In this document: positions 1-64,000 of the stretch, in pieces
How the letters are laid out: every line of letters starts with the position of its first letter
Position numbering within the stretch: position 1 is the first letter of the stretch
Assembly (NCBI GenBank): GCA_945882415.1
Contig: CAMCWC010000001.1
Span: 248,001 to 312,000 of the forward strand
Length of the DNA: 64,000 nt
Source: Chthonomonas calidirosea
Lineage (GTDB): Bacteria > Armatimonadota > Fimbriimonadia > Fimbriimonadales > Fimbriimonadaceae
Direction: 5' to 3'
Notes under the pieces: generated by a model
The model's database searches: none
The model's input: the letters and a program-made list of their open reading frames with translations, nothing else
Told to the model about the DNA's origin: nothing
Made by a program: the position numbers and the translations under genes

Positions 1-109
1 CCTAGAAGCCGCCGCCGGAGACTGGCTGCAGCTGCGAAAGGGTGAGCACGAAGTCCACATATATCCGCTATCGCACATTCGGATGATCAAGCCGTTCGAA
101 CCGTTGTAA
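1..109 (+). CDS. C-terminal end of an unidentified protein (5' truncated)
   Basis: Reading from base 2 gives 35 codons without interruption, ending in TAA at 107-109. The visible tail contains GDWLQLRKGEHEV and HIRMIKPFEPL. The rest lies outside the window, so no family can be assigned. The next gene starts 12 bases later on the same strand. Confidence 0.5.
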   Translation, partial: LEAAAGDWLQLRKGEHEVHIYPLSHIRMIKPFEPL

Positions 110-119
110 AGTATTTACA
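105..119. promoter_or_regulatory. Inverted repeat TGTAAA-GTA-TTTACA
   Basis: A perfect 6-base inverted repeat with a 3-base spacer lies over the stop codon of the partial first gene and ends two bases before the ATG of the next gene. It could be an operator or a short mRNA hairpin masking the start, because no Shine-Dalgarno sequence is visible there. The function is inferred only. Confidence 0.3.
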
Positions 120-121
120 TT

Positions 122-649
122 ATGGAAAGCGGGCTAGCCTTTTCACCTGAGCAATCGGCTCAGGTGATTGCCCTCGCCGCTCGAATGCAGGAAGCGGACG
201 CCGAAAAAATTCCGGTCGCCCAGCTTCGGCAGGCCGCATTGGAAGCAGGCATCGAAGATCGTTACATCGAAGCCGCAATTCAGCAAGTCGGCGACGGACA
301 GACGTCGATCGTTGAATTCGCAAAGCCGGCAACTACCGACAATTCGCCCTGGACAACGGGACTCGTACTCCTAAACGTATGCATCCTTTTGAAGCTGTCG
401 ATGGACTTCAGCCTCACAAGCCCAAGCGAAGTCCCAGTTATTGCAGCGGCGGTGATGCTCCTCGCTAACGGAATCCTATTGCCCAGCCGAAAGGCCCTCG
501 GGGTGATTGGAGTAATCGCATGGGGTTGGTCGGCCGGCGTACATCTGAGCAAAAGGGATGAGTTCGGCAGCATCCTTCTTTGCATCGCGATTGGCTATCT
601 GATCTACACGGCTGGAAAAGGACTTTCGCCTTATCGCAAGTCGAAGTAA
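122..649 (+). CDS. Small membrane protein with N-terminal helical domain
   Basis: This 175-residue protein has two parts. Residues 1-60 form a soluble helical segment with the pattern 'EQSAQVIALAARMQ ... AGIEDRYIEAAIQQV', typical of short helical regions that precede membrane anchors. From about residue 75 on, hydrophobic segments suggest four transmembrane helices in two pairs. The next gene has the same architecture and a similar N-terminal motif, so the two are likely diverged tandem paralogues. The ATG at 122 has no clear ribosome binding site. No function is recognised. Confidence 0.7.
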   Translation: MESGLAFSPEQSAQVIALAARMQEADAEKIPVAQLRQAALEAGIEDRYIEAAIQQVGDGQTSIVEFAKPATTDNSPWTTGLVLLNVCILLKLSMDFSLTSPSEVPVIAAAVMLLANGILLPSRKALGVIGVIAWGWSAGVHLSKRDEFGSILLCIAIGYLIYTAGKGLSPYRKSK

Positions 650-716
650 TACCTAGCACCTCTTTGCAAGCAGATACTAAGAACTTCCGTAACCGGAGAA
701 CAGGGAGCCGGGTAGA

Positions 717-1274
717 TTGAACGAGTTCAGACCACTCAACAACGAAGAGCAAGATAGGGTCATGAAGCTGGCGTTGGAATACCAGCGGCAAGAACTCGAG
801 CTCCGAGACCTTCGCGATCTTCAGGCCATCGGGGAGCAAATCGGGGTCAAACCCGAACATGTTGAGCGCGCATATGCGGCCGTCCTTACCAATACCGATC
901 CGCTTCCTCAGGTGAAGACGCGATTTCGGCCCGATGTTCGCATCACGGACATCGCAATGACGACACTCAACATCGTCATTACGGCTCTCATGGCATCCAA
1001 TTACGCCGCAGTGAACGGTGCGGAACCGGTCTACATTGGTCTCGCGGTCGTTGCGGTCACAAGCTCCGTCATTCGATCGCGCTGGGTGAGTGCGCTCATC
1101 GCCATCGCTTGGACCATCGGCCTCGCTTTCACTCTGCCGCGCGGAATTGCGGCAGAAATCGCCTACCAACCGATCGTTGCCTTCGCAACCATCCTCTTCT
1201 TCACATCGCTGGGGATGCGGGACCTCGGCGACCGGTCGAGGCAATGGCTCGCACGGCATCAGCGAACTCGATAA
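717..1274 (+). CDS. Small membrane protein, paralogue of the preceding gene
   Basis: This 185-residue protein starts at TTG (717) with GGGAG about 9 bases upstream, which supports the unusual start. The N-terminal part (residues 5-62) is soluble and helical and ends in 'IGVKPEHVERAYAAVL', matching the 'AGIEDRYIEAAIQQV' pattern of its upstream neighbour. Four hydrophobic segments follow between about residues 75 and 165. The function is unknown. Shared layout and adjacency point to a tandem duplication with strong divergence. Confidence 0.7.
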   Translation: MNEFRPLNNEEQDRVMKLALEYQRQELELRDLRDLQAIGEQIGVKPEHVERAYAAVLTNTDPLPQVKTRFRPDVRITDIAMTTLNIVITALMASNYAAVNGAEPVYIGLAVVAVTSSVIRSRWVSALIAIAWTIGLAFTLPRGIAAEIAYQPIVAFATILFFTSLGMRDLGDRSRQWLARHQRTR

Positions 1275-1307
1275 CTCCAATCGATCCGGCGGTCGGTAGA
1301 ATCAGCC

Positions 1308-2060
1308 GTGCGCATCCTCATCACCAACGACGATGGAATCCACGCTCCCGGCCTAAAATCAATTGCCTCGGTGGCCGCCGAGTTTGGTGAAGTCATCATC
1401 GTCGCCCCCGACCGCGAACGCAGTGCCTGCGCCCACGCGATGACCATGCGCGAGCCACTCCGCGTAAACGAGGTCAAGTATCTAGCCGCGCGGGTGAAGG
1501 CTTTTGAAGTGAACGGCCTTCCCGTAGATTGCGTCAATGTTGGCCTAACTATCGGCTGGCCCGACGGTTGCGACCTCGTGCTGAGCGGCATCAACAACGG
1601 CCCCAACCTCGGCTTCGACGTCACCTACAGCGGCACCGTCGCCGGCGCCATGGAAGGCACCATCAACGGCATCCGCAGCATTGCTATCTCAATGGCGATC
1701 CTGAACTCCTCCGAAACGATCAACTACGACCTCGGCGCCGATTGGCTACGCGAGAACTGGGACGACCTGACCCACGCCGAACTGCCGCCCCTGGTCTTCT
1801 TGAACGTCAATGTACCGAATCACCCCGCCAAAGGCACACGCTACGTCGGTATGGGCCAGCGGGTCTACAAAGACCGCGTCGAGATGCGCGAAGATCCCTG
1901 GGGTCGCCCTTACTACTGGCAGGGCGGCGTCGCAGTATTGGACGGAGCCGCGCCGGAAACGGACATTCATGCCGTGAAAGAAGGCTACGCCGCAGTGACC
2001 CCGGTCAGCCTAGATTGGACCGATCATGCCGTTCTCAAGCGATTGCAGAAAACTGCATAA
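1308..2060 (+). CDS. surE: 5'-nucleotidase SurE
   Basis: This 250-residue survival protein E is a cytoplasmic, metal-dependent nucleoside 5'-monophosphate phosphatase. It begins MRILITNDDG: D8 and D9 are the family metal ligands, S39 lies in 'APDRERSACAHAM', and the later 'SGINNGPNLG' and 'YSGTVAGAMEG' blocks complete the active site. The length is normal for the family. The start is GTG at 1308, chosen because the NDDG motif must lie within about ten residues of the N terminus. It stands alone, without the pcm or rpoS neighbours seen in enterobacteria. Confidence 0.95.
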   Translation: MRILITNDDGIHAPGLKSIASVAAEFGEVIIVAPDRERSACAHAMTMREPLRVNEVKYLAARVKAFEVNGLPVDCVNVGLTIGWPDGCDLVLSGINNGPNLGFDVTYSGTVAGAMEGTINGIRSIAISMAILNSSETINYDLGADWLRENWDDLTHAELPPLVFLNVNVPNHPAKGTRYVGMGQRVYKDRVEMREDPWGRPYYWQGGVAVLDGAAPETDIHAVKEGYAAVTPVSLDWTDHAVLKRLQKTA

Positions 2061-2081
2061 CTGCCATCGTCTATAATCGGT

Positions 2082-2528
2082 GTGATGTTTGACGCGCAAG
2101 AAAAGATTGATGAACTCGCTTCGCTTATGAACGAGTTCGGTCTTGCCGAGGCCAGTATTTCCGAGGGCGATTTTCATCTTCGCTTCGCTCGCAAACGGAA
2201 AGCGACCACCGTCAGCACCGTCGAAGCCTCGTCAGACTTCGAGCCAGAAGCCGCATTCGTTCCCGCGCAGGCCATAGAGCCACCCAAGCCGCTTGGAACG
2301 CCCGTGACGAGCCCGATGAACGGCATCTTCTATAACGCCCCAAGCCCTGGCTCGCCTGCATTCGTTAAAGTCGGCGATCAAGTCACCGCCGGCCAAATCA
2401 TCGGCCTCATCGAAGCCATGAAGGTCTTCAACGAGATTCCATGCCCAGTCAGTGGCACGGTTCTTTCGATCAATGTTGAGCCAAGCGCCGTCGTCCAGCC
2501 CGGCGACGCAATATTGCACATCGGTTAG
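2082..2528 (+). CDS. accB: Biotin carboxyl carrier protein of acetyl-CoA carboxylase
   Basis: This 148-residue AccB carries biotin between the biotin carboxylase and carboxyltransferase parts of acetyl-CoA carboxylase, the first step of fatty acid synthesis. The N-terminal 'EKIDELASLMNEFGLAE' is the usual AccB start. An Ala/Pro-rich linker leads to the C-terminal biotinyl domain (about residues 70-148) with the lysine in 'IEAMKVFNEI'. The start is GTG at 2082 or ATG at 2085. accC, normally adjacent, is absent here; the next gene is hom, 17 bases downstream. Confidence 0.93.
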   Translation: MMFDAQEKIDELASLMNEFGLAEASISEGDFHLRFARKRKATTVSTVEASSDFEPEAAFVPAQAIEPPKPLGTPVTSPMNGIFYNAPSPGSPAFVKVGDQVTAGQIIGLIEAMKVFNEIPCPVSGTVLSINVEPSAVVQPGDAILHIG

Positions 2529-2545
2529 GTTCCATAATCTGCCCC

Positions 2546-3829
2546 GTGAGCGAGAAGTTGTTGCGGGTTGCGTTGTTGGGTTACGGAACGGTTGGAGCGG
2601 GCACCTACCGCATGCTCCAGGAAAACCGCATTGCCATCACCGAGAAGATTGGCTTCTCCGTCGAAATCACTCGAATCGGAATTAAAGACCCATCGAAGGA
2701 ACGTGACCTTCCCGCGTCCATGTTCACCACCGACCTCGATTCGATCGTCGCGGACCCGAATGTAGACGTCATCATCGAACTCATTGGCGGCATCGAGCCT
2801 GCGGCGCAACTGGTTGAGAATGCTCTCCGCAACGGCAAAAGCGTCATCACCGCGAACAAAGAGCTCATGGCCAAGCACGGCAGCCGCCTTGTCCAGATCG
2901 CAAAAGACGGCAAGCTTGATCTCCACTATGAGGCCGCCGTCGGCGGCGGAATCCCGCTCATCCAGCCTCTGAAGCACCAGCTCGCTGGTAACGACGTGCT
3001 GAAGATGATGGGCATCCTCAACGGCACCACCAACTACATCCTCACCGCCATGCAGCAAGACGGCGCAGAGTTCGGCGATGTCCTCGCCGAAGCCCAGGCG
3101 AAAGGCTACGCCGAGGCCGATCCAACCAACGACGTCGACGGTTTCGACACCTCTTACAAAATCGCCATCCTCGGCAGTATCGCCTTCGGAAAGCAAGTAC
3201 CGATGGAAGCGGTCTACCGAGAAGGAATCCGCAAGATCACCAAGCTGGATATCCAATACGCCGACATGCTCGGCTACCGGATCAAGCTCCTTGGAGTGAT
3301 CGACGCCATCACCGACGACCGCCTCCGCGCCCGCGTCCACCCTGCGCTCATCGCAAAGGACCACCCTCTTGCGAGCGTAAACGGCGTCTATAACGCCCTC
3401 TGGATTCACGGCGACTTCGTCGGCGACGTCATGTTCTCCGGCCGCGGTGCCGGCTCAGACCCCACAGCAAGCGCCGTGATCGGTGACTTGATCGACGTTG
3501 GCCGAAACCGCGCCGCAAACGGCCCCGGAAGCGCTTTGCCGTACGGTTTAGGAATGCAGACCGAGCCGATCGACACTCTAGTCGCGCGCTATTATGTTCG
3601 CCTCAACGTCGTCGACCGCCCGAAGGTCCTCGGCCACATCGCGCTTGCCTTTGGCGAATTCGACGTCTCCCTCGCCGCGATGGAAATGCGAACGCTCGGC
3701 GAAGGGAAGGGAGAGATCGTCTTCCTAACCCACCCCTGCGTCGAAGCCGACTTCCGAGGCGCCCTCGCCGCAATGGAGCGCGACGCCGTCACCAGCAGCA
3801 TCGAAACGTGGATTCGGGTCGAGGGTTAA
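2546..3829 (+). CDS. hom: Homoserine dehydrogenase
   Basis: This 427-residue NAD(P)-dependent enzyme reduces aspartate semialdehyde to homoserine on the way to threonine and methionine. It has the N-terminal Rossmann motif 'GYGTVGAGTY' (residues 12-21), the catalytic-domain signature 'GGGIPLIQPLKHQLAG' and 'LNGTTNYIL', and a C-terminal ACT domain (about residues 345-427) expected to give threonine feedback control. The start is GTG at 2546. It converges with the CBS gene, and the two stop codons overlap within TTAA. Confidence 0.95.
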   Translation: MSEKLLRVALLGYGTVGAGTYRMLQENRIAITEKIGFSVEITRIGIKDPSKERDLPASMFTTDLDSIVADPNVDVIIELIGGIEPAAQLVENALRNGKSVITANKELMAKHGSRLVQIAKDGKLDLHYEAAVGGGIPLIQPLKHQLAGNDVLKMMGILNGTTNYILTAMQQDGAEFGDVLAEAQAKGYAEADPTNDVDGFDTSYKIAILGSIAFGKQVPMEAVYREGIRKITKLDIQYADMLGYRIKLLGVIDAITDDRLRARVHPALIAKDHPLASVNGVYNALWIHGDFVGDVMFSGRGAGSDPTASAVIGDLIDVGRNRAANGPGSALPYGLGMQTEPIDTLVARYYVRLNVVDRPKVLGHIALAFGEFDVSLAAMEMRTLGEGKGEIVFLTHPCVEADFRGALAAMERDAVTSSIETWIRVEG

Positions 3830-4260
3830 AGACTCTCTCGGATCTTTTTGTTGATGCCTTCCAGTGTCAGAACACCGACCAAGGCGTCGGATTCGTTGAC
3901 GACGGGAAGGCAGTCCAGTCGAAGCCCAAGCGAGTTCCCACCATTCAGAATGTCTAAGGCATCACCTAAACTGCTGACATTGCGAATTGCAATGACCGGT
4001 GTTGATGCAATTTGTTCGGCTGTGTCTCCGCCACGACCAAGGTCGCTACGCGTGATGATTCCTCGCAACTTTCGGGATGCCTCGCTTTCTTGCACAATCA
4101 CGGAAAAGTTTGGTGACGGATTTGTAGCGAAAGTTCTCAGCACATCTCCTACCGGCGCGTCGGCGTTGGCCGAAATGTATGAGGGGGAAATGTAGTTCAT
4201 GACCCCATCGGTACGTCGCTTATTGACGATATCCTGGACCGCTTCTTTTATGGAAATCAT
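3826..4260 (-). CDS. CBS-domain protein
   Basis: This 144-residue soluble protein is made almost entirely of a CBS pair (Bateman module). The first CBS has 'DIVNKRRTDGVMNYISPSYISANADAPVGDVL'-type features (split here: VMNYISPSYI, then VGDVLRTFATNP). The second has 'IASTPVIAIRNVSSLGDALDIL' and ends 'DALVGVLTLEGINKKI'. CBS pairs usually bind adenine nucleotides and act as sensors. The gene lies 67 bases downstream of a membrane protein on the same strand, so the two may act together. The target is unknown. Confidence 0.85.
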   Translation of the reverse strand: MISIKEAVQDIVNKRRTDGVMNYISPSYISANADAPVGDVLRTFATNPSPNFSVIVQESEASRKLRGIITRSDLGRGGDTAEQIASTPVIAIRNVSSLGDALDILNGGNSLGLRLDCLPVVNESDALVGVLTLEGINKKIRESL

Positions 4261-4327
4261 AGTCTTCTAGTAAATGATAACGCGGAATGCATTCATTCTG
4301 GTTCGAACTCGGCTTCAGATGAGGAAA

Positions 4328-4960
4328 TTAGCTTCCGCTCCCATCATCTGCATCAGTATCCGTTGAGGGTGACGGAGCAGTATCTCCAGGTGCCGTACCC
4401 GCCGCAGTTGCTCCTGCTGCTGGAGTGCCAGATGCTCCTGCTGCTGCTACGGGTGCTGGTGAGGGCCCTCCGCCCTGTATCCGGACTTCGGCGCGATTAA
4501 CTGCTGGCGCTGCAACTTCTCCATCTTTCTTCGTCCCAGCGAGTGCTCTTTGAACGATATCCTCCAGGTTCTTACCGTCCTTACCGCCAATATGCTGCCC
4601 AATAACGGTTGGCCAGGTTGCACCCAAAACAAAAGCCTGCACCGCTGCAAAGTTATTGAGCTGAGCGAGCTGAAAAACTGCCGCGATTGCTCCTCCAACG
4701 GTTACGAACTGCAACATGTGCATCCAGCCGGCATTGATGAGGCGAATTTCTTGCGCCACTTGTTCGCTGACCAAGAAGCCATAGTGGAGTGCTTTCAGAT
4801 ATCCGTACGCGCCAATCATTCCAATGAGAAACGCACCTAGAACATTTGCCGTACTCGCGTATAAATTCAGTGGCATGCCAAACGGAGACCACGATACCAA
4901 CCACTCCTTCGGTGCTTCCGCTTGGACCAGCAGAGAAACAACAGCAAACATAATGTGCAT
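4328..4960 (-). CDS. Membrane protein with Ala/Pro-rich acidic tail
   Basis: This 210-residue protein has an N-terminal hydrophobic segment (1-14), a helix around residues 35-58 ('NVLGAFLIGMIGAYGYL'), and further hydrophobic stretches near 78-95 and 100-120. A long low-complexity tail follows from about residue 150, rich in Ala, Pro, Gly and Thr and ending in an acidic DTDADDGSGS. The tail is probably disordered. It precedes the CBS-domain gene on the same strand. No known family is recognised. Confidence 0.65.
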   Translation of the reverse strand: MHIMFAVVSLLVQAEAPKEWLVSWSPFGMPLNLYASTANVLGAFLIGMIGAYGYLKALHYGFLVSEQVAQEIRLINAGWMHMLQFVTVGGAIAAVFQLAQLNNFAAVQAFVLGATWPTVIGQHIGGKDGKNLEDIVQRALAGTKKDGEVAAPAVNRAEVRIQGGGPSPAPVAAAGASGTPAAGATAAGTAPGDTAPSPSTDTDADDGSGS

Positions 4961-5032
4961 ATTACAGACGTGCGTAACTAGAAGTCAATTCTGTTCGAAC
5001 TTTTTCTTGCGTCAAAGAATTGAACAATCATC

Positions 5033-5479
5033 ATGCTTCCAAGCGAATCCGCCCGATCCGAACGCGTCGTCCATTTCATTGCCCTCCTCATCCAAGTCGG
5101 CCTCTCAACCGCCATTGTCGGCTTCGCCGGAGCCGCAGGCATCGCCTTAGCCAGCGACCAAGACCTCTTCACGTCACTCGAGCAATCGGCCTTGAAAGTC
5201 GCCATTGCCGCCCTCATCAGCTGCCTAACGCTGGCCGTCGTCGGAACGGTCGGGCCTGACTCCGATCTCTGCCCAGGCCGATTTATCAGCGTCCTGAGCA
5301 AGCACATTGCTCGAGACACGATTGCCGTCGTCTTAATCGGCATCATCGTAAGGCTCAGCGCTAACCCAATGATCGGTTTCGGAATTCTCACTGCGATCTG
5401 GCTCTTCGAAACCATCGCCATGGCCCTGTGGGTCCGGGACGCCCGAAAAAAGGGCATCTGCACTATCGGCTCTCACTAA
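5033..5479 (+). CDS. Small integral membrane protein
   Basis: This 148-residue protein has about four hydrophobic segments (residues 13-35, 52-72, 93-112, 113-132) and short polar loops. It ends 'RDARKKGICTIGSH'. No family is recognised. It precedes the epimerase gene by 28 bases on the same strand and may be co-transcribed with it. Confidence 0.6.
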   Translation: MLPSESARSERVVHFIALLIQVGLSTAIVGFAGAAGIALASDQDLFTSLEQSALKVAIAALISCLTLAVVGTVGPDSDLCPGRFISVLSKHIARDTIAVVLIGIIVRLSANPMIGFGILTAIWLFETIAMALWVRDARKKGICTIGSH

Positions 5480-5507
5480 GAAACCCCGCCCCGAATAGAC
5501 TAGGCTC

Positions 5508-6485
5508 ATGAACATTCTCGTCCTCGGCGGGACCCAGTTTGTGGGCCGACACTTCATTGAGCTCGCGCTTGCAGAAGGGCACAACGTCACCCTCGTCCAT
5601 CGCGGAAAGACCAATCCCGGCCTGTTCCCGACCGCGAAGCACATCCTCGCTGACCGACGAGAAAAACTCACCGCCCTCGAAAACCACGAGTGGGACGTGT
5701 GCGTAGACGCCAACGCCTACATCCCCCGAGAGGTCGAGCTCAGCACCGAAATCCTCATGTCCCGGGTGGACCGGTACGTTTTCGTCTCCACGGTAAGCGT
5801 TTACGACGGCGCAAAGTCGCCCCGGATCACCGAAGAAAGTCCGCTCCTGCCGTCAATTTCTGACACCGAAGAAGTGACCGCGGCAACCTACGGCGGACTG
5901 AAAGTTGCCTGCGAGGCCATCGTCCAGAACACCTTCGGCGCAAACGCGACCATCGTCCGCCCGGGCTACTTGGTCGGTCCGTACGATCCGACAAACCGCT
6001 TCCCATACTGGGTCGGCCGATTCGCCTCTGGTGAAGAGGTCCTGCTCCCCAAAGAGCGCGATTGCCCGCTGCAAGTGCTCGACGCTCGCGATCTTGCCGT
6101 GCTCCTCTTGAGGGCCGCTCACGGCGAGGTTCCCGCCATCGTGAACACCACCGGCCCGGCGTCGACGTTTGCCGAAATCACCGACGCAATCCGCGCCATC
6201 TTCCCGAGCGAAGTCACCGAGATTCCGGAAGCCTGGCTCGCCGAAAGGGAAGTCCGCCCAGGTGCCGAACTCCCGCTGTATTCGGGAACCTCGGCCGAAG
6301 GTCGCGGACTGATGCTCGTTAACACCGACCTCGCGATCGCCAGCGGATTGCCTCATCGGCCACTCGAAGCATCGATCCGCGACACCGCTACCTGGTTAGC
6401 CGAGGCTCCGCGTACCCTTCGCGGAAATCCGCTTTCTCCCGAGCGGGCGAAAGAGCTGATCGCTGAGTATCAGGAGCAAGCTTGA
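5508..6485 (+). CDS. NAD-dependent epimerase/dehydratase (extended SDR)
   Basis: This 325-residue protein opens with the Rossmann motif 'LVLGGTQFVGRHFIE' (GGTxFxGR), typical of a subgroup of extended short-chain dehydrogenases. 'YGGLKVACE' carries the active-site Y-x3-K, and 'VRPGYLVGPYDPTNRFPYW' is a conserved downstream element. The substrate is not identifiable. Members of this GGTxFxGR subgroup are often annotated as epimerases or isoflavone-reductase-like. Its end overlaps the nitrilase-family gene by 4 bases, so the two are translationally coupled. Confidence 0.85.
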   Translation: MNILVLGGTQFVGRHFIELALAEGHNVTLVHRGKTNPGLFPTAKHILADRREKLTALENHEWDVCVDANAYIPREVELSTEILMSRVDRYVFVSTVSVYDGAKSPRITEESPLLPSISDTEEVTAATYGGLKVACEAIVQNTFGANATIVRPGYLVGPYDPTNRFPYWVGRFASGEEVLLPKERDCPLQVLDARDLAVLLLRAAHGEVPAIVNTTGPASTFAEITDAIRAIFPSEVTEIPEAWLAEREVRPGAELPLYSGTSAEGRGLMLVNTDLAIASGLPHRPLEASIRDTATWLAEAPRTLRGNPLSPERAKELIAEYQEQA

Positions 6486-7306
6486 AGCTCGCCGTCGTGC
6501 AGATGGACGTTGCTTACGGCGACCTGGCCAAGAATCTCGACAAGATCCTCGCCCACCTGGAATCTGAGTCAGCGGCCGGAACCGATCTCGTCGTCTTCCC
6601 GGAATGCGCCGCCACCGGCTACGTCGCCAATTCGATTGAAGAAGCCCAAACCGTCGCGATTCCGCCATCCGCGCTAAGACCAATCGAAGACGCCTGCAAG
6701 CGCCTCGGCATCCATGCCCTCGTCGGCTACGCCGAGCAGCAGTCGGAAGCCGTTTACAACACTGCCGATCTCTTCAGCCCCGACGGACGCATTTTCTCCT
6801 ACCGAAAATCTCACTTGCCTTTCATCGGCATCGATCGCTTCACCGCGCCCGGTAACGAACTGGACATCGTTGAAACCAAGTTCGGCAAGATCGGAATCCT
6901 GATCTGCTACGACCAACGCGCCCCCGAAAACGCGCGAACCCTTGCCCTGAAAGGCGCCGATCTCATCCTCCTTCCCACGAATTGGCCAGAAGGCGCCGAG
7001 ATGTCCGCCAACCACATTTCGCGTGCAAGAGCTGCCGAGAACCACGTCTTCTATGCCTGCTGCAACCGTGTCGGAACCGAAAAGGGAACCCGCTTCATCG
7101 GTCAGAGCAAAATCCTGAACCCCTCCGGAAAAATCCTTGCCGAAGCCAGAGACGAAGAAACGACGCTACACGCCGAGTTTGACCTCGCCGGAGCGCGAAA
7201 CAAACGCGTCGTCATCGATGCCGGGCTGTACGAATACGACGTGTTTGCCGACCGAAGACCCGAGCTTTATGAACCCATTACAAAGAAGGAACCGTCAAAC
7301 AAGTGA
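6482..7306 (+). CDS. Carbon-nitrogen hydrolase (nitrilase superfamily)
   Basis: This 274-residue cytoplasmic amidase-type enzyme shows the full Glu-Lys-Cys catalytic triad: E41 in 'VFPECAATGY', K109 in 'YRKSHLPF' and C142 in 'GILICYDQRAPE'. The length fits single-domain amidases such as omega-amidase/Nit2 or N-carbamoyl-type hydrolases. The exact substrate cannot be read from sequence. The TTG start at 6482 overlaps the epimerase stop by 4 bases, pointing to a shared pathway, but no other pathway gene is present. Confidence 0.88.
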   Translation: MKLAVVQMDVAYGDLAKNLDKILAHLESESAAGTDLVVFPECAATGYVANSIEEAQTVAIPPSALRPIEDACKRLGIHALVGYAEQQSEAVYNTADLFSPDGRIFSYRKSHLPFIGIDRFTAPGNELDIVETKFGKIGILICYDQRAPENARTLALKGADLILLPTNWPEGAEMSANHISRARAAENHVFYACCNRVGTEKGTRFIGQSKILNPSGKILAEARDEETTLHAEFDLAGARNKRVVIDAGLYEYDVFADRRPELYEPITKKEPSNK

Positions 7307-7310
7307 ATCA

Positions 7311-8507
7311 ATGGGTAGCCTAACTTCCATGCGCGGACAAAATGTGTTGATCCCAGCCCTCATTGCGGCAGTGATCATTGGATGTGGTGGAAGTGGCGGC
7401 GGTGGCGCAGCCGCAACGGGGCTAACCTCGACGACGGCAACAACCGCGACGACGGCTACCACGGCGACGACCGCAACCACGTCCACGACGTCGACTACCA
7501 GCTCAACTTCTGGCGGTCCCGGCGTTCTTCCAAAGAACCGAATCGTCTACGCCGAGCAGCAAACCGACGGAACTTCCCAGGTGCGCCACATCGGCCCAAG
7601 TGGTGAAACCGACACGCTCGCCCTGACGCTCGACGCTAACACCAGCGCATACGCTCTTAATCCCGTTGTCAGCAATCAGGTCTTCTTCGCGGCAGCCGCA
7701 TCGGCGGGCGGAAGCTACAAGCTGTATCGAAACACGACTCCGGTCATCGCTGGCGCAACTGCCATCAGCCCCGGCTCCTACTCGTTTATCGATGGCGTTC
7801 AGGTTTCCAACAATGGCGATTTCCTCATCTTCTCCGGCGACATCGGAGACGGTTCACTTCGCCTTTACTACGTCCAGCTCAAGCCGACCCTAGGCACACC
7901 AACCCTGCTCGATATGGGCTCGTTCTTCCACATCGCAGGAACGAACGATAAGGTGGTCTATAGCAAGCCAGATGGCGGCGACGCGGACATCTACGTTAAG
8001 CCTCTACCTACCGGCACGGCCGTAAAGCTGACCGAAGATGCCGCCGAGGATGTCTACCCGCAGTGGAGCAAGGACAACTCGAAGATCATTTTCTCCAGCA
8101 ACCGCGGTGCAAGCCTGCTCGATCTGTACTCTATGAATGCTGACGGGACGGGCCAAACTCGCCTTACCGACACGGCCGACGACAGTGAGTTCGGCGGATC
8201 GTTCAACAGCGCGATCGATGCTTTTGCTTACGGCGTCGCCTCAAACGATCCGGCAAACAGCGGACTTTATCGAATCACCGGCACCACCGCGCGAATTCAG
8301 CTCAAGGCCACGAACGGGATTCTCGGAACCTACTGGACCAGCACGGACGGAAAGCTCAATCAGCGCTTCCTCAAGCCGCTGAGCCCGGCCAACGCCCGAC
8401 TCCAGAAGTTGCTGAACCCCGGCAAGAAGGATCCACCGGCAGACGTAAAAGCTCCGGCCGACAAAGTGATCGACCCTAAAGTCTCAGATAAATCAGGCGA
8501 CCAGTAA
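7311..8507 (+). CDS. Lipoprotein with Ala/Thr-repeat linker and TolB-like beta-propeller
   Basis: From ATG 7311 (or 7329) the protein is about 398 residues. A signal peptide ends in the lipobox-like 'AVIIGC', then a Gly-rich stretch, then a striking linker of repeated Ala-Thr-Thr units encoded by near-repeat DNA (about 7426-7510). The remainder contains TolB/WD40-like propeller blades, best seen in 'PQWSKDNSKIIFSSNRG' and 'LYSMNADGTGQTRLTDT'. It is probably an envelope-anchored surface protein. An upstream extension to 7137 in the same frame overlaps the nitrilase gene and lacks a signal peptide, so it is rejected. Confidence 0.8.
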   Translation: MGSLTSMRGQNVLIPALIAAVIIGCGGSGGGGAAATGLTSTTATTATTATTATTATTSTTSTTSSTSGGPGVLPKNRIVYAEQQTDGTSQVRHIGPSGETDTLALTLDANTSAYALNPVVSNQVFFAAAASAGGSYKLYRNTTPVIAGATAISPGSYSFIDGVQVSNNGDFLIFSGDIGDGSLRLYYVQLKPTLGTPTLLDMGSFFHIAGTNDKVVYSKPDGGDADIYVKPLPTGTAVKLTEDAAEDVYPQWSKDNSKIIFSSNRGASLLDLYSMNADGTGQTRLTDTADDSEFGGSFNSAIDAFAYGVASNDPANSGLYRITGTTARIQLKATNGILGTYWTSTDGKLNQRFLKPLSPANARLQKLLNPGKKDPPADVKAPADKVIDPKVSDKSGDQ

Positions 8508-9245
8508 GGGAAGCAGTTCCGAAAGCGAGCCAATCTCTACGGTTGGCTCGGGCTTATCTGCCGGGCGACTTTCTGGCTCCGCGTGCTTAGCGCTGGGCGG
8601 AACGTCGCTCGGTCGTCGAATCCAAGCCGTCTTCCAGCCGTACCGAATCGCGGGTTCGATATCGTGCCCGTAGCTGTTGCCGACCATCAAAATCTCCTCT
8701 CGTTCGCAGCCAGCGGCGGCGGTCGCTCGGTCGAATACGCCGACCTTCGGCTTGCCCTCAAGCATCTCACCCTCGATCCAAACGTGATCAAGGAAGTCCT
8801 CAATGCCTAGCGTCGCGATCTCTTCGCGCTGAATATCCGCCGGACCGTTCGTAATCAGCCCGATTCCAAACCGCTTCTTCAGCTCGGTTAAAACCGTAAT
8901 CGCATCCGGGAAAAGCTGCAAGTTCGCGTTCCGCTGGAACCGATAGTGATCCGCGAGCTTTTGGGTGATCTCGTCGTCCAGGATCTCCATCCGTTCGAGC
9001 ACCCGTCGCATGTGCTCTTTGCGCGTGACGTCGCCGCTAGCAAGATACTGCGGATACCATTCTGGTGTTTTGATCAGCGGCGCATATTCTCGGTAAGCCT
9101 CCGCCCAGTGAATCACCATCTCTTCCGGGGTAAATCCTTCGGGGCCGTGCAGTTCAAAAGTCGTACGTAGCGCCGCCTTGCTCGCATCCCAATAACCGCA
9201 AAGCGTATCGTCGAGATCGAAATAAACGAACTTGATGCCTTGCAC
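8493..9245 (-). CDS. HAD-superfamily hydrolase
   Basis: This 250-residue subfamily IA HAD phosphatase has motif I 'FDLDDTL' (nucleophile D10, acid/base D12), motif II 'LITNGP', the lysine region 'EMLEGKPKVGVFDRA', and motif IV 'MVGNSYGHDIEPA'. The layout resembles YjjG-type nucleotidases and N-acylneuraminate-9-phosphatase. The C-terminal 40 residues are Pro/Glu-rich. It directly follows trpS with no gap (trpS stop at 9246), and its 3' end overlaps the convergent lipoprotein gene by 15 bases. Confidence 0.88.
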   Translation of the reverse strand: MQGIKFVYFDLDDTLCGYWDASKAALRTTFELHGPEGFTPEEMVIHWAEAYREYAPLIKTPEWYPQYLASGDVTRKEHMRRVLERMEILDDEITQKLADHYRFQRNANLQLFPDAITVLTELKKRFGIGLITNGPADIQREEIATLGIEDFLDHVWIEGEMLEGKPKVGVFDRATAAAGCEREEILMVGNSYGHDIEPAIRYGWKTAWIRRPSDVPPSAKHAEPESRPADKPEPTVEIGSLSELLPLLVA

Positions 9246-10238
9246 TTACCGGAGCCCCATCGCTTCACGTACTTCGGCCATTGTTGCCGCCGCGACTTCC
9301 GTAGCTCGTCGTGCGCCGTCTTCCAAAATGTCCTCGATCGTCGCGTCATCCACCGCTTTCCGCCGCTCTCGCATTGGCCTAAGGTATTCGTTCACGACTT
9401 CGGTGCATTCCTTTTTGCTCTGCATACAGCCCCGAATTCCATCGCGGTCTTCCTGCCATTGCTCTTCCCAGTTCGGAGAATAGAGCTTCAAATACTGGCA
9501 AACTGCGCAGCCTTCCGGAATCCCTGGATCGGTCTTCTTCAGCTTCGTCGGCGTGGTGAAAGCCTTCTTAATCTTCTCGGCCGTCTCGTCCTCAGAGTCG
9601 CTCAGATAGATGCAGTTGTCATAAGACTTGCTCATCTTTCGCATGTCCAGTCCCGGCAATTTCGCCCGGTTCTCGTCCTCTGGAATCATGTATTTGTACG
9701 GCTGAAAAACCTCTTTTCCGTACAGCCGGTTAAATCGAATCGCGATGTCGTTGCCGATCTCAAGGTGCGGAGCTTGGTCTCGTCCGACCGGAACACCGTA
9801 AGGCTTGTAAAGAAGAATGTCGACGGTCTGCAACACCGGATACCCGAGCAACCCGTAAGGCTCGCGCTCCGCCGCGCCCATGTCGTCCTTCTTTTCCTTA
9901 TAGGTCGGCACCCGCTCCAGCCAGCCCAGCGGCGTCATCATGCTGAACAGCAAGTGGAGCTCCGAATGCTCGCGAACGTGCGATTGGATGAACACCACCG
10001 ACTTCGAGGGGTCAATCCCCGCCGCAATGTAGTCCTTTGCAATCTCGCGGGCGTTGTCGCTGACCTCGCGCGAGTTCTCGTACATCGTGGTCAGCGCATG
10101 CAGGTCGGCGACCATGCAAAACATGTCGAATCCCTGCGCCTGTAAGTCCACCCAGTTGCGCAACGCACCCTCATAGTTGCCAATGTGAAGTCGAGGATTC
10201 GTCGACCGCATTCCGCTGAGAATTCGTTTGTTTGTCAT
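9246..10238 (-). CDS. trpS: Tryptophanyl-tRNA synthetase
   Basis: This 330-residue class I aminoacyl-tRNA synthetase charges tRNA-Trp. The ATP-binding HIGH-type motif is HIGNY (residues 18-22) and the KMSKS loop is residues 201-205, exactly as in bacterial TrpRS. 'GRDQAPHLEIGNDIA' is the usual tryptophan-binding neighbourhood. It overlaps the M50 peptidase gene upstream by 4 bases and abuts the HAD gene downstream, within a four-gene minus-strand operon (lysA, M50, trpS, HAD). Confidence 0.96.
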   Translation of the reverse strand: MTNKRILSGMRSTNPRLHIGNYEGALRNWVDLQAQGFDMFCMVADLHALTTMYENSREVSDNAREIAKDYIAAGIDPSKSVVFIQSHVREHSELHLLFSMMTPLGWLERVPTYKEKKDDMGAAEREPYGLLGYPVLQTVDILLYKPYGVPVGRDQAPHLEIGNDIAIRFNRLYGKEVFQPYKYMIPEDENRAKLPGLDMRKMSKSYDNCIYLSDSEDETAEKIKKAFTTPTKLKKTDPGIPEGCAVCQYLKLYSPNWEEQWQEDRDGIRGCMQSKKECTEVVNEYLRPMRERRKAVDDATIEDILEDGARRATEVAAATMAEVREAMGLR

Positions 10239-10891
10239 GATGGGATGGGGAGGTTGCCTAACAATAAGGTCGTGAAAAAGTCTGCAATCGGACTCATAAC
10301 GAGACCAAGAATTGATCCACCTTGGACCGGGATTAAAACGAGGGCAAGAAACACAAAGCTTCCAATACCTCGGTTAAATTGAAACCATTGAGTTCGAATC
10401 GGCTCCGGCAGGAACGCCCCAACAATCCAGTGTCCGTCGAGCGGACCCAACGGAATCATGTTAAAAACGGCGAGCGACACGTTGACAATAACACCGATCA
10501 GCAAGAATGTCATGAATAGTGGCGCGACTAGGCCGGACAGTAGCATTCCGCGAAGAAGAACCGCGTAAACCGCCGCTTGAAGCAAGTTACTAATGGGTCC
10601 GGCAATGGCGACAAGCAAGCTGTCCCATCTCGGATTGTTCATCTTGTCATGGCGAACCATAACCGGCTTGCCCCAGCCCAGACCGTAACCAGACCAAGTT
10701 GTGATCGCCATAAACAGCGTTCCCATCGGGTCCAAGTGCGCAATCGGATTCAGGGTAACACGACCCATCATTCGCGGAGTGGGATCACCAGATAAGTCCG
10801 CAATGTAGGCGTGCGCGAACTCGTGAATTCCGATCGCGAGGATCAGAACCGCCATCGTGATAAGGAAAAGAACGATCGATCCACCACCCAT
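10235..10891 (-). CDS. Site-2-protease-family (M50) membrane metallopeptidase
   Basis: This 218-residue multipass membrane protein has the zinc motif HEFAH (H23, E24, H27) in its first transmembrane segment and the third-ligand motif 'MIPLGPLDGHWI' further on. This compact form without a PDZ domain is the YwhC/Rip-like group of M50, and members cleave substrates within the membrane. Its natural substrate is unknown. It overlaps lysA by one base and trpS by 4 bases, so it is translated as part of that operon. Confidence 0.9.
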   Translation of the reverse strand: MGGGSIVLFLITMAVLILAIGIHEFAHAYIADLSGDPTPRMMGRVTLNPIAHLDPMGTLFMAITTWSGYGLGWGKPVMVRHDKMNNPRWDSLLVAIAGPISNLLQAAVYAVLLRGMLLSGLVAPLFMTFLLIGVIVNVSLAVFNMIPLGPLDGHWIVGAFLPEPIRTQWFQFNRGIGSFVFLALVLIPVQGGSILGLVMSPIADFFTTLLLGNLPIPS

Positions 10892-12228
10892 TACAAACCC
10901 TCCGGTAACTGCTCGCGCATAAGAACTTCTTCGTACGTTTCGCGCCTTTGCACAAGCGCAAAAGTGCCATCGGTCCTAACCAGAACCGAAGCAGGACGAG
11001 GATACCGGTTGTAGTTGCTCGCCATCGAAGCGTTGTAGGCGCCCGTGCAGCCGACCTGAATAAAGTCGCCGACTTGCACATCCGCCGGAAGCGCTACGTC
11101 TGGGAACAGCCGGTCCGTTTCGCAGTGCTTCCCGCTGATAGTAACAATCTGCTCCCGAGGAATTCCGAACGCCGCCCCGGGCCCGTCCACTTCGTAATCC
11201 CAAGTGCTTCGGTCCTCCGCCGGAACCAGTTCCACCGGATACTGGCTGCCATAAAGCGCCGGTCGCGGGTTATCGCTCAGGCCACCATCGACGCAAACGT
11301 ACGTTCGCTGACCGTCCTTCGCCGGGACTTTCTTGATCACGCCAACCTGATAAAGCGTCACCCCGCTTTCGCCAACGCAAGACCGCCCTGGCTCCTGAGC
11401 CAGCGTCAGCTCCACGCCCTCCAGAACAGTGCCGTGAAAAGCCATGGTGACCGCCTCAACGATCAAGCGGCAGTAGTCCTCAACGGGCATCGGCACGTCT
11501 TCTTCCGTGTACCGAATCCCTAGCCCACCCCCAACATTTAGGTAAGTCGCGACGAACCCGTGCCGCTCGGCCATCGCCACCGCAAACTGCGTGATCCCCT
11601 CGCCGCCCGCGCGTTGCGCTTCCGGATCCAACAACTGAGACCCGACGTGGCAATGGAACCCAATCAAGTTCAATCCAAGGCTAAGCGCGAGCTTAGTCGC
11701 TCGCTCCGCGCTTCCGTCGCCAATATTGAAGCCAAATTTCGTGTCCGCTTGACCAGTGGAAATCTTCGCGTGGGTCACCGGGTCAACCCCGGGTGCGAGC
11801 CGCAGCACGCAGGGAACCGACGGATTCAGCCGGGCAACCGTAGCGATTTCCGGTTCATTGTCAAGAACGATCATCCCGATTCCCGCAGAAATCGCATATT
11901 CCAACTCGGCTAGCTGCTTGTTGTTTCCGTGCAGATGGCAGTGGCTTGCCGGAACGCCCGCCGCCAGTGCCGCCGCCAATTCGCCGCCGCTCGCTACATC
12001 AATTTGAAAACCTTCTTGATACGCAATCCGCAGCACCGCAAGGGTCGAATTCGCTTTCGACGCGTAAGTCAATTCGGTGCGAGGATGAACCGCCGAAAAC
12101 GCCGCCTGATACCGCTGCAGCCGTCCGCGCAGGTGCGCTTCGTCCAAAACATAAAGGGGAGTACCGAACTCCGCCGCCAGCGCCCGAACCTGCGCGGGAC
12201 TGAGACGCAGCCTCGCTTCAGATTCCAT
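10891..12228 (-). CDS. lysA: Diaminopimelate decarboxylase
   Basis: This 445-residue PLP enzyme decarboxylates meso-diaminopimelate to lysine. The PLP lysine is K58 in 'TYASKANST'. Other alanine-racemase-fold signatures are 'GFHCHVGSQ', the glycine loop 'NVGGGLGIRY', 'EPGRS' and the C-terminal 'CTGAYNASMASNYN'. The length is slightly above the usual 415-430. It is first in the minus-strand operon and is divergent from dxr across an 80-base gap that must hold both promoters. Confidence 0.95.
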   Translation of the reverse strand: MESEARLRLSPAQVRALAAEFGTPLYVLDEAHLRGRLQRYQAAFSAVHPRTELTYASKANSTLAVLRIAYQEGFQIDVASGGELAAALAAGVPASHCHLHGNNKQLAELEYAISAGIGMIVLDNEPEIATVARLNPSVPCVLRLAPGVDPVTHAKISTGQADTKFGFNIGDGSAERATKLALSLGLNLIGFHCHVGSQLLDPEAQRAGGEGITQFAVAMAERHGFVATYLNVGGGLGIRYTEEDVPMPVEDYCRLIVEAVTMAFHGTVLEGVELTLAQEPGRSCVGESGVTLYQVGVIKKVPAKDGQRTYVCVDGGLSDNPRPALYGSQYPVELVPAEDRSTWDYEVDGPGAAFGIPREQIVTISGKHCETDRLFPDVALPADVQVGDFIQVGCTGAYNASMASNYNRYPRPASVLVRTDGTFALVQRRETYEEVLMREQLPEGL

Positions 12229-12307
12229 TCGGAAAGTATGGCACCGTCCCTATTCCTGGGCCCTCACCAACGCACATCGGGCGATCCGAAGTAAGATATG
12301 CCGACGT

Positions 12308-13426
12308 ATGCGGAAGCGGGTAGTCGTCCTGGGTTCTACTGGAAGTATAGGGACCCAAACCCTGGACGTCATCGATCAAAACCCGGATTCGCTTGAAGTC
12401 GTTGGACTCGCTGCCGGATCAAACGAACCGCTCTTATTAGAGCAAGCCGCAAGGTTTGGCGTCAAGAACCTTGCCCTTCACAATCCAAGCCCAAGCGGAC
12501 TGCCGAGCGGCATGGATGCGATCCTAAACCTCGTTCGGCATGAAGCCGTCGATGTTGTTGTTGTCTCCGTAGCAGGCGTCATCGGCTTGCTGCCCACCAT
12601 TGCCGCCATCGAAGCCGGTAAGCACATCGCCCTTGCCAGCAAAGAGGTCCTTGTCGCCGCAGGCGAACTGGTGATGCCGATGCTCAAGCAAAACGGCGTC
12701 ACCCTCACTCCGATCGACAGCGAGCACAGCGCCCTGTTCCAGTGCATCCAAGGAAGCCGACACGACCAGATCGAAAGCCTGATCCTCACCGCCAGCGGCG
12801 GCCCTTTCCGCGGAAAGAAGCGCGCGGACCTTCTCAACATCTCCGTTGACCAAGCCCTGAACCACCCCACCTGGCGCATGGGCGGAAAAATCACCATCGA
12901 CAGCGCGACCCTCATGAACAAGGGGCTTGAAGTTATCGAAGCGAAGTGGCTCTTCGACATGCGGCCGGACCAAATCGAAGTCGTCGTCCACCCCCAAAGC
13001 GTCGTCCACTCCATGGTCAAGTTCCGCGATGGCAGCGTGCTCGGACAAATGGGCTGGCCGGATATGCGGATGCCGATTCTCTACGCCCTTCAGTACCCAG
13101 AACGCGTTCCGAACAACCTCAAGCCATGGAACCCCGTCGACACCCCGACGCTGACGTTTGAGCCAGCCGACGATGAGACCTTTAGTTCGCTCCGCCTCGC
13201 AAAGCAAGCCCTAGAAGTTGGCGGCACCATGCCTTGTGCGCTTAATGCTGCGAACGAAGAAGCCGCGAACGCATTCCTGCGCGGCGAAATTGGATTCTTG
13301 GATATTCCCGAGGTCGTCGAAAGGACCATGCAGCAACACCGGCCAGAAGTCCCAACGTTAGAAAACATAACTCGCGTAGATCAGGAATCCCGTGAGTTTG
13401 CGCGTAAAGTACAAACGACCGTCTAA
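12308..13426 (+). CDS. dxr: 1-deoxy-D-xylulose 5-phosphate reductoisomerase
   Basis: This 372-residue enzyme makes MEP from DXP in the non-mevalonate isoprenoid pathway. Visible features are the NADPH loop 'LGSTGSIGTQTLDV' (residues 8-21), 'ALASKEVLVAAGE', the metal site 'IDSEHSALFQ' (D137, E139), and the substrate loop 'HPTWRMGGKITIDSATLMNKG'-type block (WRMG then KITIDSATLM). It is followed 6 bases later by rseP, the dxr-rseP order seen in many bacteria. Confidence 0.96.
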   Translation: MRKRVVVLGSTGSIGTQTLDVIDQNPDSLEVVGLAAGSNEPLLLEQAARFGVKNLALHNPSPSGLPSGMDAILNLVRHEAVDVVVVSVAGVIGLLPTIAAIEAGKHIALASKEVLVAAGELVMPMLKQNGVTLTPIDSEHSALFQCIQGSRHDQIESLILTASGGPFRGKKRADLLNISVDQALNHPTWRMGGKITIDSATLMNKGLEVIEAKWLFDMRPDQIEVVVHPQSVVHSMVKFRDGSVLGQMGWPDMRMPILYALQYPERVPNNLKPWNPVDTPTLTFEPADDETFSSLRLAKQALEVGGTMPCALNAANEEAANAFLRGEIGFLDIPEVVERTMQQHRPEVPTLENITRVDQESREFARKVQTTV

Positions 13427-13432
13427 CCCCCC

Positions 13433-14737
13433 ATGCTTGCCATCCTGAATTACATCTCGTACGGCGTCGTGCTGATCATCATCCTGATGGTGCTCGTCGC
13501 CGCCCACGAATACGGTCACTACCTCTTCGCCCGAATCTTCAACATGGGCGTCGAAGAATTTGCGATCGGAATGGGCAAGCCAAAGGTCGTTACATACCTC
13601 CGAAAGCGGCACCAACTCCCGGTCTCCACAAACGACGAACTGCCCGAAGGCGTTCAGCCTGGCGATGAATTCGAAATCCAATCGCAAGGAATGTCGATGG
13701 AAGGCGGAACCGAGAAGCGGTTTGCCACCCTCAAGCGCACCGATAAAGGCCTCGCGTTGGAAGAAGTCACCGACTTCACCATCCGACCTTATCCCGTCGG
13801 CGGCTTCGTCCGAATCAAGGGCATGATCCCGCAGTCGGATGGCGGCGAGACCCGCGTGCCCGGCGGTTTCTATAGCAAGCCACCGCTCCAGCGGCTCATC
13901 GTGCTTTTCGCTGGACCGCTATTCAGCATCATCACCGGAATCATTCTGCTCGTTCCGGTCTTCATGTTCGATGGAAAAGAAGAGCCGCTGAACAAGCCGA
14001 TTCTTGGCGCCGTTGAAGCCAAAACCCCGGCCGACGTCGCTGGCCTCAAGCCCGGTGACCGCATCACGGCAATCGATGGTGCGCCGATCACTACGTTCTT
14101 CGAGATGATCCAAAAGGTGCGAACCAGCGCCGGAAAGGAACTCATTTTCAGCATCGAGCGCCAAGGCGTCGCGCTTGACCGAAAGGTTATGCCCGCACAA
14201 GATGCCGCGCCAAGTCCTGTCCTCGGCCCCGATCTGCGTGACTCCGGTACCACCGCGATTCAAGGAAAAATTGGCGTTGCTTACAGCGTCGAGAAAGCCA
14301 AGCTATCGTTCGGTGACGCCCTCGCCACCGCCGTAGACACCCCGCGCCGAGCCATCTCGGGGATGGTCGTCACCTTCAGCAGCATCGCTGGCTTTGAGCG
14401 CTCCGTCGGCGGTCCCGGAACCATGTACAAGCTGTCCGAGCAAGCGGTGAACCTAGGCTTTGCCAAGGTGATCTCGCTCGCCGCGCTACTTAGCATCTCC
14501 GTCGGCATCTTCAATCTCCTCCCGATCTACCCGCTCGATGGAGGTCAGATGGTCGTGGCCTTTGTGGAAATGCTACGCGGCGGCAAGCGGCTCAGCATGC
14601 GCCTGCAAGAGCTCATCGGCACCGTCGGCTTCGCCATGGTCCTCCTGCTCTTCGTCAGCGTGCTCATCGTCGACGTCAAACGCTGGATGCCGAAAGGTGA
14701 GTCGGGCCCGGCTCTGGTCGCACCGACGAAGAAGTAA
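13433..14737 (+). CDS. rseP: Site-2 protease RseP (RIP metalloprotease)
   Basis: This 434-residue inner-membrane zinc protease cleaves anti-sigma factors and remnant signal peptides within the membrane. It has HEYGH at residues 25-29, a PDZ domain around residues 185-250 ('AGLKPGDRITAIDGAPI'), and the third-ligand motif 'NLLPIYPLDGGQM' near the C terminus. A polar insertion around residues 60-110 separates the first helix from the PDZ part. It is co-transcribed with dxr. Its 3' end lies 4 bases from the convergent capsid island. Confidence 0.95.
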   Translation: MLAILNYISYGVVLIIILMVLVAAHEYGHYLFARIFNMGVEEFAIGMGKPKVVTYLRKRHQLPVSTNDELPEGVQPGDEFEIQSQGMSMEGGTEKRFATLKRTDKGLALEEVTDFTIRPYPVGGFVRIKGMIPQSDGGETRVPGGFYSKPPLQRLIVLFAGPLFSIITGIILLVPVFMFDGKEEPLNKPILGAVEAKTPADVAGLKPGDRITAIDGAPITTFFEMIQKVRTSAGKELIFSIERQGVALDRKVMPAQDAAPSPVLGPDLRDSGTTAIQGKIGVAYSVEKAKLSFGDALATAVDTPRRAISGMVVTFSSIAGFERSVGGPGTMYKLSEQAVNLGFAKVISLAALLSISVGIFNLLPIYPLDGGQMVVAFVEMLRGGKRLSMRLQELIGTVGFAMVLLLFVSVLIVDVKRWMPKGESGPALVAPTKK

Positions 14738-14741
14738 GCCC

Positions 14742-15041
14742 TTACGTCGTCAGAATCAACACCTTCGCGACCGTCGTCCCCGCGAACCGCAGCGGCGTCA
14801 CCTGCCGGACCAGCCACGACTTGCCGTCGTGAACCAAGCCCGACCCGACCGGGGTCGGGTCGTCGTAGGGAACATACAACGCCCGAATCGGGCGCAAAAC
14901 CGCGTCCGCCTCGTTCGTCGTCAGGAAATCTCGGTATCGACGCGAAGTAGCAATCAATCCCTTGCGAGTCGTCCCCGAAACTACAAAGCTGTCACCCAGG
15001 CGAAGAATCACCGCCCGAAAGCGTTGCTGCGCCGCCGTCAT
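14742..15041 (-). CDS. Small phage-type protein, putative head-tail joining protein
   Basis: This protein is about 99 residues from the ATG at 15041, which shares an ATGA overlap with the stop of the upstream gene; that classic translational coupling fixes the start. The sequence (MTAAQQRFRAVI ... VHDGKSWLVRQVTPLRF) is mostly beta-strand-like and ends at 'AKVLILTT'. Size, position after a connector-like gene and overall pattern resemble phage head-tail joining or tail-completion proteins, but no clear family signature is seen. It is the last gene of the capsid island. Confidence 0.55.
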   Translation of the reverse strand: MTAAQQRFRAVILRLGDSFVVSGTTRKGLIATSRRYRDFLTTNEADAVLRPIRALYVPYDDPTPVGSGLVHDGKSWLVRQVTPLRFAGTTVAKVLILTT

Positions 15042-15424
15042 GTCGAGAGCACCCCGCCGCCTTGCGTCGCCGCGCCGGTGCGCCAAAACGGCATCAGCCG
15101 TGCCATGCCCTGAGCCTTTAAGCCGCTCGGATCAGCGAGGTCCCGGACCGGCGGACGAAGTTCAAACCCATCCACCGAAACCGTATCCGCCGCCCCGACT
15201 TCGCGCAAGCGCTCCGCCAATGCCTCTCCCGCAATCCACTCCGTTGCGCCGAGATTGCAAATCGCCAGCACTCCGGAGTTAGAACCGCTTACCGCCGAAG
15301 CCTGCAAACTCGCCTCCAGCGCCGGAAGCACCTCGTCTATTAGGGCCTGAAGCGCGGCGTCCTGGTCAGAACCAGAAACGCCGCACTTCGCCTTAATCCG
15401 GGCTAGGCTGACGCTAAGCGCCAA
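15038..15424 (-). CDS. Putative phage head-tail connector protein
   Basis: This 128-residue helical protein begins 'MALSVSLARIKAKCGVSGSDQDAAL' in pattern (ALSVSLARIKAKCG, then DQDAALQALIDEVLPALE). That pattern of a short N-terminal helix followed by a 'D..L..LI.......IE' helix is typical of gp6-like head-tail connectors. It lies directly downstream of the major capsid gene and overlaps the next small gene by 4 bases. The assignment rests on position and pattern and is moderate. Confidence 0.55.
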   Translation of the reverse strand: MALSVSLARIKAKCGVSGSDQDAALQALIDEVLPALEASLQASAVSGSNSGVLAICNLGATEWIAGEALAERLREVGAADTVSVDGFELRPPVRDLADPSGLKAQGMARLMPFWRTGAATQGGGVLST

Positions 15425-15488
15425 GCCCGTTTCACCCGTTCAAGTGCAAGCACCAACCAACGTCGAAGCTGCTCCTTCCAGCGCGCCA

Positions 15489-16424
15489 TCAAGAGAAGCC
15501 TCCAAAGGCGGTCTGCCAAAGCCCATAGCCAACGTTGTATCGGCCGCGAACGCCGTAATAGAAACGATCTCTCATGAAGGCACTCTCGGCACCCGAACTT
15601 TGATCCAGCGCATCGAACTCAACCGGAACGTCGCTTCGCTGCTGCAAAATCATGCTCCTAATCGGCCGCGAGCTATCCAGCAAGAACCAGTGGTTCGCGG
15701 ATGCTCCATTGAGGAACGGCGAAACCACCACGTTCAGCCGACCCTGCAGCATGTTCTTGTACGGCGTACTCGCGGCAGTATCGACCGCGTTGCCCGCGTA
15801 GACCACGACCGGGCTTTCTACCAACTCCATCGCCGTCCACTGCAAAGCCGGTCCGACCAGCAGCGTGTCCGGCATCGTTCCAAGCGGAACTCCCGCGTCG
15901 TCAGGAACGAGCATCATCGCGCTGATCCCCGCCGTAATCGCCTCCGCGCTCAGGGCCGCCGCAGAGCGGTTGCTCACGGCGGCACCGTTCACCGGGTGCG
16001 ATGAACTGAAGAACGAAACGCCATCGTGCCCGAGCGCCGTCGCGCCCGCCACGAGTCCTTGCACCACCAATTGGTGCCGGTGCGCCGCCACTCGCGTAGC
16101 CAAGTCGCGAACCCGAAGCCGAATCAAGTCGAGCTGGTCGTCCTCAATCGCCTTGCGATCCACCGCAATCGTCGCTTCAAAGGTCTTGTCCTCGATGCTC
16201 GTCGCGAAGGCGCTCAAGCCCTGCGGCGTGCGCTCGTCCAGAAACTCGCGCATCGCCGGTGGCGAGCCAAGCCACGCGTACTTCTGCACCGGTTGGGTGG
16301 TGTTAATCACCGTCGCCAACCGCTCGGCAACGCTGTTGTCCATCACGTTTTGATAAGCCGCCGCAAACTCCGCGCGGAGTCCAGGCAGCAAAAGGGTCGG
16401 AATGTCAGATCGGGTTAATGCCAT
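15489..16424 (-). CDS. Mu-like major head protein (gpT family)
   Basis: This 311-residue protein resembles the Mu gpT-type major capsid subunit: 'LLPGLRAEFAAAYQ' at the N terminus, 'YAWLGSPPAMREFLDER' near residue 50, 'ATIAVDRKAIEDDQLDL' near 85, and a C-terminal 'RDRFYYGVRGRYNVGYGLWQ'. These blocks are well conserved in gpT-like proteins. The protein is full length with no frameshift, so the gene appears maintained. It sits between the decoration gene and the connector-like genes, the usual capsid order. Confidence 0.8.
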   Translation of the reverse strand: MALTRSDIPTLLLPGLRAEFAAAYQNVMDNSVAERLATVINTTQPVQKYAWLGSPPAMREFLDERTPQGLSAFATSIEDKTFEATIAVDRKAIEDDQLDLIRLRVRDLATRVAAHRHQLVVQGLVAGATALGHDGVSFFSSSHPVNGAAVSNRSAAALSAEAITAGISAMMLVPDDAGVPLGTMPDTLLVGPALQWTAMELVESPVVVYAGNAVDTAASTPYKNMLQGRLNVVVSPFLNGASANHWFLLDSSRPIRSMILQQRSDVPVEFDALDQSSGAESAFMRDRFYYGVRGRYNVGYGLWQTAFGGFS

Positions 16425-16429
16425 AGGTT

Positions 16430-16870
16430 TTACGAAACGTGGTTGTCGATCCGAACGCGCACTCCTGCCACGCCGGTAGAGGTCATCTCAAGGCCAACAA
16501 TGCGGCCGACCTTGTAGTTGTTGGTAAGCCCAGAAGTTGAAACCTGAACCTCCCAATCCGTGTTTGCGTACACCTCGGCACCAAGGTTGGCGAGCGTCGG
16601 CGTGAAGCCCGAAGCGGCTTTGAAGACAAATGAGCCCGACTTGGCGGCGTTCAGTTTCTTCGCTCCGGCTTCCCCGGCCGAGTTGTCCGCCGATTCCGTC
16701 GCGACGCCAACGAACTTCAGGTTCGCCGTGCCGTGAGCCATCGCCACCGCGTGGCCGTCGGAGTTAAGCCCCAGCAGGGCTCCCTTGTAGATCGCGGCGT
16801 TCGTGACCGCGTAGCCGATGATGAGTCCCGGCTTTTCGTATGTTTCGAATGGTTTTGCAAGTGCAGGCAT
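16430..16870 (-). CDS. Capsid decoration/stabilisation-like protein (DUF2190-like)
   Basis: This 146-residue beta-rich protein has the pattern 'NAAIYKGALLGLNSDGHAV' and 'KFVGVATESADNSAGE', followed by 'GRIVGLEMTSTGVAGVRVRIDN'. This is the usual appearance of small phage proteins of the DUF2190 kind, which coat capsids or share the head-decoration fold. It lies between the protease and the major head gene, 5 bases from each, a spacing that implies one transcript. Confidence 0.65.
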   Translation of the reverse strand: MPALAKPFETYEKPGLIIGYAVTNAAIYKGALLGLNSDGHAVAMAHGTANLKFVGVATESADNSAGEAGAKKLNAAKSGSFVFKAASGFTPTLANLGAEVYANTDWEVQVSTSGLTNNYKVGRIVGLEMTSTGVAGVRVRIDNHVS

Positions 16871-16875
16871 AAGGT

Positions 16876-17646
16876 TTATCGCTGTTGAGCAATCGCGCTC
16901 AGGGAAACGTCGGGGAAGTGGCGGCGATAGAATTCCGCTTCTTCCGGAAGCAAAAGGTGGTTAGAGAAGTCAGCCTTTTCCGGCACGAGTTGCTTGGTAA
17001 AGTCTCGGCTCGGCATCTGCTGAATCAGCTCCTGCGCCAGCAAGCGAATCGGAACGGACTTGCCGTCCACGTCCATCACTTCGCGGCTACGAAAAAGCGC
17101 GGTCGCGGCGGCCCGCTGGCACGGCAACAGGCGACCCTCTTTGATGAAGCGATCCGCCTCAACTTTCGCCAGCTGGTTCTCCCGCTCGTTTCGAAGCGCT
17201 TCATAAGCCATCCGAAAGTCGATCGGATCAATCGTCGTCGCCTCAAACCGAATGAGGTCGTCATGAAACAGCCGCGCAGAGGCGACGCGCGGATTTCGCA
17301 CCACCGAAACTTCACGAATCGCGGTGAGGTCCTGCGAAATCCCCAGAGAAAGCGCCCCTGCCCCCGATTTGTCGATCAGCGCGTTGGCCTCTGGCGAAAG
17401 CGACAGCACGCCGAAAAGCTCGTTCTCCACCGCCTCGACCTCGATTAGAAATCCAAGCTGAAGCGGAGACTCCGCGTGCTCCACCAAAACGGGCACCGGC
17501 TGGCTGAATCCGTTTGCGAGCGCTTGCAAGGTTTCCGGCGCAACCGTCACCCCTTTGTCTGGGTAGTCGCCCGCCTCGAAAAGTTTTGCCCGGCGCCGTA
17601 CCCAGTCGGCCCCTGGTCCTTTGTCAAGAAAATCAATTGACTGCAT
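16876..17646 (-). CDS. Mu-like phage capsid maturation protease with scaffold tail
   Basis: This protein of about 256 residues belongs to the Mu gpI-type prohead protease group. N-terminal blocks include 'AKLFEAGDYPDKGVTV', 'PVPVLVEHAESPLQLGFL' (His region) and 'ALSLGISQDLTAIREVSVV' (Ser region), then 'RNPRVASARLF'. The C-terminal 120 residues are helical and charged, as expected for an internal scaffold. ATG 17646 is preferred over the in-frame TTG at 17652. It is the first gene of the capsid island and has two inverted repeats just upstream. Confidence 0.8.
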   Translation of the reverse strand: MQSIDFLDKGPGADWVRRRAKLFEAGDYPDKGVTVAPETLQALANGFSQPVPVLVEHAESPLQLGFLIEVEAVENELFGVLSLSPEANALIDKSGAGALSLGISQDLTAIREVSVVRNPRVASARLFHDDLIRFEATTIDPIDFRMAYEALRNERENQLAKVEADRFIKEGRLLPCQRAAATALFRSREVMDVDGKSVPIRLLAQELIQQMPSRDFTKQLVPEKADFSNHLLLPEEAEFYRRHFPDVSLSAIAQQR

Positions 17647-17656
17647 AGTCAAAGAA

Positions 17657-17676
17657 TAGTAGACAAAGTTCTACTA
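17657..17676. promoter_or_regulatory. Inverted repeat TAGTAGA-N6-TCTACTA before the capsid island
   Basis: A perfect 7-base inverted repeat with a 6-base spacer ends 11 bases upstream of the protease ATG, covering the position where a ribosome binding site would be. It could be an operator for a repressor or an mRNA hairpin that keeps translation low. No Shine-Dalgarno is visible for the gene. Confidence 0.45.
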
Positions 17677-17691
17677 AGTCAACCATCAAAA

Positions 17692-17707
17692 TCGAGAAAA
17701 TTCTCGA
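17692..17707. promoter_or_regulatory. Inverted repeat TCGAGAA-AA-TTCTCGA
   Basis: A second perfect 7-base palindrome with a 2-base centre lies 45-61 bases upstream of the capsid island start, in the likely promoter region between the island and the divergent gene at 17773. Size and symmetry suit a dimeric repressor site. No regulator gene is adjacent. Confidence 0.4.
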
Positions 17708-17772
17708 ATCGTTATCCAGGGGCCCAAAAGTCTTTTCGGTTAGGGAAGAGTTCTGTCCCGACAGACACCGCC

Positions 17773-18129
17773 ATGATGACTTCGGCAAGACAGCTGAGCG
17801 TTTCTGCCTTCACGATGCTCTTCGTCGTGGTTGGGCTGTCGTTCCGTCCAAGCATGAACTGGCTGGTTCTCGACCAGGAATACGCCAAAACCGACGGCAT
17901 GATCGGGAAGACCAGCAACGATGTCATCGCCGCCCTGGGCGACCCAACCGAGGTCTACAACAAAAAGCGATTCTGGGAGCGAGACCGGTGGGGAAATTTC
18001 CGCGGCTGGGATCCCGATCCCAGCTACCCGATCGGCGAAAGAGCGTGTTGCTACGTGATCGGAACAAAACGCATCGTCTTCTACTTCGCCCGCGATGTCG
18101 TAACCGCCGTCAAAACCTCTTATTCGTAA
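17773..18129 (+). CDS. Small exported hypothetical protein, BamE/SmpA-like pattern
   Basis: This 118-residue protein has an N-terminal hydrophobic signal segment (residues 8-24). It is followed by 'GKTSNDVIAALGDPTEVYN', the short G-x-s-x-x-V-x-x-x-L-G-x-P motif found in BamE/SmpA-fold domains. The rest is rich in aromatic and basic residues and ends in a beta hairpin ('IGTKRIVFYFARDVVTAVKT'). It is divergent from the capsid island. The role is unknown. Confidence 0.6.
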   Translation: MMTSARQLSVSAFTMLFVVVGLSFRPSMNWLVLDQEYAKTDGMIGKTSNDVIAALGDPTEVYNKKRFWERDRWGNFRGWDPDPSYPIGERACCYVIGTKRIVFYFARDVVTAVKTSYS

Positions 18130-18142
18130 GCCGGCCGAACCG

Positions 18143-18811
18143 TCAGAGCTCGAGCGACCAGGTTTCCTGAAGGGCGTCGTAAGAGATCGACTTCACGTGA
18201 AAGTCGCCGTAAAGCGTGTTGTATCGGAACCCTCGAATGTTGTCGAAGTAATCCCGCAAGCTGTCCGTCGGAGTGAGCGCCCGCGTCGATCCATGCCAAT
18301 GTCCCGCACCGTCGAACATGACATTCACGTCGGAAGGCAGCCGGAAATTCGTCTGGGTGAAGTACTTGAAGGCGATCTCCGTCCGGAAGAAGTAGCTCGA
18401 ACCGTACACCTTCCACATGCTTGGGTCGGCTCGAAATGGCGTGGGGAAGTGGTTCTCTAAAACCTGCGTGCCCGAGTCTCCGGGGCAATGGAAAATGTCC
18501 TTATTCTTCGCGTACGGCTGAACCACTTCGTGGAGCAACGGCATCGTATCGATCCGGTTTCGAAATTCTGGAAACTCTTCCCATATCTCCGGCGCAAACT
18601 TATCGCTGGCATCCAGCGCATGAGGAAACTGGTCCTCGTAATCCCCCATGTAAAGCGCAATCGACGCCCCGATCTGCTTCAAGTTGCTGATGCAAGCCGA
18701 CTTCTTAGCCTCCGCCTTCGCCCTCGCAAAAACTGGGAACAGGAACGCGGCAAGAATCGCGATGATCGCAATCACGACCAACAGTTCAATAAGCGTAAAA
18801 GCGCGCCGCAT
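18143..18811 (-). CDS. Pseudopilin-like protein (prepilin N-terminal methylation domain)
   Basis: This 222-residue protein opens with '[19 protein letters not shown]', a class III prepilin signal that should be cut before the Phe by a prepilin peptidase; Glu+5 is present. The pilin helix is followed by '[22 protein letters not shown]', the start of the DUF1559-like body, and near the end '[14 protein letters not shown]' matches the 'H-x9-DG'-type element with substitutions. It is exported and inserted in the inner membrane or a pseudopilus. Such proteins occur in many copies in this kind of genome. Confidence 0.9.
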
Positions 18812-18976
18812 ACCCTCTCAGTTTACGACGACCGCCGAGATTACGTGCCGATTATTTGGGTCAATCGCCGGAACCGATTAAAGCTCGTAGGGTCGGCGTA
18901 GACTTTTGCCGCCTTCATAGTCCAAAATGAGTGGTTGCGCCCCAACCTGCATCCGGGGCCAGCGTGAGGAAGCAAT

Positions 18977-20794
18977 TTGGCCAAGCAAGTCTCGTTTAAG
19001 CCCGAAGAAATTTCTGCCCGATCCTATGCGGATCGCCTGATTCTCGAGAAACTCACCGAGATGGAGGCCGCAATCAAGCTCAGCGAACTGGCCGAGAAGT
19101 TGGCGGACAGTGGCATCGGTTTGGCAACCGTTCGATCCCTCCTGGCTTCGAACCCAGATCGATTCGCCTACCATGAGCGACGCTGGATTCCTGCCGCCCG
19201 ACTGATCACTCAGGGCCGACCGCTTGCCGAAATCATCGCCGTCACCCTCGATCGATTCGGCGCGCCAATGCCATTCGATCTTCTCGTGACCGAAATCTCC
19301 CGGGTCCGAAAAGAAGAAATCGAAGTCATCGAACCCGTCGTGCTTCGACTCCTCGACCACGACTCCCGATTCGCCTTCACCCTCGAGCACGAAGTCGCCC
19401 TCACCTCGTGGAGCTTCGTCGCCATCGATGAAGAACGAGATCGCGGCCTCGCCCTCAACGGCCTCACTCCAGAAGAAGTTGAAATCATCGAAGCCCGACT
19501 CGGCAACTTCGACTGGCGCGCAGATGATGCGGTTGCCGTCGCCATCGAAAAGCTCGCCCCGGCGCGATTGAAAGCCATTGGTGCTGCCTGCTGGAAGCAG
19601 CTCAACTCCGAGGATCCAAAGTCGGTTCTTCTCTTTGACTTCCGCAAGTTCGCCGCCGAAGCCTTCAGCGTTCCCGGTTTCATCTACTCGCCCGACGGCA
19701 CGATCTACCCAGAAAAGGAAGCCACAAAGTGGATTTCTGGCGCGATCAAGTTGGCCGATAAGCTCGCCCCATCCGTCGAAGTCGATGACGTCGCCCCGAT
19801 GGAGATCAAGCCCGAAGACATCAGCAAGATGGTCGGCAAGATCGTTGGCGTCGATACCAGCACCACCGCTCTCAAGCTTCTCGAAGAGAACTACGAAATC
19901 ACGCCGGGCACCAAGACCTTTGTCGATGACCTTGCGAACATGATTGCCGCCCTTCAAGGCAGCCCCGATGTCGTCTGGGTCGGTGGAGACCGATTCCGAA
20001 AGCCCGGTTCCATGCCGGACTACATCGCCGAGGTTCCAGAGCCGTTCTACTTCGTCTCGTCCGACATCATGGACGAGGAAGGCGAACTCATCGATGTCGA
20101 ACTCACCGATGACGGCCTCAGCACTTCGCTCCGAAAGCTCCTCAGCCACCCGCTGGCCATGGACGTTCTGGACGAAGACATTTCGCCAACGCCAAAGGTC
20201 ATGCCAGACAGCGTTCGCTTGGTCCTCAAGTCCATCCACCGCGAGCTCGGCACGTTCCCAATGTGCCAGTTGCCAACCGGATTCCTCGACGCCACTCCAA
20301 ACGTTCAGGAGTTGGTCATGCAGGATGCCGACGGCCGAGAACTCACGATCTGGGCCAACCACGAAGCCCGGTTGACCTACAACTGGATTGACTGGTGGTT
20401 CGAGCAGACCAACGAAAGCGGCGCCGTCTTCACCCTGACCAAGACCAACAAGCCGAACGTCTTCGACTTCGCTTGGATGGAGCAGCCAGACCCCGTCGTC
20501 TACATCACCGTTCAGCGAATGGAAGAACTCCGAAACATCGGTGTCGCTTCCGAAGGCAAGAGCATGCTCGACGTTCTCGTCGAAGTCTTTGCCCACTGGC
20601 CAAAGGGTGCCGACTTCTTGACTCTCCTCGCCGAAGTCAACGTTGTCCGACGCAGCAGCCGACGCCTCATCGCATCGCTCCTCAGCAGCTACCAGTGCTT
20701 CTACCAGCGATCCGGAAGCCCGGTCTGGCACTTCGACGCCAAGAAGATCGATCTCGGCTTCGACAAGACGAAGCGCAAGTTCGTTCGAAAGTAA
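18977..20794 (+). CDS. Large protein of repeated winged-helix-like domains, unknown function
   Basis: This 605-residue soluble, acidic protein starts at TTG 18977, supported by 'GTGAGGAAG' just upstream. Residues 15-75 resemble a HARE-type helix-turn-helix ('AAIKLSELAEKLADSG', then 'FAYHERRWIPAARL'). Residues 80-150 ('GAPMPFDLLVTEISRV ... FAFTLEHEVALTSW') and 525-595 ('GADFLTLLAEVNVV ... FYQRSGSPVWHFDAKK') look like further winged helices. The middle holds two acidic beta-rich segments. There is no catalytic motif, signal or membrane segment. It may bind nucleic acid, but no characterised family is recognised. Confidence 0.75.
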   Translation: MAKQVSFKPEEISARSYADRLILEKLTEMEAAIKLSELAEKLADSGIGLATVRSLLASNPDRFAYHERRWIPAARLITQGRPLAEIIAVTLDRFGAPMPFDLLVTEISRVRKEEIEVIEPVVLRLLDHDSRFAFTLEHEVALTSWSFVAIDEERDRGLALNGLTPEEVEIIEARLGNFDWRADDAVAVAIEKLAPARLKAIGAACWKQLNSEDPKSVLLFDFRKFAAEAFSVPGFIYSPDGTIYPEKEATKWISGAIKLADKLAPSVEVDDVAPMEIKPEDISKMVGKIVGVDTSTTALKLLEENYEITPGTKTFVDDLANMIAALQGSPDVVWVGGDRFRKPGSMPDYIAEVPEPFYFVSSDIMDEEGELIDVELTDDGLSTSLRKLLSHPLAMDVLDEDISPTPKVMPDSVRLVLKSIHRELGTFPMCQLPTGFLDATPNVQELVMQDADGRELTIWANHEARLTYNWIDWWFEQTNESGAVFTLTKTNKPNVFDFAWMEQPDPVVYITVQRMEELRNIGVASEGKSMLDVLVEVFAHWPKGADFLTLLAEVNVVRRSSRRLIASLLSSYQCFYQRSGSPVWHFDAKKIDLGFDKTKRKFVRK

Positions 20795-20846
20795 AGAACG
20801 AATCCCATCACGGTGGAAGGTGCCACAAATTAGGTACCTTCCAAGC

Positions 20847-21359
20847 GTGACGATCACCCTCTTCATCGCAACCAGCCTCGACGGATACATCGCGGGGCCG
20901 GACGACGATCTCTCGTGGTTGTTTACCGACGCCGACTACGGGTTCTCCGAATTCTACGAAACCGTTGACGGCCTCATCATGGGCCGCGGCACCTACGACG
21001 TAGTCCGCAAAATGGGCAAGTGGCCATATCCTGGCAAGCCCACCTACGTTGTCTCCAAGAACACCGATTTCAGCGTAGATACGCCGGACACCAAAGCCGC
21101 GACTGGCGAACTAGAGGACCTTGAAGTCGAACTCGTTGACCTCGGCCTGAAGAACGTTTGGCTCGTTGGCGGCGGAGAGCTTGTCCGCTCCTTCCTGGAT
21201 CAGCAACGCATCGACCGCATCGTCATCAGCCTGCACCCCGTGCTCCTCGGACGCGGAGTTGCCCTGTTCGCCGGCGGATTCCCGGGAATGCGACTCAAGC
21301 TCGAACACGCCGAAAGCTTCGATTCCGGTCTCGTCCAGCTCACTTATCTCACTGACTAA
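20847..21359 (+). CDS. Dihydrofolate reductase/RibD C-terminal-like reductase
   Basis: This 170-residue protein starts at GTG 20847; a longer in-frame reading from 20643 runs into the upstream gene and is rejected. It begins 'TLFIATSLDGYIAGPDDDLSWL', the standard start of the RibD_C/DHFR-like fold (S-L-D-G-x-I-A). 'GLIMGRGTYDVV' and 'NVWLVGGGELVRSFL' form the NADPH site. YwjB/YyaP-type proteins share this pattern. It is probably an NADPH-dependent pteridine or pyrimidine reductase, but the substrate is not known. Confidence 0.88.
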   Translation: MTITLFIATSLDGYIAGPDDDLSWLFTDADYGFSEFYETVDGLIMGRGTYDVVRKMGKWPYPGKPTYVVSKNTDFSVDTPDTKAATGELEDLEVELVDLGLKNVWLVGGGELVRSFLDQQRIDRIVISLHPVLLGRGVALFAGGFPGMRLKLEHAESFDSGLVQLTYLTD

Positions 21360-21374
21360 CGCAGGTATCCTGCG
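21360..21374 (+). terminator. Short hairpin CGCAGG-TAT-CCTGCG
   Basis: A perfect 6-base stem with a 3-base loop follows the reductase stop codon directly and precedes the thrS ribosome binding site. No T-run follows, so it may be a weak terminator or part of the thrS leader. Confidence 0.3.
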
Positions 21375-21416
21375 GACGTTCACAACTCAATCCCGCTGTA
21401 AGGGAAGGATCATCTC

Positions 21417-23222
21417 ATGCGCTACGAAGAAAGCAACCTCTATCGTCTCCGGCACTCCGCCGCCCACCTTCTGGCGCAAGCCGTCACCGAACTATATCCC
21501 GGTGCGAAGCTCGCCATCGGCCCACCCGTCGAGAACGGCTTCTACTACGATATCGACTTCCCAACGCCATTGCGTGAGGAAGACCTGCCGAAGCTTGAGC
21601 AGAAGATGAAGGAGCTGGCCAAGCTCGATCAGCGCATCGAGCGCACCGAGGTCAGCCGAGAAGAAGCCCGCGCGCTCATCCTCGACGCCAGCATCCCCAG
21701 CATGGGCCCCGACGTCGCCGAGTACAAACTTCAACTCCTCGACGCCATCCCCGAAGGCGAGACGATCAGCTTCTACAACCAGCAGCGAACCGACCGCGAA
21801 GGCGTCCTCCACCGCTTCCTCGACCTCTGCCGAGGGCCGCACGTCGATACCACGAAAGAAATCAAGGCCTTCAAGCTGATGTCCATCGCTGGCGCCTACT
21901 GGCGCGGCGACGTCAAAAACAAGCAGCTGACGCGAATCTACGGCACGGCCTTCGAGACCAAAGAAGAACTCGATCAGCACCTTTACATGCTCGAAGAAGC
22001 CAAGAAGCGCGACCACCGAATCCTCGGCAAAGAGCTTGGCCTCTTTATGTTTTCGCCTCGCGTCGGAACGGGACTGCCGCTCTGGCTCCCCAAAGGTGCG
22101 ACCTTGCGCCAGGTGATGATCGACTTCCTGCAAAAAGAGCAGGTCAAACGTGGTTACGACCCCGTCGTGACCCCCCACATCGCCAGCATCAAGCTTTACG
22201 AAAAGTCCGGGCACATCATCAACTACCGCGACAAGATGTTCCCGTTCATGGAGGACCACACCGAGGGTAGCGAAAAGGACACCTACATCCTAAAGCCGAT
22301 GAACTGTCCGTTTCACATCGAAATCTATGCGTCTCAGATGCGCAGCTATCGAGACCTCCCGGTGCGTTACGCCGAGTTCGGAACCGTCCATCGTTACGAG
22401 CAAAGCGGGGAAGTGACGGGCATCCTCCGCGCTCGGGGCTTCACCCAAGACGACGCCCACCTCTTCGTCCGCCCGGACCAACTCCTCGAAGAGTTCATTG
22501 GCGTTGTGGACCTCATGAAGACCGTTCTGAACAAGCTCGGTCTCACTTCCTACCGCGCGCGACTCGGAACGAAGGATCCAAACGACTCCAAGTACGTCGG
22601 CCACGACGATAACTGGAAGCTCGCCACCGCCGCCATCGAGGAAGCCTGCCAAAAGATGGGCTTGGAGTACGAAGTCTCCCCCGGAGACGCCGCGTTCTAT
22701 GGTCCAAAGCTCGACCTGATAATCAAGGACGCCCTCGGCCGAGACTGGCAGATGGGCACCGTCCAGGTCGACTACAACCTGCCCGAGCGATTCGAGCTTG
22801 AGTACATCGGCGAAGACAGTAAGCCCCACCGCCCGGTCATGATCCACCGCGCCCCGTTCGGCTCGCTCGAGCGAATGATCGGCCTCATCACCGAGCAGTA
22901 CGCCGGCGCCTTCCCGCTCTGGCTCGCCCCGGTCCAGATCAGCGTCCTCGCCATCGCCGACCGCCATAACGAGCGAACGCTCGAAGTGGCCAACGAACTT
23001 CGCGAGACCATCTTCGACACCCGAAATCTTCGGGTGTCGATCGATGACCGCCGCGAAACCCTCGGCAAAAAGATCCGCGACGCCCAACTCGCCAAGGTCC
23101 CCTACATGCTGATCATCGGCGATAAGGACCTCGAAAACGGCACCGTCGGCGTCCGCTCCCGAGAAGACGGCGACCTCGGCCCAATGACCCTAGAAGCGTT
23201 CCTGGCGCACATCAATAAGTAG
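21417..23222 (+). CDS. thrS: Threonyl-tRNA synthetase lacking the TGS domain
   Basis: This 601-residue class II synthetase charges tRNA-Thr. The editing domain is complete: 'HSAAH' (H13, H17) and 'CRGPH' (C138, H142) carry its zinc-type motif. The catalytic core has 'MNCPFHIEIY', 'GTVHRYEQSGEVTGILRARG'-type motif 2 (TVHRYEQSGE), and motif 3 'HRAPFGSLERMIG'. The C-terminal anticodon domain is present. The N-terminal TGS domain (about 60 residues in E. coli ThrRS) is missing. The ATG at 21417 has GGAAGGA 8 bases upstream, so the short form is real. Its last bases are copied downstream. Confidence 0.95.
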   Translation: MRYEESNLYRLRHSAAHLLAQAVTELYPGAKLAIGPPVENGFYYDIDFPTPLREEDLPKLEQKMKELAKLDQRIERTEVSREEARALILDASIPSMGPDVAEYKLQLLDAIPEGETISFYNQQRTDREGVLHRFLDLCRGPHVDTTKEIKAFKLMSIAGAYWRGDVKNKQLTRIYGTAFETKEELDQHLYMLEEAKKRDHRILGKELGLFMFSPRVGTGLPLWLPKGATLRQVMIDFLQKEQVKRGYDPVVTPHIASIKLYEKSGHIINYRDKMFPFMEDHTEGSEKDTYILKPMNCPFHIEIYASQMRSYRDLPVRYAEFGTVHRYEQSGEVTGILRARGFTQDDAHLFVRPDQLLEEFIGVVDLMKTVLNKLGLTSYRARLGTKDPNDSKYVGHDDNWKLATAAIEEACQKMGLEYEVSPGDAAFYGPKLDLIIKDALGRDWQMGTVQVDYNLPERFELEYIGEDSKPHRPVMIHRAPFGSLERMIGLITEQYAGAFPLWLAPVQISVLAIADRHNERTLEVANELRETIFDTRNLRVSIDDRRETLGKKIRDAQLAKVPYMLIIGDKDLENGTVGVRSREDGDLGPMTLEAFLAHINK

Positions 23223-23253
23223 AATCCGCATATGCGGCTGAATCAACGAGGGA
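23211..23253 (+). repeat. Duplicated thrS-tail/leader block, copy 1
   Basis: The block starts ATCAATAAGTAGAATCC, spans the last codons and stop of thrS, and runs through the start of the first paralogue (ATGCGGCTGAATCAACGAG). Near-identical blocks precede the second (23958) and third (24718) paralogues. This shows that the duplication unit began inside the thrS 3' end. Confidence 0.85.
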
Positions 23254-23969
23254 GCCTTTCAACCAGGCTCCCGTCGCTTTCTTGGCAGAGACGATTGCGC
23301 CTTCGAAGGTCAACCAGAGTAGTGTTGTTCACGCTGACCATGTGCGCGGGGATGATCTTGCTGACCCGCGAATACGTATTGTTCCGACTTGGCATACTCC
23401 CGTATTTGGCCGCTAACTTTTTTCTGGTGGCAATTGCCTGGCTCATTGCAGGAACGTTGCCCCGGAAAACTAAGGCTGTCTATGTTGCCATATTTTTAAT
23501 GCAGCTTGGATCTATTTGCAATTCCGTTAGCAGGGTTTGGCGATCCATGGATTCTGAGCGTACTGGCAAGTTGCAGATTCAAAGGCTCAAAACTCTCGCA
23601 CAAGCCACCCAACTCTATGCCGCAGACCATTCCGAGAAGCTGCCGCTCGCTAGCATATGGATGGACTCACTTTCCGACCGGGTCAAAGAAGCGGATTTCA
23701 ACCTTGGAACGACCTTCCTACCGCCAAAGCCGGGCTACCACGTCGCAATGAACTCAGATCTAAGCGGCAAAAGCCTTGCTGAGCTTGAATCGAAAAACAA
23801 ATACTGCTTGTTCTTCATCTCGTACAAATCGGAACGAAACGCGAATGACGCACTCGACTCAATCACAGAAGAACAGCAGGGCGTTACCATATCCGGCTTC
23901 GTTCGACCGTTTTCCGAAGCCGTTCCGGTGAACAATCCAAGCAACGTTCCCAGTGTCATCAATAAGTAG
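23232..23969 (+). CDS. Membrane-anchored DUF1559-like protein, tandem copy 1
   Basis: This 245-residue protein has a basic N-terminal tail, two to three transmembrane helices (about residues 32-50, 56-78, 83-100), then an outside domain. That domain starts 'KLQIQRLKTLAQATQLYAADHSEKLP' in pattern (LKTLAQATQLYAADHSEKLP), like the body of H-X9-DG pseudopilins, and has 'GYHVAMNSDLSGKSLAELE'. It lacks a prepilin leader. It is the first of three tandem paralogues and starts 9 bases after thrS. The role is unknown. Confidence 0.75.
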   Translation: MRLNQRGSLSTRLPSLSWQRRLRLRRSTRVVLFTLTMCAGMILLTREYVLFRLGILPYLAANFFLVAIAWLIAGTLPRKTKAVYVAIFLMQLGSICNSVSRVWRSMDSERTGKLQIQRLKTLAQATQLYAADHSEKLPLASIWMDSLSDRVKEADFNLGTTFLPPKPGYHVAMNSDLSGKSLAELESKNKYCLFFISYKSERNANDALDSITEEQQGVTISGFVRPFSEAVPVNNPSNVPSVINK

Positions 23970-23998
23970 AATCCACGTATGCGTCCGAATCAACGAGG
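23958..23998 (+). repeat. Duplicated thrS-tail/leader block, copy 2
   Basis: ATCAATAAGTAGAATCC is repeated here exactly and forms the last codons and stop of copy 1. It is followed by the start of copy 2 (ATGCGTCCGAATCAACGAGG). Confidence 0.85.
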
Positions 23999-24683
23999 CA
24001 GCCTTTTCAGTGGCCTGCTCGGAAACAAATCTGAGCGGAGACGCATTCGCCGAGCTACCTTTTACGTTTTATTTACGCTTAGCATCTGCGCAGGGATGAT
24101 CATGGTCACGCAAGATTACGCGTCCCTTCGCGTAGGCGTCGAAGTACATACCGCCGCAATCTTCTTTCTAGCTATCCTGCCCTGGCTAGTTTTCGGCGCG
24201 TCTCGCCGTTTTCCGAGGAGTCTCGAAGGGCCATTCCTTACCACCCTGATTGGATTTGGTTGCCTTATTCTCGGCAAAGTGTTCCTGTCTTCAAACGCGG
24301 TGAATAACTCGACTGCGCAGTACAGAAAGCTCAAGACACTATCTCAAGCCACATTAATGTACGCGAGCGATCACTCGGACGCATTGCCGCCCGCGAATGT
24401 CTGGATGGATTCGATCGCAAGCCGCGTGACCGAGGAGGATTTCATCCTCGGAAAGAATCTGATGCCAGCACAGGATGGCTACCACGTCGCCTTGAACTCA
24501 AACTTAAGCCAAAAGTCTCTCGACAAATTTGAGTCTCCGGACGATAGCATCCTGTATTTCCTCTCGATCAAGTCCAAACGAAATGCGAACGACGCGCTTC
24601 ATTCAATCACGGAGCTGCGTCGCGGCGTGAATTTATCCGGGAACATCAAGCGAGTTCCGGAACCTACTTCTTCCAGGCCTTAG
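23979..24683 (+). CDS. Membrane-anchored DUF1559-like protein, tandem copy 2
   Basis: This 234-residue paralogue of the preceding gene keeps the same architecture. The N terminus 'MRPNQRGSLFSGLLGN' is followed by transmembrane helices and the domain 'LKTLSQATLMYASDHSDALP ... VWMDSIASRV'. 'GYHVALNSNLSQKSL' and 'SKRNANDALHSITE' are shared with copies 1 and 3. Divergence among copies is substantial in the membrane part and lower in the outside domain, suggesting selection on that domain. Confidence 0.75.
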   Translation: MRPNQRGSLFSGLLGNKSERRRIRRATFYVLFTLSICAGMIMVTQDYASLRVGVEVHTAAIFFLAILPWLVFGASRRFPRSLEGPFLTTLIGFGCLILGKVFLSSNAVNNSTAQYRKLKTLSQATLMYASDHSDALPPANVWMDSIASRVTEEDFILGKNLMPAQDGYHVALNSNLSQKSLDKFESPDDSILYFLSIKSKRNANDALHSITELRRGVNLSGNIKRVPEPTSSRP

Positions 24684-24717
24684 TCAACGGATTCCTAAAC
24701 TCGCGTGCCCCTGGCAC

Positions 24718-24760
24718 ATCAATAAGTAGAATCCGGCTATGCGGTTGAACGAACGAGGAA
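24718..24760 (+). repeat. Duplicated thrS-tail/leader block, copy 3
   Basis: ATCAATAAGTAGAATCC appears a third time, 35 bases after the stop of copy 2. The preceding bases CCCCTGGCAC resemble the thrS sequence CCTGGCGCAC, so this copy keeps slightly more thrS-derived sequence than copy 2. Here the block is non-coding until the ATG of copy 3. Confidence 0.85.
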
Positions 24761-25449
24761 GTCTGTTCACCGGGCTTCATTTTTCGAACTCTCGGCGGAA
24801 GCGTTTGCGCATTCGAAGAACCACGTTCTATCTGCTTTTCTTGCTGTCCATTTGGGCAGCCGTGATCCTGATCACCCTTGATCTCGTGTCGTTCCGCGTA
24901 AGCGTCGAGGCTCATTCCGGGACAATCTTGTTTCTGATTTTGATCCCTTGGTTTGCGGTAGGAATGTCTCGTCGACGCAAAACGCAATGCGAAGGAGCCA
25001 CCCTTACGACTCTCATCGGGCTTGGTTGCCTCATCGGTGGCCCAGTTTTCTCGCAGGCAAGGGCGTCTGCAATCAAGGAAGTTCAATTTGAAAAGTTAAG
25101 GGCAATTTCGCGTGCTACCTTCGAGTACGCAAGCGACCACTCCGAAACCCTGCCGATCGCAAATGTCTGGATGGATTCGATCTCAGATCGCGTATCCGAG
25201 GCGGACTTCACCCTTGGAAAGAATATCGTCCCGCCGCAAGATGGCTACCACTTCGCGATGAACTCAGACTTCAGCAGCAAGGCGATAAGCAAAATCGAAA
25301 GGCCAGATGATCGCATCCTCTACTTCATCTCGCACAAAGCAGATCGAAACGCCAATGACGCCCTTCATTCACGGATCGAAAAAACGGTCTGCGCAAAAGT
25401 AAGCGGCAGCGTGACAATACTCGGCAAACTTACTTCTTCGAAACCTTAG
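24739..25449 (+). CDS. Membrane-anchored DUF1559-like protein, tandem copy 3
   Basis: This 236-residue third paralogue starts 'MRLNERGSLFTGLHF', with transmembrane segments at about residues 32-50, 57-75 and 90-108. The outside domain has 'LRAISRATFEYASDHSETLP', 'NVWMDSISDRVSEADFTLG', 'GYHFAMNSDFSSKAI' and 'DRNANDALHSRIEK'. Its 3' end overlaps the convergent gene by 20 bases. No prepilin cleavage motif is present. Confidence 0.75.
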   Translation: MRLNERGSLFTGLHFSNSRRKRLRIRRTTFYLLFLLSIWAAVILITLDLVSFRVSVEAHSGTILFLILIPWFAVGMSRRRKTQCEGATLTTLIGLGCLIGGPVFSQARASAIKEVQFEKLRAISRATFEYASDHSETLPIANVWMDSISDRVSEADFTLGKNIVPPQDGYHFAMNSDFSSKAISKIERPDDRILYFISHKADRNANDALHSRIEKTVCAKVSGSVTILGKLTSSKP

Positions 25450-25846
25450 GCAACTTCGGTACCTTCGGCGCCCGGTGAGCCTGGAAAGCCCGGAAGGCTT
25501 TCAGAGCCACCATCGCAATGTTGATGCCCGGGACGAGCTTGCTAAGCAAAGGCCCTGCGGCCATCGAAGCGTTCTCAAAAACTCCCGCCGCGTTCGATGC
25601 CTTGGTCCCGACCGTCTGCGTCGTCTGACGAACCGAACTCGCAACGTCATCCACCTTCGCGGCTGTCGACTGAACCGTATCCACCAGCCGATTGACCTTG
25701 ACGTTCAGTTCGGCGAGCTGTGGCTTGCTCTCTTCCAGCATTTTCACTACCTTCAGACCGATAACCGCCAGCACGACCAGCACCACCAGGTTAACGACAA
25801 AGAACAGCGCGGACACCACTAACCACCAAATCGGAATTTCTGTCAT
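25430..25846 (-). CDS. DUF948-like single-pass membrane protein
   Basis: This 138-residue protein has one N-terminal transmembrane helix (residues 7-32) followed by a heptad-like region ('LKVVKMLEESKPQLAELNVKVNRLVDTV' in pattern, with 'VDDVASSVRQTTQTV') and a basic Lys/Pro tail ('KVPKLPKVSKK'). This matches small DUF948-type proteins, which are general-stress or envelope proteins of unknown mechanism. It stands alone. Confidence 0.7.
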   Translation of the reverse strand: MTEIPIWWLVVSALFFVVNLVVLVVLAVIGLKVVKMLEESKPQLAELNVKVNRLVDTVQSTAAKVDDVASSVRQTTQTVGTKASNAAGVFENASMAAGPLLSKLVPGINIAMVALKAFRAFQAHRAPKVPKLPKVSKK

Positions 25847-25897
25847 ATCACTTTGCCTACGCCAAAGGGTACTAGGTTAGCCCACGGACTTGCCATT

Positions 25898-28459
25898 TCA
25901 CGGGACTACTTCCACCTCAACCGTAACCGTCCCGTTCTTCGGCAAGTTGATCGTCAGATCAAGCTCACCGTTCACGGCTTCAATAATCTGCTCGCCAAAC
26001 TTGAACCGGCGCCCCCAAAGTCCGCTTATTCGAAGCGTTGTCGACATGTTGATTTTCGCCGGATTTTGAATCCGAACCCCCGCCTTGCGCTTCCGCGCTC
26101 CGAACCGAAGATCCAAGATCCGACCGAAAGTGATCTTCGCTTCGAGCCCGATATGCCGAACCACGATGCGCCGTCCGATTCCATCCCAAGGGCGAATCGT
26201 GTACACAAACTCGTTCATCACCTGCTCCACCTCAAAGTGACAGCCGAAGGTTTGCATGCCCTCCTCCACCGTCGGAAGCACGTAGCTCGCCACGCTCCGC
26301 ATGTATTGGTAAAGCGGAATCCCAAGTTCACCGGTCGACCGATTCATTCCGTAATGGGCACTCGCCATATCGGGCGTGAACCCAAGCGATCCCGCACCGT
26401 CCGCCCGAACCAAGGCCCAAGGCGCCAGCAATCCACCAAACGCCGCCCGCATGTAAGCCTCCGGCAGCGCGCTCGCATCGTGCTCCAAAAGCGCCAGCGC
26501 AATCTGGCTATTCGCCACGCTGCTCAAGCCATGACAAATCTCGCCCTTGTCGGCAACCGTCGGATGCCCGTAAAGGTCCTCCAACCAGCGCTTGTCCGAG
26601 CCATACCACCACCAACTCGGGCTCAGTGACCGCGAAGCAAACGCCAGCCGCGAGGCCCTCTCTGCGAGTTCATCATTCCCGCGCCGCCGCGAGACGTCGT
26701 AAACCTCCGAGAATCCGTCCCCATTCCAAAGCGTTTCCCCGGCGAACGGGTACTGCTTCGCCATAAACTCGTCCGACCGACGATTGAGCAACTGCCCCAG
26801 AATCTGGGTCTCCTCGTGCATCTCGAACCGCCAAAGCGTGGTCAGCAGGTTCATCATCTCGTCCATCAGCGGCAAGCCGACGCCCGTTGTGACACCCGGA
26901 TTCGCGTTCCGGAACATCGCGAAGGCAATTTTTGCCGACTGCTCCAGATACTCCTGCGGACTCTTCTCCGTAACCGGAACGAGCTCCGCCAGCCGCGCCA
27001 TCGCCAGATACAGCGTCACCGCCATCGGATACGTCTGCGGCCGACCGAACACCGCCGAGATCCCGTTGAGCGAAGGAATAATCGACCCCACGCTGCCATC
27101 GCCCGGGTTCACCACAAACTCTTCGACAAAGTGCTTTAGGTGCCGATCTAGCGCCTTAATCTCCGCCGATTCCGGAATGTGTCGATTCTTTTCCGCCAAG
27201 AAAATCGCGTCCGCAAAGCTGCTCTCGATGCCGAAGGCAGAAACAAACGTCTCCAACTCCGTCATCGGCAAGCCGGTCAAGTTGTCCGCCGGCAAAATCG
27301 CGTGCTTCAGCGGCCCCGTCTTGGCGATCTGCTTCGTGAGAATGTAGTTCGCCCGCTTGGTCATCAGGTCGGTGATCGGCTCGGTAAAGAGCAAATGCAT
27401 CTTGCTCATCCGGCCCTGCGTGTCCTCAAACGATAACATCACCGGCCCTGGCCGGGTTGGACGAACAAAGCAGAATCCGCCCGCCTCATCGGCATCCGTC
27501 TCGGTCTCTGCCTCCACGTCCGTATCAAACTGCGTTGGCGTTGCTCCGACAATCTCAACCGCGATCCCAACGTCCATCGGCGCCACCGCCGCCGGAAGCA
27601 ATCGAATCGCCGGCTGACCAAACATCGCCAGCGCAGAACTCACATGGTCATTCTTATCGCGCTCTGCGACCAAGAACTTAAGCTGCACGTTCGCCGTCTC
27701 CCCGGGCTCAAGAATCCGGTTGCTATGCCCGTTGAACCACTCCGTCCACTCTTCACGCTCAATCGTCGCCAGACTGTGGACGTAGACGATCGGAATCCCG
27801 TCCCACCGGTACGGCGTCGCCAAGCTTGCCGGAACGTTGTTCGTAAACTCCCAACTCGTGTTCTCACCCGGCACCACCAGAAGACCCGGCGGTCGAGCGT
27901 TCATGCGCTGGGCAAAAAGATAGCTGGCCGCGCCGCCAATGAACTTGTGAACGTGCACCCGGTCTTGGTACATCTCGTGAAGGCTCTGGTCCGTTCGCAG
28001 GTACCCCTCGAGCACGTTGTTAAACGCCATTGGGAAGCCAAGCTCGCCAATCTCGATACTGCGCCGACTCCGGTTACGAAGCTCAACATCCCAAACCAAG
28101 TGGGGAACCGGGGAGCTGACCTCATTAAATCGCCCTCGAGCGACCAGTTCTTCCATGAACGGAAACTCGTACTCCCAGGTGAATCCGTTTTGGTCATCCA
28201 GCAATTCCGCGTGCTGATTTCGGCTGGAAACCCACGGCTCATCAGGGTCGGTTCGTGCCGCTAAAAGGATCGTGCCAGGGAAGTAGTCCTCCGTAACTTC
28301 GTCGCCCATCGTAATCGGCGGCGCAACAAATTGAAACTCTTCGGCGTCGGCGTGGTTCGGGTCGCCAAGCCATAACTGCTGGATGCGTCCGCCCGTTCCA
28401 AACTCAACGCTGAACAACGCACCATTCAGTTCGGGTCGGTCAATGGAGTAATCATCCAT
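25898..28459 (-). CDS. Large DUF5695-like protein (six-hairpin-glycosidase-like)
   Basis: This 853-residue protein has no signal peptide. The N-terminal ~330 residues are beta-rich (GIRI-type opening 'NGALFSVEFGTGGRIQQLWLG'), as in carbohydrate-binding super-sandwich domains. Residues about 340-750 are helical with 'GLPLMDEMMNLLTTLWRF', 'GETLWNGDGFSEVYDVSRR' and 'SWWWYGSDKRWLEDL', resembling an (alpha/alpha)6 barrel, and a beta C terminus closes it. An acidic linker (EAETETDADEA) sits near residue 320. I believe it is a DUF5695 member. Glycosidase activity is inference, and it would act in the cytoplasm. Confidence 0.7.
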   Translation of the reverse strand: MDDYSIDRPELNGALFSVEFGTGGRIQQLWLGDPNHADAEEFQFVAPPITMGDEVTEDYFPGTILLAARTDPDEPWVSSRNQHAELLDDQNGFTWEYEFPFMEELVARGRFNEVSSPVPHLVWDVELRNRSRRSIEIGELGFPMAFNNVLEGYLRTDQSLHEMYQDRVHVHKFIGGAASYLFAQRMNARPPGLLVVPGENTSWEFTNNVPASLATPYRWDGIPIVYVHSLATIEREEWTEWFNGHSNRILEPGETANVQLKFLVAERDKNDHVSSALAMFGQPAIRLLPAAVAPMDVGIAVEIVGATPTQFDTDVEAETETDADEAGGFCFVRPTRPGPVMLSFEDTQGRMSKMHLLFTEPITDLMTKRANYILTKQIAKTGPLKHAILPADNLTGLPMTELETFVSAFGIESSFADAIFLAEKNRHIPESAEIKALDRHLKHFVEEFVVNPGDGSVGSIIPSLNGISAVFGRPQTYPMAVTLYLAMARLAELVPVTEKSPQEYLEQSAKIAFAMFRNANPGVTTGVGLPLMDEMMNLLTTLWRFEMHEETQILGQLLNRRSDEFMAKQYPFAGETLWNGDGFSEVYDVSRRRGNDELAERASRLAFASRSLSPSWWWYGSDKRWLEDLYGHPTVADKGEICHGLSSVANSQIALALLEHDASALPEAYMRAAFGGLLAPWALVRADGAGSLGFTPDMASAHYGMNRSTGELGIPLYQYMRSVASYVLPTVEEGMQTFGCHFEVEQVMNEFVYTIRPWDGIGRRIVVRHIGLEAKITFGRILDLRFGARKRKAGVRIQNPAKINMSTTLRISGLWGRRFKFGEQIIEAVNGELDLTINLPKNGTVTVEVEVVP

Positions 28460-28550
28460 GGACGTTCGTTTTACCGAATCTTAACTCAACCCATTTGGGA
28501 AACCACTAAGGTGACGAACGGATTGGGCGAACGTAAACATCTATTGAGAA

Positions 28551-29117
28551 ATGGCAGATCGGCGACGCGTGGCAATAATTGGAGTCGGGAACCTTCCCGT
28601 CCTGGCCCCCGTGCTGGCGAGCGTCGCTCAGTACTTCGGCGAACGCACGCTAGAAGTGCGCCTGTGGGACCCCAGCAGCGAACGAGTTGACGTCGCCCAA
28701 TGCCTCGCCTTCCGCCTCTTCCGCGCCGCCGGAGCGATGCATAAAGTCTATGGCGACACAAACATCGCCGACGCTTTAGCCGGTGCAAGCGACGTTGTCT
28801 CGATCCTAGATCCGGACATGCTCACGAGATTTTCGCAGGTCGAACTCGCGCTTGATCAATTTCGATCCCGAATCTCTGTCTTGCTCAGCGAAGACGCCCG
28901 GATTCTTTCCGTGGCCGGCCTGCCGGGGCCACTGCCATCAAGCTATGTCACCTCCTGGCCGACGGTGCCAGAAGGAGCAGAACATCGTCTTTTTCCGCAC
29001 CAAGTTCTCCGCTGGATCCGCGAAGATGAGCACCCGTTCGAGATCCTGGCTGCCAACGAGAAAACGTCGCTTAGCGACTGGCTCGATGGTCACCTTGACG
29101 ACCGCGTTGCAATTTAA
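28551..29117 (+). CDS. Rossmann-fold protein of unknown function
   Basis: This 188-residue protein opens 'VAIIGVGNLPVLAPVLASV', a nucleotide-binding loop. 'RLWDPSSERVDVAQCLAFR' and 'ALAGASDVVSILD' follow the pattern seen in NAD-binding domains of GH4-type glycosidases and related dehydrogenases. The catalytic half of such enzymes is absent, so this is either a stand-alone NAD-binding protein or a lineage-specific remnant. It is divergent from the DUF5695-like gene. Confidence 0.65.
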   Translation: MADRRRVAIIGVGNLPVLAPVLASVAQYFGERTLEVRLWDPSSERVDVAQCLAFRLFRAAGAMHKVYGDTNIADALAGASDVVSILDPDMLTRFSQVELALDQFRSRISVLLSEDARILSVAGLPGPLPSSYVTSWPTVPEGAEHRLFPHQVLRWIREDEHPFEILAANEKTSLSDWLDGHLDDRVAI

Positions 29118-29173
29118 GGGGTTGTGGTTCCAAGGGGCTTTTATATTCTTCCGTAGCGTGATAATCTTCGGAA

Positions 29174-29758
29174 ATGCGCCCGGTCCTTTTCCTTGCCGCC
29201 GTTTCAGCTTGCGCGGTGGCTCCTGCCGCCCAGATCACCCAGATCGTCGACTACGTCGTTCCGTACACGTTTGAATCAGGGCAGCTCATCACCCGTGAAG
29301 ACATCACGATCCAAGGTTTTAACCCCGCGCTCGGAACCCTAAAGGCCGTAACCATCACCGCCTATGCTAAGGCCGGCGGGGCGTCAACGTTTGTGAACAC
29401 TTTCAACCCGAATCCCGCAAGTGGCACCTACGGCTTGCTTCACAACATGAGCGTCGGATTCTGGGACGCTCTCAATTTCCAGCAAATCGAAGCCTGCTAT
29501 GCCGCCGGCGTCACCACGCACAACTACGTCGCCCCCGCCTTCGGAACCGCGACCAGTAACTTCTACCAAGAGGTTTATAACGTCCAGCAAACGAAGAGCG
29601 CACCGTTCAACAGTGCCCTGCTTGACCGTTTCAAGTCCAACGGCCCCATCACGATGCGCGTGATCAACCAAAGCCGCGAATACCCCTTTAATTCCGGCAC
29701 CCTCCAAATGAGCGGCAGCGTAAAGTGCCGCGTTAAAGTGATCTACACGTACTACTGA
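29174..29758 (+). CDS. Secreted protein, choice-of-anchor-E-like
   Basis: This 194-residue protein has a Sec signal peptide (residues 1-19, 'AVSACAVAPAAQ'). The mature part begins with 'FESGQLITREDITIQGFNPALGTLKAVTI', whose 'FNPALGTL..V' core is typical of choice-of-anchor E domains. The remainder is beta-rich and ends 'SVKCRVKVIYTYY'. There is no C-terminal anchor, so the protein is probably released or periplasmic. A strong hairpin follows the stop. Confidence 0.65.
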   Translation: MRPVLFLAAVSACAVAPAAQITQIVDYVVPYTFESGQLITREDITIQGFNPALGTLKAVTITAYAKAGGASTFVNTFNPNPASGTYGLLHNMSVGFWDALNFQQIEACYAAGVTTHNYVAPAFGTATSNFYQEVYNVQQTKSAPFNSALLDRFKSNGPITMRVINQSREYPFNSGTLQMSGSVKCRVKVIYTYY

Positions 29759-29764
29759 AGCTGG

Positions 29765-29799
29765 TAGGCCCTGCCGTGCTAGTGGCACAACAGGGCCTA
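29765..29799. terminator. Hairpin TAGGCCCTG...CAGGGCCTA
   Basis: A perfect 9-base stem with a nested GTGC/GCAC inner stem lies between two convergent genes (29174-29758 and mrp). It has no long T-run on either side but is well placed as a shared, bidirectional transcription stop. Confidence 0.6.
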
Positions 29800-29817
29800 A
29801 GTTCGAAGCACAACAGC

Positions 29818-30906
29818 TTATGGCCTGGCCGGAGCTTCGCTCAGGCGCGTCAAGTCCCGCCGCGTCATCGCGATGATCGAACTCTGCTGCGCAACTTGAC
29901 CCGCGATGTGACGGAAACCTTCTGCCTGTTCCGTGTGCGGATGCGTGATCATGCTCGGAACCCCGGCATCCCCGGCCTTACTTATCCGCGGGTCGAACGG
30001 AATCCGACCCAGGAACGGCACCTTCAGAACTTTCGCCAGCTCGTCGCCATCGGTCCCGTGGAACATCCGGACTTCCTTGCCGGTGTCCTCATCGATGTAC
30101 GGTCCCATGTTCTCGACCACGCCCAAAATCGGCGAGTTCAATCGCTGGAACAGCTGCACCGCCTTTCCGGCAATATTCGCCGCCACGTTGTGCGGAGTCG
30201 AAACAATCAAAACTCCGGTCAATGGCACGAGCTGGGCAAGCGACATCGGCGCGTCTCCCGTTCCCGGCGGCAAGTCGACCAGCAAGTAGTCCAAAGTGCC
30301 CCAGTCAACATCCGCCAAAAGTTGCTTCACCGTGCCAGCGACCATCGGCCCGCGCCACAAAACCGCTTGACCCTCTTCGAGCAAGAATCCAAGCGACATC
30401 AATTGAACGCCAAACCGCTGAATCGGAATGATCTTGTTGCCCTTGGTATAAGGCCGCTCGTCCTGCGCGCCCATCATCAGTGGGATACATGGTCCATAAA
30501 CGTCGGCATCCATCAGCCCAACGCGCGCGCCGGTCTCAGCCAGCGCGATCGCCAAATTCACTGTGACCGTGCTCTTGCCAACGCCGCCCTTGCCCGAAGC
30601 CACCGCAATGATGTGCTTCACATCTGGCACCAGATCGCCTTCTTGAATCTGCCGCGCCCGAACTCGCGCGGTCATCGTCACTTGAACGGAAGTAACGCCG
30701 GGCAAAGCCGAAACGGCCGCTTCACACTGCGCCTGTAACTCTTCCTTCACGGGACAAGCAGGCGTGGTGAGCTCAACGGTAAAAGCGACGCTGGATTCGG
30801 AAATGACAACGTCTTTCACGAATCCAAGCGTCACGATGTCGCGCCGGAGGTCGGGGTCCTGTACGGTCTTTAGTGCGTTCAGAACCTCGGCTTCGGTGAT
30901 GGTCAT
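29818..30906 (-). CDS. mrp: Mrp/ApbC-family P-loop ATPase
   Basis: This 362-residue protein has an N-terminal MIP18/DUF59 domain (residues 1-95, 'LNALKTVQDPDLRRDIVTLGFV' in pattern; TPACPVKE near 57) and a C-terminal ParA-like ATPase with the deviant Walker A 'GKGGVGKSTVTV', 'LMDADVYGPCIP' and 'DLPPGTGD'. Family members act as iron-sulfur carriers. The CxxC pair normally found after 'VENM' is missing: here 'VENMGPYIDEDTGKE' replaces it. It lies 72 bases downstream of an ECF sigma gene. Confidence 0.93.
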   Translation of the reverse strand: MTITEAEVLNALKTVQDPDLRRDIVTLGFVKDVVISESSVAFTVELTTPACPVKEELQAQCEAAVSALPGVTSVQVTMTARVRARQIQEGDLVPDVKHIIAVASGKGGVGKSTVTVNLAIALAETGARVGLMDADVYGPCIPLMMGAQDERPYTKGNKIIPIQRFGVQLMSLGFLLEEGQAVLWRGPMVAGTVKQLLADVDWGTLDYLLVDLPPGTGDAPMSLAQLVPLTGVLIVSTPHNVAANIAGKAVQLFQRLNSPILGVVENMGPYIDEDTGKEVRMFHGTDGDELAKVLKVPFLGRIPFDPRISKAGDAGVPSMITHPHTEQAEGFRHIAGQVAQQSSIIAMTRRDLTRLSEAPARP

Positions 30907-30978
30907 AACAGGATGGTACCTACGCCAATCGGGGACGGGTCGTCGGCGTAGGCCCTATCACTGCAGCCAAACGAGACC

Positions 30979-31539
30979 TCAACCAAGCGCCGGCGTCAGC
31001 TCTTTCTTGAGCATCGCCCGGGCTCGGAACAGCCAACTCTTCACGGTGCCTTCGGGTTTGTCCAACCGGTCCGCAATCTCGTTGACCTCCATGTGATTGA
31101 AGTGCCGCATCTTGATGATCTGCCGGTAATGCTCCGGAAGCTTCTCAATCGCATCAGTCACCTGTTCGTGCTGCACGGCTTCGGTAGCCGCTCCGTCCAC
31201 GTCCAAGCGATGGTCTGTGAGCAAGTGCTCAAACATTTCCAAGGGTTCGCCTTCGCGACGTCGGCTTCGAATGCTGTCGATGCAGCAGTTGCTGCAGATT
31301 CGGCAGAGCCAGGGTCGCAATGGGCGGTTTGGATCAAAGTCTTTGATCGCTCGGAAAGCCTTCACAAAGGTTTCCTGAACGACGTCGTGCGCATCATCCG
31401 TGTTCCGGAGTTGTCGCATCGCGAGTGAGTTCAAAGATGGACGGTGTAAGTCCATCAGTAGCTCGAAGGCAACTGTATCTCCCTCAGTTGCACGCAACGT
31501 TAAATGCTGTTCCCACGTCAGTACGCGGTTGGTATTCAT
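30979..31539 (-). CDS. ECF-type RNA polymerase sigma factor
   Basis: This 186-residue sigma factor has region 2 at about residues 20-90 ('DDAHDVVQETFVKAFRAI' binds core and the -10 element) and region 4 at about 125-180 ('LPEHYRQIIKMRHFNHMEVNEIADRL' in pattern, 'PEGTVKSWLFRARAML'). There is no anti-sigma gene directly downstream; the next gene is mrp. It is the second of two ECF genes here and has its own upstream region with an inverted repeat, so it is probably separately controlled. Confidence 0.92.
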   Translation of the reverse strand: MNTNRVLTWEQHLTLRATEGDTVAFELLMDLHRPSLNSLAMRQLRNTDDAHDVVQETFVKAFRAIKDFDPNRPLRPWLCRICSNCCIDSIRSRRREGEPLEMFEHLLTDHRLDVDGAATEAVQHEQVTDAIEKLPEHYRQIIKMRHFNHMEVNEIADRLDKPEGTVKSWLFRARAMLKKELTPALG

Positions 31540-31563
31540 CTGTTTTCGGGTTGTTTCCTCGTC

Positions 31564-31585
31564 CCCTACAAGAAATAGTGTAGGG
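31564..31585. promoter_or_regulatory. Inverted repeat CCCTACA-N8-TGTAGGG upstream of the sigma gene
   Basis: A perfect 7-base inverted repeat lies 25-46 bases upstream of the ECF sigma start, where a promoter or operator is expected. It is separate from the terminator hairpin further upstream. It is a candidate operator. Confidence 0.4.
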
Positions 31586-31609
31586 CATAGAAGACCCCCA
31601 AAACATGAA

Positions 31610-31637
31610 ACCGGGACGATATGACTATCGCCCCGGT
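31610..31637 (-). terminator. Hairpin ending the DUF4446-sigma-anti-sigma operon
   Basis: On the minus strand ACCGGG-x-CGAT ... ATCG-x-CCCGGT forms a stem of 6 plus 4 pairs, followed by a T-rich stretch (TTTCATGTTTT). It lies 29 bases after the anti-sigma stop and before the next sigma gene, separating the two transcription units. Confidence 0.65.
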
Positions 31638-31665
31638 CTGTCGCACTTAAGCGTAGGAATTCGCC

Positions 31666-32502
31666 TTATCTTCCGGTGATGCAAATGAAGTTGCCGTCTC
31701 GCTGGTCAACCGAGACCGGCTGTGACTTCAAAGCCGCCGTTGCGCACTGGTAAGCATCCGTTTCGGACAGATTCCAATTGATCGGAAGTTCAACGCTCGG
31801 CGCGGTCACTCGAACCGGCACTCGGTAGTGATCGGCCAAAGCTTTCGCGAAGTCGGCCAAATTGCCCGTGCCCTCACTGGCCTCTCGCGTCGTCGATCCT
31901 GGAATGTAGACCCGCTCCGGAACTTCCGAACCTTCAACCTGAATCACAAACTCCGCGGCGAACGCGTTGCTGTTGCTGAGCGGAGAAATCACCGAACCGT
32001 TCTCGGGGGTGATTCGGCGCTTGTCAACCATCAACGCTCGGTTGTCCGAGGTGTTGTAGGTCACAACGACCTTGTCGTTGGTGTAGGCAAAGGTCAGCTC
32101 GTTCTTCGGCTTAACTGGCTTCGCGCCAAAGTTAAACAAATCTCCGGTGGCAACCGATCCGCCCTTAGAAAGCACTCCCGCCGCCGCACCAAAAAGAACT
32201 GCTCCAGCAACCCCCGCCAAGGCAAGGTTTCGGAACCAGCCGAGCCAAGCCGGGACGGACGCCGTTCGCTTTTCCTGCGCTGCTTCCAACCGTGTTGCGA
32301 TCCGGTCACTCAAATAGATCGGAATCTCAATTTCTTCGTTTGGCAACTCCGCAAGCGTGTTCATCATCATCGCGAACTCTTCGTACTCCGCCTGAATCTG
32401 TGGATTGGACTTCAGCGCCTGCTCAAAGCTCTGTCGAAGGCCAGCCTCGAGCTTGCCCTCAAAGTAGTCGCTGAAAAAATCTCTCGCTTTGGAAACGTTC
32501 AT
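31666..32502 (-). CDS. Membrane-bound anti-sigma factor (zinc-finger-less)
   Basis: This 278-residue protein has an N-terminal cytoplasmic part (1-85, 'ARDFFSDYFEGKLEAGLRQSFEQAL' in pattern), one transmembrane helix near residues 92-110 ('LALAGVAGAVLFGAAAGVL'), and an outside domain rich in beta strands. The arrangement is that of ECF anti-sigma factors. The usual HxxxCxxC zinc motif is not present. It lies 36 bases downstream of an ECF sigma gene, whose product it most likely sequesters until a signal arrives. Confidence 0.82.
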   Translation of the reverse strand: MNVSKARDFFSDYFEGKLEAGLRQSFEQALKSNPQIQAEYEEFAMMMNTLAELPNEEIEIPIYLSDRIATRLEAAQEKRTASVPAWLGWFRNLALAGVAGAVLFGAAAGVLSKGGSVATGDLFNFGAKPVKPKNELTFAYTNDKVVVTYNTSDNRALMVDKRRITPENGSVISPLSNSNAFAAEFVIQVEGSEVPERVYIPGSTTREASEGTGNLADFAKALADHYRVPVRVTAPSVELPINWNLSETDAYQCATAALKSQPVSVDQRDGNFICITGR

Positions 32503-32538
32503 AACATCAAATGGAAAATTTACGTATTCTGTGACTCT

Positions 32539-33132
32539 CTACATCCGGAAAAGTTCCTCGTCTCTGGCCAGCAACTCTCGCAAACTCACCCGTGCACGGT
32601 TCAAACGGCTCTTAACCGTCCCAATTGGTAGGTCTAAAGCCTCGGAAATCTCTTCATAGCTCAGCTGCTCGGCGTGATACATCATGATCATCGCCTGCTG
32701 GTACTCCGGCAACTTCTTGAGGGCTTGCTCAATCCGCTGACCCCGCTCGCCGCGTTCCAAGCTGTCGTGAGGGGTCCCTTTCGGGTCCTCGTACTGACGC
32801 TCCATTTCGCCTTCGTCGGTCTGAACCCCGGCATCCAACGGCAAAGTCTGGCGACGCGCTTCCCGCTTCCGTAAATCCAAGAAGCAGTTGGTGAGGATTC
32901 GGTACAGCCAAGTAGTGAACTGGCTGTTCCCCTTAAAGTTGGGAAGTGCGTTGAACACGCGGACGAATGCCTCGGCAACCACGTCCGACGCCTCTTCTGG
33001 GTTCCTGGTCAAGCGAAACGCAAATTGGTAAGCCCGAACCTCATACTTGCGTACCAACTCGTTCAGCGCGCTCTTGTCGCCATGCTGCGCTCGCTCAATG
33101 AGCATCAGGTCTTCGGAGGTTCTTTCGCTCAT
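32539..33132 (-). CDS. ECF-type RNA polymerase sigma factor
   Basis: This 197-residue RpoE-like sigma factor has region 2 'NPEEASDVVAEAFVRVFNALPNF' in pattern and 'FTTWLYRILTNCFLDLRKRE', an acidic linker, and region 4 'LPEYQQAMIMMYHAEQLSYEEIS' in pattern with 'LPIGTVKSRLNRARVSLRE'. It lies 7 bases after the DUF4446 gene and 36 bases before the anti-sigma gene, forming one operon. Confidence 0.94.
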   Translation of the reverse strand: MSERTSEDLMLIERAQHGDKSALNELVRKYEVRAYQFAFRLTRNPEEASDVVAEAFVRVFNALPNFKGNSQFTTWLYRILTNCFLDLRKREARRQTLPLDAGVQTDEGEMERQYEDPKGTPHDSLERGERGQRIEQALKKLPEYQQAMIMMYHAEQLSYEEISEALDLPIGTVKSRLNRARVSLRELLARDEELFRM

Positions 33133-33139
33133 GGTGAAA

Positions 33140-33658
33140 TTAGGAGAGGATCGTTTTCGGCGCTTCGCTTGTGGCTTCCTTTATCGCGCGCTCTTCCTCT
33201 TGCGACAGTGATCGCTCAGAGCTTAGCTTCAGAAGAGGCTTTGCGTAAACGCGACAATCCATCCGTCCAACAATCGAAGTCACCAATGCACCGTTCCCGA
33301 GGTCGTCGTACAACGCCATCGCAAAGCTTTGACTGCCTCCAACGTCTTCGAACGCATCGTATTTTACGAGGCCCAAATGCCGCTTGGAAGTTCGCATTTT
33401 CGCCTCTAAATCAACGATCCGCAGTTCAAGCCCCCGAACGTGCTCTTGCAAATCGCGCCGCTCTTCCATATGTTCGGTCAAAAGCTCTTCAAGGTTCACT
33501 CCGCTCGGCGCTTTTAGGAGTTCGCGAAACTTTTTCGACATGGCGCCGATTCGAACCGTCGCAGTGATTCCAACAATCGTTCCGATTACTGCGAACAGGA
33601 TCGCCATTCCAGCCACTTGACCGGCAGGTTGCGATAGAATCTCATTCAGATCAAGCAT
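33140..33658 (-). CDS. DUF4446 membrane protein
   Basis: This 172-residue protein has one N-terminal transmembrane helix (residues 15-38), a coiled-coil stretch (about 60-95, 'EHMEERRDLQEHVRGLELRI') and the family core 'LGLVKYDAFEDVGGSQSFAMAL', with 'GNGALVTSIVGRMDCRVYAK'. These are the conserved blocks of DUF4446. The function is unknown. It is the first gene of the sigma/anti-sigma operon here, which suggests a link with envelope-stress signalling. Confidence 0.85.
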   Translation of the reverse strand: MLDLNEILSQPAGQVAGMAILFAVIGTIVGITATVRIGAMSKKFRELLKAPSGVNLEELLTEHMEERRDLQEHVRGLELRIVDLEAKMRTSKRHLGLVKYDAFEDVGGSQSFAMALYDDLGNGALVTSIVGRMDCRVYAKPLLKLSSERSLSQEEERAIKEATSEAPKTILS

Positions 33659-33778
33659 GGATGATGCGCCATCGTCCGGCGAACGTTCAGTATATCGGAC
33701 GACTCAGATTTGAGGGAAAATCCCTTCCTTTCCCTTGGAGCACAGGAGAAAGTTGTCGTAGCATCAATGGAGACACAC

Positions 33779-34225
33779 ATGGAAATGCCGAAGAAGCGAT
33801 ACATCACCGGTTTTGGGGTCTTTCTCATTTTCATGCTCGTTATCGTGCTCTGGCTCTACGGCAACGTCAAAACCGTGGTGATCCAAGGCACCAGCATGGT
33901 CCCGACGTTCCAACCTGGCCGCAAACTTGTCGTCACCGACGCCTACTGGCTCTTTGGAAAAATCCAGCCCGATGACATCGTCGTGGTGAAAGAGTTCATC
34001 AAAAAGGAAGGCGGCTACTTTATCAAGCGCGTGAAGTTCGTGGAAGGCGAGAAAGTTGAACGCGCCTACTGGCCAAAGGCTTATCCTATCAAAAGCCCGG
34101 ACTACACCGTCCCGAACGACATGTTCTTTCTGCTGGGCGATAACCGGGACTACAGCGAAGACAGCCGTTCCTTCGGGCCGATCAAGGAAGATCTTGTGAT
34201 CGGCAAGGTGCTGGTGTGGCGATAA
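33779..34225 (+). CDS. lepB: Signal peptidase I
   Basis: This protein is about 148 residues from ATG 33779, chosen because GGAGA lies 5 bases upstream. ATG 33767 and 33785 and TTG 33710 are in-frame alternatives. One transmembrane helix (residues 11-28) precedes the catalytic serine S39 in 'GTSMVPTF' and the general-base lysine K83 in 'YFIKRV'. 'FFLLGDNRDYSEDSR' is the conserved GDN box. It cleaves Sec signal peptides outside the membrane. It is among the shorter LepB forms. The NUDIX gene overlaps its end by 10 bases. Confidence 0.93.
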   Translation: MEMPKKRYITGFGVFLIFMLVIVLWLYGNVKTVVIQGTSMVPTFQPGRKLVVTDAYWLFGKIQPDDIVVVKEFIKKEGGYFIKRVKFVEGEKVERAYWPKAYPIKSPDYTVPNDMFFLLGDNRDYSEDSRSFGPIKEDLVIGKVLVWR

Positions 34226-34698
34226 AACGCTTCCCATGCGGACAATACGGAAGACAGAAGCTCCAGTTCTTTGCGGCCCCCTATCGCCCACCGATCCGCG
34301 CTTTTGCCGCGCTAGTCTTCCCCTGGCAAGACGGCAAAGTACTCGTCTGCGACATCGCCGATCGCGGCTGGAGCATCCCATCTGGTCGAGTTGAGCCGTT
34401 CGAGTCTGCCATCGATGCCGCCCGAAGAGAAGCCGTCGAAGAAGCCGGAGCCATGCTCGCCGACCTTCAGTACATTGGCTGCTATCACATCAGCGAGCGG
34501 CAGGAAGTGCGCTGGGCCGAGTGTTTCGTCGCCCGTGTCGATGGTCTTGTCGACATCGTGATGCAGCAAGAATCTCTCGGCCGACGCCTCTGCACCCTGG
34601 AAGAACTCGCCGGGATCTATCACCTGTGGAATGACCTCACCGAGCAGGTCTTCCTTCATTCCCGAGAAATCCTTGAGCGCCGAAACCGCTGCGGCTAG
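34216..34698 (+). CDS. NUDIX hydrolase
   Basis: This 160-residue protein has a perfect Nudix box: G-x5-E-x7-REAVEEAGA, starting at 'GRVEPFE'. The protein would hydrolyse a nucleoside-diphosphate derivative; the substrate is not evident. The GTG start at 34216 lies inside the end of lepB (10-base overlap). Its stop TAG shares CTAG with the convergent M48 protease gene. Confidence 0.9.
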   Translation: MAIKRFPCGQYGRQKLQFFAAPYRPPIRAFAALVFPWQDGKVLVCDIADRGWSIPSGRVEPFESAIDAARREAVEEAGAMLADLQYIGCYHISERQEVRWAECFVARVDGLVDIVMQQESLGRRLCTLEELAGIYHLWNDLTEQVFLHSREILERRNRCG

Positions 34699-35444
34699 AG
34701 GTTAATCTTGGTGAGGGCCGGAAACTCCTTCGGCGACTTTTCGATCTTCGTCTTGGCGTTCCGGATTCGATTACCGTCATCCGGGTGCGAACTCAGAAAC
34801 TCCGGTGGCTTGCCACCCTTTGAACTTTGTTTGAGCGTCTCGAACAGCAACACCATTCCGTCTGGGTTGTAGTTCGCCGCGACCAGCATGTCAAATCCCA
34901 TCGAGTCGGCCTGGTTTTCGTGCTGCCGCGAGTATTTCAGGGAGTAGAAAGTGGCCAGCAGGTCCGTCGCACTGAGCACGTCTCGACGGCCTCCAAAGAG
35001 GCTCAAGCCGAGGAGAAGCACGTTCGCCTTGTTGGCATCTCGCTGCGAATAAGCCCAGTGCTCCCGACGAACGTGAGTGATTTCGTGGGCCATGACCGCG
35101 GCCAACTCATCTTCGTACTTAAATTTCTCAAGCAGTCCGGTGTAGAAGAAAACCGGGCCGCCAGGGAGAGCAAAGGCGTTGACCTCCTTCGACTCAATCA
35201 CGTCAAAGCTGTATTCCCACGGCTGCTCTTTCTCGCTGAAGGTGCTCAGAATCCGTCGCCCCACCCGCTTCACGAGCTGCACGCGAGGATCAGAATCGGG
35301 GAGAACTTTCTCCTTCTTCCGAACTTCTGCCGCCGCTTGCTTGCCGAGCTTCATTTGCTCCGCCTTGGAGGGTTTGAACATATCCGCCGATGCGCTTGCA
35401 GAAAGTGCAACGCTAAGAACAACTGCGGACATAACCGGCTTCAT
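34695..35444 (-). CDS. M48-family metalloprotease (exported)
   Basis: This 249-residue zinc protease has a signal peptide (residues 1-20, cut near 'ASASADMF'). The zinc site is HEITH (H120, E121, H124), the third ligand is likely the Glu in 'HENQADSMGF', and 'SSHPDDGNRI' is the typical C-terminal block. The size suits BepA/YcaL-like periplasmic proteases, which degrade misfolded outer-membrane proteins, without the TPR part. It converges with the NUDIX gene through a 4-base stop overlap. Confidence 0.9.
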   Translation of the reverse strand: MKPVMSAVVLSVALSASASADMFKPSKAEQMKLGKQAAAEVRKKEKVLPDSDPRVQLVKRVGRRILSTFSEKEQPWEYSFDVIESKEVNAFALPGGPVFFYTGLLEKFKYEDELAAVMAHEITHVRREHWAYSQRDANKANVLLLGLSLFGGRRDVLSATDLLATFYSLKYSRQHENQADSMGFDMLVAANYNPDGMVLLFETLKQSSKGGKPPEFLSSHPDDGNRIRNAKTKIEKSPKEFPALTKINL

Positions 35445-35548
35445 CCTTCTTTAGACGCGCAATTCAGGAAACCGGTTGCCACAACGGGCACTAGGACTCG
35501 TTTCTGATCCCAATCCGGTTCTGTTACTATGTGGCGAGCTCATTTGCT

Positions 35549-36670
35549 ATGTCCGAATCCAAGCCCATTCAACCGTCCAGAAGCGAGTTCTTGGATCGCA
35601 TCCGCGCATTTCTCACGATCCTGGTTGTTCTGCATCACTCGGTGATCATGTTCGGCGGCCCTGGCGGCTGGTACTTCCGGTACGAAACGCCAGAAGGCTT
35701 CGAAGAGATTCTCTTCGCCACGATTTGTTCGGTCAATCAAGCCTTCTTCATGGGCTTCTTCTTCCTACTCGCGGGTTACTTCACTCCGAAGTCGTTGGAG
35801 CGAAAGGGCATCGCCGCGTTCGTTGGCGATCGGTTGCTCCGACTAGGAGTACCAATCATCGTCTACGGTTTTCTGCTCGGACCGCTTACCATTGCCCTCG
35901 CCAGCACTGCGGACGGCGAGAACTTCACGTCCAACCTCCGCGACCGACTGGCCCGGGCCAGTTTCAACATCGGCCCGCTTTGGTTCGCCGAGGCATTGCT
36001 GATCTTTTCGGCTTGCTTCATCGCCTTGCATTTGGCCGGCTTCCGAGCTCAGCTGGATTCTCAAACCCCAACCGATAAATCACTTTGGATTTCTGCACTG
36101 TTAACTGGACTCGCCGCCATCCTGATTCGCCTTGCGGTACCCGTCGGTGCCGAAGTCTGGAACATGCAGCTCGGCTATTTCGCTTCGTACATCGTGCTGT
36201 TCTTTACCGGGTGCTATCTCGCGAAGACCAAATTCTTGGAGGAAGTCCGGGCCGCTTTAGCCCGTCGCTGGGGCTGGATCGCCTTTGGCGTGACCCCAAC
36301 GTTCTTCATCTACGCGTTGGTGAGTGGGGCACTAACGGGCGGCAAGTTTGATACCACCGGCGGCTGGAACGGCCCATCCATCGCCTACGCTCTCTGGGAG
36401 CCCGTGATTGCCTGGGGAATCATTTTGTGGATGCTCTATTGGTTCCGAGAAAGCAAGCACCCTTCAAAGCTCCTCTCGACCGTTGCGCCAAAAGCGTTTG
36501 GAATCTTCATCCTCCACCCGCCTGCGGTGGTTGGCATTGGGCTACTCGTGCACTCGCTAAAGTTGCCCGCGTCCGTCAGCGCGTTCCTGGTCATGGGGCT
36601 CGCGGTTGCCGCATGCTACGCCGCTACGTCCGCTGTTCTCCTGATCCCGGGTGCGAAAAAGGTGCTCTAG
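35549..36670 (+). CDS. Membrane acyltransferase (acyltransferase-3 family)
   Basis: This protein is about 373 residues from ATG 35549; an in-frame GTG at 35531 adds six residues. It has about ten transmembrane segments. The first carries 'FLDRIRAFLTILVVLHHSVIM' in pattern, with the His pair typical of O-acyltransferases such as OpgC. It probably transfers an acyl or succinyl group to an exported glycan. No glycan-synthesis genes are adjacent, so the acceptor is unknown. Confidence 0.87.
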   Translation: MSESKPIQPSRSEFLDRIRAFLTILVVLHHSVIMFGGPGGWYFRYETPEGFEEILFATICSVNQAFFMGFFFLLAGYFTPKSLERKGIAAFVGDRLLRLGVPIIVYGFLLGPLTIALASTADGENFTSNLRDRLARASFNIGPLWFAEALLIFSACFIALHLAGFRAQLDSQTPTDKSLWISALLTGLAAILIRLAVPVGAEVWNMQLGYFASYIVLFFTGCYLAKTKFLEEVRAALARRWGWIAFGVTPTFFIYALVSGALTGGKFDTTGGWNGPSIAYALWEPVIAWGIILWMLYWFRESKHPSKLLSTVAPKAFGIFILHPPAVVGIGLLVHSLKLPASVSAFLVMGLAVAACYAATSAVLLIPGAKKVL

Positions 36671-36687
36671 AGTTTCCTTCAGAGCAC
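36662..36687. terminator. Hairpin GTGCTCT...AGAGCAC between convergent genes
   Basis: A perfect 7-base stem with a 12-base loop spans the acyltransferase stop codon and the last codons of the convergent antitoxin gene. No T-run follows, so it is a weak candidate terminator. Confidence 0.3.
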
Positions 36688-37143
36688 TGCGCTGAGGCCC
36701 TTTGATCGTACTAGGGACAGCAGCTTTAGAGCTGATCCCGTTGGTTTCTTTTCTTCACGCTCCCACTGTCCGACCGTACTCGTCGTCACGTTGAGAATGC
36801 GAGCCAGAACTGCTTGGCTGACTCCGGACGACTCTCGCAAGCCTTTGATGTCCTCGCCGGAAAGTTCCTCAACTGGAGTCAAACACAGCTCATCGAATTT
36901 TCGCATTGTTGCCTTATCTAGGGCACGCGCACTAAATAATCCAGCTGCAATCTGGTGAACAGTTAAGAGCGTATTGCCACCATTCATACCTTCGACGTGC
37001 TGTTCGTCTCCCGAGCGCAGACCCGAGTGGGTTGCGCTATCGGTCGCGATGATCCGATTGCCGTCAATTGAAGAAGTCAATGCGTTGCCAACTGCCGTTG
37101 ACCGTGGCGGAGACTTAAGTCGCTTCATTCTCACTGTTTTCAT
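36679..37143 (-). CDS. XRE-family antitoxin (HigA-like)
   Basis: This protein is about 154 residues from ATG 37143 (ATG 37128 is an alternative), and the gene overlaps the toxin gene's end. The C-terminal 70 residues contain a helix-turn-helix ('GEDIKGLRESSGVSQAVLARILNV' in pattern; 'TSTVGQWEREEKKPTG'), the classical XRE DNA-binding motif. The N-terminal half is probably disordered until it binds the toxin. It is expected to neutralise the toxin and repress its own operon. Confidence 0.85.
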   Translation of the reverse strand: MKTVRMKRLKSPPRSTAVGNALTSSIDGNRIIATDSATHSGLRSGDEQHVEGMNGGNTLLTVHQIAAGLFSARALDKATMRKFDELCLTPVEELSGEDIKGLRESSGVSQAVLARILNVTTSTVGQWEREEKKPTGSALKLLSLVRSKGLSAVL

Positions 37144-37528
37144 CAGTCCTTTTGATTTCCCGCATTTGATTTGCCTCAATCGCGAGCGCTATTTGTGTCT
37201 CAGAGAGAACAAGTAGTTGGTCCGCAAGCTCACGCAGCGCCCTTACTTCTTGAGGGGTGTGACTGGTCTTCACGTTCTTCGCGAAAGCCTCGACCAGAAA
37301 TGCTCTGTGACCGACTTGGCACACCAGGACAACCCTGAAGCCACCTGAGCTTCCTGACCCTTCTCTCGCGACTCGCCGCTTGAATAGATTCGATCCCAAA
37401 ACCCCATCATTCAGGCCCCGTTCAACGTCCTCAGCGACTTTTGTAAGCCGATTATCAGACCATCTCTGCTTTTTAGCGTAGTCATCAAATCCAGGGAAGG
37501 AGAAAATTCTTGCCCTTCCCACGACCAC
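37115..37528 (-). CDS. RelE/HigB-type toxin
   Basis: This 137-residue protein has 'RIFSFPGFDDYAKKQRWSDNRLTKVAEDVERGL' in pattern, followed by 'GSNLFKRRVAREGSGSSGGFRVVLV' in pattern (KRRVAREGSG; GGFRVVLV), 'FAKN' and 'LRELADQLL'. These are the conserved blocks of the PF06296-type RelE-like toxins, which cut mRNA on the ribosome. It precedes and overlaps the XRE gene in the toxin-first order usual for HigBA. Confidence 0.85.
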   Translation of the reverse strand: MVVGRARIFSFPGFDDYAKKQRWSDNRLTKVAEDVERGLNDGVLGSNLFKRRVAREGSGSSGGFRVVLVCQVGHRAFLVEAFAKNVKTSHTPQEVRALRELADQLLVLSETQIALAIEANQMREIKRTDENSENEAT

Positions 37529-37599
37529 ATTTTATCACACTAAGAGAAGCACTTTGAGGAATTTTAGCCTAGAAATTTGCTCGCGGAATTGTGGAAACA

Positions 37600-38172
37600 C
37601 TAGAAAATCCTACGGTACAGCTTGATCGTGTACAGCGCTCCGGGCGGCAAGGAAGTCTTGAAAGCGGCCTCCGATTCCCAAGCGGCCAAACCGATGACTT
37701 CATCCGAAAGCGTATCATTTCGGCCAACCTCAGCGCCAAGGTAGCCCGGCAGCATCGCGAGCTCGTCGAAGATCCGATCCAGCTCATCGACCAATTCGTC
37801 GCCGTACCCTGGGTCCGAGTGCCGCACGCTCTTCGACAGATACTGCCCAACCTTCGCCGAGAAAATTCCAGACCGCTTCTTGTGAATCACCGACACCCGC
37901 GTTACATCCGCCGGGCCGCTCGAAATCACCGTCGCTTCGGTAAGCAGTTTCTTCGAAGCAACGAGCTCAAGCCCTTCCTCCGCTGCTGCAAGGCTCGCGT
38001 AGGCATAGGTTACGAGGTGCTCGGTTGGCTGATCGGAGTCTCGCCAGAGCCCAACTCCCATGTAACCGGGAACCTTTTGCAGAGCCGGGTCAATCGTCTG
38101 GTAGTAGCGCAAGGCTGAGCTCCAGTCATTTTCTACCAACGGCATCTGAGCGAGCACGAGGATCGGGTTCAC
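37600..38172 (-). CDS. Tandem antibiotic-biosynthesis-monooxygenase-like (ABM) protein
   Basis: This protein is about 190 residues from GTG 38172. It has two similar halves: 'IDPALQKVPGYMGVGLWRD ... HLVTYAYAS' and 'DELAMLPGYLGAEVGRND ... VIGLAAWESEAAF', each with the P-G-Y-x-G pattern and following strand of the ferredoxin-like ABM fold. It is probably a cytoplasmic pseudo-dimer. ABM proteins include monooxygenases and heme-degrading enzymes, and no specific substrate can be assigned. Confidence 0.7.
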   Translation of the reverse strand: MNPILVLAQMPLVENDWSSALRYYQTIDPALQKVPGYMGVGLWRDSDQPTEHLVTYAYASLAAAEEGLELVASKKLLTEATVISSGPADVTRVSVIHKKRSGIFSAKVGQYLSKSVRHSDPGYGDELVDELDRIFDELAMLPGYLGAEVGRNDTLSDEVIGLAAWESEAAFKTSLPPGALYTIKLYRRIF

Positions 38173-38263
38173 CGTTTGATTTTGACGGAAACTGCGTAAA
38201 CAAAGTAGTCCCACCGGCCCAGCGAGCGTTGACTTTCAGATTTCCTCACGTAACATCCCCGTT

Positions 38264-38959
38264 GTGGATCCATTCATCACCGCCCTGCGGCTTTTTGGCA
38301 GAGACAAGAAGCTTCGCAAACTCTGTACGGTGCCCCTGCTCATCGGCATCGTGCTATTCGGATTTGTGTCGTATTCCAGCTTTAACTTCTTCGTGCCAAA
38401 AATCGCTGGCTTGGGTTTGCCAGGTTGGCTTGCCACCGTTGCCTACTTGGTGGTTTGGTGGACGATCGCTGGCGCCGTGTTCAGTACCGTGTTGCTGAGT
38501 GTGGCTGGCTGGGCGTTTGATGCAATCGCTCGTCGAACCGACGAACTCCTCGGCGTAACGCCTAGATCCGCCGGCTTTTCCGCGGGCGACGGATTCAAAG
38601 ACAACCTGAAGCGATTCGCCTTCGGCATGTCATTGAGCTTCGTTGGACTCATTGCCGGAATCTTCCTCCCGGTGATCGGAAGCGTGGCCGTCTTCGGCTT
38701 CCTGAGCCTGCTCGACACCACCGCGCCAGCCATGCAGCGCCGCGGAATCGGCCTCAAGCAAAGCTTCAAGATCGGACCGAAACTTCCGAATGCCCTCGCG
38801 TATGCCGCACCGATCGGCATGTTGGCAACTCTGCCGGTTGTCAGTGCCTTGCTGATGCCGCTTCTCGTCATCGCTGGTTCCGTCCTCGTGGCGCGAACGA
38901 ATCCCACGCCGCAAGACGCTCTTTCGAACGCAACCTCAAACGATTTGCGTAGAATCTAG
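38264..38959 (+). CDS. EI24/CysZ-like membrane protein
   Basis: This 231-residue protein starts at GTG 38264. It has about five or six transmembrane helices and the family start '[26 protein letters not shown]' in pattern. Later blocks '[18 protein letters not shown]' and '[22 protein letters not shown]' in pattern fit the EI24 (CysZ) family. In enterobacteria CysZ imports sulfate, but family-wide function is uncertain. trpB starts 3 bases after its stop. Confidence 0.8.
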
Positions 38960-38961
38960 CT

Positions 38962-40143
38962 GTGCAAACCCGACCAGACGTCCGTGGCCGTTTCGGAGCT
39001 TTCGGCGGACGATACGTTCCAGAAACGCTCGTCCCCGCGCTTGATCAGCTAGAAGCGGAGTTCGAAAAAGCCTGGTCGGATTCTGCCTTCCGCGCCGAGT
39101 TCCAGCGATACCTGCACGAATACGTTGGTCGCCCAACTCCAATCACTGAAGCTCGCCGCCTCAGCGACGAGCTAAACCTGCACGTCGTGGTGAAAAGGGA
39201 AGACCTCAACCACACCGGCGCGCACAAGATCAACAACGCCCTCGGCCAAGCCCTCCTCGCTATACGAATGGGCAAAAAGCGCATCATCGCCGAAACCGGC
39301 GCGGGCCAGCACGGCGTCGCCACCGCGACCGTTTGCGCCCTCTTCGGCCTAGAGTGCGAAGTCTATATGGGAGTCGAAGACACGGTTCGCCAAGAACTGA
39401 ACGTCTTCCGCATGAAGCTTCTCGGCGCAAAGGTGAACCCCGTCGACAGCGGCACCAAGACGCTGAAAGATGCCCTAAATGAAGCCATGCGCGACTGGGT
39501 GACCAACGTGAACGACACCCATTACATCATCGGCACCGCCGCCGGTCCCCACCCGTACCCATACATGGTGCGCGAATTCCAGCGCGTTATCGGAGACGAA
39601 TCCCGCGAACAGTACTTAGATCGATACGGTCGCCTTCCTGAACTCGCAATAGCCTGCGTGGGCGGCGGATCGAATGCGATCGGATTCTTTAGCGGATTCA
39701 TCAACGACCCCGAAGTGAAGCTGCTTGGCGTCGAAGCTGGCGGCCTGGGTCTAGACTCCGGTCAGCACGCCGCGCCACTTTCGGCAGGCAGCCCCGGTGT
39801 TCTTCACGGCAGCTACAGCTACCTGATGCAAGATGACGACGGCCAAGTTATCGGAACCCACTCGGTCTCTGCCGGACTTGATTATCCGGGCGTTGGCGCG
39901 GAGCATTCTTTCCTAAAGGATGCGGGGCGAGCCGAATACATCGCCGTTTCGGATGAAGACGCGCTGGAAGCCCTGCAGCAGGTTTCTCGAAAAGAGGGGC
40001 TCATTCCGGCCTTCGAAACCGCCCACGCGTTTGCGCCGCTATGGAATCCAGAAATCGTCCCACCTGGAACGCGCGTGCTCGTCAACATGTCCGGCCGCGG
40101 CGACAAGGACATGGGCACCGCGGCGAAAATTCTGAAGCTTTAG
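38962..40143 (+). CDS. trpB: Tryptophan synthase beta chain
   Basis: This 393-residue PLP enzyme condenses indole with serine to make tryptophan. The PLP lysine is K89 in '[14 protein letters not shown]', the phosphate loop is '[10 protein letters not shown]', and 'GRYVPETL' opens the protein as usual. It is a canonical TrpB1-type subunit that would normally pair with TrpA, but trpA is not adjacent. It starts at GTG. Its stop shares TTAG with the convergent gene. Confidence 0.96.
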
Positions 40144-40646
40144 TTCGAGGCTGGGAGGTAGGTCCAGTCGCCCGGCTGTGGCGCTGGCAAGATGTTGACC
40201 AGACGCGGTTCGGCAAGACAAGCGCCATGAATCGTCCGTATCGCAAGCGACTCCACTCCGGTGACGTCGATGACAAATCGCGTCACCGTAGGACCGTACA
40301 GTGGCTTGTCTAGAGCAACAATGCCGTCGAGCTTGACAACGATTCGGTTGTAAAAAGCGTTCTCAGAAAGGGTCTTAACGTCGCGAACCCCCGCGTAACC
40401 GACCAAGTACTTGTGCTTTCGTTTGAGGTCGTAGACGACCTTGCAGTCTTCTTCGTCGGTGATGTTCACGTTTGGATAGGTCTGATCCAGCTCGAATCCG
40501 AAATCGAAGAGCCGATCTCCCATCGCAAACTTGCCGTTCAATTTCCGGTAGTTCTTAACCTCAACCGGCGAAAGCGCGGTCAAAGACTTGCCCTCGGCAG
40601 CAACGGGAGAGAGGATCGCAACGGCACAGAGAACGGTTAGCATCAA
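40140..40646 (-). CDS. Secreted NPCBM-like protein
   Basis: This 168-residue protein has a signal peptide (residues 1-17). The mature part resembles NPCBM/NEW2 galactose-binding-like domains: '[23 protein letters not shown]' in pattern, then '[19 protein letters not shown]' and '[17 protein letters not shown]'. The domain probably binds carbohydrate or acts as an accessory module. It converges with trpB by a 4-base stop overlap. Confidence 0.65.
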
Positions 40647-40680
40647 ATGGATTATGGCAATTCAACGCCCTAGCAAAAGA

Positions 40681-40716
40681 AAAATGCGCGGCTCATTTTC
40701 ATGAGCCGCGCATTTT
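40681..40716. terminator. Strong bidirectional Rho-independent terminator
   Basis: A perfect 16-base stem (AAAATGCGCGGCTCAT, loop TTTC, then its complement) with A/T runs on both flanks fits an intrinsic terminator readable from either strand. It ends the pseudopilin-lipoprotein unit on the minus strand. Confidence 0.88.
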
Positions 40717-40725
40717 AGGTCTAGC

Positions 40726-40908
40726 TTATCGGTCCAAGTCGAACGACGGAACCATCTTTCCTCTGGTCGCTCCGCTCGCCTTATCCGCTTTCTGCTTCTC
40801 TTCGGTCTTCTTTGCCGCTTCTTGCGCAGCCGCAGTGTCTACCGAATCGCATCCAGCGATAATCGAACCAGCAATTACCAGAGCTAGGAAAATAGCCTTC
40901 TTAGCCAT
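40726..40908 (-). CDS. Small lipoprotein
   Basis: This 60-residue protein has a signal peptide with the lipobox 'SIIAGC' (Cys20). The mature part is charged, rich in Lys, Ala and Glu, and ends 'GKMVPSFDLDR'. It starts at an ATG that overlaps the pseudopilin stop by one base (TAATG), so it is translated with it. It may assist assembly or retention of that pseudopilin, but its function is unknown. Confidence 0.75.
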   Translation of the reverse strand: MAKKAIFLALVIAGSIIAGCDSVDTAAAQEAAKKTEEKQKADKASGATRGKMVPSFDLDR

Positions 40909-41786
40909 TAGCCGCCGTAGTAGTTGGAGTCGAGGTTCCAGAGGTACCGAGACTTATCGGTGATCACTGCACCCTCAGCTGCGTTCGTCTTGACGGCAGA
41001 GCCGTAGTCCGTACCAGCGGCAAGTGCGCCATCCTTGAGGTACTTCGCCGATCCGTCGAGCCAGCCAACGTTCGATCCTTCGCTGGTCAAGTAGGTGCTG
41101 GACGTGATCTTTCGCGGCGCGGTTGGGTTGTTGCCCGACCAGTTACCCGATCCTACGCTGCCATCGTAAATGATGCAGTAGGTTGGGTGTGGAGCGATAA
41201 CTGGCCACATTCCCGGAGCGTTGATCATCACGTAACCACGAGTGGTCTCTTGAGTGAAGAGCTGCGACTGCGTGAACATAACCGTTCCGCTTGGCTCTTC
41301 TGCCTGGGTGAACGACTTGGACTCGCTGATGTTGCAGTCTGGCCAAGGGGAGAGGAAGAGGTAGTTGAAACCGAACATTGGGAATCGGTTTCGGTTTCGG
41401 TGCGAAGTGATTCCAGTATCGGAAGATCCGCCGTTGAAAATACCAAGCGCATCGCCTCGGGTCGGGTCGGCAAGCAACTGCCAGTTCTTCAGGTAGGGCT
41501 GAAGGTTCTCCGTCCAGGTCTTGGTTCGGTTTGGTCCGTTTCCGTTAGCTGCACTAAGGCCATCCCAGTTTCCGTTAAGAAGGACAGGAATGTTGTCATC
41601 GTAGTCGGCACCGTACATGATCGCGCCGAGGCTGATCTGCTTTTGGTTGCTGAGGGAAGCGGTCTTCTTCGCAGCGGACTTCGCCTGAGCGAAGACTGGG
41701 AAGAGGATGGCGGCAAGAATCGCGATGATGGCGATTACGACGAGCAATTCAATAAGGGTAAACGCGCGTTTAAGCATGATATTCAT
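40908..41786 (-). CDS. Pseudopilin-like protein (H-X9-DG type)
   Basis: This protein is about 292 residues from ATG 41786 (ATG 41777 is also possible). It has '[18 protein letters not shown]', the class III prepilin signal with Glu+5, then 'SLSNQKQISLGAIMYGADYDDN' in pattern. The body ends 'LTSEGSNVGWLDGSAKYLK', close to the H-x9-DG element. It is expected to be processed by a prepilin peptidase. It is followed directly by the small lipoprotein gene. Confidence 0.9.
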   Translation of the reverse strand: MNIMLKRAFTLIELLVVIAIIAILAAILFPVFAQAKSAAKKTASLSNQKQISLGAIMYGADYDDNIPVLLNGNWDGLSAANGNGPNRTKTWTENLQPYLKNWQLLADPTRGDALGIFNGGSSDTGITSHRNRNRFPMFGFNYLFLSPWPDCNISESKSFTQAEEPSGTVMFTQSQLFTQETTRGYVMINAPGMWPVIAPHPTYCIIYDGSVGSGNWSGNNPTAPRKITSSTYLTSEGSNVGWLDGSAKYLKDGALAAGTDYGSAVKTNAAEGAVITDKSRYLWNLDSNYYGG

Positions 41787-41917
41787 GGGAGCCGACAAAC
41801 TCGGCCAATCCAGAGTGGATAGGAACATACAACAGGTCCGCTAGAAATCCAAGCCGCCAAAAGGCTTATTAATAAAAGTGCGGAAAACGTAGCAAGAAAT
41901 GGTCTGAAATAATTGAC

Positions 41918-41934
41918 ATTAACCTGTCGTTAAT
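41918..41934. promoter_or_regulatory. Inverted repeat ATTAAC-CTGTC-GTTAAT
   Basis: A perfect 6-base inverted repeat lies in the 163-base gap between the permease 3' end and the pseudopilin start. The gap also holds a short AAGCC/GGCTT hairpin (about 41849-41865). It is a possible operator or part of a terminator for the permease gene. Confidence 0.25.
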
Positions 41935-41949
41935 AGAGTCCAAGCCAAA

Positions 41950-43152
41950 TCACTCCGCGCGAATCGCAGCGACTGGATCCATCTTTGATGCCTTGATCGC
42001 CGGAATTAGCCCAAAAATCGCTCCCACGCCAACGCAAACCCCGATCGCCAGCCCGATAATTTCCGGCGTAATCATCGGCTTCACCGGCGTGTATTGCGCC
42101 AACAGGCCGCAAACAAACCAGCTAAACACAATCCCCACCGCGCCGCCCACCACCGAAATCACCACCGCCTCGGCAAGGAACTGGATGAAGATGTCGCGTC
42201 GCGTCGCACCCGTTGTCTTGCGAATCCCGATCTCCTTGGTCCGCTCGTTCACGCTCATCAGCATCACCGCCATGATGCCAACTCCCGCCACAAACAGCGC
42301 AATCGAAGTCAGTCCCGTAAGCAACCACGTGAGAATGCTCATCAGCTTGTAGACCAAGCCAAGAATCTGCTCTTGGGTCAGAACGCTGTACTGCTCCTGC
42401 GAGAGCCGCTCGCCGAGCTTGCCTTCCAAGCTCTTGATCAGCGCCTTTGGCTCCGTCTCTGGCTCAATCTGGATCATGATGCGGTCCGTTTGCAGATTCG
42501 GCGTGATCGACTGAATAAACGGATAGGGAAGATAAACCAGATTCTCAAATCCACCCATCGAGAACAAGCTCTCTTCCGCCTTCTTGTCCTGAGTTACCCC
42601 GACCACACGATAGGTTTTGCCGTTCACGACCACCGGCTGACCAATTGCCGAAGCGTCTCCGAACAGCTCACGCTTTGCAATAGACCCGATCACGCAAACG
42701 GGCTTCGAAAGCTCCTCCGCCTCAAAGCCTCGTCCCTCAATGAATGTCGTCTTGCGCATGTTGAACCAGCTCGGTTCAGTCGCAACCAAAAGCGGGTTCG
42801 CACGTTTCTTTCCGGAGCGAATTCCGCCGCCAACAAACGTAAACGGAATAGCGTCTACCACGCCTTTCACCGTCTCTAGGCGCTCCGTGTCGGTCGGCTT
42901 GAGGTAGCTCATCCCACCCAGATTCGGGTTGAAGTTGCCAAAGTCGATCCGACCAGGAATGACCACGAGCACGTTGACGCCGAGGCCTTCAACTTGCCCC
43001 TTAACGTCCGCCTGAACTCCCGTAGCGATGCTTACAAGCAGCACAATCGCGCTGCAACCCACCATGATGCCAACCGCGCTCAGAATAGCGCGCTGCCACT
43101 GCTCCCGAAGACTTCTCAGAGCAGATAGAACGTTCGCGCTTACGATGGACAC
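41950..43152 (-). CDS. MacB/FtsX-like ABC transporter permease
   Basis: This 400-residue protein has an N-terminal transmembrane helix (residues 18-45), a large outside MacB-type periplasmic domain (about 50-265), and three C-terminal helices (about 275-385, 'LTSIALFVAGVGIMAVMLMSV', then 'TKEIGIRKTTGATRRDI' in pattern). This is the standard layout of macrolide/lipoprotein-type permeases. No ATPase gene adjoins it; the partner must be encoded elsewhere. Confidence 0.9.
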   Translation of the reverse strand: MSIVSANVLSALRSLREQWQRAILSAVGIMVGCSAIVLLVSIATGVQADVKGQVEGLGVNVLVVIPGRIDFGNFNPNLGGMSYLKPTDTERLETVKGVVDAIPFTFVGGGIRSGKKRANPLLVATEPSWFNMRKTTFIEGRGFEAEELSKPVCVIGSIAKRELFGDASAIGQPVVVNGKTYRVVGVTQDKKAEESLFSMGGFENLVYLPYPFIQSITPNLQTDRIMIQIEPETEPKALIKSLEGKLGERLSQEQYSVLTQEQILGLVYKLMSILTWLLTGLTSIALFVAGVGIMAVMLMSVNERTKEIGIRKTTGATRRDIFIQFLAEAVVISVVGGAVGIVFSWFVCGLLAQYTPVKPMITPEIIGLAIGVCVGVGAIFGLIPAIKASKMDPVAAIRAE

Positions 43153-43200
43153 AAGGGAATTCTACGTACCTTGATCACGAATTGACGGGCCCGAGCCGAA

Positions 43201-44496
43201 TTAAGCGAGAACCGCTTCTCGCCCGACCATGCTTCGCCCGTGCGAGATGTAGTAGTCGAACTCTTCGCGGAAGACCTTAACCATGCCCTTCACTGGCCAC
43301 GCCGCGGCGTCGCCAAGCGGGCAGAAGCTTCGACCGTCAATCTGGTCGGCAACCTGCACCAACAAGTCCACATCGCCCTCGCGACCCTGGCCGTTCACGA
43401 TTCGCTCCAAAATCTGAACCATCCACCGCGTTCCCTCTCTGCAAGGCGTGCACTTTCCGCAGGATTCGTTCATATAGAACACGGCGGTTCTCCAGCAGAA
43501 CTTCACGATGTCCGTGGTGTCGTTGAGCACCATGCACCCGCCTGAGCCCACCATCGAGCCGGAAGCCATCATTTCTTCGTAACCAATGATCGCTTCGTGG
43601 GTTTTCTCGACGTTCAAAATCGGCATCGAAGATCCGCCTGGAATACAGGCCTTCATGGTTCCGCGCACGCCACCCGCAAGCTCAATGAGCTCCATCAGCG
43701 GTGTGCCGAACTCGACTTCATAGTTGCCCGGCTTGTTCACGTGACCGCTAACCGAGAAAATCTTCGTTCCGCGTGAGTTCTTGGTCGAAGCACCCAGCGA
43801 TGCCCACCACTCCGCGCCGCGGTCAATGATGTACGGCACGTTCGAGTAGCTCTCGACGTTGTGGATCAGCGTAGGCTTATCCCAAACGCCTTTGATAACG
43901 GGGAAGGGAGCGTGGGGGAACTTGAGCCGTGGCATCCCGCGCTCGCCCATCAGACTGCTCATCAGCGCGGTCTCTTCGCCGCACTCGTAGCTACCCGCGC
44001 CAAGGTGAATGTATAGATCGAAGTTGAACCCTTCGATTCCCATGATGTTCTTGCCGAGCAAGTTCGCCTTGTAAGCCTCGTCAATCGCCTCTCGCAAGCT
44101 CTTCGCCGCGTCCATGAACTCGCCGCGGATGTAAACGTAACCTGCATCGCCCTGAACCGCGTATCCGGCAATCGTCATGCCTTCAACCAGCTCGAAAGGA
44201 CACGTTTCTAAAAGCTGCTTGTCCTTGAAAGTTCCGGGCTCACCCTCGTCTGCATTGCAGATCAAGTAGTGCTCGGTCTTCTTTTCCTTCGGCATACCGC
44301 CCCATTTCAGGGCCGCTGGCGCGCCCGCGCCGCCTCGGCCGCGAAGGCCAGAAGTCTTGATCGAATCAACAATCGCCGACCGCTCCATGGCCACTGCTTT
44401 TTCGAGCCCCTTGTAGCCGCCCTTAGCTTTATAGCCCTCAAGGGTGCGGAACGTGGGATCGTTGGTGTGCTCGAAAAGGAGTTTGTATTCAGCCAT
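43201..44496 (-). CDS. nuoF: NADH-quinone oxidoreductase subunit F
   Basis: This 431-residue FMN- and iron-sulfur-containing subunit of respiratory complex I accepts electrons from NADH. 'GLRGRGGAGAPAALKW' is the NADH/FMN site (family GRGGAGFP, with Ala in place of Phe). 'NADEGEPGTFKD' follows, and the [4Fe-4S] ligands lie in 'ESCGKCTPCREG' near residue 350. The rest of nuo is not in this window, although nuoE and nuoG are usually adjacent. Confidence 0.95.
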   Translation of the reverse strand: MAEYKLLFEHTNDPTFRTLEGYKAKGGYKGLEKAVAMERSAIVDSIKTSGLRGRGGAGAPAALKWGGMPKEKKTEHYLICNADEGEPGTFKDKQLLETCPFELVEGMTIAGYAVQGDAGYVYIRGEFMDAAKSLREAIDEAYKANLLGKNIMGIEGFNFDLYIHLGAGSYECGEETALMSSLMGERGMPRLKFPHAPFPVIKGVWDKPTLIHNVESYSNVPYIIDRGAEWWASLGASTKNSRGTKIFSVSGHVNKPGNYEVEFGTPLMELIELAGGVRGTMKACIPGGSSMPILNVEKTHEAIIGYEEMMASGSMVGSGGCMVLNDTTDIVKFCWRTAVFYMNESCGKCTPCREGTRWMVQILERIVNGQGREGDVDLLVQVADQIDGRSFCPLGDAAAWPVKGMVKVFREEFDYYISHGRSMVGREAVLA

Positions 44497-44516
44497 GGTT
44501 GAACGCCTAGATACTA

Positions 44517-45272
44517 CTACGAATCAGCCGCCGAGTTCACGTCGCCAGCGATCAGCTTCTGCAGTATCCGATACAGAAACGGACCTTTTTCGCGAGCATA
44601 TCGAACGTGCCACCCGAAATCTGGCGTCGTAGACAGCCAAACCGTCCGGTCAGATCTCGGATGTCCGGTCTCTGCACGATGCCGCTCAGAAAACGTCTGC
44701 ACTGCCACAATGGCCCCGGGCTTGGCCGACTCCGCAAGCCGTGTCCACAGCGGCAAATCGAAGAAGCGAACGAAAAGATAGACCTGCGCCTGCGGAATGT
44801 CGTAGTCACCCCGCACGTCGGCGCACTGCCAATCGACCGGGTGCACCCCTGGCGCAGTCGCTTCAAGGCCCTGCGCACGATCAATGCAGTCGGACAAAGA
44901 ATCAATCCCGGAAACTCGCCAGCCGAGAGAAGCCAGGAAAACCGCATCTCGCCCACCCCCGCATCCGAAGTCAACCGCCGTGCCGGGCTCCCAGTGCTTC
45001 GCGATCATGGCAATAAGCGGGGAAGGAGCCCATGCCCGTAAAGACCGTTGATCAGCAAGCCGATCTGGGCCGCATCGAACCACGTACCCAAGCGACCGCA
45101 ACTGTGCCTCTAACTCTTTTCCAGCGGCGGTCAGCAATTCACCGGAAGCCATCCAAATCGGCCGACTCGGCTCCGGCAACTGGCTCTTCCATCGTTTCAG
45201 GTCATCAGGATCGACCACGGTGCCAAACCGAACCGGATCCGTGGTCAGCCACAACGATCGGACAAGGCGCAT
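44517..45272 (-). CDS. SAM-dependent methyltransferase with rhodanese-like N terminus
   Basis: This 251-residue protein has a C-terminal class I methyltransferase part with 'TAVDFGCGGGRDAVFLASLG' (motif I) and 'RVSGIDSLSDCIDRA'. The first ~85 residues ('RPIWMASGELLTAAGKELEAQLRSLGY' in pattern) look like part of a rhodanese-like domain. The substrate is unknown; TehB-like detoxification enzymes share the methyltransferase form. It lies two bases upstream of no other minus gene and 20 bases before nuoF. Confidence 0.8.
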   Translation of the reverse strand: MRLVRSLWLTTDPVRFGTVVDPDDLKRWKSQLPEPSRPIWMASGELLTAAGKELEAQLRSLGYVVRCGPDRLADQRSLRAWAPSPLIAMIAKHWEPGTAVDFGCGGGRDAVFLASLGWRVSGIDSLSDCIDRAQGLEATAPGVHPVDWQCADVRGDYDIPQAQVYLFVRFFDLPLWTRLAESAKPGAIVAVQTFSERHRAETGHPRSDRTVWLSTTPDFGWHVRYAREKGPFLYRILQKLIAGDVNSAADS

Positions 45273-45274
45273 AC

Positions 45275-45811
45275 CTATGAGTTTGAAGCGAGATGATCTT
45301 TGCTGAGCAACCAGGAAACGTATTCACCGGCCCACATCCCGATCTCATCCTCTGCGGCGTACCCCGCGCCATACCGCAGGAAACTCGAATGCGGCATTTT
45401 GCAAAACGCGGCCGTTCGTTCAAATGGCTTCAAAAATTCTGGGCCGTGATACTTTCGGCTGCCGGTTGGAGCATATTCGTGCTCACCTGCCCCAAGCGAA
45501 ACCGCTTGCAAAAATGGCTTTCCTTCTAAAGCGTAGCTCGGGCCATACGCCCAGCCGTGGGTCAGAACCGTATCGATCCACTTCTTCATCAAATACGGCG
45601 CGCCGTACCAGTACATCGGATGCTGGAACACCAAAACGTCGGCCGATTCGCAAACCGCGTGCTCTGCCGCGATGTCGATATTGTCGTCGGGATACAGGTC
45701 GTACATGTCCCGCACCACCGCTCCAGCCCCCCGTGCGGCATCTGCCAAAGCCCGGTTCACCCGAGAATCCAGCAGGTTCGCGTGGAAGACATTCACAACA
45801 ATTCGCATCAC
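45275..45811 (-). CDS. Flavodoxin-fold NAD(P)H dehydrogenase (KefF/MdaB-like)
   Basis: This 178-residue FMN-dependent oxidoreductase has 'VVNVFHANLLDSRVNRAL' (phosphate loop), 'LVFQHPMYWYGAPYLMKKWID' in pattern, 'VLTHGWAYG' and 'PFERTAAFCKM', the typical blocks of quinone reductases related to KefF. It probably performs two-electron reduction of quinones. It lies 2 bases upstream of the methyltransferase gene in the same direction, so the two are co-transcribed. Confidence 0.88.
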   Translation of the reverse strand: MMRIVVNVFHANLLDSRVNRALADAARGAGAVVRDMYDLYPDDNIDIAAEHAVCESADVLVFQHPMYWYGAPYLMKKWIDTVLTHGWAYGPSYALEGKPFLQAVSLGAGEHEYAPTGSRKYHGPEFLKPFERTAAFCKMPHSSFLRYGAGYAAEDEIGMWAGEYVSWLLSKDHLASNS

Positions 45812-45872
45812 TTAAATCTTTGGTCCTCGTTGCTTTTAAAGGTGTCCCGTAAAAATGCGAGTACAGCTCATA

Positions 45873-46964
45873 TTACACGTTGAACCGGAAAAGCATCACA
45901 TCGCCTTCTTGCACGACGTACTCTTTCCCTTCGCTTCGGACCAAGCCCTTTTCCTTCGCCGCGTTCATCGATCCGTGCGTTACCAAGTCGTTGTAGGCAA
46001 CCGTTTCGGCCCGGATGAAACCGCGCTCGAAGTCGCTGTGGATCACGCCCGCCGCTTGCGGCGCGGTCATGCCCTTCGTAATCGTCCAGGCTCTCGTTTC
46101 TTTGGGGCCCGTGGTGAAGTAGGTCTGTAGCCCGAGCAAGCTGAAGCTCGCTCGAATCAAGCTCTGCAATCCGCCTTCCTTCACGCCAAGCGATTCCAAG
46201 AAGTCTTGCCGGTCTTCGTCCGACAACTCAACGAGTTCCGATTCAACCTGCGCCGAAATGGTGATCGTTTGCGATCCTTCGGCGGCAGCGATCTTCTCAA
46301 CTTGTCGGACCCAATCGTTGCCGGTCGCAAGGTCATCCTCGCTGACGTTGGCGGCGTAGATGATCGGCTTCTTGCTCAGAAGGCCAAGCCCACGAATGCC
46401 GTGCTCTTCATCCTCGGTCAACGGCACCAAGCGGGCCGACTTGCCATCGTTCAATGCCGGAATGATCTTTTCAAGCGCATCAATCTCGTGCTGCGCTTCC
46501 TTCTTCGTCTTAAGGTCCTTTCGGGCGCGCTCAATCCGTCGCTCTGCCTGGAACAGGTCAGAGAGAACGAGCTCAAGGTTGATGATTTCAATGTCTCGAA
46601 CCGGGTCTACCGAGCCTGCAACGTGAATGATGTCGTCATTCTCAAAACATCGGACAACGTGAACAATCGCGTCCACTTCGCGAATGTTGGCCAAAAACTG
46701 GTTGCCAAGTCCTTCACCGGTGCTCGCTCCCTTGACGAGTCCCGCGATGTCAACGAACTCCATTCGCGCCGGCAGAATAGCTTCGGATCCGGAAATCTTC
46801 GCCAAAACCTCAAGCCGAGGATCGGGCACGGTGACCATGCCGACGTTCGGCTCAATGGTGCAGAAAGGGAAGTTGGCGGCTTGGGCTTGGGCGTTCGCTA
46901 CGACCGCATTAAAGAGGGTGGTCTTTCCGACGTTCGGCAGTCCGACATTTCCGGCACGTAACAT
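45873..46964 (-). CDS. ychF: Ribosome-binding ATPase YchF
   Basis: This 363-residue Obg-family protein hydrolyses ATP. It has G1 'GLPNVGKTTLFN', 'FVDIAGLVKGASTGEGLGNQFL' in pattern (G3 and the following loop), and 'YAANVSEDDL' in place of NKxD, as in all YchF. A coiled-coil region (about 130-180) and a C-terminal TGS domain ('GPKETRAWTI', 'MLFRFNV' end) complete it. It binds ribosomes and responds to oxidative stress in other bacteria. Confidence 0.96.
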   Translation of the reverse strand: MLRAGNVGLPNVGKTTLFNAVVANAQAQAANFPFCTIEPNVGMVTVPDPRLEVLAKISGSEAILPARMEFVDIAGLVKGASTGEGLGNQFLANIREVDAIVHVVRCFENDDIIHVAGSVDPVRDIEIINLELVLSDLFQAERRIERARKDLKTKKEAQHEIDALEKIIPALNDGKSARLVPLTEDEEHGIRGLGLLSKKPIIYAANVSEDDLATGNDWVRQVEKIAAAEGSQTITISAQVESELVELSDEDRQDFLESLGVKEGGLQSLIRASFSLLGLQTYFTTGPKETRAWTITKGMTAPQAAGVIHSDFERGFIRAETVAYNDLVTHGSMNAAKEKGLVRSEGKEYVVQEGDVMLFRFNV

Positions 46965-46980
46965 AAGGCGAGTGGAGTGT

Positions 46981-46997
46981 ACCGGGACACGCCCGGT
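46981..46997 (-). terminator. Short hairpin ACCGGG-ACACG-CCCGGT
   Basis: A perfect 6-base stem lies 10 bases after the lipoprotein gene stop (47007) and before ychF. It has no clear T-run. It is a weak terminator candidate. Confidence 0.3.
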
Positions 46998-47006
46998 CCC
47001 CCGGCC

Positions 47007-47879
47007 TCAAATGCCGTTGTCGCCCAGAATCCGCAAGATCTCGCCGTCACTTGCCGCCGCGACGTTCATACCCTTTGGAACCTTCGGACGGCGGAAATGA
47101 ACGTAGTCAAACTTCGCGATTAGGTCCGGGTTCCCGGTCTTGATCACCGTTCCGTTGTGTTGCTGCGCGGACAGCTTGCTGGCACTCGGATAGTCCGTGT
47201 AAACCGTCATCCCAACCTGCAATGAGTCCGGCATATCCGGTCGCTGGTACCGCTTGTGAACCATCCACTCGCCATGCTGCTTGTGCAAGCAGACGATATT
47301 CGGCCCAATTTTTGCAATCTGCAGATACGCTTCGCCGCCGGCCGCGGGAATCTTCTCCAAGTCGGACTGGCCGCCCGAGGTTGTTTTGACTTCGAACTGA
47401 TAATTGCCTGATTGGTCCGCGCATCCCAAGCTAAGGAACACGTAATTCTCGCGTCCACCCTGCCAGGTGCGGGCGTTATCCGTGCGCGGCGTCCGAATCA
47501 TCAAGCCTCCTAGCGAAAACAAACTGTGCGGCGCATCGTTGCCAGCACGATTTGTGGTCTGGAGCTTTGTGGTGACGATAAAGTCGCCCGTGACTTCCTT
47601 GTACACGAGTGGCCCGCGATAATCCATGTACCAAGTACTGGTGTACGGGATCATCGTAAGCCACCCCGCATCCGCCTTGAAAGTCTGCAATTGATCCGCG
47701 TTCCAACCCTCGGTGACGTCTACATGCTTCCAAGCACTCAACGCGCTTGAAGCGTCAAAGTCATCGGAAAGACCGCCTAGCTCCGGGGCAGGACCTTGAT
47801 CCACCGTGGTCGAAGCAATCTCCGAGTGGCATCCCGCCAATATCACCCCGACAATACAGAGATAAGCGATCTTCTTCAT
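47007..47879 (-). CDS. Lipoprotein with DUF1349-like lectin fold
   Basis: This protein is about 290 residues from ATG 47879. The signal peptide carries the lipobox 'GVILAGC'. The mature part resembles a concanavalin-like (DUF1349/LamG) domain: 'WKHVDVTEGWNADQL', 'ITKLQTTNRAG'-type strand (here VTTKLQTTNRAG), 'LGGLMIRTPR' and 'YLQIAKIG'. It probably binds carbohydrate at the cell surface. An upstream extension to 47984 in frame lacks a signal peptide and is rejected. Confidence 0.75.
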   Translation of the reverse strand: MKKIAYLCIVGVILAGCHSEIASTTVDQGPAPELGGLSDDFDASSALSAWKHVDVTEGWNADQLQTFKADAGWLTMIPYTSTWYMDYRGPLVYKEVTGDFIVTTKLQTTNRAGNDAPHSLFSLGGLMIRTPRTDNARTWQGGRENYVFLSLGCADQSGNYQFEVKTTSGGQSDLEKIPAAGGEAYLQIAKIGPNIVCLHKQHGEWMVHKRYQRPDMPDSLQVGMTVYTDYPSASKLSAQQHNGTVIKTGNPDLIAKFDYVHFRRPKVPKGMNVAAASDGEILRILGDNGI

Positions 47880-47934
47880 TGAATTCACCGTTTCATGTCG
47901 CAGACCGACGGCGACTTTATCATAACACCGAGAG

Positions 47935-49386
47935 CTAGCCGACGGTAACCGAACTTTGTACACGGGCTCCGCCACCCACGGCATTCACCCGAATCACCCC
48001 TGAAGTCGCGGTGACCGTTCCTTGGACTTCGGCAAACATTGCGCCCGGTGACACGATAACGTTCGTTGGTAGGGTGATCCCTGGCGAACTCTCAAGTTGC
48101 AGTGGCATACCACCGGGTCCCGCGCCAAACTGCAAATCGATTCGGAACGTAACGGTTTGCCCGTTCACGGCTGCCGATGAATCTGGGGTGATCGACTTGA
48201 GGTTTGAAACGCCAACGAGCCGAGGTCGGCTAGCGGAGGTCGTCATCGCCACTACATTGTTATAGCGGTCAAAGCCGAAGTATCCAAGCTGTCCGACCCC
48301 GGTCAACGAGAAGCTTGTCGAACCAGAAGGTAGTGCCAGCGAAAAAGCAAAATCGCTACTTGTAGACTGTTCCGCGATCCGTCCGTTTTGGTCCCAAGTG
48401 ACCGCAACCGCCGGATACTCGTCGACAATCGAAAAGTCTGGATTCACCAAGAACCGCCGATTGTCGATCCCGACGATCGCTTGGATGAAGTACTGACCAT
48501 TCGGGAGTCTCGTCGCATTTCGAACTGACCCGGCAAAAGGGACGGTCGGGCCGAGCCCGTTGACGGTGTCCGCTCGTCGAACAAAGCCGCCGCCAAAGAT
48601 CAGAACGTCCTCAAGCGTCGGAGCAACCCTCGCCGTTGGCACAGACAAGATGAAATCCACTACGTACGGCAATGAAAACCTTTGCCGCATATCCCCGGCG
48701 CGATTGAACCGCATCAAGTAGTTTCCGGTGTCATCGTTCTGCACCGGTCGTCCGGAAAGCGAAGTCCAAAGATTCCCCTGCGCATCAATGTTTCCGGCCG
48801 TAAATCGATCGCCTTCAAACGGTCGGAAATTCCACTCGACGCCAGTCGTTGATCGGAACCATACGTTCGGATAGTCTTCGCTATCAAAGCCTGTGCTGAC
48901 ATATGAGATCCCACCGCCCGCAAAATACGTCACGCCTCCTGTGTTCTGCACGTCCCAGAACGAAAAATCGGCCCTTGGGCTCGCCGCGTATTCCGCGACG
49001 GAGCCATCGGTCCGAACCTGAATCAATCGGTTTCCAACCGTCGGGTTATCGCCATCGTAGTCCTGCTGGACCAGCGCAACCGTGCTGAGATTGTTTAGAC
49101 TCCTGGCGCCAGAAACCCCATCGCGAAACAGTCTGGAATCCTTGTTAGCCCGGATCAACCGCCCGGTGGTCGTGTCATAGGTCGCCAAATGGAACTTGTT
49201 CGCGAAGTTCGATTTGTAGGTGTAAACCGTTGCGCGCTGACCGTTCACGCTTAGGCTTCCCAAAAACGAGGCAATTCCATCGTGGAGCGGCACGTTGTAG
49301 CTTGGAGTTAACACGGTTTGAGCGGAAGCTTGCGCCGTGATCGCGGCGACTAAAGCGCCTGCCAACAATAATCTTGCGTTTTTCAT
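47935..49386 (-). CDS. Secreted protein, propeller-like plus Ig-like domain, paralogue B
   Basis: This 483-residue protein has a signal peptide (residues 1-22, ending 'AQASAQ'). Residues 25-390 are beta-rich with repeated 'RFNRAGDMRQRFSLP' and 'VTWDQNGRIAEQ' strands, as in beta-propellers. The C-terminal ~95 residues ('GVSNLKSITPDSSAAVNGQTVTFRIDL' in pattern) resemble an Ig-like module. It is a clear paralogue of the upstream gene, and the two overlap by 4 bases. Function is unknown. Confidence 0.72.
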   Translation of the reverse strand: MKNARLLLAGALVAAITAQASAQTVLTPSYNVPLHDGIASFLGSLSVNGQRATVYTYKSNFANKFHLATYDTTTGRLIRANKDSRLFRDGVSGARSLNNLSTVALVQQDYDGDNPTVGNRLIQVRTDGSVAEYAASPRADFSFWDVQNTGGVTYFAGGGISYVSTGFDSEDYPNVWFRSTTGVEWNFRPFEGDRFTAGNIDAQGNLWTSLSGRPVQNDDTGNYLMRFNRAGDMRQRFSLPYVVDFILSVPTARVAPTLEDVLIFGGGFVRRADTVNGLGPTVPFAGSVRNATRLPNGQYFIQAIVGIDNRRFLVNPDFSIVDEYPAVAVTWDQNGRIAEQSTSSDFAFSLALPSGSTSFSLTGVGQLGYFGFDRYNNVVAMTTSASRPRLVGVSNLKSITPDSSAAVNGQTVTFRIDLQFGAGPGGMPLQLESSPGITLPTNVIVSPGAMFAEVQGTVTATSGVIRVNAVGGGARVQSSVTVG

Positions 49387-50864
49387 GGTTCTACCGTCAC
49401 TGAGGAATAGATAGACTTGCCCGCCGCCTTGGCCCGAACCCGAATCGTTCGCGCATCGGTTGCCGTAATGAGTCCATCGACCGTTACTGTGTTTGCACCC
49501 GGCGGGACCAACACTTCGGTTGGTAAGGTCATGCCCAGCTGGGAGTAGAGCAGTACTCGAAGCCCGCTCGGCGGTGCATTAAAGTTCAGGTTGATTTGGA
49601 AGGGAACCGTTGCGCCCGGTGCCACCGGAGCCGCCGGTCCGTTTAGCTCCTTCAGATTGGAAACTCCAACCAGCCGCATGCGCCCCGAGAGATAGGTCGT
49701 CAGAACCAGGTTCTGGTACCGATCAAAATTCAAACTGTTAATCGATCCGACTCCCGGCACCGAAAACACGGTGGGTTCGGCACCCGTCTCGATCTGGAAT
49801 CGTGCCTCGTCTGCCGCCAAGGGAGTGATGCTTCGAACAACGCGGTCGAGGCGATCAACCGTAGCGTTGCCGTTTGGATAGCTCGCAGCGATCGTGAAGT
49901 CCTGGTTAACAATTGCCGTTCGAATACCGATCCCAGGGGTATCTAGCTTCATGAAGTACTGCCCATTTGCGAGTTGGTGGAAAGAGTAGATCGTGTGATC
50001 GAACGGCACCGGACTTCCGAGTCCGGTGATTAGGTCCGCGCGTCGCACTTCCCCTTGCGCGAAGATCAGCGCGTCTTCACGATTTGTTCCTGGGGTCACC
50101 GAGCGAACCGTCTCAATAAAGCGAATGGCACCATTCTGCAAGGTGAACTTCGCCGTAACCTGGCCGCCCGAATTGAGTCGGACCAGCCAAAGATTCTGTG
50201 GGTCGGTCAGCTCCGGCTTGCCGAAAAACGCGGCCCAGGTATTGCCTTGGTTGTCAATGGCTCCAGCGCGGAACTCGTCGGAAGAGTCGAAAGGGTCTCC
50301 TTCCCCCGGGCGATAGTGCCACTCGGTGCCGTCGTTCGATTTCACCCAAAGGTCTGGAAAACCGCTGTCTGGGTCGTCGATTCGAAGCGTCTCGCCACCG
50401 GACAGAATCCAGCGCCGTCGACCACTTTCGGCTACATCCCAAAAATTGAACTGAGCGCGATCTGACATTTCATGCCGAGTCACTTGATCGGAGGGTGTTA
50501 TCTCCAACACTCGGGCTCGGCCGGTGTAATCCAAACCGTCCGGGGACTCATAGGCTGCGAAAAACCGACTGCGACTCGGCAATTCTCGTACGCTGGTCAT
50601 CGAGCCGGGATAGTAAATCGCATCGATGACTTGATTCAAGAGCGTGCCCGAAGTTGTATCGAACGTGCTCACGAAATGCTTTCGGCTGTAGTTCGACTTG
50701 TAGGAGTAAACCGTCACTCGCTGACTCAGAAGGTTGACCGAGCCGATGGTCCCCCGGAAGTCGTCGTGCAGAATGCGCGTGTAATTCGGCGTCAGCGTTG
50801 TTTGGGCCTGGCCGATCGTGGCAAAAGCGATTAGAAAGCACGCCTGGACAATTCGATTCTTCAT
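49383..50864 (-). CDS. Secreted protein, propeller-like plus Ig-like domain, paralogue A
   Basis: This 493-residue protein has a signal peptide (residues 1-20, 'IAFATIGQAQ'). It aligns with the downstream gene from end to end by shared blocks: 'TVYSYKSNYS' against 'TVYTYKSNFA', 'FNFWDVAESG' against 'FSFWDVQNTG', and 'RLVGVSNLKELNGP' against 'RLVGVSNLKSITPD'. Tandem duplication is evident. No anchoring motif is seen, so both products are likely released or periplasmic. Confidence 0.72.
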   Translation of the reverse strand: MKNRIVQACFLIAFATIGQAQTTLTPNYTRILHDDFRGTIGSVNLLSQRVTVYSYKSNYSRKHFVSTFDTTSGTLLNQVIDAIYYPGSMTSVRELPSRSRFFAAYESPDGLDYTGRARVLEITPSDQVTRHEMSDRAQFNFWDVAESGRRRWILSGGETLRIDDPDSGFPDLWVKSNDGTEWHYRPGEGDPFDSSDEFRAGAIDNQGNTWAAFFGKPELTDPQNLWLVRLNSGGQVTAKFTLQNGAIRFIETVRSVTPGTNREDALIFAQGEVRRADLITGLGSPVPFDHTIYSFHQLANGQYFMKLDTPGIGIRTAIVNQDFTIAASYPNGNATVDRLDRVVRSITPLAADEARFQIETGAEPTVFSVPGVGSINSLNFDRYQNLVLTTYLSGRMRLVGVSNLKELNGPAAPVAPGATVPFQINLNFNAPPSGLRVLLYSQLGMTLPTEVLVPPGANTVTVDGLITATDARTIRVRAKAAGKSIYSSVTVEP

Positions 50865-51039
50865 TGCAATACACCACCCACGAATCGGTGTTGAACAGTC
50901 CGATACATCTACATCCTAGCTGTTCATCTCTCCGCTGACAAGCCCTATCAACGAAAGTTTGAGGAGAATCTTTAAAGGTCCATACTCGTTCCCCACCTTG
51001 AGCCGAATCGATCCCTTGCTTGACGTTCGACCCCCGTTC

Positions 51040-51723
51040 TTGGTAAGACGAAGTGTGCTCGCCTCTCTCTCGGCTCTCCTCATTCTCCAAGCCGGTCCCA
51101 AACCGACTCCGTTGTTCAACGGCAAGGACCTCACGGGTTGGACCATGGACGTGCCCGAACTCGACAAGAATCCGGAAGGGACAAAACCATTCATCGTGCG
51201 CAACGGGCTCCTGGTCAGCCTCGGAACCCCCGGTGGCCACCTCATCACCCGGCAGGCCTACGCAAACTACCGCTTCACCGTCGAGTACCGATTCTCGGCT
51301 AAGCCCGGCAACTGCGGCGTCCTCGTCCATGCCAGCAAACTCCGCCGACTTTACGGCATGTTCCCGCAAAGCATGGAAGTGCAGATGCAAAGCGGCGACG
51401 CGGGAGACTTCTGGTGCATCGGCGAAGACATCGTTGTTCCCGATATGGAAGCCCGTCGCGGACCAAAGGAAAACTGGGGCGTGGATGGAGACAAAGCTCG
51501 TCGAATCAAAAACCTCACCGACGGCACAGAGAAGCCGCTGGGCGAGTGGAACAAGATGATGGTCGAGTGCATCGGCGACCGCGTTACCGTTTGGGTGAAC
51601 GACGTGAAGGTCAACGAGGGCACCAACTGCACCGCGAAGTCGGGCAAAATCGCCATCCAGGCCGAAGGCAGCGAAGTCGAGTTCCGCAAAGTGGAACTCC
51701 AACAGCTCCGGGTATCGCTCTAG
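51040..51723 (+). CDS. Secreted DUF1080 (3-keto-disaccharide hydrolase-like) protein
   Basis: This protein is about 227 residues if TTG 51040 is the start, which gives the signal peptide 'VRRSVLASLSALLILQAGP'. GTG 51055 or TTG 50959 are alternatives. The mature part starts 'PLFNGKDLTGWTM', the DUF1080 hallmark, with 'NYRFTVEYRFSAKPGNCGVLVH' in pattern and 'WNKMMVECIGDRVTVWVNDV' in pattern. Some members hydrolyse 3-keto-glycosides in the periplasm. It converges with the methyltransferase gene through CTAG. Confidence 0.85.
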   Translation: MVRRSVLASLSALLILQAGPKPTPLFNGKDLTGWTMDVPELDKNPEGTKPFIVRNGLLVSLGTPGGHLITRQAYANYRFTVEYRFSAKPGNCGVLVHASKLRRLYGMFPQSMEVQMQSGDAGDFWCIGEDIVVPDMEARRGPKENWGVDGDKARRIKNLTDGTEKPLGEWNKMMVECIGDRVTVWVNDVKVNEGTNCTAKSGKIAIQAEGSEVEFRKVELQQLRVSL

Positions 51724-52403
51724 CGCTTCTCGAATACCAGTAAATGCTGCCACGGCAGCATCGTTTTGTTCTCGACAAACTTCAGCGGAAAGAAGGCCAT
51801 TTCTTTCCGCACCTGAGCTTCCGTCATTTTGTGAAGCTCCTTAATCGGCACGTTCTCGTCCTCGCCGCGATACTCAACAAGCACCAACTTGCCGCCCCTC
51901 TTCAGGCCCTTCACCATGTTCGTGACCATCTCATATGGGTAATCGAACTCGTGATACACATCCACCAGCAGCATCAAATCGGCGCTGGCCGGGGCAATCT
52001 TTGGGTCCTTAATGGTGCCAAGAATCCCTTTCACATTCTTGGTTCCTTGCTTCGCCGCCTTTTGAGCGATGATGTCGAGCATCTCTTGCTGAATCTCGAC
52101 CGCTAGAACTTTGCCCTTCGGCCCGACGAGCCTGGCCATCGGGAAGCTGATCGTCCCGCTCCCGGCACCGATGTCGGCCACGACCATCCCCGGCTTCAAG
52201 CCGAGATTCCGGATCATGACGCTGACCGCCTCTTCCTTCTCCCGCTCCGGCCGGTCCAACCACCCCGCCGCCTGATGCCCCATTACCTGAGCAATCTCTC
52301 GCCCGCAGTAAAACTTCCCGATCCCGTCGAAACTAGCGGGCGCCGTCGTATATCCCGGCCGCCCCTGCAAAACCAACCCCGCCAACAAGATCGTAAGTGA
52401 CAT
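51720..52403 (-). CDS. Exported class I SAM-dependent methyltransferase
   Basis: This 227-residue protein has an N-terminal hydrophobic signal-like segment ('LTILLAGLVLQGRPG'). The methyltransferase core has motif I 'VVADIGAGSGTISFPMARL', 'VLAVEIQQEMLDII' and 'LMLLVDVYHEFDYP'. The block 'AGWLDRPEREKEE' near residue 45 is common in a group of exported methyltransferases of unknown substrate. An export signal on a SAM enzyme is odd, because SAM is cytoplasmic; the segment might be an uncleaved anchor. Confidence 0.85.
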   Translation of the reverse strand: MSLTILLAGLVLQGRPGYTTAPASFDGIGKFYCGREIAQVMGHQAAGWLDRPEREKEEAVSVMIRNLGLKPGMVVADIGAGSGTISFPMARLVGPKGKVLAVEIQQEMLDIIAQKAAKQGTKNVKGILGTIKDPKIAPASADLMLLVDVYHEFDYPYEMVTNMVKGLKRGGKLVLVEYRGEDENVPIKELHKMTEAQVRKEMAFFPLKFVENKTMLPWQHLLVFEKR

Positions 52404-52450
52404 GACTACTGGAGTCTACGACGATCTGGGTTGAGTTGCGCTCCGCTTGA

Positions 52451-52492
52451 GCCATTCAAAGCCACACAAGGCAACGCAAAGCCATTCAAAGC
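52451..52492. repeat. Direct repeat GCCATTCAAAGC next to the tRNA gene
   Basis: GCCATTCAAAGC occurs at 52451-52462 and 52481-52492, with two related 10-base units (GCCACACAAG, GCAACGCAAA) between them, giving a 10-base period. It lies just downstream of the 3' end of tRNA-Gln. It is non-coding and may be a slippage-type repeat. Confidence 0.5.
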
Positions 52493-52504
52493 GCTCCCAA
52501 GATT

Positions 52505-52578
52505 TGGCTGCCCGACATGGATTCGAACCACGATTAACTGAGTCAGAGTCAGTCGTCCTACCATTAGACGATCGGGCA
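52505..52578 (-). tRNA. tRNA-Gln (anticodon CTG), CCA encoded
   Basis: This 74-base cloverleaf is read on the minus strand. The acceptor stem TGCCCGA/TCGGGCA has seven pairs, the D arm is GTCT-AATGGTA-GGAC, and the anticodon stem ACTGA/TCAGT has loop CTCTGAC, so the anticodon is CTG (reads CAG, glutamine). The T arm is CGTGG-TTCGAAT-CCATG, followed by discriminator G and an encoded CCA. Confidence 0.95.
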
Positions 52579-52607
52579 AGGCAGAACCTAGAAGATACCA
52601 CACCTCA

Positions 52608-54188
52608 TCATTTCGACTTCAACTTGATTGGCCCCAGAGCGGGATCTTTGGTCCCCTTCTTCTGCGTCAGGCGGTCCTTGGAGGCGTTTGGCGGGAAGCC
52701 GTTGAACTGTCGCCAGAGCTCGAAGCCGAGCGGAACCGTGTCCAACATGATCCAGCCGTAGCTCTCCGCTCCTGGGCGCAGTAGCTCACTCGACGGCCAA
52801 AGTGCATCTTTCCGGCCCGTCGGTAGCGTGTGCTGTTCCGGAGTGATGACCACCCGGTATCGCGCTGTTCCGTCGTCAACGGGATCGATCACCGAAATTC
52901 TGCCGCCGAAGGTTCCCATCGCCGCTCCCGGCATACCGGTGATCTGAACCGCCGGCCAACCTGCGAATTGCAACCGAACCGGTCGTCCTACTTGAACCCA
53001 AGGAACATCGTTATCGGTGACAAAGAGTTCCACCGCGCGTTCCGCTGTCGTCGGCACGATTGTTGCGAGCACGTCTCCCGACTTCACAATTGTCCCGCCG
53101 CCAACGGTGGTCAACCGCGCGATGCGTCCTGCGGTCGGAGCACGCACAACCTGCTGGTCGGTTCGAAGCCGCAAGTTTGCGAGTTCATTTTCAACCTTCT
53201 GAATTTCCCCGCCATTCTTGGCAAGGCTTTCCCGGGCCGACTGAATATCTGCCCCAACCCGACTAATCGCCGCCGCCGTGTCGTTCGTAATCCGGCTTAG
53301 GTTCAGCGATGCGTTCGTCACATCTCGTTCTGCCACGGCAAGGTTCGCTTTGGCTTGGTCAACGTTCGCCATGGCTCGTTCGACTTCCAACTCCGCCTGC
53401 GTTTCGCCAAGCCCGCCGAGTTTCAAATCGCGTCGCGCAATCTCAAGGGACTTTTCGGCGCGCACAACCTCCGTCTCCGACTTCACCATGTCGTTCTCAA
53501 GAAACTCGAGGTCCTGCTTGGAGCGAAGACCTTTGGCCTCTAAATCTCGAACTCGGTTCAGCCGAAGGCGGACGGTGTCACGTTGCTGCTTTGCGGCCTG
53601 AACGGCCTGCTCTCCCTGAACAACTCGGTCTGCCTGAATCCGTGCCCGTTCCGAAGCGCTTTGGCGGGCGACCTGGGTCGCAATCGCGAGCGACTTTTCG
53701 GACTGACGGACAAGCTGCTTCGCTGCCTCCACTCGCGATCGAGACTGGCCAACCGCTTGTCTTGCAGCATCGATCGCATCCTGACGGCTCTGTCGGAGTT
53801 CCTCTCGCTGTTGGTTGAGTTCGGTAACCCGGGAGTTCGTCTCGGTTTGGGCCAATTGGGTGAGGTCTCGTTGCTCCGCCAATCGCGCCGTGAGTCCGCG
53901 ATCTAGGAACTTGCTGTCGACGTCTTCGAGCACCGCAAGCACATCGCCCTTCTTGACGATCTGCCCCTCCTGAACTCGCCACTCCTTGAGTCTGGCCGGA
54001 ATCGGTGCCTCTACCGACTGCGGCCGGTCCATGGCGTTAAAGACAATAACTTGCCCCGTGGCCTCGACCGTCTGCTGCCAAGGGATAAACGCTAGCCCCG
54101 CGATCAAACCGACAAAGCCGAGCAAAATGCCAACGATCCTTCGGCCCACTTTGCGTCGCTTCACGAGTTCTAACGATTGAAGTCTCAT
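52608..54188 (-). CDS. HlyD-family membrane fusion protein of an export system
   Basis: This 526-residue periplasmic adaptor has one N-terminal transmembrane helix (residues 17-36) and a split biotinyl-lipoyl-like domain ('IPARLKEWRVQEGQIVKKGDVL' in pattern, and 'RAPTAGRIARLTTVGGGTIVKSGDVL' in pattern). A long coiled-coil hairpin lies between them (about 95-350), matching the length needed to reach TolC, and a C-terminal beta-barrel follows. It starts at the last base of the ABC gene (1-base overlap), the third gene of the operon. Confidence 0.9.
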   Translation of the reverse strand: MRLQSLELVKRRKVGRRIVGILLGFVGLIAGLAFIPWQQTVEATGQVIVFNAMDRPQSVEAPIPARLKEWRVQEGQIVKKGDVLAVLEDVDSKFLDRGLTARLAEQRDLTQLAQTETNSRVTELNQQREELRQSRQDAIDAARQAVGQSRSRVEAAKQLVRQSEKSLAIATQVARQSASERARIQADRVVQGEQAVQAAKQQRDTVRLRLNRVRDLEAKGLRSKQDLEFLENDMVKSETEVVRAEKSLEIARRDLKLGGLGETQAELEVERAMANVDQAKANLAVAERDVTNASLNLSRITNDTAAAISRVGADIQSARESLAKNGGEIQKVENELANLRLRTDQQVVRAPTAGRIARLTTVGGGTIVKSGDVLATIVPTTAERAVELFVTDNDVPWVQVGRPVRLQFAGWPAVQITGMPGAAMGTFGGRISVIDPVDDGTARYRVVITPEQHTLPTGRKDALWPSSELLRPGAESYGWIMLDTVPLGFELWRQFNGFPPNASKDRLTQKKGTKDPALGPIKLKSK

Positions 54189-55945
54189 TACTTACCCCCT
54201 CCAATCCGTGCCGTTCCCGCTCTGAGGTTTGCCGATAGAAATGGGAACAGTTCCGAAAAGACGGACTTTGCGCTCTGGGCAAGTTGCGTCGGCGAGCCAG
54301 ACTCGACAATCTGTCCTTCTGCCATCACGTGCACCTTGTCCGTCCGTAAAATCACGTCTGGTTGGTGAGAGATATCGATAATCGTCCACGGGTTACTAGC
54401 TTCGAAGATGTTGTCCAAAATCCGCTGGGAAATCCGCTCGTCAATTCCGGTCAGTGCCTCGTCCAAAATCAGCAACCGTGGCTTTCCGAGAATGGCCCGA
54501 GCGATCAGCAAGCGTTGCAACTGCCCTCGCGAAATGTTTTGGCCACCACTAACGAGCTCCGCTTGAAGCCCACCCGGAATTGCGGCGAGATCATCATCGA
54601 GCTCTGCCGTGGTTACGGCCCAGCGAAGGTCCGCGCTTGAGATCTCATCCCGGCCAACCCGAATGTTCTCCTCAATCGTTCCATGGAAGACATCGGGTTC
54701 ATATCCCGCAAGTGAGACCTGTGCGCGAAGCCGCTGCAAGCATGCTTCGCGAATATCCACGTTGTCAAAAATCGCGTCTCCCATCGATGGCGACTGGAAT
54801 CCGCATAGGACGGCGGCCAATGTCGATTTGCCTGCACCGCTCGCGCCGACCAAACTCACTCGATCCCCGGCGTGAATCGTGAGGTTCAGGCCGTTGAGCA
54901 CCTTGTGCCCGTTGTCGTACTCAAAGTGCAAGTTCTTGAGTTCCACCAGAGCGCCCGCCGGGTGAAGCGCCGGCAACTCCTTCCCACCGTCTCGCTCCGT
55001 TTCTAGCTCGGAAATCACCGCAACCTTATCAAGACCAGCCAAAAGGTCGAAGTACTTTTCCGACTGGCGAATCAGCTTTTCTAAAGAGGCAAGGGAAGTG
55101 GTAACGATGATCTGGGCAGCAACGAGCTGACCAACCGTCAGTGACCCGTTGAGAACCAACCAGCCACCCGTTCCGAGTACACCCGCCGACGCAAGGGCTG
55201 CAAAGGCAAAGAATCCGCCAAGTTGCCGGCGGTTCACCCGGAAATGAGAGCGCCGCGCAAGAATGTAATTCGTGACCAGCTCATCGGTTTTCGAGGACAA
55301 AGATTCACGATTCGCATACAGCTTAAGCGACAAATGACATCGGGCAATATCTTGTAGCCACTCGGCCACGATGTACTTCTGCTTGCTCTCGTAGAGGCTG
55401 CTCTTTATTCCGCCGTATCCCAGCAGGATCGTGCCACCAAAGAACAGCACAAGTACGGTTACTGCGGAAAGGAGTAGTCCCGGATTGTAAATGCCAAGCA
55501 CCAGCACCGTCACGATGGTCTGGATGAAAGCCGTGAAACCATCGAGCAGTAACTTACTGAGCGCTTTCTGAATCGTGATGACATCAAAGAAGCGATTCAC
55601 CAACTCGGGTGCGTAGTGCGTGCGCATCGCCGCCGCGCGCACGTTCAACATGCGGTCGGCAAGCGCCAAAGCCGTATGAGCAAACACCCGCTGCTGCACC
55701 GTCTCAACCACGCCGTACTGCAAAAGCTGCACCAGGCCAGCGACACTTAATCCACCTAAAACCAAGAAGGAAAGCAGTACAACCGGCTGCAGAAACATTC
55801 CTGCAGCAATGGTATTCACCAACGACTGGGTCGCCAGCGGCACCGCAAGCGTCATCACAATGACAACGAGGGTGTAAGTGGCAAGCAGACAAAGGTCCGC
55901 TCGCTCACGAGAGACGAGTCGGAGAAATCGGGTTACTGGTTTCAA
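54188..55945 (-). CDS. ABC exporter (fused membrane and ATPase domains)
   Basis: This 585-residue protein has six transmembrane helices in residues 1-300 and an ATPase domain from about 340, with 'LVGASGAGKSTLAAV' (Walker A), 'RLLILDEALTGID' (Walker B and D-loop) and 'IIDISHQPDVI' (H-loop). The signature is degenerate: 'GQNISRGQLQRLLIARA' has ISRGQ in place of LSGGQ. There is no N-terminal C39 peptidase domain, so cargo need not have a double-glycine leader. It overlaps the adaptor and TolC genes and forms a type I secretion-like or efflux complex with them. Confidence 0.92.
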   Translation of the reverse strand: MKPVTRFLRLVSRERADLCLLATYTLVVIVMTLAVPLATQSLVNTIAAGMFLQPVVLLSFLVLGGLSVAGLVQLLQYGVVETVQQRVFAHTALALADRMLNVRAAAMRTHYAPELVNRFFDVITIQKALSKLLLDGFTAFIQTIVTVLVLGIYNPGLLLSAVTVLVLFFGGTILLGYGGIKSSLYESKQKYIVAEWLQDIARCHLSLKLYANRESLSSKTDELVTNYILARRSHFRVNRRQLGGFFAFAALASAGVLGTGGWLVLNGSLTVGQLVAAQIIVTTSLASLEKLIRQSEKYFDLLAGLDKVAVISELETERDGGKELPALHPAGALVELKNLHFEYDNGHKVLNGLNLTIHAGDRVSLVGASGAGKSTLAAVLCGFQSPSMGDAIFDNVDIREACLQRLRAQVSLAGYEPDVFHGTIEENIRVGRDEISSADLRWAVTTAELDDDLAAIPGGLQAELVSGGQNISRGQLQRLLIARAILGKPRLLILDEALTGIDERISQRILDNIFEASNPWTIIDISHQPDVILRTDKVHVMAEGQIVESGSPTQLAQSAKSVFSELFPFLSANLRAGTARIGGGK

Positions 55946-57294
55946 TTCAATCCTCCCTCTGCTGCGCGAAGCGCGGCTTTCGCAATGTGGAACTCTGCGA
56001 TGACATCAACGAGCCTCGCGGCGGTTTCGGCCGTCCCGCGCTCTCGCTGGTTGAGCAAGAAGAGCGTCCCATCCCCTTCCTGGAACCGGATCAGTTCACC
56101 CAGCTCTAACTGTTGGGCCAACTCTAGTTCGGCAACATTGGCCTGCACCCGTTCATAAGCCCGCCGGAGGGCCGAGGTCGCATCTTGAACTTCGGTTTCA
56201 ATTTCTCGCTTGAGCAAAGCTTCGTCCTGCCGGATCTTTTCAAGCTTTTGTTGGGCCTGTTCAATTTGACCATCCGCCGTTTGTTGGCGAAGCGGAATGG
56301 AGTAGAACACCCCCGCCTTTACCGTCGCGCCAACTGAGTTTCGGCCGGTATCAATTCCTGGCGAAACAACCACATCCAAACTTGGGCGTCGCTCATTCTT
56401 TGCCAGTGCCAAGCTCTGCTCAATCACCTTGGTTTCGGCGCTAATTATTCTCGCTTCTGGACGTTGAGCTACAGCTCGAGAGAATGCGGCTTCCAATTCT
56501 TCCGCTGTCGGTAGCGCAGGCTTTGGAAGGCTGCCTGGTGTTCCGATTGGCCCATTCCAAAGAAAAACGTTGAGTTTCAACAAAGTCTTTTCGATATCTC
56601 GCTCTGCCTTCACGAGCCCACCTTCGCGTCGACGCACCTCAGTCTCAGCTTCAACGGTATCGATCTTCGGCAAATCGCCACGTTCATAACGCTCTCTAAT
56701 CCCGTCCGCTCGAACCTTCGCAATGTTAAGAAGGCGCGCCGCAATCTCTCTTCTCTCGCGTGCCGCTACCCATTCCCAAAACGCCTCACTAGCCTTTAGG
56801 CGAACGTTCAGCCGGATCAGCCGAGCCTCTTCGGTCGCCTGGCCAAACTCAAGATTCGCCACTGCCTCCGCAATCGACTTCTGGTTGACCCCGTTTCCTC
56901 GAAGCAAAGGAAGCTTGACGCCAACAAAGTACTCGCCAAGCTCACCGGTAGAACTTCCCGGCGATTTCACCGAGCCAAAGTTCAATCGCGATCCGGCAAA
57001 AACCTTCGCGCCAGACCGAGTGGTCTGCTCGACCGTGGTCTCCAGCATCTGGGTCGACAGCGCTTTGCCCCGTGTGCTGGAACTGTTGTAGCGCAAGGCA
57101 GACGTGTCCACCATGAGCACTGGGTCAAAGGCACCGCGCTTCTCCTTACTCTTTGCGGCGGCAATTTCTACCGCATTTTGTGCCGCACGCAGCTTCGGAA
57201 AACCTTGCTCGACCTTGTCCAAAAACGTCTCAAGGGTTACGTTTTGGGCAGGGAACAGACTATGAATGATGAAGAGAAACGATTCAAATCTCAA
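55942..57294 (-). CDS. TolC-like outer membrane efflux protein
   Basis: This protein is about 450 residues from TTG 57294, with GGAGG 10 bases upstream; GTG 57318 adds eight residues. A short signal peptide ('FLFIIHSLFPAQ') is followed by two OEP repeats: 'FLDKVEQGFPKLRAAQNAVEIA' in pattern, 'YFVGVKLPLLRGNGV', 'RYERGDLPKIDTVEAE' and 'VFYSIPLRQQTADGQIEQAQQ' in pattern. It is expected to form a trimeric channel through the outer membrane. It is the first gene of the three-gene export operon and overlaps the ABC gene by 4 bases. Confidence 0.9.
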   Translation of the reverse strand: MRFESFLFIIHSLFPAQNVTLETFLDKVEQGFPKLRAAQNAVEIAAAKSKEKRGAFDPVLMVDTSALRYNSSSTRGKALSTQMLETTVEQTTRSGAKVFAGSRLNFGSVKSPGSSTGELGEYFVGVKLPLLRGNGVNQKSIAEAVANLEFGQATEEARLIRLNVRLKASEAFWEWVAARERREIAARLLNIAKVRADGIRERYERGDLPKIDTVEAETEVRRREGGLVKAERDIEKTLLKLNVFLWNGPIGTPGSLPKPALPTAEELEAAFSRAVAQRPEARIISAETKVIEQSLALAKNERRPSLDVVVSPGIDTGRNSVGATVKAGVFYSIPLRQQTADGQIEQAQQKLEKIRQDEALLKREIETEVQDATSALRRAYERVQANVAELELAQQLELGELIRFQEGDGTLFLLNQRERGTAETAARLVDVIAEFHIAKAALRAAEGGLN

Positions 57295-57324
57295 AGATGA
57301 AGGACCTCCAATGCTCACGCATAA

Positions 57325-57351
57325 AGAGCGGCCGAACTAGTCGGTCGCTCT
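57325..57351 (-). terminator. Hairpin between clpX and the export operon
   Basis: An 11-base stem (AGAGCGGCCGA / TCGGTCGCTCT, one G-T or mismatch) with a 5-base loop sits in the 204-base gap between clpX and the TolC gene on the minus strand. T-rich flanks are present on both sides. It probably ends clpX transcription. The rest of the gap (57352-57498) must hold the export operon promoter, but none is clear. Confidence 0.6.
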
Positions 57352-57498
57352 CTTTTGGAAGGTCTCGCACTCAGATGCGCCGCCGGGGTTTCCCCGTGTT
57401 GACGACGACGCAGATTTCCTCGTTGAAACCGGCTACTCCCCTTCTAATTCAAGACAAACAATTCGTGAATCAAAAGAGTTCCATGAATATGGACTTTT

Positions 57499-58791
57499 TT
57501 AGCCAGTTTCGCGCAACTGAAGCTCGGTCAAGTAAATCGGCCGCGCGTTGCCTTCCAAAATTCCTTTAGGAACGATGACCCTCTGAACGTCGGGCAGACT
57601 CGGGACTTCGAACATCGCCTCTTGCAGAATCTCTTCTAACAACGCTCGCAGCGCTCTTGCCCCGGTTTTGCGACGAATCGCTTCTCGGGCGATTTCTCGC
57701 AGCGCCGAAGTCTCAACCACGAGTTCTACGTCCTCAAGTTCAAAAAGATGCTTGTACTGCTTGATCAGCGAGTTCTTTGGCTCCGTCAAAACTCGGATCA
57801 GATCGTCTTCCGTGAGCGGATTTAATGCCGTAATCACGGGCAACCGACCGATGAACTCCGGCAGGAAACCGTACTTCACCAAATCGTCCGGCACAACGTC
57901 CGTCGGCACGATGTCTAGAGCCTTTTCCGGTGCGTTGCGGAAACCCATCACGGCGCCTTGCTGCCGCCGTCGAACGATTTCCTCAATCCCCTCAAAAGAG
58001 CCGGCACAAATGAACAGGATCCCGGTCGTGTCGATCTGGATGAACTCTTGGTGTGGATGCTTACGCCCGCCATTTTGCGGCACGTTCGCGATGGTTCCCT
58101 CAAGGATTTTCAGGAGTCCCTGCTGCACCCCTTCGCCGCTCACATCTCGGGTGATCGAAGTTCCGCCTTGAGACTTCCGCGCGACCTTATCGATCTCGTC
58201 GATGTACACAATCCCCCTCTCGGCGAGCTTTTTGGGGTCGGCACCGTTAATGCTCTCCGCTTCGCGGTAGAGCCGGACCAAAACATTCTCGACATCTTCG
58301 CCAACGTAGCCCGCTTCGGTAAGGGACGTCGCGTCGGCAATGGCAAACGGAACGTGCATCATCCGCGCCAAAGTTTGAGCAAGCAGAGTTTTGCCCGTCC
58401 CGGTCGGGCCCATGAGCAGGATGTTGCTCTTCGAAACCTCGGTTCGTCCCGGTGTCGTGTCTAGGGTTCGTTTGTAATGGTTATAAACGCCGACGGCTAA
58501 GGCTCGCTTCGCCGCGTCTTGACCCACCACGTAGGTGCTCAAAAAATCAACGATGCTTCTCGGCTTAGGTAGCCGCGCTTTGGTGAATTCGGGATCAAGG
58601 GTCGGGGCTGCAGGGAAGGGATGAGAATCGCTATTGCGAGCGCGAGTGCCTTCCTGGTCAACGATCTCCGTGCAAAGCTGAACGCAATCGGAGCAGATCG
58701 CCCCATAGAGTCCGGTAATCAGCCGCGACACTGTGTCCTTTGATCTTCCACAAAGGGCGCAGAGGTCGCGGCGATCCGGTGCCTGCATCAT
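57499..58791 (-). CDS. clpX: ATP-dependent Clp protease ATP-binding subunit ClpX
   Basis: This 430-residue AAA+ unfoldase feeds substrates to ClpP. The N-terminal zinc-binding domain has C11, C14, C33 and C36. Walker A is 'GPTGTGKT' (residues 128-135), the pore loop is 'GYVGEDVE', Walker B is 'IVYIDEIDK', and the C-terminal IGF-type loop region 'EFIGRLPV' is present. It follows clpP by 10 bases, the usual clpP-clpX order. Confidence 0.97.
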
Positions 58792-58801
58792 CGTGCCTTG
58801 A

Positions 58802-59386
58802 TTATCGGTTGGTCGGTCGAATTACGTTATCCACGATCCCGTAATCCTTCGCTTCGTCCGAAGACATCCATCGGTCGCGATCGCAGTCGATTCGAACCTG
58901 CTCGGGATCCTTCTTGGTGTGCTCACCCAAAATGACCATCAACTTGTCCATCAGCGTGTTGGTTTCTTTGACCTGAACATTGATGTCCGCCATGGTTCCG
59001 CGGAATCCGGAGGAAACTTGGTGAATCATCACGCGGGCGTTCGGCAACGCACTTCGCTTGCCGTCCGCGCCCGCGGCCAAGAGCACCGCACCCATGCTTG
59101 CCGCGATTCCGACGCAAGTGGTCGCAATCGCCGGCTTCACCAACTGCATCGCATCGTAGATTGCGAGTCCGGCATAAACCGATCCGCCGGGCGAGTTGAT
59201 GTAAAAGTCGATGTCCTTGTCTGGGTCTTCCTTTTCGAGGAACAAAAACTGGGCGACGATCAGGTTGGCGACATAGTCGTCAACTTCCGTGCCCAAGAAG
59301 ACGATCCGGTCCTTGAGAAGCCTCGACCACAGGTCGTAGCTTCGCTCACCGTTCTGCGTTTTTTCGATAACGTACGGAATTCCCAT
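58802..59386 (-). CDS. clpP: ATP-dependent Clp protease proteolytic subunit ClpP
   Basis: This 194-residue serine protease forms tetradecameric chambers. The catalytic triad is S97 ('GIAASMGA'), H122 ('VMIHQVS') and D171 ('DCDRDRWMS'). 'INSPGGSV' is the oxyanion glycine loop. It starts at ATG 59386 with the typical 'IPYVIE' N terminus. It forms an operon with clpX. Confidence 0.97.
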
Positions 59387-59499
59387 CTGAATGCAGATTA
59401 CTCCGCGCTGAACTTGGGAGTTCGCAGGACCAATGCCGAGTAGGACCTTGGATCAGGCGCATCCAACGGGATCTCCCGCAAGCTCGAACCTTTAGTCTC

Positions 59500-60078
59500 T
59501 CAGCATTCCTCGACAAACCGTTCAATTCGAGGATCAGGAATGAGCCACATTGCCGCGAGAGCAGCATAGATCACCATCGAAATCCGTGAGTCGTACGGCG
59601 ACACCAGCACGCCGAGAACGTAGCCAACAATGGAGCTACGTCCTTTCAGATCGTTTCCGATCGCACGGGCCAGGAGGGAGTTCGTTCCCTGTGAGCGAAT
59701 GATCACCGTTTGAAGAATCCAGTAAGCCACCCCGCACATTCCCAAAGAGACGCCATATAGTTGGGTTGGAATTGCCGCAAAGTTCGACCGACCAAGCCAG
59801 CTCGTTGTGAAGGGTACGAGGGTCAGCCAGAACAGCAGATGCATATTTGCCCACAAGATGCTTCCGTTTACACGGGTCGACAGCTTCATCATGTGGTGAT
59901 GGTTGTTCCAGTAAATGCCGACGTGGATGAAACTAAGCACGAACGAGAGGAAGACCGGCCAAACCGACTTCAGCGCTTGCCAGGATGTTAGTTCCGGTGC
60001 CTTGATATCAAACACCATGATGGTGATGATGATCGCTAAGACCCCGTCACTAAACGCTTCAAGCCGGCCGTTATTCAT
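59500..60078 (-). CDS. TMEM175/DUF1211-family channel-like protein
   Basis: This 192-residue protein has about five to six transmembrane helices. It opens with the family signature 'RLEAFSDGVLAIIITIMVFDIK' in pattern (the F-S-D of TMEM175). Prokaryotic TMEM175 proteins are potassium channels that assemble as tetramers of this one-repeat form. The start overlaps the carbonic-anhydrase-like gene by 8 bases, so all three genes of this operon are coupled. An ion-balancing role alongside the anion channel is inference. Confidence 0.85.
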   Translation of the reverse strand: MNNGRLEAFSDGVLAIIITIMVFDIKAPELTSWQALKSVWPVFLSFVLSFIHVGIYWNNHHHMMKLSTRVNGSILWANMHLLFWLTLVPFTTSWLGRSNFAAIPTQLYGVSLGMCGVAYWILQTVIIRSQGTNSLLARAIGNDLKGRSSIVGYVLGVLVSPYDSRISMVIYAALAAMWLIPDPRIERFVEEC

Positions 60079-60826
60079 TTGGGTTTTGGAGATAGTCTTT
60101 CATCTCGCCAGAGGCAACGTCCATCACGCAGAATCGTCTTGGCTGGCTGAATGAGCCGAGCTCGACATCACCGTTGATCAGAATTGCCCCCATCAAAATG
60201 ACGTACCGACACCGGACCTTCGTGGCCTTCACCAATTCGAGAATCCGGTCGTCAATCGCTTCGTAGATCACTTCCGTAGCTTCATAAATTCGGTTTGGAG
60301 CCCCAAGAATCCGATCCTTCTGCCTCAACAGAATCTGTTCAAGCGTGTTCATCTGGTAATCAAGCTCTTGCAGTTGGCCTGAAATAACTTCGTCCCGTTC
60401 CAGTCCGCCGAGCGCCGCCCGCGCGGCGCCGCAACAGCCCGTCCGGGCCGAATGGCCGTGCCGGAGGATGCTCCCCAGTTCACCTTCCGAAGAGATTCCG
60501 ATGTGCGGTCCGTAATAAATGAACATCGCGCCGTCGTCCGGTGCGTGACTTGCGAACGCGCCCATTCCCGTGAGGCCGGTGAACGGAAACCCGTTCAGTC
60601 CACCCATCTTGAACGGGCCCAGAAACTCCTTTGCCCGCGCTGGGTATTGAATACTGTTGACATCGTCGCTGCAGATGCTATCGGCTGACATCACTTGCGA
60701 TGGTTCTAAGTCCAGCTCCATCTCTACAAAGTCGATGAGCCGATTCACCGCGTCGATTGTCGTTAAGGCACCCGGATAGTGCTGACGAATAATTTCAAGC
60801 TTCTCACGTTTTTTCATAAAGTTCAC
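60071..60826 (-). CDS. LCIB-type (theta-class) carbonic anhydrase homologue
   Basis: This 251-residue cytoplasmic protein matches the LCIB/C family known from Chlamydomonas chloroplasts, whose fold is related to beta-carbonic anhydrases. Key residues are C52 in 'SICSDDVN' (C-x-D), the block 'NGFPFTGLTGMGAFASH' (residues 78-94), H108 in 'YGPHIGIS' and C131-C132 in 'RTGCCGAARAAL'. C52, H108 and one of C131/C132 are the candidate zinc ligands. Its GTG start overlaps the bestrophin stop (GTGA), and its 3' end overlaps the TMEM175-like gene. The family call is from remembered motifs; activity is inferred. Confidence 0.78.
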   Translation of the reverse strand: MNFMKKREKLEIIRQHYPGALTTIDAVNRLIDFVEMELDLEPSQVMSADSICSDDVNSIQYPARAKEFLGPFKMGGLNGFPFTGLTGMGAFASHAPDDGAMFIYYGPHIGISSEGELGSILRHGHSARTGCCGAARAALGGLERDEVISGQLQELDYQMNTLEQILLRQKDRILGAPNRIYEATEVIYEAIDDRILELVKATKVRCRYVILMGAILINGDVELGSFSQPRRFCVMDVASGEMKDYLQNPNE

Positions 60827-61821
60827 AAAAGGATGTCGTGAGTTGGCCGAATCGCCGCTGGCAACTCTGTTTCCCCAATCATCTCCAACATATCAATTTC
60901 CATCGCTCGTTGCAACTGAGCCATCGGAACGTCGTTCGGACCACCCTCAAACGGATTTTCAGTACTATCGCCCACCTGCTCCAAAGTAGTAAAGATCCAG
61001 GAAACAATCACGCTGAATGGAACCACTAGCCAGACGCAGTAAGGGTTGTTCGGTGCCAAAGCACTGAACTCTTTCAGGAGCCCGAAGGGAAGCAGGGTTG
61101 CGAAAAGCTTCACAAACATGCCGTTCGCGGTCGCAAACTGACGGGGATACGGCGTGTTCTTGATTCGCTCCGCCCGACCCTGAGCATCGTAGTGGCTTGT
61201 GATGGCCTCCTGAAGCGCGACGTGCCGAACCGAGTCCAGCTTGCCGGTTTCCGCCAAGCGTCCAACGAGCGCGGACTGCAGGCCCATAATCTGCGTCGCC
61301 CGGTTCTTTGTTTTCAGAACGCCCGCAAGTTCTTCTTCGCCCAAAAACTTCGCCAGCTCCAGTTCCACTGGCGTCACCATCTCTGGCACTTCGAACCAGC
61401 GCTCGCGATACTCCTGGTTCTGCGGCTCCACCATGCTCTCCCAAGCTCGGGGCTCGCGAAGCTGATACCGCAAGGCCGCAACCCAGGCCAAATGCCGCCG
61501 AACCAAATCTCGGACCAGCTCCGGATCGTGCGGAAGGTAGCCCTTCGTCATTGCCGCCCAGGCCCGACTTGCATTCATGATGCTGCCCCAAATCTGCCGG
61601 GCTTCCCAGGCTCGATTGTAGCTCTGGGTGTTCTTGAAGCCGACAATGAAAGCGGTAGCCGTACCGAGCATCGCGACCACGGGCCAAGGAATCGCCAGCC
61701 ACTTCCAACCCAGCCAAGCATACAGCGCGACCGGAACGAAGCTGTGCACCAGCAGAATGAGCGCCCTCCGTCGGGTCCACAGCAGCACTTCCCTGATCCG
61801 ATACCGCCGCCCCGTGTGCAT
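60823..61821 (-). CDS. Bestrophin-family anion channel (UPF0187)
   Basis: This 332-residue protein has an N-terminal helix region 'VLLWTRRRALILLVHSFVPVALYAWLGW' in pattern, 'IPWPVVAMLGTATAFIVGFKN' in pattern, and 'NTQSYNRAWEARQIWG', the hallmark of bacterial bestrophins, with more helices near residues 245-290. Family members form pentameric chloride or bicarbonate-permeable channels. It is the first gene of an overlapping operon with the LCIB-like enzyme and a TMEM175-like protein, which suggests bicarbonate as the permeant ion. Confidence 0.88.
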   Translation of the reverse strand: MHTGRRYRIREVLLWTRRRALILLVHSFVPVALYAWLGWKWLAIPWPVVAMLGTATAFIVGFKNTQSYNRAWEARQIWGSIMNASRAWAAMTKGYLPHDPELVRDLVRRHLAWVAALRYQLREPRAWESMVEPQNQEYRERWFEVPEMVTPVELELAKFLGEEELAGVLKTKNRATQIMGLQSALVGRLAETGKLDSVRHVALQEAITSHYDAQGRAERIKNTPYPRQFATANGMFVKLFATLLPFGLLKEFSALAPNNPYCVWLVVPFSVIVSWIFTTLEQVGDSTENPFEGGPNDVPMAQLQRAMEIDMLEMIGETELPAAIRPTHDILL

Positions 61822-61845
61822 GCCGCAATTATGTACAGAATCTTA

Positions 61846-61923
61846 GGAGTGCGGCAGTTTTACTGCCCCTTTTTGCAACCCGTAAACGCGCCGAAGGCCG
61901 TAGCGCGGCGGCTCTGCCGCAGC
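61846..61923. repeat. Palindromic interspersed repeat, copy 1
   Basis: This copy starts GGAGTGCGGCAGTTTTACTG, a hairpin, then has a variable T-rich spacer, then 'CCGAAGGCCGTAGCGCGGCGG' in pattern and a second hairpin GGCGGCTCTGCCGC. It lies just upstream of the bestrophin gene, 24 bases from its start codon. Confidence 0.75.
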
Positions 61924-61934
61924 CACCCGACCCT

Positions 61935-62012
61935 GGAGTGCGGCAGTTCTACGGCCGCTATTTGGAACCCTCAAACACTCCGAAGGTCGTAGCGCGGCGG
62001 CTCTGCCGCCGC
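61935..62012. repeat. Palindromic interspersed repeat, copy 2
   Basis: This is the same layout as copy 1, 11 bases further on: GGAGTGCGGCAGTTCTACGG, then TCCGAAGGTCGTAGCGC and GGCGGCTCTGCCGCCGC. It stops 26 bases before the 3' end of the gene at 62038. Confidence 0.75.
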
Positions 62013-62037
62013 ATGAGAATCAGTTGTAGCCTTCGAA

Positions 62038-62421
62038 CTATCGCGAACCGTCAGCAGTACCGAAATAGCAATCCGCTCCAGCACACTGAACACGGTAGGT
62101 CCGGGATAAGAAGGGAAGAAGCTTATCCCGTGCATGGAAGACTGCTACGTTCTCGCCTTCACGATCGTACGAGATTTCGAACCTCTCCCGCCTTTCCGGT
62201 CGTTCAAAAACGCCGCGGGTGTGCTCAGGCATCGAGCCGAGAAGATCCGAATAGCTTTCCGGCAACCGGCGATTCTCCACCCAATGCTTCTCGGCATGAA
62301 TCCCTAGTAGCCCGAAACTCTGGTTTACAAAAGACTGCCACCGGAAGTACCGCTCGAACCCAAAACATCCCAAAATCAAGACTAGGAAGATGATCAGCCC
62401 ATTGCGTAATTTCAAGTTCAT
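62038..62421 (-). CDS. Small exported or membrane-anchored protein
   Basis: This protein is 127 residues from ATG 62421; a longer reading starts inside a repeat and is rejected. An N-terminal hydrophobic segment (residues 7-26, 'NGLIIFLVLILGCFGF') is followed by a soluble domain with 'EKHWVENRRLPESYSDLLGS' in pattern and two cysteines near the C terminus ('VQCAGADCYFG'). No family is recognised. Copies of the palindromic repeat flank it on both sides. Confidence 0.55.
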   Translation of the reverse strand: MNLKLRNGLIIFLVLILGCFGFERYFRWQSFVNQSFGLLGIHAEKHWVENRRLPESYSDLLGSMPEHTRGVFERPERRERFEISYDREGENVAVFHARDKLLPFLSRTYRVQCAGADCYFGTADGSR

Positions 62422-62436
62422 CCTTTGATCCACTCT

Positions 62437-62515
62437 GGAGTGCGGCAGTTCTACTGCCGCTTTCTGCATCCCACGAACTCACCCAAAGTCGTAGCTCGGT
62501 GGCTCTGCCGTAGCT
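62437..62515. repeat. Palindromic interspersed repeat, copy 3
   Basis: GGAGTGCGGCAGTTCTACTG and its pairing arm CTGCCGC form a clean hairpin. The middle (CACGAACTCACCCAAAGTCG) is close to copy 4, and the second hairpin is degraded (GGTGGCTCTGCCGTAGC). Confidence 0.75.
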
Positions 62516-62543
62516 TGAGACTTTGTTGAAGCATATTAACTCT

Positions 62544-62620
62544 GGAGTGCGGCAGTTCTACTGCCGCTTTTTGTAACCCACGAACTCTCCAAAGGTCGTA
62601 GGGAGGCGGCTCTGCCGCCG
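62544..62620. repeat. Palindromic interspersed repeat, copy 4
   Basis: This is the best-preserved copy: GGAGTGCGGCAGTTCTACTG, TTTTTGTAACCCACGAACTC, CCAAAGGTCGTAGGGAGG, then GGCGGCTCTGCCGCC. It lies in the 237-base gap between two small genes; nothing else is seen in that gap. Confidence 0.75.
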
Positions 62621-62658
62621 GATTGTCAAGGGTCGTAGGCTATTGTCAACTCCCATCT

Positions 62659-63135
62659 CTACGTCTTCCGGTACGCCTCATCCAAAAGGCCACGACTTTG
62701 CGCGTGGTCTAGCAAATCATCCAGCTTCTCCCGATAACTGCACGTGACGAGCAACACCTTTGCCTCGTATTTCTCGAACCTATAGAACTGCTCTCCAGCG
62801 AGGAACAGATTCTTGTCCAGTCTGTCAACTCTGCCTAGACTCAGATTTGCCCGATTAATAAGCGAAACGACGGTTTCAACGTCGTCCGCTTCCAACAAGG
62901 CGACCGTTCCGGACCGATCGAGATCGATGTGAACAACTGACCGAACCGAAATCGGAACTCCAAAATCCCGTCGCAGGTCCTGCTCAAGCCGTACTCGGTG
63001 AGATTCTGTCGGGACAGGATAGTTAATCCCAGCCATCCACCTCGCGATCCAAACGATAGAAGCGACTCCAATAATTGACATCGCAATCAAGGCCATCCAG
63101 CCCGGATCCATGGTGCCAAACCTGCTCCGACTCAT
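62659..63135 (-). CDS. Small membrane-anchored protein of unknown function
   Basis: This 158-residue protein has one transmembrane helix (residues 12-33, 'WMALIAMSIIGVASIVWIA') and a soluble domain of about 120 residues with alternating strands and helices ('VPISVRSVVHIDLDRSGTVALL' in pattern, 'FEKYEAKVLLVTCSYREKLDDLL' in pattern). No family is recognised. The downstream neighbour on the same strand (63190-63750) is also a small anchored protein. Confidence 0.6.
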   Translation of the reverse strand: MSRSRFGTMDPGWMALIAMSIIGVASIVWIARWMAGINYPVPTESHRVRLEQDLRRDFGVPISVRSVVHIDLDRSGTVALLEADDVETVVSLINRANLSLGRVDRLDKNLFLAGEQFYRFEKYEAKVLLVTCSYREKLDDLLDHAQSRGLLDEAYRKT

Positions 63136-63189
63136 CGCATTTGACCTAGTGAAGGAAATCTGGAGGCACTCAGGGCATTACTTCGAGCA

Positions 63190-63750
63190 TTAGTCCGCGA
63201 TGAAGTCATCTGATGCCACCAACTTGCCATCAACAAAAGTCCGCCAGGAACAAAGGAATCCGCCGGTGAAACATATTTTCACAAAATCTGGCTTTTCCAT
63301 AATCAAGACTTGTCCGCTGAACGAATTTGTTACGGCGAGGCTCCTCGTCTCAAGTTGCTCTTCGATCCGATAGCAGTTCAAGTCTTGCCCACGCGGTGCG
63401 TGCTTACCACCCGCTTTCGGCTCGTCCCATTTCCCATTTCGTAAGTAGAAGAGTTTAGGATTCGCTTCTCGGGAATCTAGACATACAAAGTCTCCGTCCT
63501 CGCGCGAGATATTCGATAGCTTCTTCCTGCTTGCCGCAACGAGCGGAGTGATGCTGAGCGAAACAGGCTCGGTCCCATTCAAAACGAGAATGCCCGTTTC
63601 GTCGAACTGTGTTATGTACTCCTTAGCCGCCGCACCGGGTGACGGATAGTAGAGTTGAACAGCAATCGCAATGGATGCGATGAGCCCGATGCCAGTCAGA
63701 ACTTCACGCCTTCCGAACTGCTCCTGCATCATCGACCTTCTCACAGACAT
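63190..63750 (-). CDS. Signal-anchored hypothetical protein
   Basis: This protein is about 186 residues from ATG 63750 (ATG 63732 is possible). The N-terminal segment 'FGRREVLTGIGLIASIAIAVQLYY' in pattern is a signal anchor, with twin Arg (GRREVL) but not a full Tat consensus. The rest is beta-rich and contains several Cys. The function is unknown. Confidence 0.55.
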   Translation of the reverse strand: MSVRRSMMQEQFGRREVLTGIGLIASIAIAVQLYYPSPGAAAKEYITQFDETGILVLNGTEPVSLSITPLVAASRKKLSNISREDGDFVCLDSREANPKLFYLRNGKWDEPKAGGKHAPRGQDLNCYRIEEQLETRSLAVTNSFSGQVLIMEKPDFVKICFTGGFLCSWRTFVDGKLVASDDFIAD

Positions 63751-63900
63751 CTTAACGCGCGAGGCTTGATTCCAGTGCCACATCTTTGGGGCCCGGCGGC
63801 TCGGCCACCGCATTCCAACCAGGTCGTAGCCAGCAACCGAGTCCCACCGCCTCCCGCTATAGCCTCCAGACCCCGTTTGCCGGTAACCTTCCGGCCACAG
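63751..63900. other. Intergenic region with degraded repeat, upstream of pfkA
   Basis: This 150-base gap holds a degraded piece of the palindromic repeat (CCCGGCGGCTCGGCCACCGC and GGTCGTAGCC near 63791-63830) and a short inverted repeat GCCGG-TAACCTT-CCGGC about 63879-63895, just before the pfkA start. No Shine-Dalgarno is clear. Confidence 0.4.
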
Positions 63901-64000
63901 ATGGCAAAGGGAAGAGTAGGGATTCTAACGAGCGGTGGCGATTGTAGTGGGTTGAACGCAGTCATTGCCTCCGTCGTCAAAGTAGGCATCCCGATGGGAT
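63901..64000 (+). CDS. pfkA: 6-phosphofructokinase (N-terminal part only)
   Basis: This partial gene runs off the window end after 33 codons. It begins MAKGRVGILTSGGDCSGLNA, the PFK superfamily opening (ILTSGGDxxGLNA), where GGD contributes to the ATP or pyrophosphate site. The Asp that separates ATP- from PPi-dependent enzymes lies beyond the window, so the cofactor cannot be told here. The enzyme phosphorylates fructose 6-phosphate in glycolysis. Confidence 0.88.
   Translation, partial: MAKGRVGILTSGGDCSGLNAVIASVVKVGIPMG

Follow-up and report, generated by a model that had tools for sequence, protein, structure and literature searches.

What is a compact set of phage capsid genes doing in a bacterial chromosome? 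In the stretch of 64,000 nucleotides that we analysed (the window, G000:C1:248001-312000, from G000, a draft genome of 3.36 Mb), five open reading frames on the minus strand, at 14742-17652, sit close together, with rseP on one side and a small host gene on the other, and all of them are open. The initial annotation, made from the sequence of the window, read them as a possible domesticated capsid and offered three possibilities: an encapsulating shell, a piece of a gene transfer agent (GTA) split over the genome, or the capsid set of a satellite. Here, we ask which of these fits best, using the identity of the genes, their partners elsewhere in the genome, their arrangement in other Armatimonadota and the selection acting on them.

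Results

Five intact genes encode a gpT-type capsid module

The coordinates and open frames of the five genes were confirmed, as was their arrangement in one tight unit between rseP (Peptidase_M50 2.9e-44) and the small host gene (Table 1). By its family matches, the third gene from the promoter is certain to encode a major capsid protein of the gpT type, and its profile also matches the solved gpT capsids 8rkc and 9jod; together with the decoration protein, it bears out the gpT-like head and decoration genes of the initial annotation. The first gene probably starts at the ATG at 17646. Its PHROG match to head maturation protease is weak, and H59, S102 and E114 are invariant in a 31-row alignment of orthologues; we propose H59 and S102 as a putative protease catalytic pair, since they lie in IEH and LSxG motifs that we take to be catalytic from the motifs of prohead proteases.

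Table 1. Features of the island and its immediate flanks (positions in the window)
Feature	Position	Strand	Length and evidence
Small host gene	17773..18129
Probable promoter	17657..17687	-	GATGGTTGAC and perfect inverted repeat TAGTAGA-N6-TCTACTA
Prohead protease/scaffold (putative)	16876..17652	-	~256 aa from likely ATG; orthologues in 10/10 genomes compared
Capsid decoration (head) protein	16430..16870	-	146 aa; phrog_1731 E 1.7e-20
Major capsid protein, Mu gpT family	15489..16424	-	311 aa; PF10124 3.4e-55; phrog_371 5.9e-61
Tiny ORF between gpT and adaptor	15403..15489	-	28 aa, MARWKEQLRRWLVLALERVKRAWRLASA; sequence read directly
Candidate portal adaptor (head-tail connector 1)	15038..15424	-	128 aa; PF05135 E 0.0032, under cut-off
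Stopper/head-closure protein (predicted fold)	14742..15041 (or to 15086)	-	99 aa; AlphaFold model
rseP	13433..14737

Sequence-profile searches returned no significant PDB relative for the protease, the adaptor or the stopper, and it was structural models that settled the fold of the stopper and, weakly, that of the adaptor. The AlphaFold model of the former (pLDDT 88) resembles the stoppers of T1, lambda, Pam3 and R4C with Z 9-10 and the RcGTA virion protein 6tba_3A with Z 7.9; by its predicted fold, this protein is a stopper. The neighbouring gene is weakly supported as a portal adaptor by its PF05135 match and by a model with weak resemblance to SPP1 gp15 and the SaPI1 neck (best E 0.27), and it is kept in 36/61 relatives. 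These are the two genes that had been called connector-like, a description that holds. The slot occupied by the tiny ORF is filled in relatives by a gene for an amphipathic protein of ~68 aa and/or one for a membrane/coiled-coil protein of ~90 aa.

The packaging genes lie elsewhere in the same genome

That no terminase or portal lies on either side of the island is correct within the window and incorrect for the genome. One Terminase_6N gene (6e-13) and one strong Mu-type portal gene (PF06074 2e-61) are found at G000:C1:235.2-237.5 kb, on the same contig; the distance is ~26 kb to the capsid genes and 10-13 kb to the left end of the window, so that the search for these genes that had been recommended finds a matching large terminase (TerL) and a matching portal, each in one copy. 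Contig 7 has another portal, with a weaker match, as part of an ordinary prophage (L083) that encodes a terminase, a capsid protein and a protease of its own. With a portal counted as the matching type on its score and its place beside the terminase, gpT and the GTA-type portal are both present in 38/61 genomes and both missing from 19/61 (Fisher p 1e-11). The exceptions are G035, G056 and G060, with the portal and no gpT, and G007 (77% complete), with gpT and no portal. The Walker A motif CGRRWGK, the DE pair and the nuclease aspartates D267, D322 and D404 of TerL are invariant in 38/38 terminases which, together with the low dN/dS given below, argues that the packaging motor has been kept active.

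No gene for a small terminase subunit (TerS) or for lysis was identified in G000. PHROG scans of all genes of the window and of ~180 kb of flanking contig recognised no further phage module, and a reciprocal-hit comparison of the G000 and G034 neighbourhoods found no tail gene or extra phage gene in common.

The set is under purifying selection and is inherited with the host

Between G000 and its sister G014, whose gpT proteins are 97% identical, dN/dS by the Nei-Gojobori method is.029 for gpT,.029 for decoration,.041 for the protease,.053 for the adaptor and.112 for the stopper. These values of 0.03-0.11, far from the neutral value near 1, are joined by.025 for the portal and.051 for TerL, and conserved neighbours (trpS, dxr, rseP and thrS among them) give.016-.056. 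Genuine and undamaged, the five island genes are subject to strong purifying selection. The gpT profile has matches in 119/291 Armatimonadota genomes, of which almost every one has a single copy and open frames, a count that includes families f10, f11 and f13 with different locus content, carriers of the exact set being fewer. Broken frames in relatives, which would have pointed to decay, occur in a few assemblies (G043, G223 and G234). That the capsid is domesticated, as first suggested, is supported by both the dN/dS values and the open frames in nearly all of the gpT-bearing genomes.

The gene set spans the order Fimbriimonadales and other Armatimonadota families, nearly always in single copy. 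Trees of gpT, TerL and host ThrS for 25 genomes are concordant (Spearman 0.80-0.86, against a maximum of 0.42 over 2000 permutations), and each of the families f1, f2 and f5 forms one clade in both the gpT and the TerL trees; this agreement of the trees shows that the set has been inherited vertically.

Contiguous in some families, the set is dispersed in others

In the more distantly related families f31, f33, f34 and f35, the whole set forms one contiguous cluster of 8-10 kb with the order TerS-like, TerL, portal, protease, decoration, gpT, a variable slot, adaptor, stopper, XhlA-like, holin-like and endolysin, some members being without some of the small genes. The TerS and endolysin calls are backed by PHROG and Pfam (phrog_7344 1.7e-5; phrog_2649 1.7e-26; Amidase_3 3e-33), and the names XhlA-like and holin-like have weak matches or topology alone behind them. 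In f32 and f19, the terminase lies outside the fetched cluster region. In some relatives, the slot after gpT holds a GDSL esterase or a DUF2961 protein, both surface-glycan-type enzymes. Of the missing phage genes that might have adjoined the island in relatives, those for packaging and lysis do so in these other families, and those for tails do not.

Within the taxonomic order to which the window belongs, the genes occupy two to four unlinked loci, with two in G000. Terminase and portal are apart from the capsid genes in most f1 and f5 genomes (G034 has both together), and f2 has up to four loci: in the closed genome G041, the portal is at 1.23 Mb, the capsid genes at 1.41 Mb, TerL at 2.27 Mb, and a fourth locus at 2.56 Mb consists of adaptor, stopper and two short genes. 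The host genes around the loci mostly differ from genome to genome. In most genomes, the loci are 20-860 kb apart, a spacing that would make their joint packaging implausible, depending on the size of the head. We infer, reading the order of transitions from present-day states, that the contiguous cluster is ancestral and that dispersal came later.

Family f13 (L258, in the closed genome G105, and L259) shows a second variant, with TerL, a ClpP-type protease, decoration, gpT, several short genes and a GH25-type endolysin, directly followed in L258 by a gidA-like gene. Its one tail signal is a single 86-aa match (1.5e-5) to a family labelled tail fibre, and no other tail genes were recognised.

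Gene order argues against a tail

No contiguous cluster contains recognised tail genes: the space between stopper and lysis genes is empty, and it is there, between neck and lysis genes, that phages with the same capsid type have their tail genes. Among gpT carriers, matches to Baseplate_J, PhageMin_Tail, TMP_3, Phage-tail_3 and HK97-gp10_like are sporadic only. Baseplate_J is absent from G000, and the Phage-tail_3 matches in G011, G024, G026 and G029 lie 10-25 kb from second, prophage-type portals. Because neither of the two tape-measure families searched picked up the probable tape measure of prophage L083, absence by profile alone is weak and leaves room for divergent, dispersed tail genes; gene order carries more weight. 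No transposase, integrase or tail gene adjoins the island genes.

A probable promoter motif is common to capsid and terminase modules

In G000, the 10-mer of the probable promoter precedes the protease as well as the unlinked terminase, with four occurrences in 284 kb; the inverted repeat that accompanies it at the protease is not upstream of the terminase. More broadly, GGTTG[ACT]C precedes 40/62 module starts versus 15/206 background genes. These counts are only suggestive of shared control of the capsid and terminase modules, because the motif resembles a -35 box, the genomes are related and, in f2, most separate portal genes have no such motif upstream.

Viral relatives are distant

The nearest annotated phage homologues are less than 36% identical. 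A degenerate-pattern search of viral contigs with a single protein returned nothing, whereas a profile search did find homologues, in IMG/VR, at 43-47% identity. Several of the closest IMG/VR contigs (L164, L165, L174 and L176) show the gene order of the set and could be clusters from chromosomes that were classed as viral, and the siphophage L167 combines a 43%-identical capsid with F, Neck1, tape measure and Dit.

Discussion

The island is probably the capsid module of a domesticated DNA-packaging head that is dispersed in the host genome, GTA-like and apparently tail-less. A published six-point definition (PMC9662315) describes gene transfer agents as built from caudoviricete-derived proteins into caudovirion-like particles, fully endogenised and often in multiple loci, inherited vertically and co-diversifying with the host, packaging mostly random host DNA, with a genome of their own that is not or cannot be fully packaged, and delivering the packaged DNA to other cells. 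Caudoviricete origin, endogenisation over multiple loci and vertical inheritance are all found here, and on present evidence the Armatimonadota set, known from its genes alone, appears to work like a gene transfer agent. A GTA piece split over the genome is the best-fitting of the options first listed, given that G000 has the packaging genes at another locus. Few lineages are known to have functional gene transfer agents, and we found no published description of the Armatimonadota set, in a literature of which the subscription part was covered in part.

Comparison with known systems highlights both similarities and differences. Like RcGTA, the alphaproteobacterial type I agent, the set has a caudoviricete-derived head, portal, terminase, adaptor and stopper (the last with the fold shared with 6tba_3A), is endogenised over several loci, and is vertically inherited under purifying selection. 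Unlike RcGTA, it occurs in a different phylum, combines a gpT-type capsid with a Mu-type portal, has no tail genes that we could find, and has its core head genes themselves split over two to four loci; the bias toward low-cost amino acids reported for alphaproteobacterial GTAs is absent. With the Mu-like gpT phages (JBD30, Faecalibacterium phage Mushu and L167), it shares the gpT capsid (28-47% identity), a Portal_Mu-family portal and a decoration protein. However, these phages have tail and other phage genes, whereas no tail, replication or integration genes lie beside the modules here, and the linked transposase and contractile tail genes of a Mu-like prophage were not found. The closest terminases are those of Thermus phages P23-45, Riverbug and the like (TerL 28-30% identical over ~90% of its length), which are tailed and very distant in sequence.

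Among other explanations, the strongest, which we nevertheless find unlikely, is a conventional tailed GTA that injects DNA via its own tail, the tail genes being dispersed and too diverged for the families searched. Stopper and adaptor are tail-docking parts, the GTAs with characterised genes known to us all have tails, and the overlooked tape measure of L083 denotes a limited search sensitivity. However, in several families the contiguous clusters lead from TerL past the stopper and on to lysis genes without any tail gene on the way, the fourth locus of f2 is made of four short genes only, and the five tail families are sporadic in gpT-bearing genomes. It is less probable that the heads borrow the tails of resident prophages and are completed only upon induction of a helper prophage, in the fashion of cf-PICIs. 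These capsid-encoding satellites have terminase, portal, protease, capsid and neck proteins and no tail, which is also the content of the present set (within the sensitivity of the tail families for the lack of tail genes), and an ordinary prophage, L083, resides in G000. Yet satellites are contiguous and mobile, whereas these genes are dispersed over two to four unlinked loci, single-copy and inherited with the host, for which reason a satellite's capsid set is not favoured; moreover, the relatives' clusters have lysis genes of their own, and recognisable tail-bearing prophages are sporadic among carriers.

Lower again do we rate DNA-filled heads made for a purpose other than transfer, be it DNA disposal, release as a public good on lysis or storage of nucleic acid. 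This would account for an intact packaging motor and closure proteins with no tail or injection device recognised, but the endolysin genes and the occasional GDSL esterase or DUF2961 point to extracellular action. An encapsulin-like cargo shell without DNA, suggested by the HK97-type fold to which gpT belongs and by capsid genes that look isolated within the window, is highly improbable: encapsulins need no protease, portal, terminase, adaptor or stopper, all of which are kept here, and the portal is co-inherited with a terminase whose catalytic residues are intact. Least credible of all are decaying remnants of ordinary Mu-like prophages gained many times independently, since the caudoviricete-derived proteins and a few assemblies with broken frames are outweighed by low dN/dS, single copies, host-congruent trees, frames open in nearly all carriers and the lack of an adjoining transposase, integrase or tail gene. 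The dN/dS values, the congruence of the trees and a terminase inherited along with the capsid led us to reject both the decay and the empty-shell readings.

For the dispersed DNA-packaging head that we favour, we tentatively propose a fuller version, quite possible although we hold it with less confidence than the general reading: a deeply conserved Armatimonadota GTA without a tail, in which scattered head genes are independently regulated, lysis frees closed, DNA-filled heads, and the DNA enters relatives without an injection machine. The steps that we propose for the general reading are the following. First, the capsid and packaging modules would be transcribed from similar TTGAC-type promoters, the motif being visible in the sequence and co-regulation our reading of it. 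Second, judging from their families, gpT, decoration protein and protease would assemble with the portal encoded elsewhere into a prohead, which the terminase encoded 26 kb away would fill with available host DNA, the presumed cargo because no phage genome exists for packaging. Adaptor and stopper, by their predicted folds, would then close the portal. Cell lysis would free the filled heads, as the lysis genes of relatives with contiguous clusters suggest. Finally, DNA would reach other cells by an apparently tail-independent route. Speculatively, this could be natural competence, ComEC being present in 17/17 genomes tested (and common generally), or it could involve capsid-borne glycan-active proteins such as those encoded in some relatives. 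In this scheme, the formation of particles, the loading of host DNA, lysis in the species of the window and delivery to other cells are all predictions from the gene content.

Our findings suggest a new kind of gene-transfer particle. If the proposal is correct, gene transfer agents would reach into a phylum that has been little studied, in the form of a head-and-packaging set that is inherited vertically at the level of the phylum and has no recognisable tail genes, and living genomes would display all stages between a compact cluster and full dispersal. It would then become testable how a bacterium keeps unlinked capsid genes coordinated and whether DNA transfer needs a tail.

Variants of the capsid set and other observations

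Family f13, found in the closed genome G105 (locus L258) and in G111 (locus L259), represents another kind of cluster with head, packaging and lysis genes. Both clusters have gpT and decoration proteins in common with the main set, but the terminase is a different one, the protease is of the ClpP type and the endolysin of the GH25 type; essentially no tail genes were recognised in either. In L258, the endolysin is followed immediately by a gidA-like host gene.

Partial sets also occur. The 99%-complete genome G035 has a terminase and portal without gpT or adaptor (C3:425703-427986), possibly reflecting loss under way. The gpT frame is broken in G043 (C66), G223 (C2, locus L247) and G234 (C26), as is the portal frame in G223, which may denote either assembly error or decay. 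In G015 (C29:294, L066) and G018 (C1:1389858, L046) a further terminase paralogue, belonging to the same family, lies apart from the portal. Some contiguous clusters carry inserted genes (see table).

Genes inside contiguous clusters, and the source-genome prophage
Feature	Location
HigBA-like toxin-antitoxin pair	L039:2839-3664
GDSL esterase gene	L039:7317-8015
Aquaporin-family gene	L252:4908-5681
DUF2961 protein gene	L249:10509-11549
Prophage L083: own terminase, portal, ClpP-type protease, phrog_29 capsid, probable tail genes	G000:C7:146001-166000

Within the genus (G000-G019), the genomes of capsid carriers are small, at 2.6-3.5 Mb, and those lacking the capsid are large, at 3.3-6.5 Mb (Mann-Whitney p 4e-4, uncorrected for relatedness). 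Elsewhere in the window, a tandem array (23232-25449) comprises three paralogous genes of ~235 aa each, the first two of which show high dN/dS in their gene-called parts (0.25-0.29 versus the sister genome).

The source genome also harbours an ordinary prophage, L083, which could in principle supply tails.

Follow-up and report, generated by a model that had tools for sequence, protein, structure and literature searches.

Proteins of the LCIB family and bestrophin-like channels both take part in the CO2-concentrating mechanism (CCM) of Chlamydomonas (LCIB/LCIC and BST1-3). There, LCIB is found in the stroma and BST in the thylakoid, and they serve RuBisCO. In bacteria, the DAB system (DabA/DabB) pairs a beta-carbonic anhydrase (CA)-like protein with a membrane protein, and it couples CO2 hydration to the membrane potential for the accumulation of inorganic carbon (Ci) (PMC13144422). 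KpBest from Klebsiella, a Na+ channel, is the sole characterised bacterial bestrophin in the open-licence PMC literature searched, and that literature named no physiological role for bacterial bestrophins. For the bacterial channels CmTMEM175 and MtTMEM175, excerpts of the literature named no physiological partner.

Here, we analysed a 64,000-nucleotide stretch of the genome of Chthonomonas calidirosea (Armatimonadota), called the window below, which carries an operon for a bestrophin, an LCIB homologue and a TMEM175 homologue. The operon shares with the Chlamydomonas CCM the PF18599 enzyme family, with a predicted fold match, and the channel superfamily; in both, CO2/HCO3- interconversion would be joined to HCO3- movement, putatively so for the window operon. 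In contrast to the algal system, its parts are encoded in one operon, together with a K+ channel, in bacteria mostly without RuBisCO. It is like DAB in pairing a bacterial beta-CA-like protein with a membrane protein, but the families are different and the bestrophin-LCIB module has channels only. No description of a bestrophin-LCIB operon was found in open-licence PMC full texts (subscription papers lie outside that scope). The parts are known, whereas their combination and the K+-channel partners appear undescribed within the open-licence literature searched.

Operon layout and properties of the enzyme and the bestrophin

Three overlapping genes were found on the minus strand of the window, in the order bestrophin, LCIB homologue, TMEM175 homologue. 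The bestrophin and LCIB genes overlap by 4 bases, the LCIB and TMEM175 genes by 8. An ORF check confirmed this layout, as originally predicted, with exact coordinates, and all the motifs were recovered in the translations: NTQSYNRAWEAR, C52-S-D, GPHIG (H108), TGCCGAA (C131/C132) and FSD. The Pfam matches of all three proteins were well beyond the cut-offs. The clpP-clpX genes follow on the same strand, 113 bp downstream of the operon. The host genome has 3.36 Mb in 38 contigs and is 99% complete.

A putative promoter or leader, with a TGTACATAATTGCGGC / TGTACATAAT box, lies directly before the bestrophin ATG (61822-61837, minus strand), as judged by sequence inspection and by a 33-bp match in a sister species. 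The TGTACATAAT box is just a few bases from the ATG, so the transcript may be leaderless. A 143-aa ORF further upstream of the operon is flanked by a repeat of ~80 bp, in four copies with 81-100% identity (window 61846-62620). Copies are present at the same site in the sister species G014, and weaker matches on two other contigs.

The LCIB homologue (60071-60826, minus strand, 251 aa, GTG start) matched PF18599 (LCIB_C_CA) with E=2.8e-71. The closest solved sequences were 6kfs, PtLCIB4, 9vzj, LCIB and LCIC. Its AlphaFold2 model (pLDDT 91.6, with 47 homologues as input) superposed on PtLCIB4. The Z scores were 28.5 to 6kfs, 28.3 to PtLCIB4 and ~22 to LCIB and LCIC of Chlamydomonas; canonical beta-CAs scored 10-12. 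Profile and predicted structure thus agree with the LCIB-family membership first proposed (Z 22-28 to the four LCIB-family structures). The theta-class label given with it is one naming in use, but Pfam and the structures put LCIB with the beta-CA fold.

Residues C52, D54, H94, H108, R122, C131 and C132 were invariant in all 47 homologues. The candidate Zn ligands (Cys...His...Cys) and the active-site Asp are conserved, with C131 or C132 as the metal ligand. The position after the first Cys was Ser in 34 of the 47 homologues and Cys in 10, and it is Ser also in PtLCIB4. S53 of the window protein is equivalent to the residue changed in the S47R structure and, by offset, H94 to that of H88A. The protein is therefore like PtLCIB4 (5b5y) and 6kfs in fold (Z 28), has the C-S-D motif of PtLCIB4 and keeps the S47 and H88 equivalents; unlike them, it is bacterial and encoded in an operon with channels, and it is only ~30% identical to them. 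According to a review, PtLCIB3 and PtLCIB4 are apparently constitutively active (PMC9614477). Because the candidate residues are conserved and the C-S-D site is as in PtLCIB4, the window protein is a putative carbonic anhydrase, and CA activity is likely.

Alternatively, LCIB could work not as an enzyme but as a bestrophin subunit that senses CO2/HCO3- or gates the channel, which would itself pass Cl- or organic anions to control volume or potential. The lack of quantified in vitro CA activity for Chlamydomonas LCIB (PMC9614477) fits this role, and the close linkage and the K+ channels described below are compatible with volume control too. The invariance of all candidate catalytic residues in the 47 homologues and the C-S-D motif shared with PtLCIB4, described as active, speak against it, and we consider it quite unlikely.

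The first gene of the operon (60823-61821, minus strand) encodes a Bestrophin_2 channel subunit of 332 aa (PF25539, E=5e-45). Its model (pLDDT 95.1) had a Z score of 26.8 to KpBest, which shares the bacterial bestrophin fold, and of ~22 to animal BEST1/BEST2 and plant VCCN1. The neck residues T54-F58-F62 align with I62-I66-F70 of KpBest and I76-F80-F84 of human Best1. The first neck residue is thus Thr, not Ile; the middle position (F80 of hBest1) has Phe, as F58, and F62 is also Phe. KpBest, in contrast, has an I-I-F neck and is a Na+ channel, and its I66F change moves selectivity toward Cl- (PMC8496536). Human bestrophins are highly permeable to HCO3- (PMC8496536). The T-F-F neck of the window bestrophin, which is LCIB-linked where KpBest is not, is associated with the type expected of anion channels, as judged from the alignment.

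Conserved linkage of bestrophin and LCIB genes

When 84,980 species genomes were scanned, the best 80 LCIB loci were kept, with about 50-70% LCIB identity. A same-strand bestrophin was the immediate neighbour in 61 of these 80 best loci, upstream of LCIB in 54 and downstream in 7, with a median gap of 12 bp; an adjoining bestrophin was absent in the other 19. When the neighbours of the 80 loci were clustered without prior labels, bestrophin was the top family. The linkage was found in Bacteroidota, Acidobacteriota and Gemmatimonadota, in addition to the window genome. The linked bestrophins belong to more than one sublineage and occur in both gene orders. The adjacency expected by the original prediction thus recurs across several phyla, and the bestrophin-LCIB module is almost certainly real.

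A chance or passive neighbourhood of functionally uncoupled genes is very improbable. It would agree with the presence of TMEM175 without the other two genes in G014 and with the unlinked state of some LCIB clades, but chance adjacency of bestrophin and LCIB was rejected by the 61 linked loci among the best 80, in several phyla, with their short spacing, several bestrophin sublineages and both gene orders.

A separate flavobacterial LCIB clade in the Bacteroidota (L115-L140) consists mostly of proteins of ~225-245 aa with a CSDE motif. Each genome has a single copy, which stands on its own and often adjoins a DEAD-box helicase gene. Among the loci examined, this clade was never bestrophin-linked and its neighbours were unrelated. 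The idea that every LCIB is linked to a bestrophin was therefore rejected, as this clade and the two distant LCIBs L144 and L145 from the same phylum as the window genome have unrelated neighbours.

A Phe-Phe neck was present in 61 of 61 LCIB-linked bestrophins vs 19 of 66 unlinked ones, an association whose significance by Fisher test is overstated, since the linked genes are related by descent. In the tree, every linked bestrophin fell in one subclade of 76 rows. Fifteen of these rows are unlinked and also carry the FF neck, so the neck need not be a co-adaptation and may be a clade trait. The C-terminal bestrophin tail LPPxxxPxNNI was considered as an LCIB docking signal and dropped, because unlinked relatives have it too.

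Potassium channels, other neighbours and origin of the operon

The final gene of the operon (59500-60078, minus strand) encodes a TMEM175-type K+ channel homologue of 192 aa (PF06736, E=6e-30). Its best solved relative was CmTMEM175 (5vre). In the alignment with MtTMEM175, R5 matches Arg24, F9-S10-D11 the FSD motif and T19 Thr38, the residue that makes MtTMEM175 selective for K+ (PMC7176437). The window protein thus keeps the Arg, the FSD motif and the selectivity Thr of the bacterial TMEM175 channels; unlike them, it stands in an operon with potential partners.

TMEM175 was present in four loci only: the window, L079, L076 and L064. The order is BEST-LCIB-TMEM in both the window and L079 (Bryobacter), whose TMEM175 proteins are 49% identical. 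L076 has TMEM-BEST-LCIB, and L064 has TMEM-Kchannel-BEST-LCIB, with both kinds of K+ channel in one run. The TMEM175 proteins of these two loci are 51% identical to each other and sit upstream of the bestrophin. The two TMEM175 lineages, at opposite operon ends, are 25-32% identical to each other.

The second commonest neighbour family of the 80 LCIB loci was a classical K+ channel of 220-250 aa, assigned by Pfam to Ion_trans_2 (PF07885) in tests of six cluster members. The filters follow T-x-x-G[FY]GD, e.g., TLTSIGFGDITP, of the GFGD type. This channel occurred in 21 of the 80 loci, including many Bacteroidota operons, and in 19 it was directly upstream of the bestrophin. In L050 and L074, it was directly upstream of LCIB, without a bestrophin. 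No such channel gene appeared in the flanks of 66 unlinked bestrophins, which spanned only 1.5-2 kb. TMEM175 as a general third partner was rejected, given its four loci and the far commoner Ion_trans_2 channel. The broader idea of a K+ channel as module partner was strengthened by this second, unrelated family in equivalent operons elsewhere; most LCIB operons are without any K+ channel.

In L029, a Na+/H+ exchanger gene (PF00999, 5e-57) lies 11 bp downstream of the bestrophin, and in L039 and L041 a member of the same neighbour cluster likewise follows the bestrophin by 11 bp. An H+-pyrophosphatase gene is upstream of LCIB in L007. In L053, L055, L059 and L060, the bestrophin gene is overlapped or immediately preceded by the gene of a ~165-aa multi-span membrane protein that has no Pfam family and is possibly an alternative partner in some LCIB operons. 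A membrane protein of 81-82 aa, also without a Pfam family, is encoded ahead of the operon in two acidobacterial loci, L066 (4685-4930) and L076 (upstream of TMEM175).

LCIB was absent from all 60 relatives of the window genome searched, 19 of them from the same genus. At the phylum level, it was present in 3 of 291 genomes, including the window genome, and Bestrophin_2 in 6 of 151. The window LCIB fell inside a Bacteroidota-dominated clade (SH-aLRT 99), and the window bestrophin likewise fell in a Bacteroidota-dominated clade. The simplest reading of these trees and distributions is that the bestrophin-LCIB pair was acquired by horizontal transfer. Vertical inheritance within the genus was rejected, as none of the 19 other same-genus genomes has LCIB and TMEM175 was seen next to clpP in G000 and G014 only.

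By blastn, the close sister species G014 was 80% identical to the window from 51184 to 60106, through TMEM175, and again from 61805. The segment 60107-61804 (minus strand), with most of LCIB and the bestrophin, is missing from G014. An intact TMEM175 gene adjoins clpP there (L248, 8320-8955), and the 33-bp match of 61805-61837 to L248 8923-8955 shows that the stretch leading up to the bestrophin start is kept ahead of TMEM175. No LCIB was found in the G014 genome and no bestrophin at the clpP/TMEM175 site. A weakly similar 28-bp stretch in G014 matches the LCIB 3' end, which is suggestive of a deletion in G014 rather than an insertion in the window. As G014 keeps TMEM175 without the other two genes, TMEM175 can evidently serve alone.

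Proposed function and significance

The protein families, the operon, its conserved linkage and the conserved catalytic and pore residues were observed directly. Together with electrochemistry and gene content, they lead us to infer CA activity, HCO3- as the permeant ion, charge coupling and a direction of flow. In the mechanism we propose, LCIB, a cytosolic zinc enzyme of the beta-CA fold, would interconvert CO2 and HCO3- at the membrane, and the bestrophin pentamer would conduct HCO3-. A K+ channel (TMEM175 in the window, the classical K+ channel in many Bacteroidota) would let K+ accompany HCO3-, so that large HCO3- fluxes would leave the membrane potential undisturbed. K+ channels of two unrelated families have repeatedly joined the bestrophin-CA pair, and the simplest explanation is that they compensate the charge of an HCO3- current. 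A module function in HCO3- and K+ movement is probable. As an overall explanation, a conserved channel-enzyme module of LCIB, an HCO3--conducting bestrophin and a K+ counter-ion channel is favoured with modest confidence.

HCO3- should flow outward through a passive channel when the inside of the cell is negative, and efflux would be favoured. Respiratory CO2 would then be hydrated, HCO3- and K+ would exit, and H+ would be retained. The net effect would be a CO2-driven exchange of K+ out for H+ in, like that of a K+/H+ antiporter. It could lower the cytosolic pH under alkaline stress or shed KHCO3 on osmotic downshift, with osmotic release equally possible. An occasional Na+/H+ exchanger among the neighbours agrees with a part in setting the cytosolic pH. 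In our estimate, efflux of K+ and HCO3- as a means of pH or osmotic control has rather less than an even chance of being the true direction. The fuller proposal is more tentative: a horizontally spreading electroneutral K+/HCO3- module, which takes its K+ channel from either of two unrelated families and drives K+/H+ exchange with CO2 in heterotrophs.

The genome context bears on both the enzyme and the algal parallel. A canonical beta-CA (PF00484) was present in 29 of 30 LCIB-operon genomes tested, with two matches in the window genome. LCIB as the sole CA of these genomes was thus rejected, and it would be an accessory rather than a housekeeping CA. RuBisCO_large had no match in 15 of the 17 genomes searched, among them the window genome, and for most genomes a role in serving RuBisCO was rejected. 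The two genomes with a family match, G302 and G316, are both operon-bearing, and the match may be a true RuBisCO or a RuBisCO-like protein. The algal CCM that had served as a model for the operon is therefore an analogy only, with RuBisCO absent from the genome; the shared enzyme family and channel superfamily stand, as does a widespread bestrophin-LCIB module with K+-channel partners.

These data also weigh on Ci acquisition as the function. CO2 would be trapped as HCO3-, or HCO3- admitted, for anaplerotic or biosynthetic carboxylases, in a heterotroph counterpart of the LCIB/BST pathway of algae. Algal LCIB does cooperate with bestrophin-like channels in Ci supply (PMC9614477, PMC13159521), and the tight LCIB-bestrophin linkage in bacteria would suit such a pathway. 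However, a passive anion channel at an inside-negative potential favours HCO3- loss, a canonical beta-CA is already present in nearly all of these genomes, the window genome is without RuBisCO, and the recurrent K+ channels are left unexplained. We therefore consider Ci acquisition unlikely.

In the algal CCM, LCIB and bestrophin-like channels both have central roles, yet the biochemistry of LCIB is disputed. The conserved operon makes the questions on LCIB and on bacterial bestrophins directly testable in culturable Chryseobacterium, Pedobacter and Flavobacterium. Its recurrence in several phyla suggests that non-photosynthetic bacteria use a channel-plus-enzyme device for the movement of bicarbonate and potassium, in which CO2/HCO3- interconversion and paired ion channels could serve pH or osmotic homeostasis. 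If true, an electroneutral K+/HCO3- module would assign bacterial bestrophins a role, and it would possibly be a bacterial form of the LCIB-bestrophin partnership later adopted in algal CCMs.
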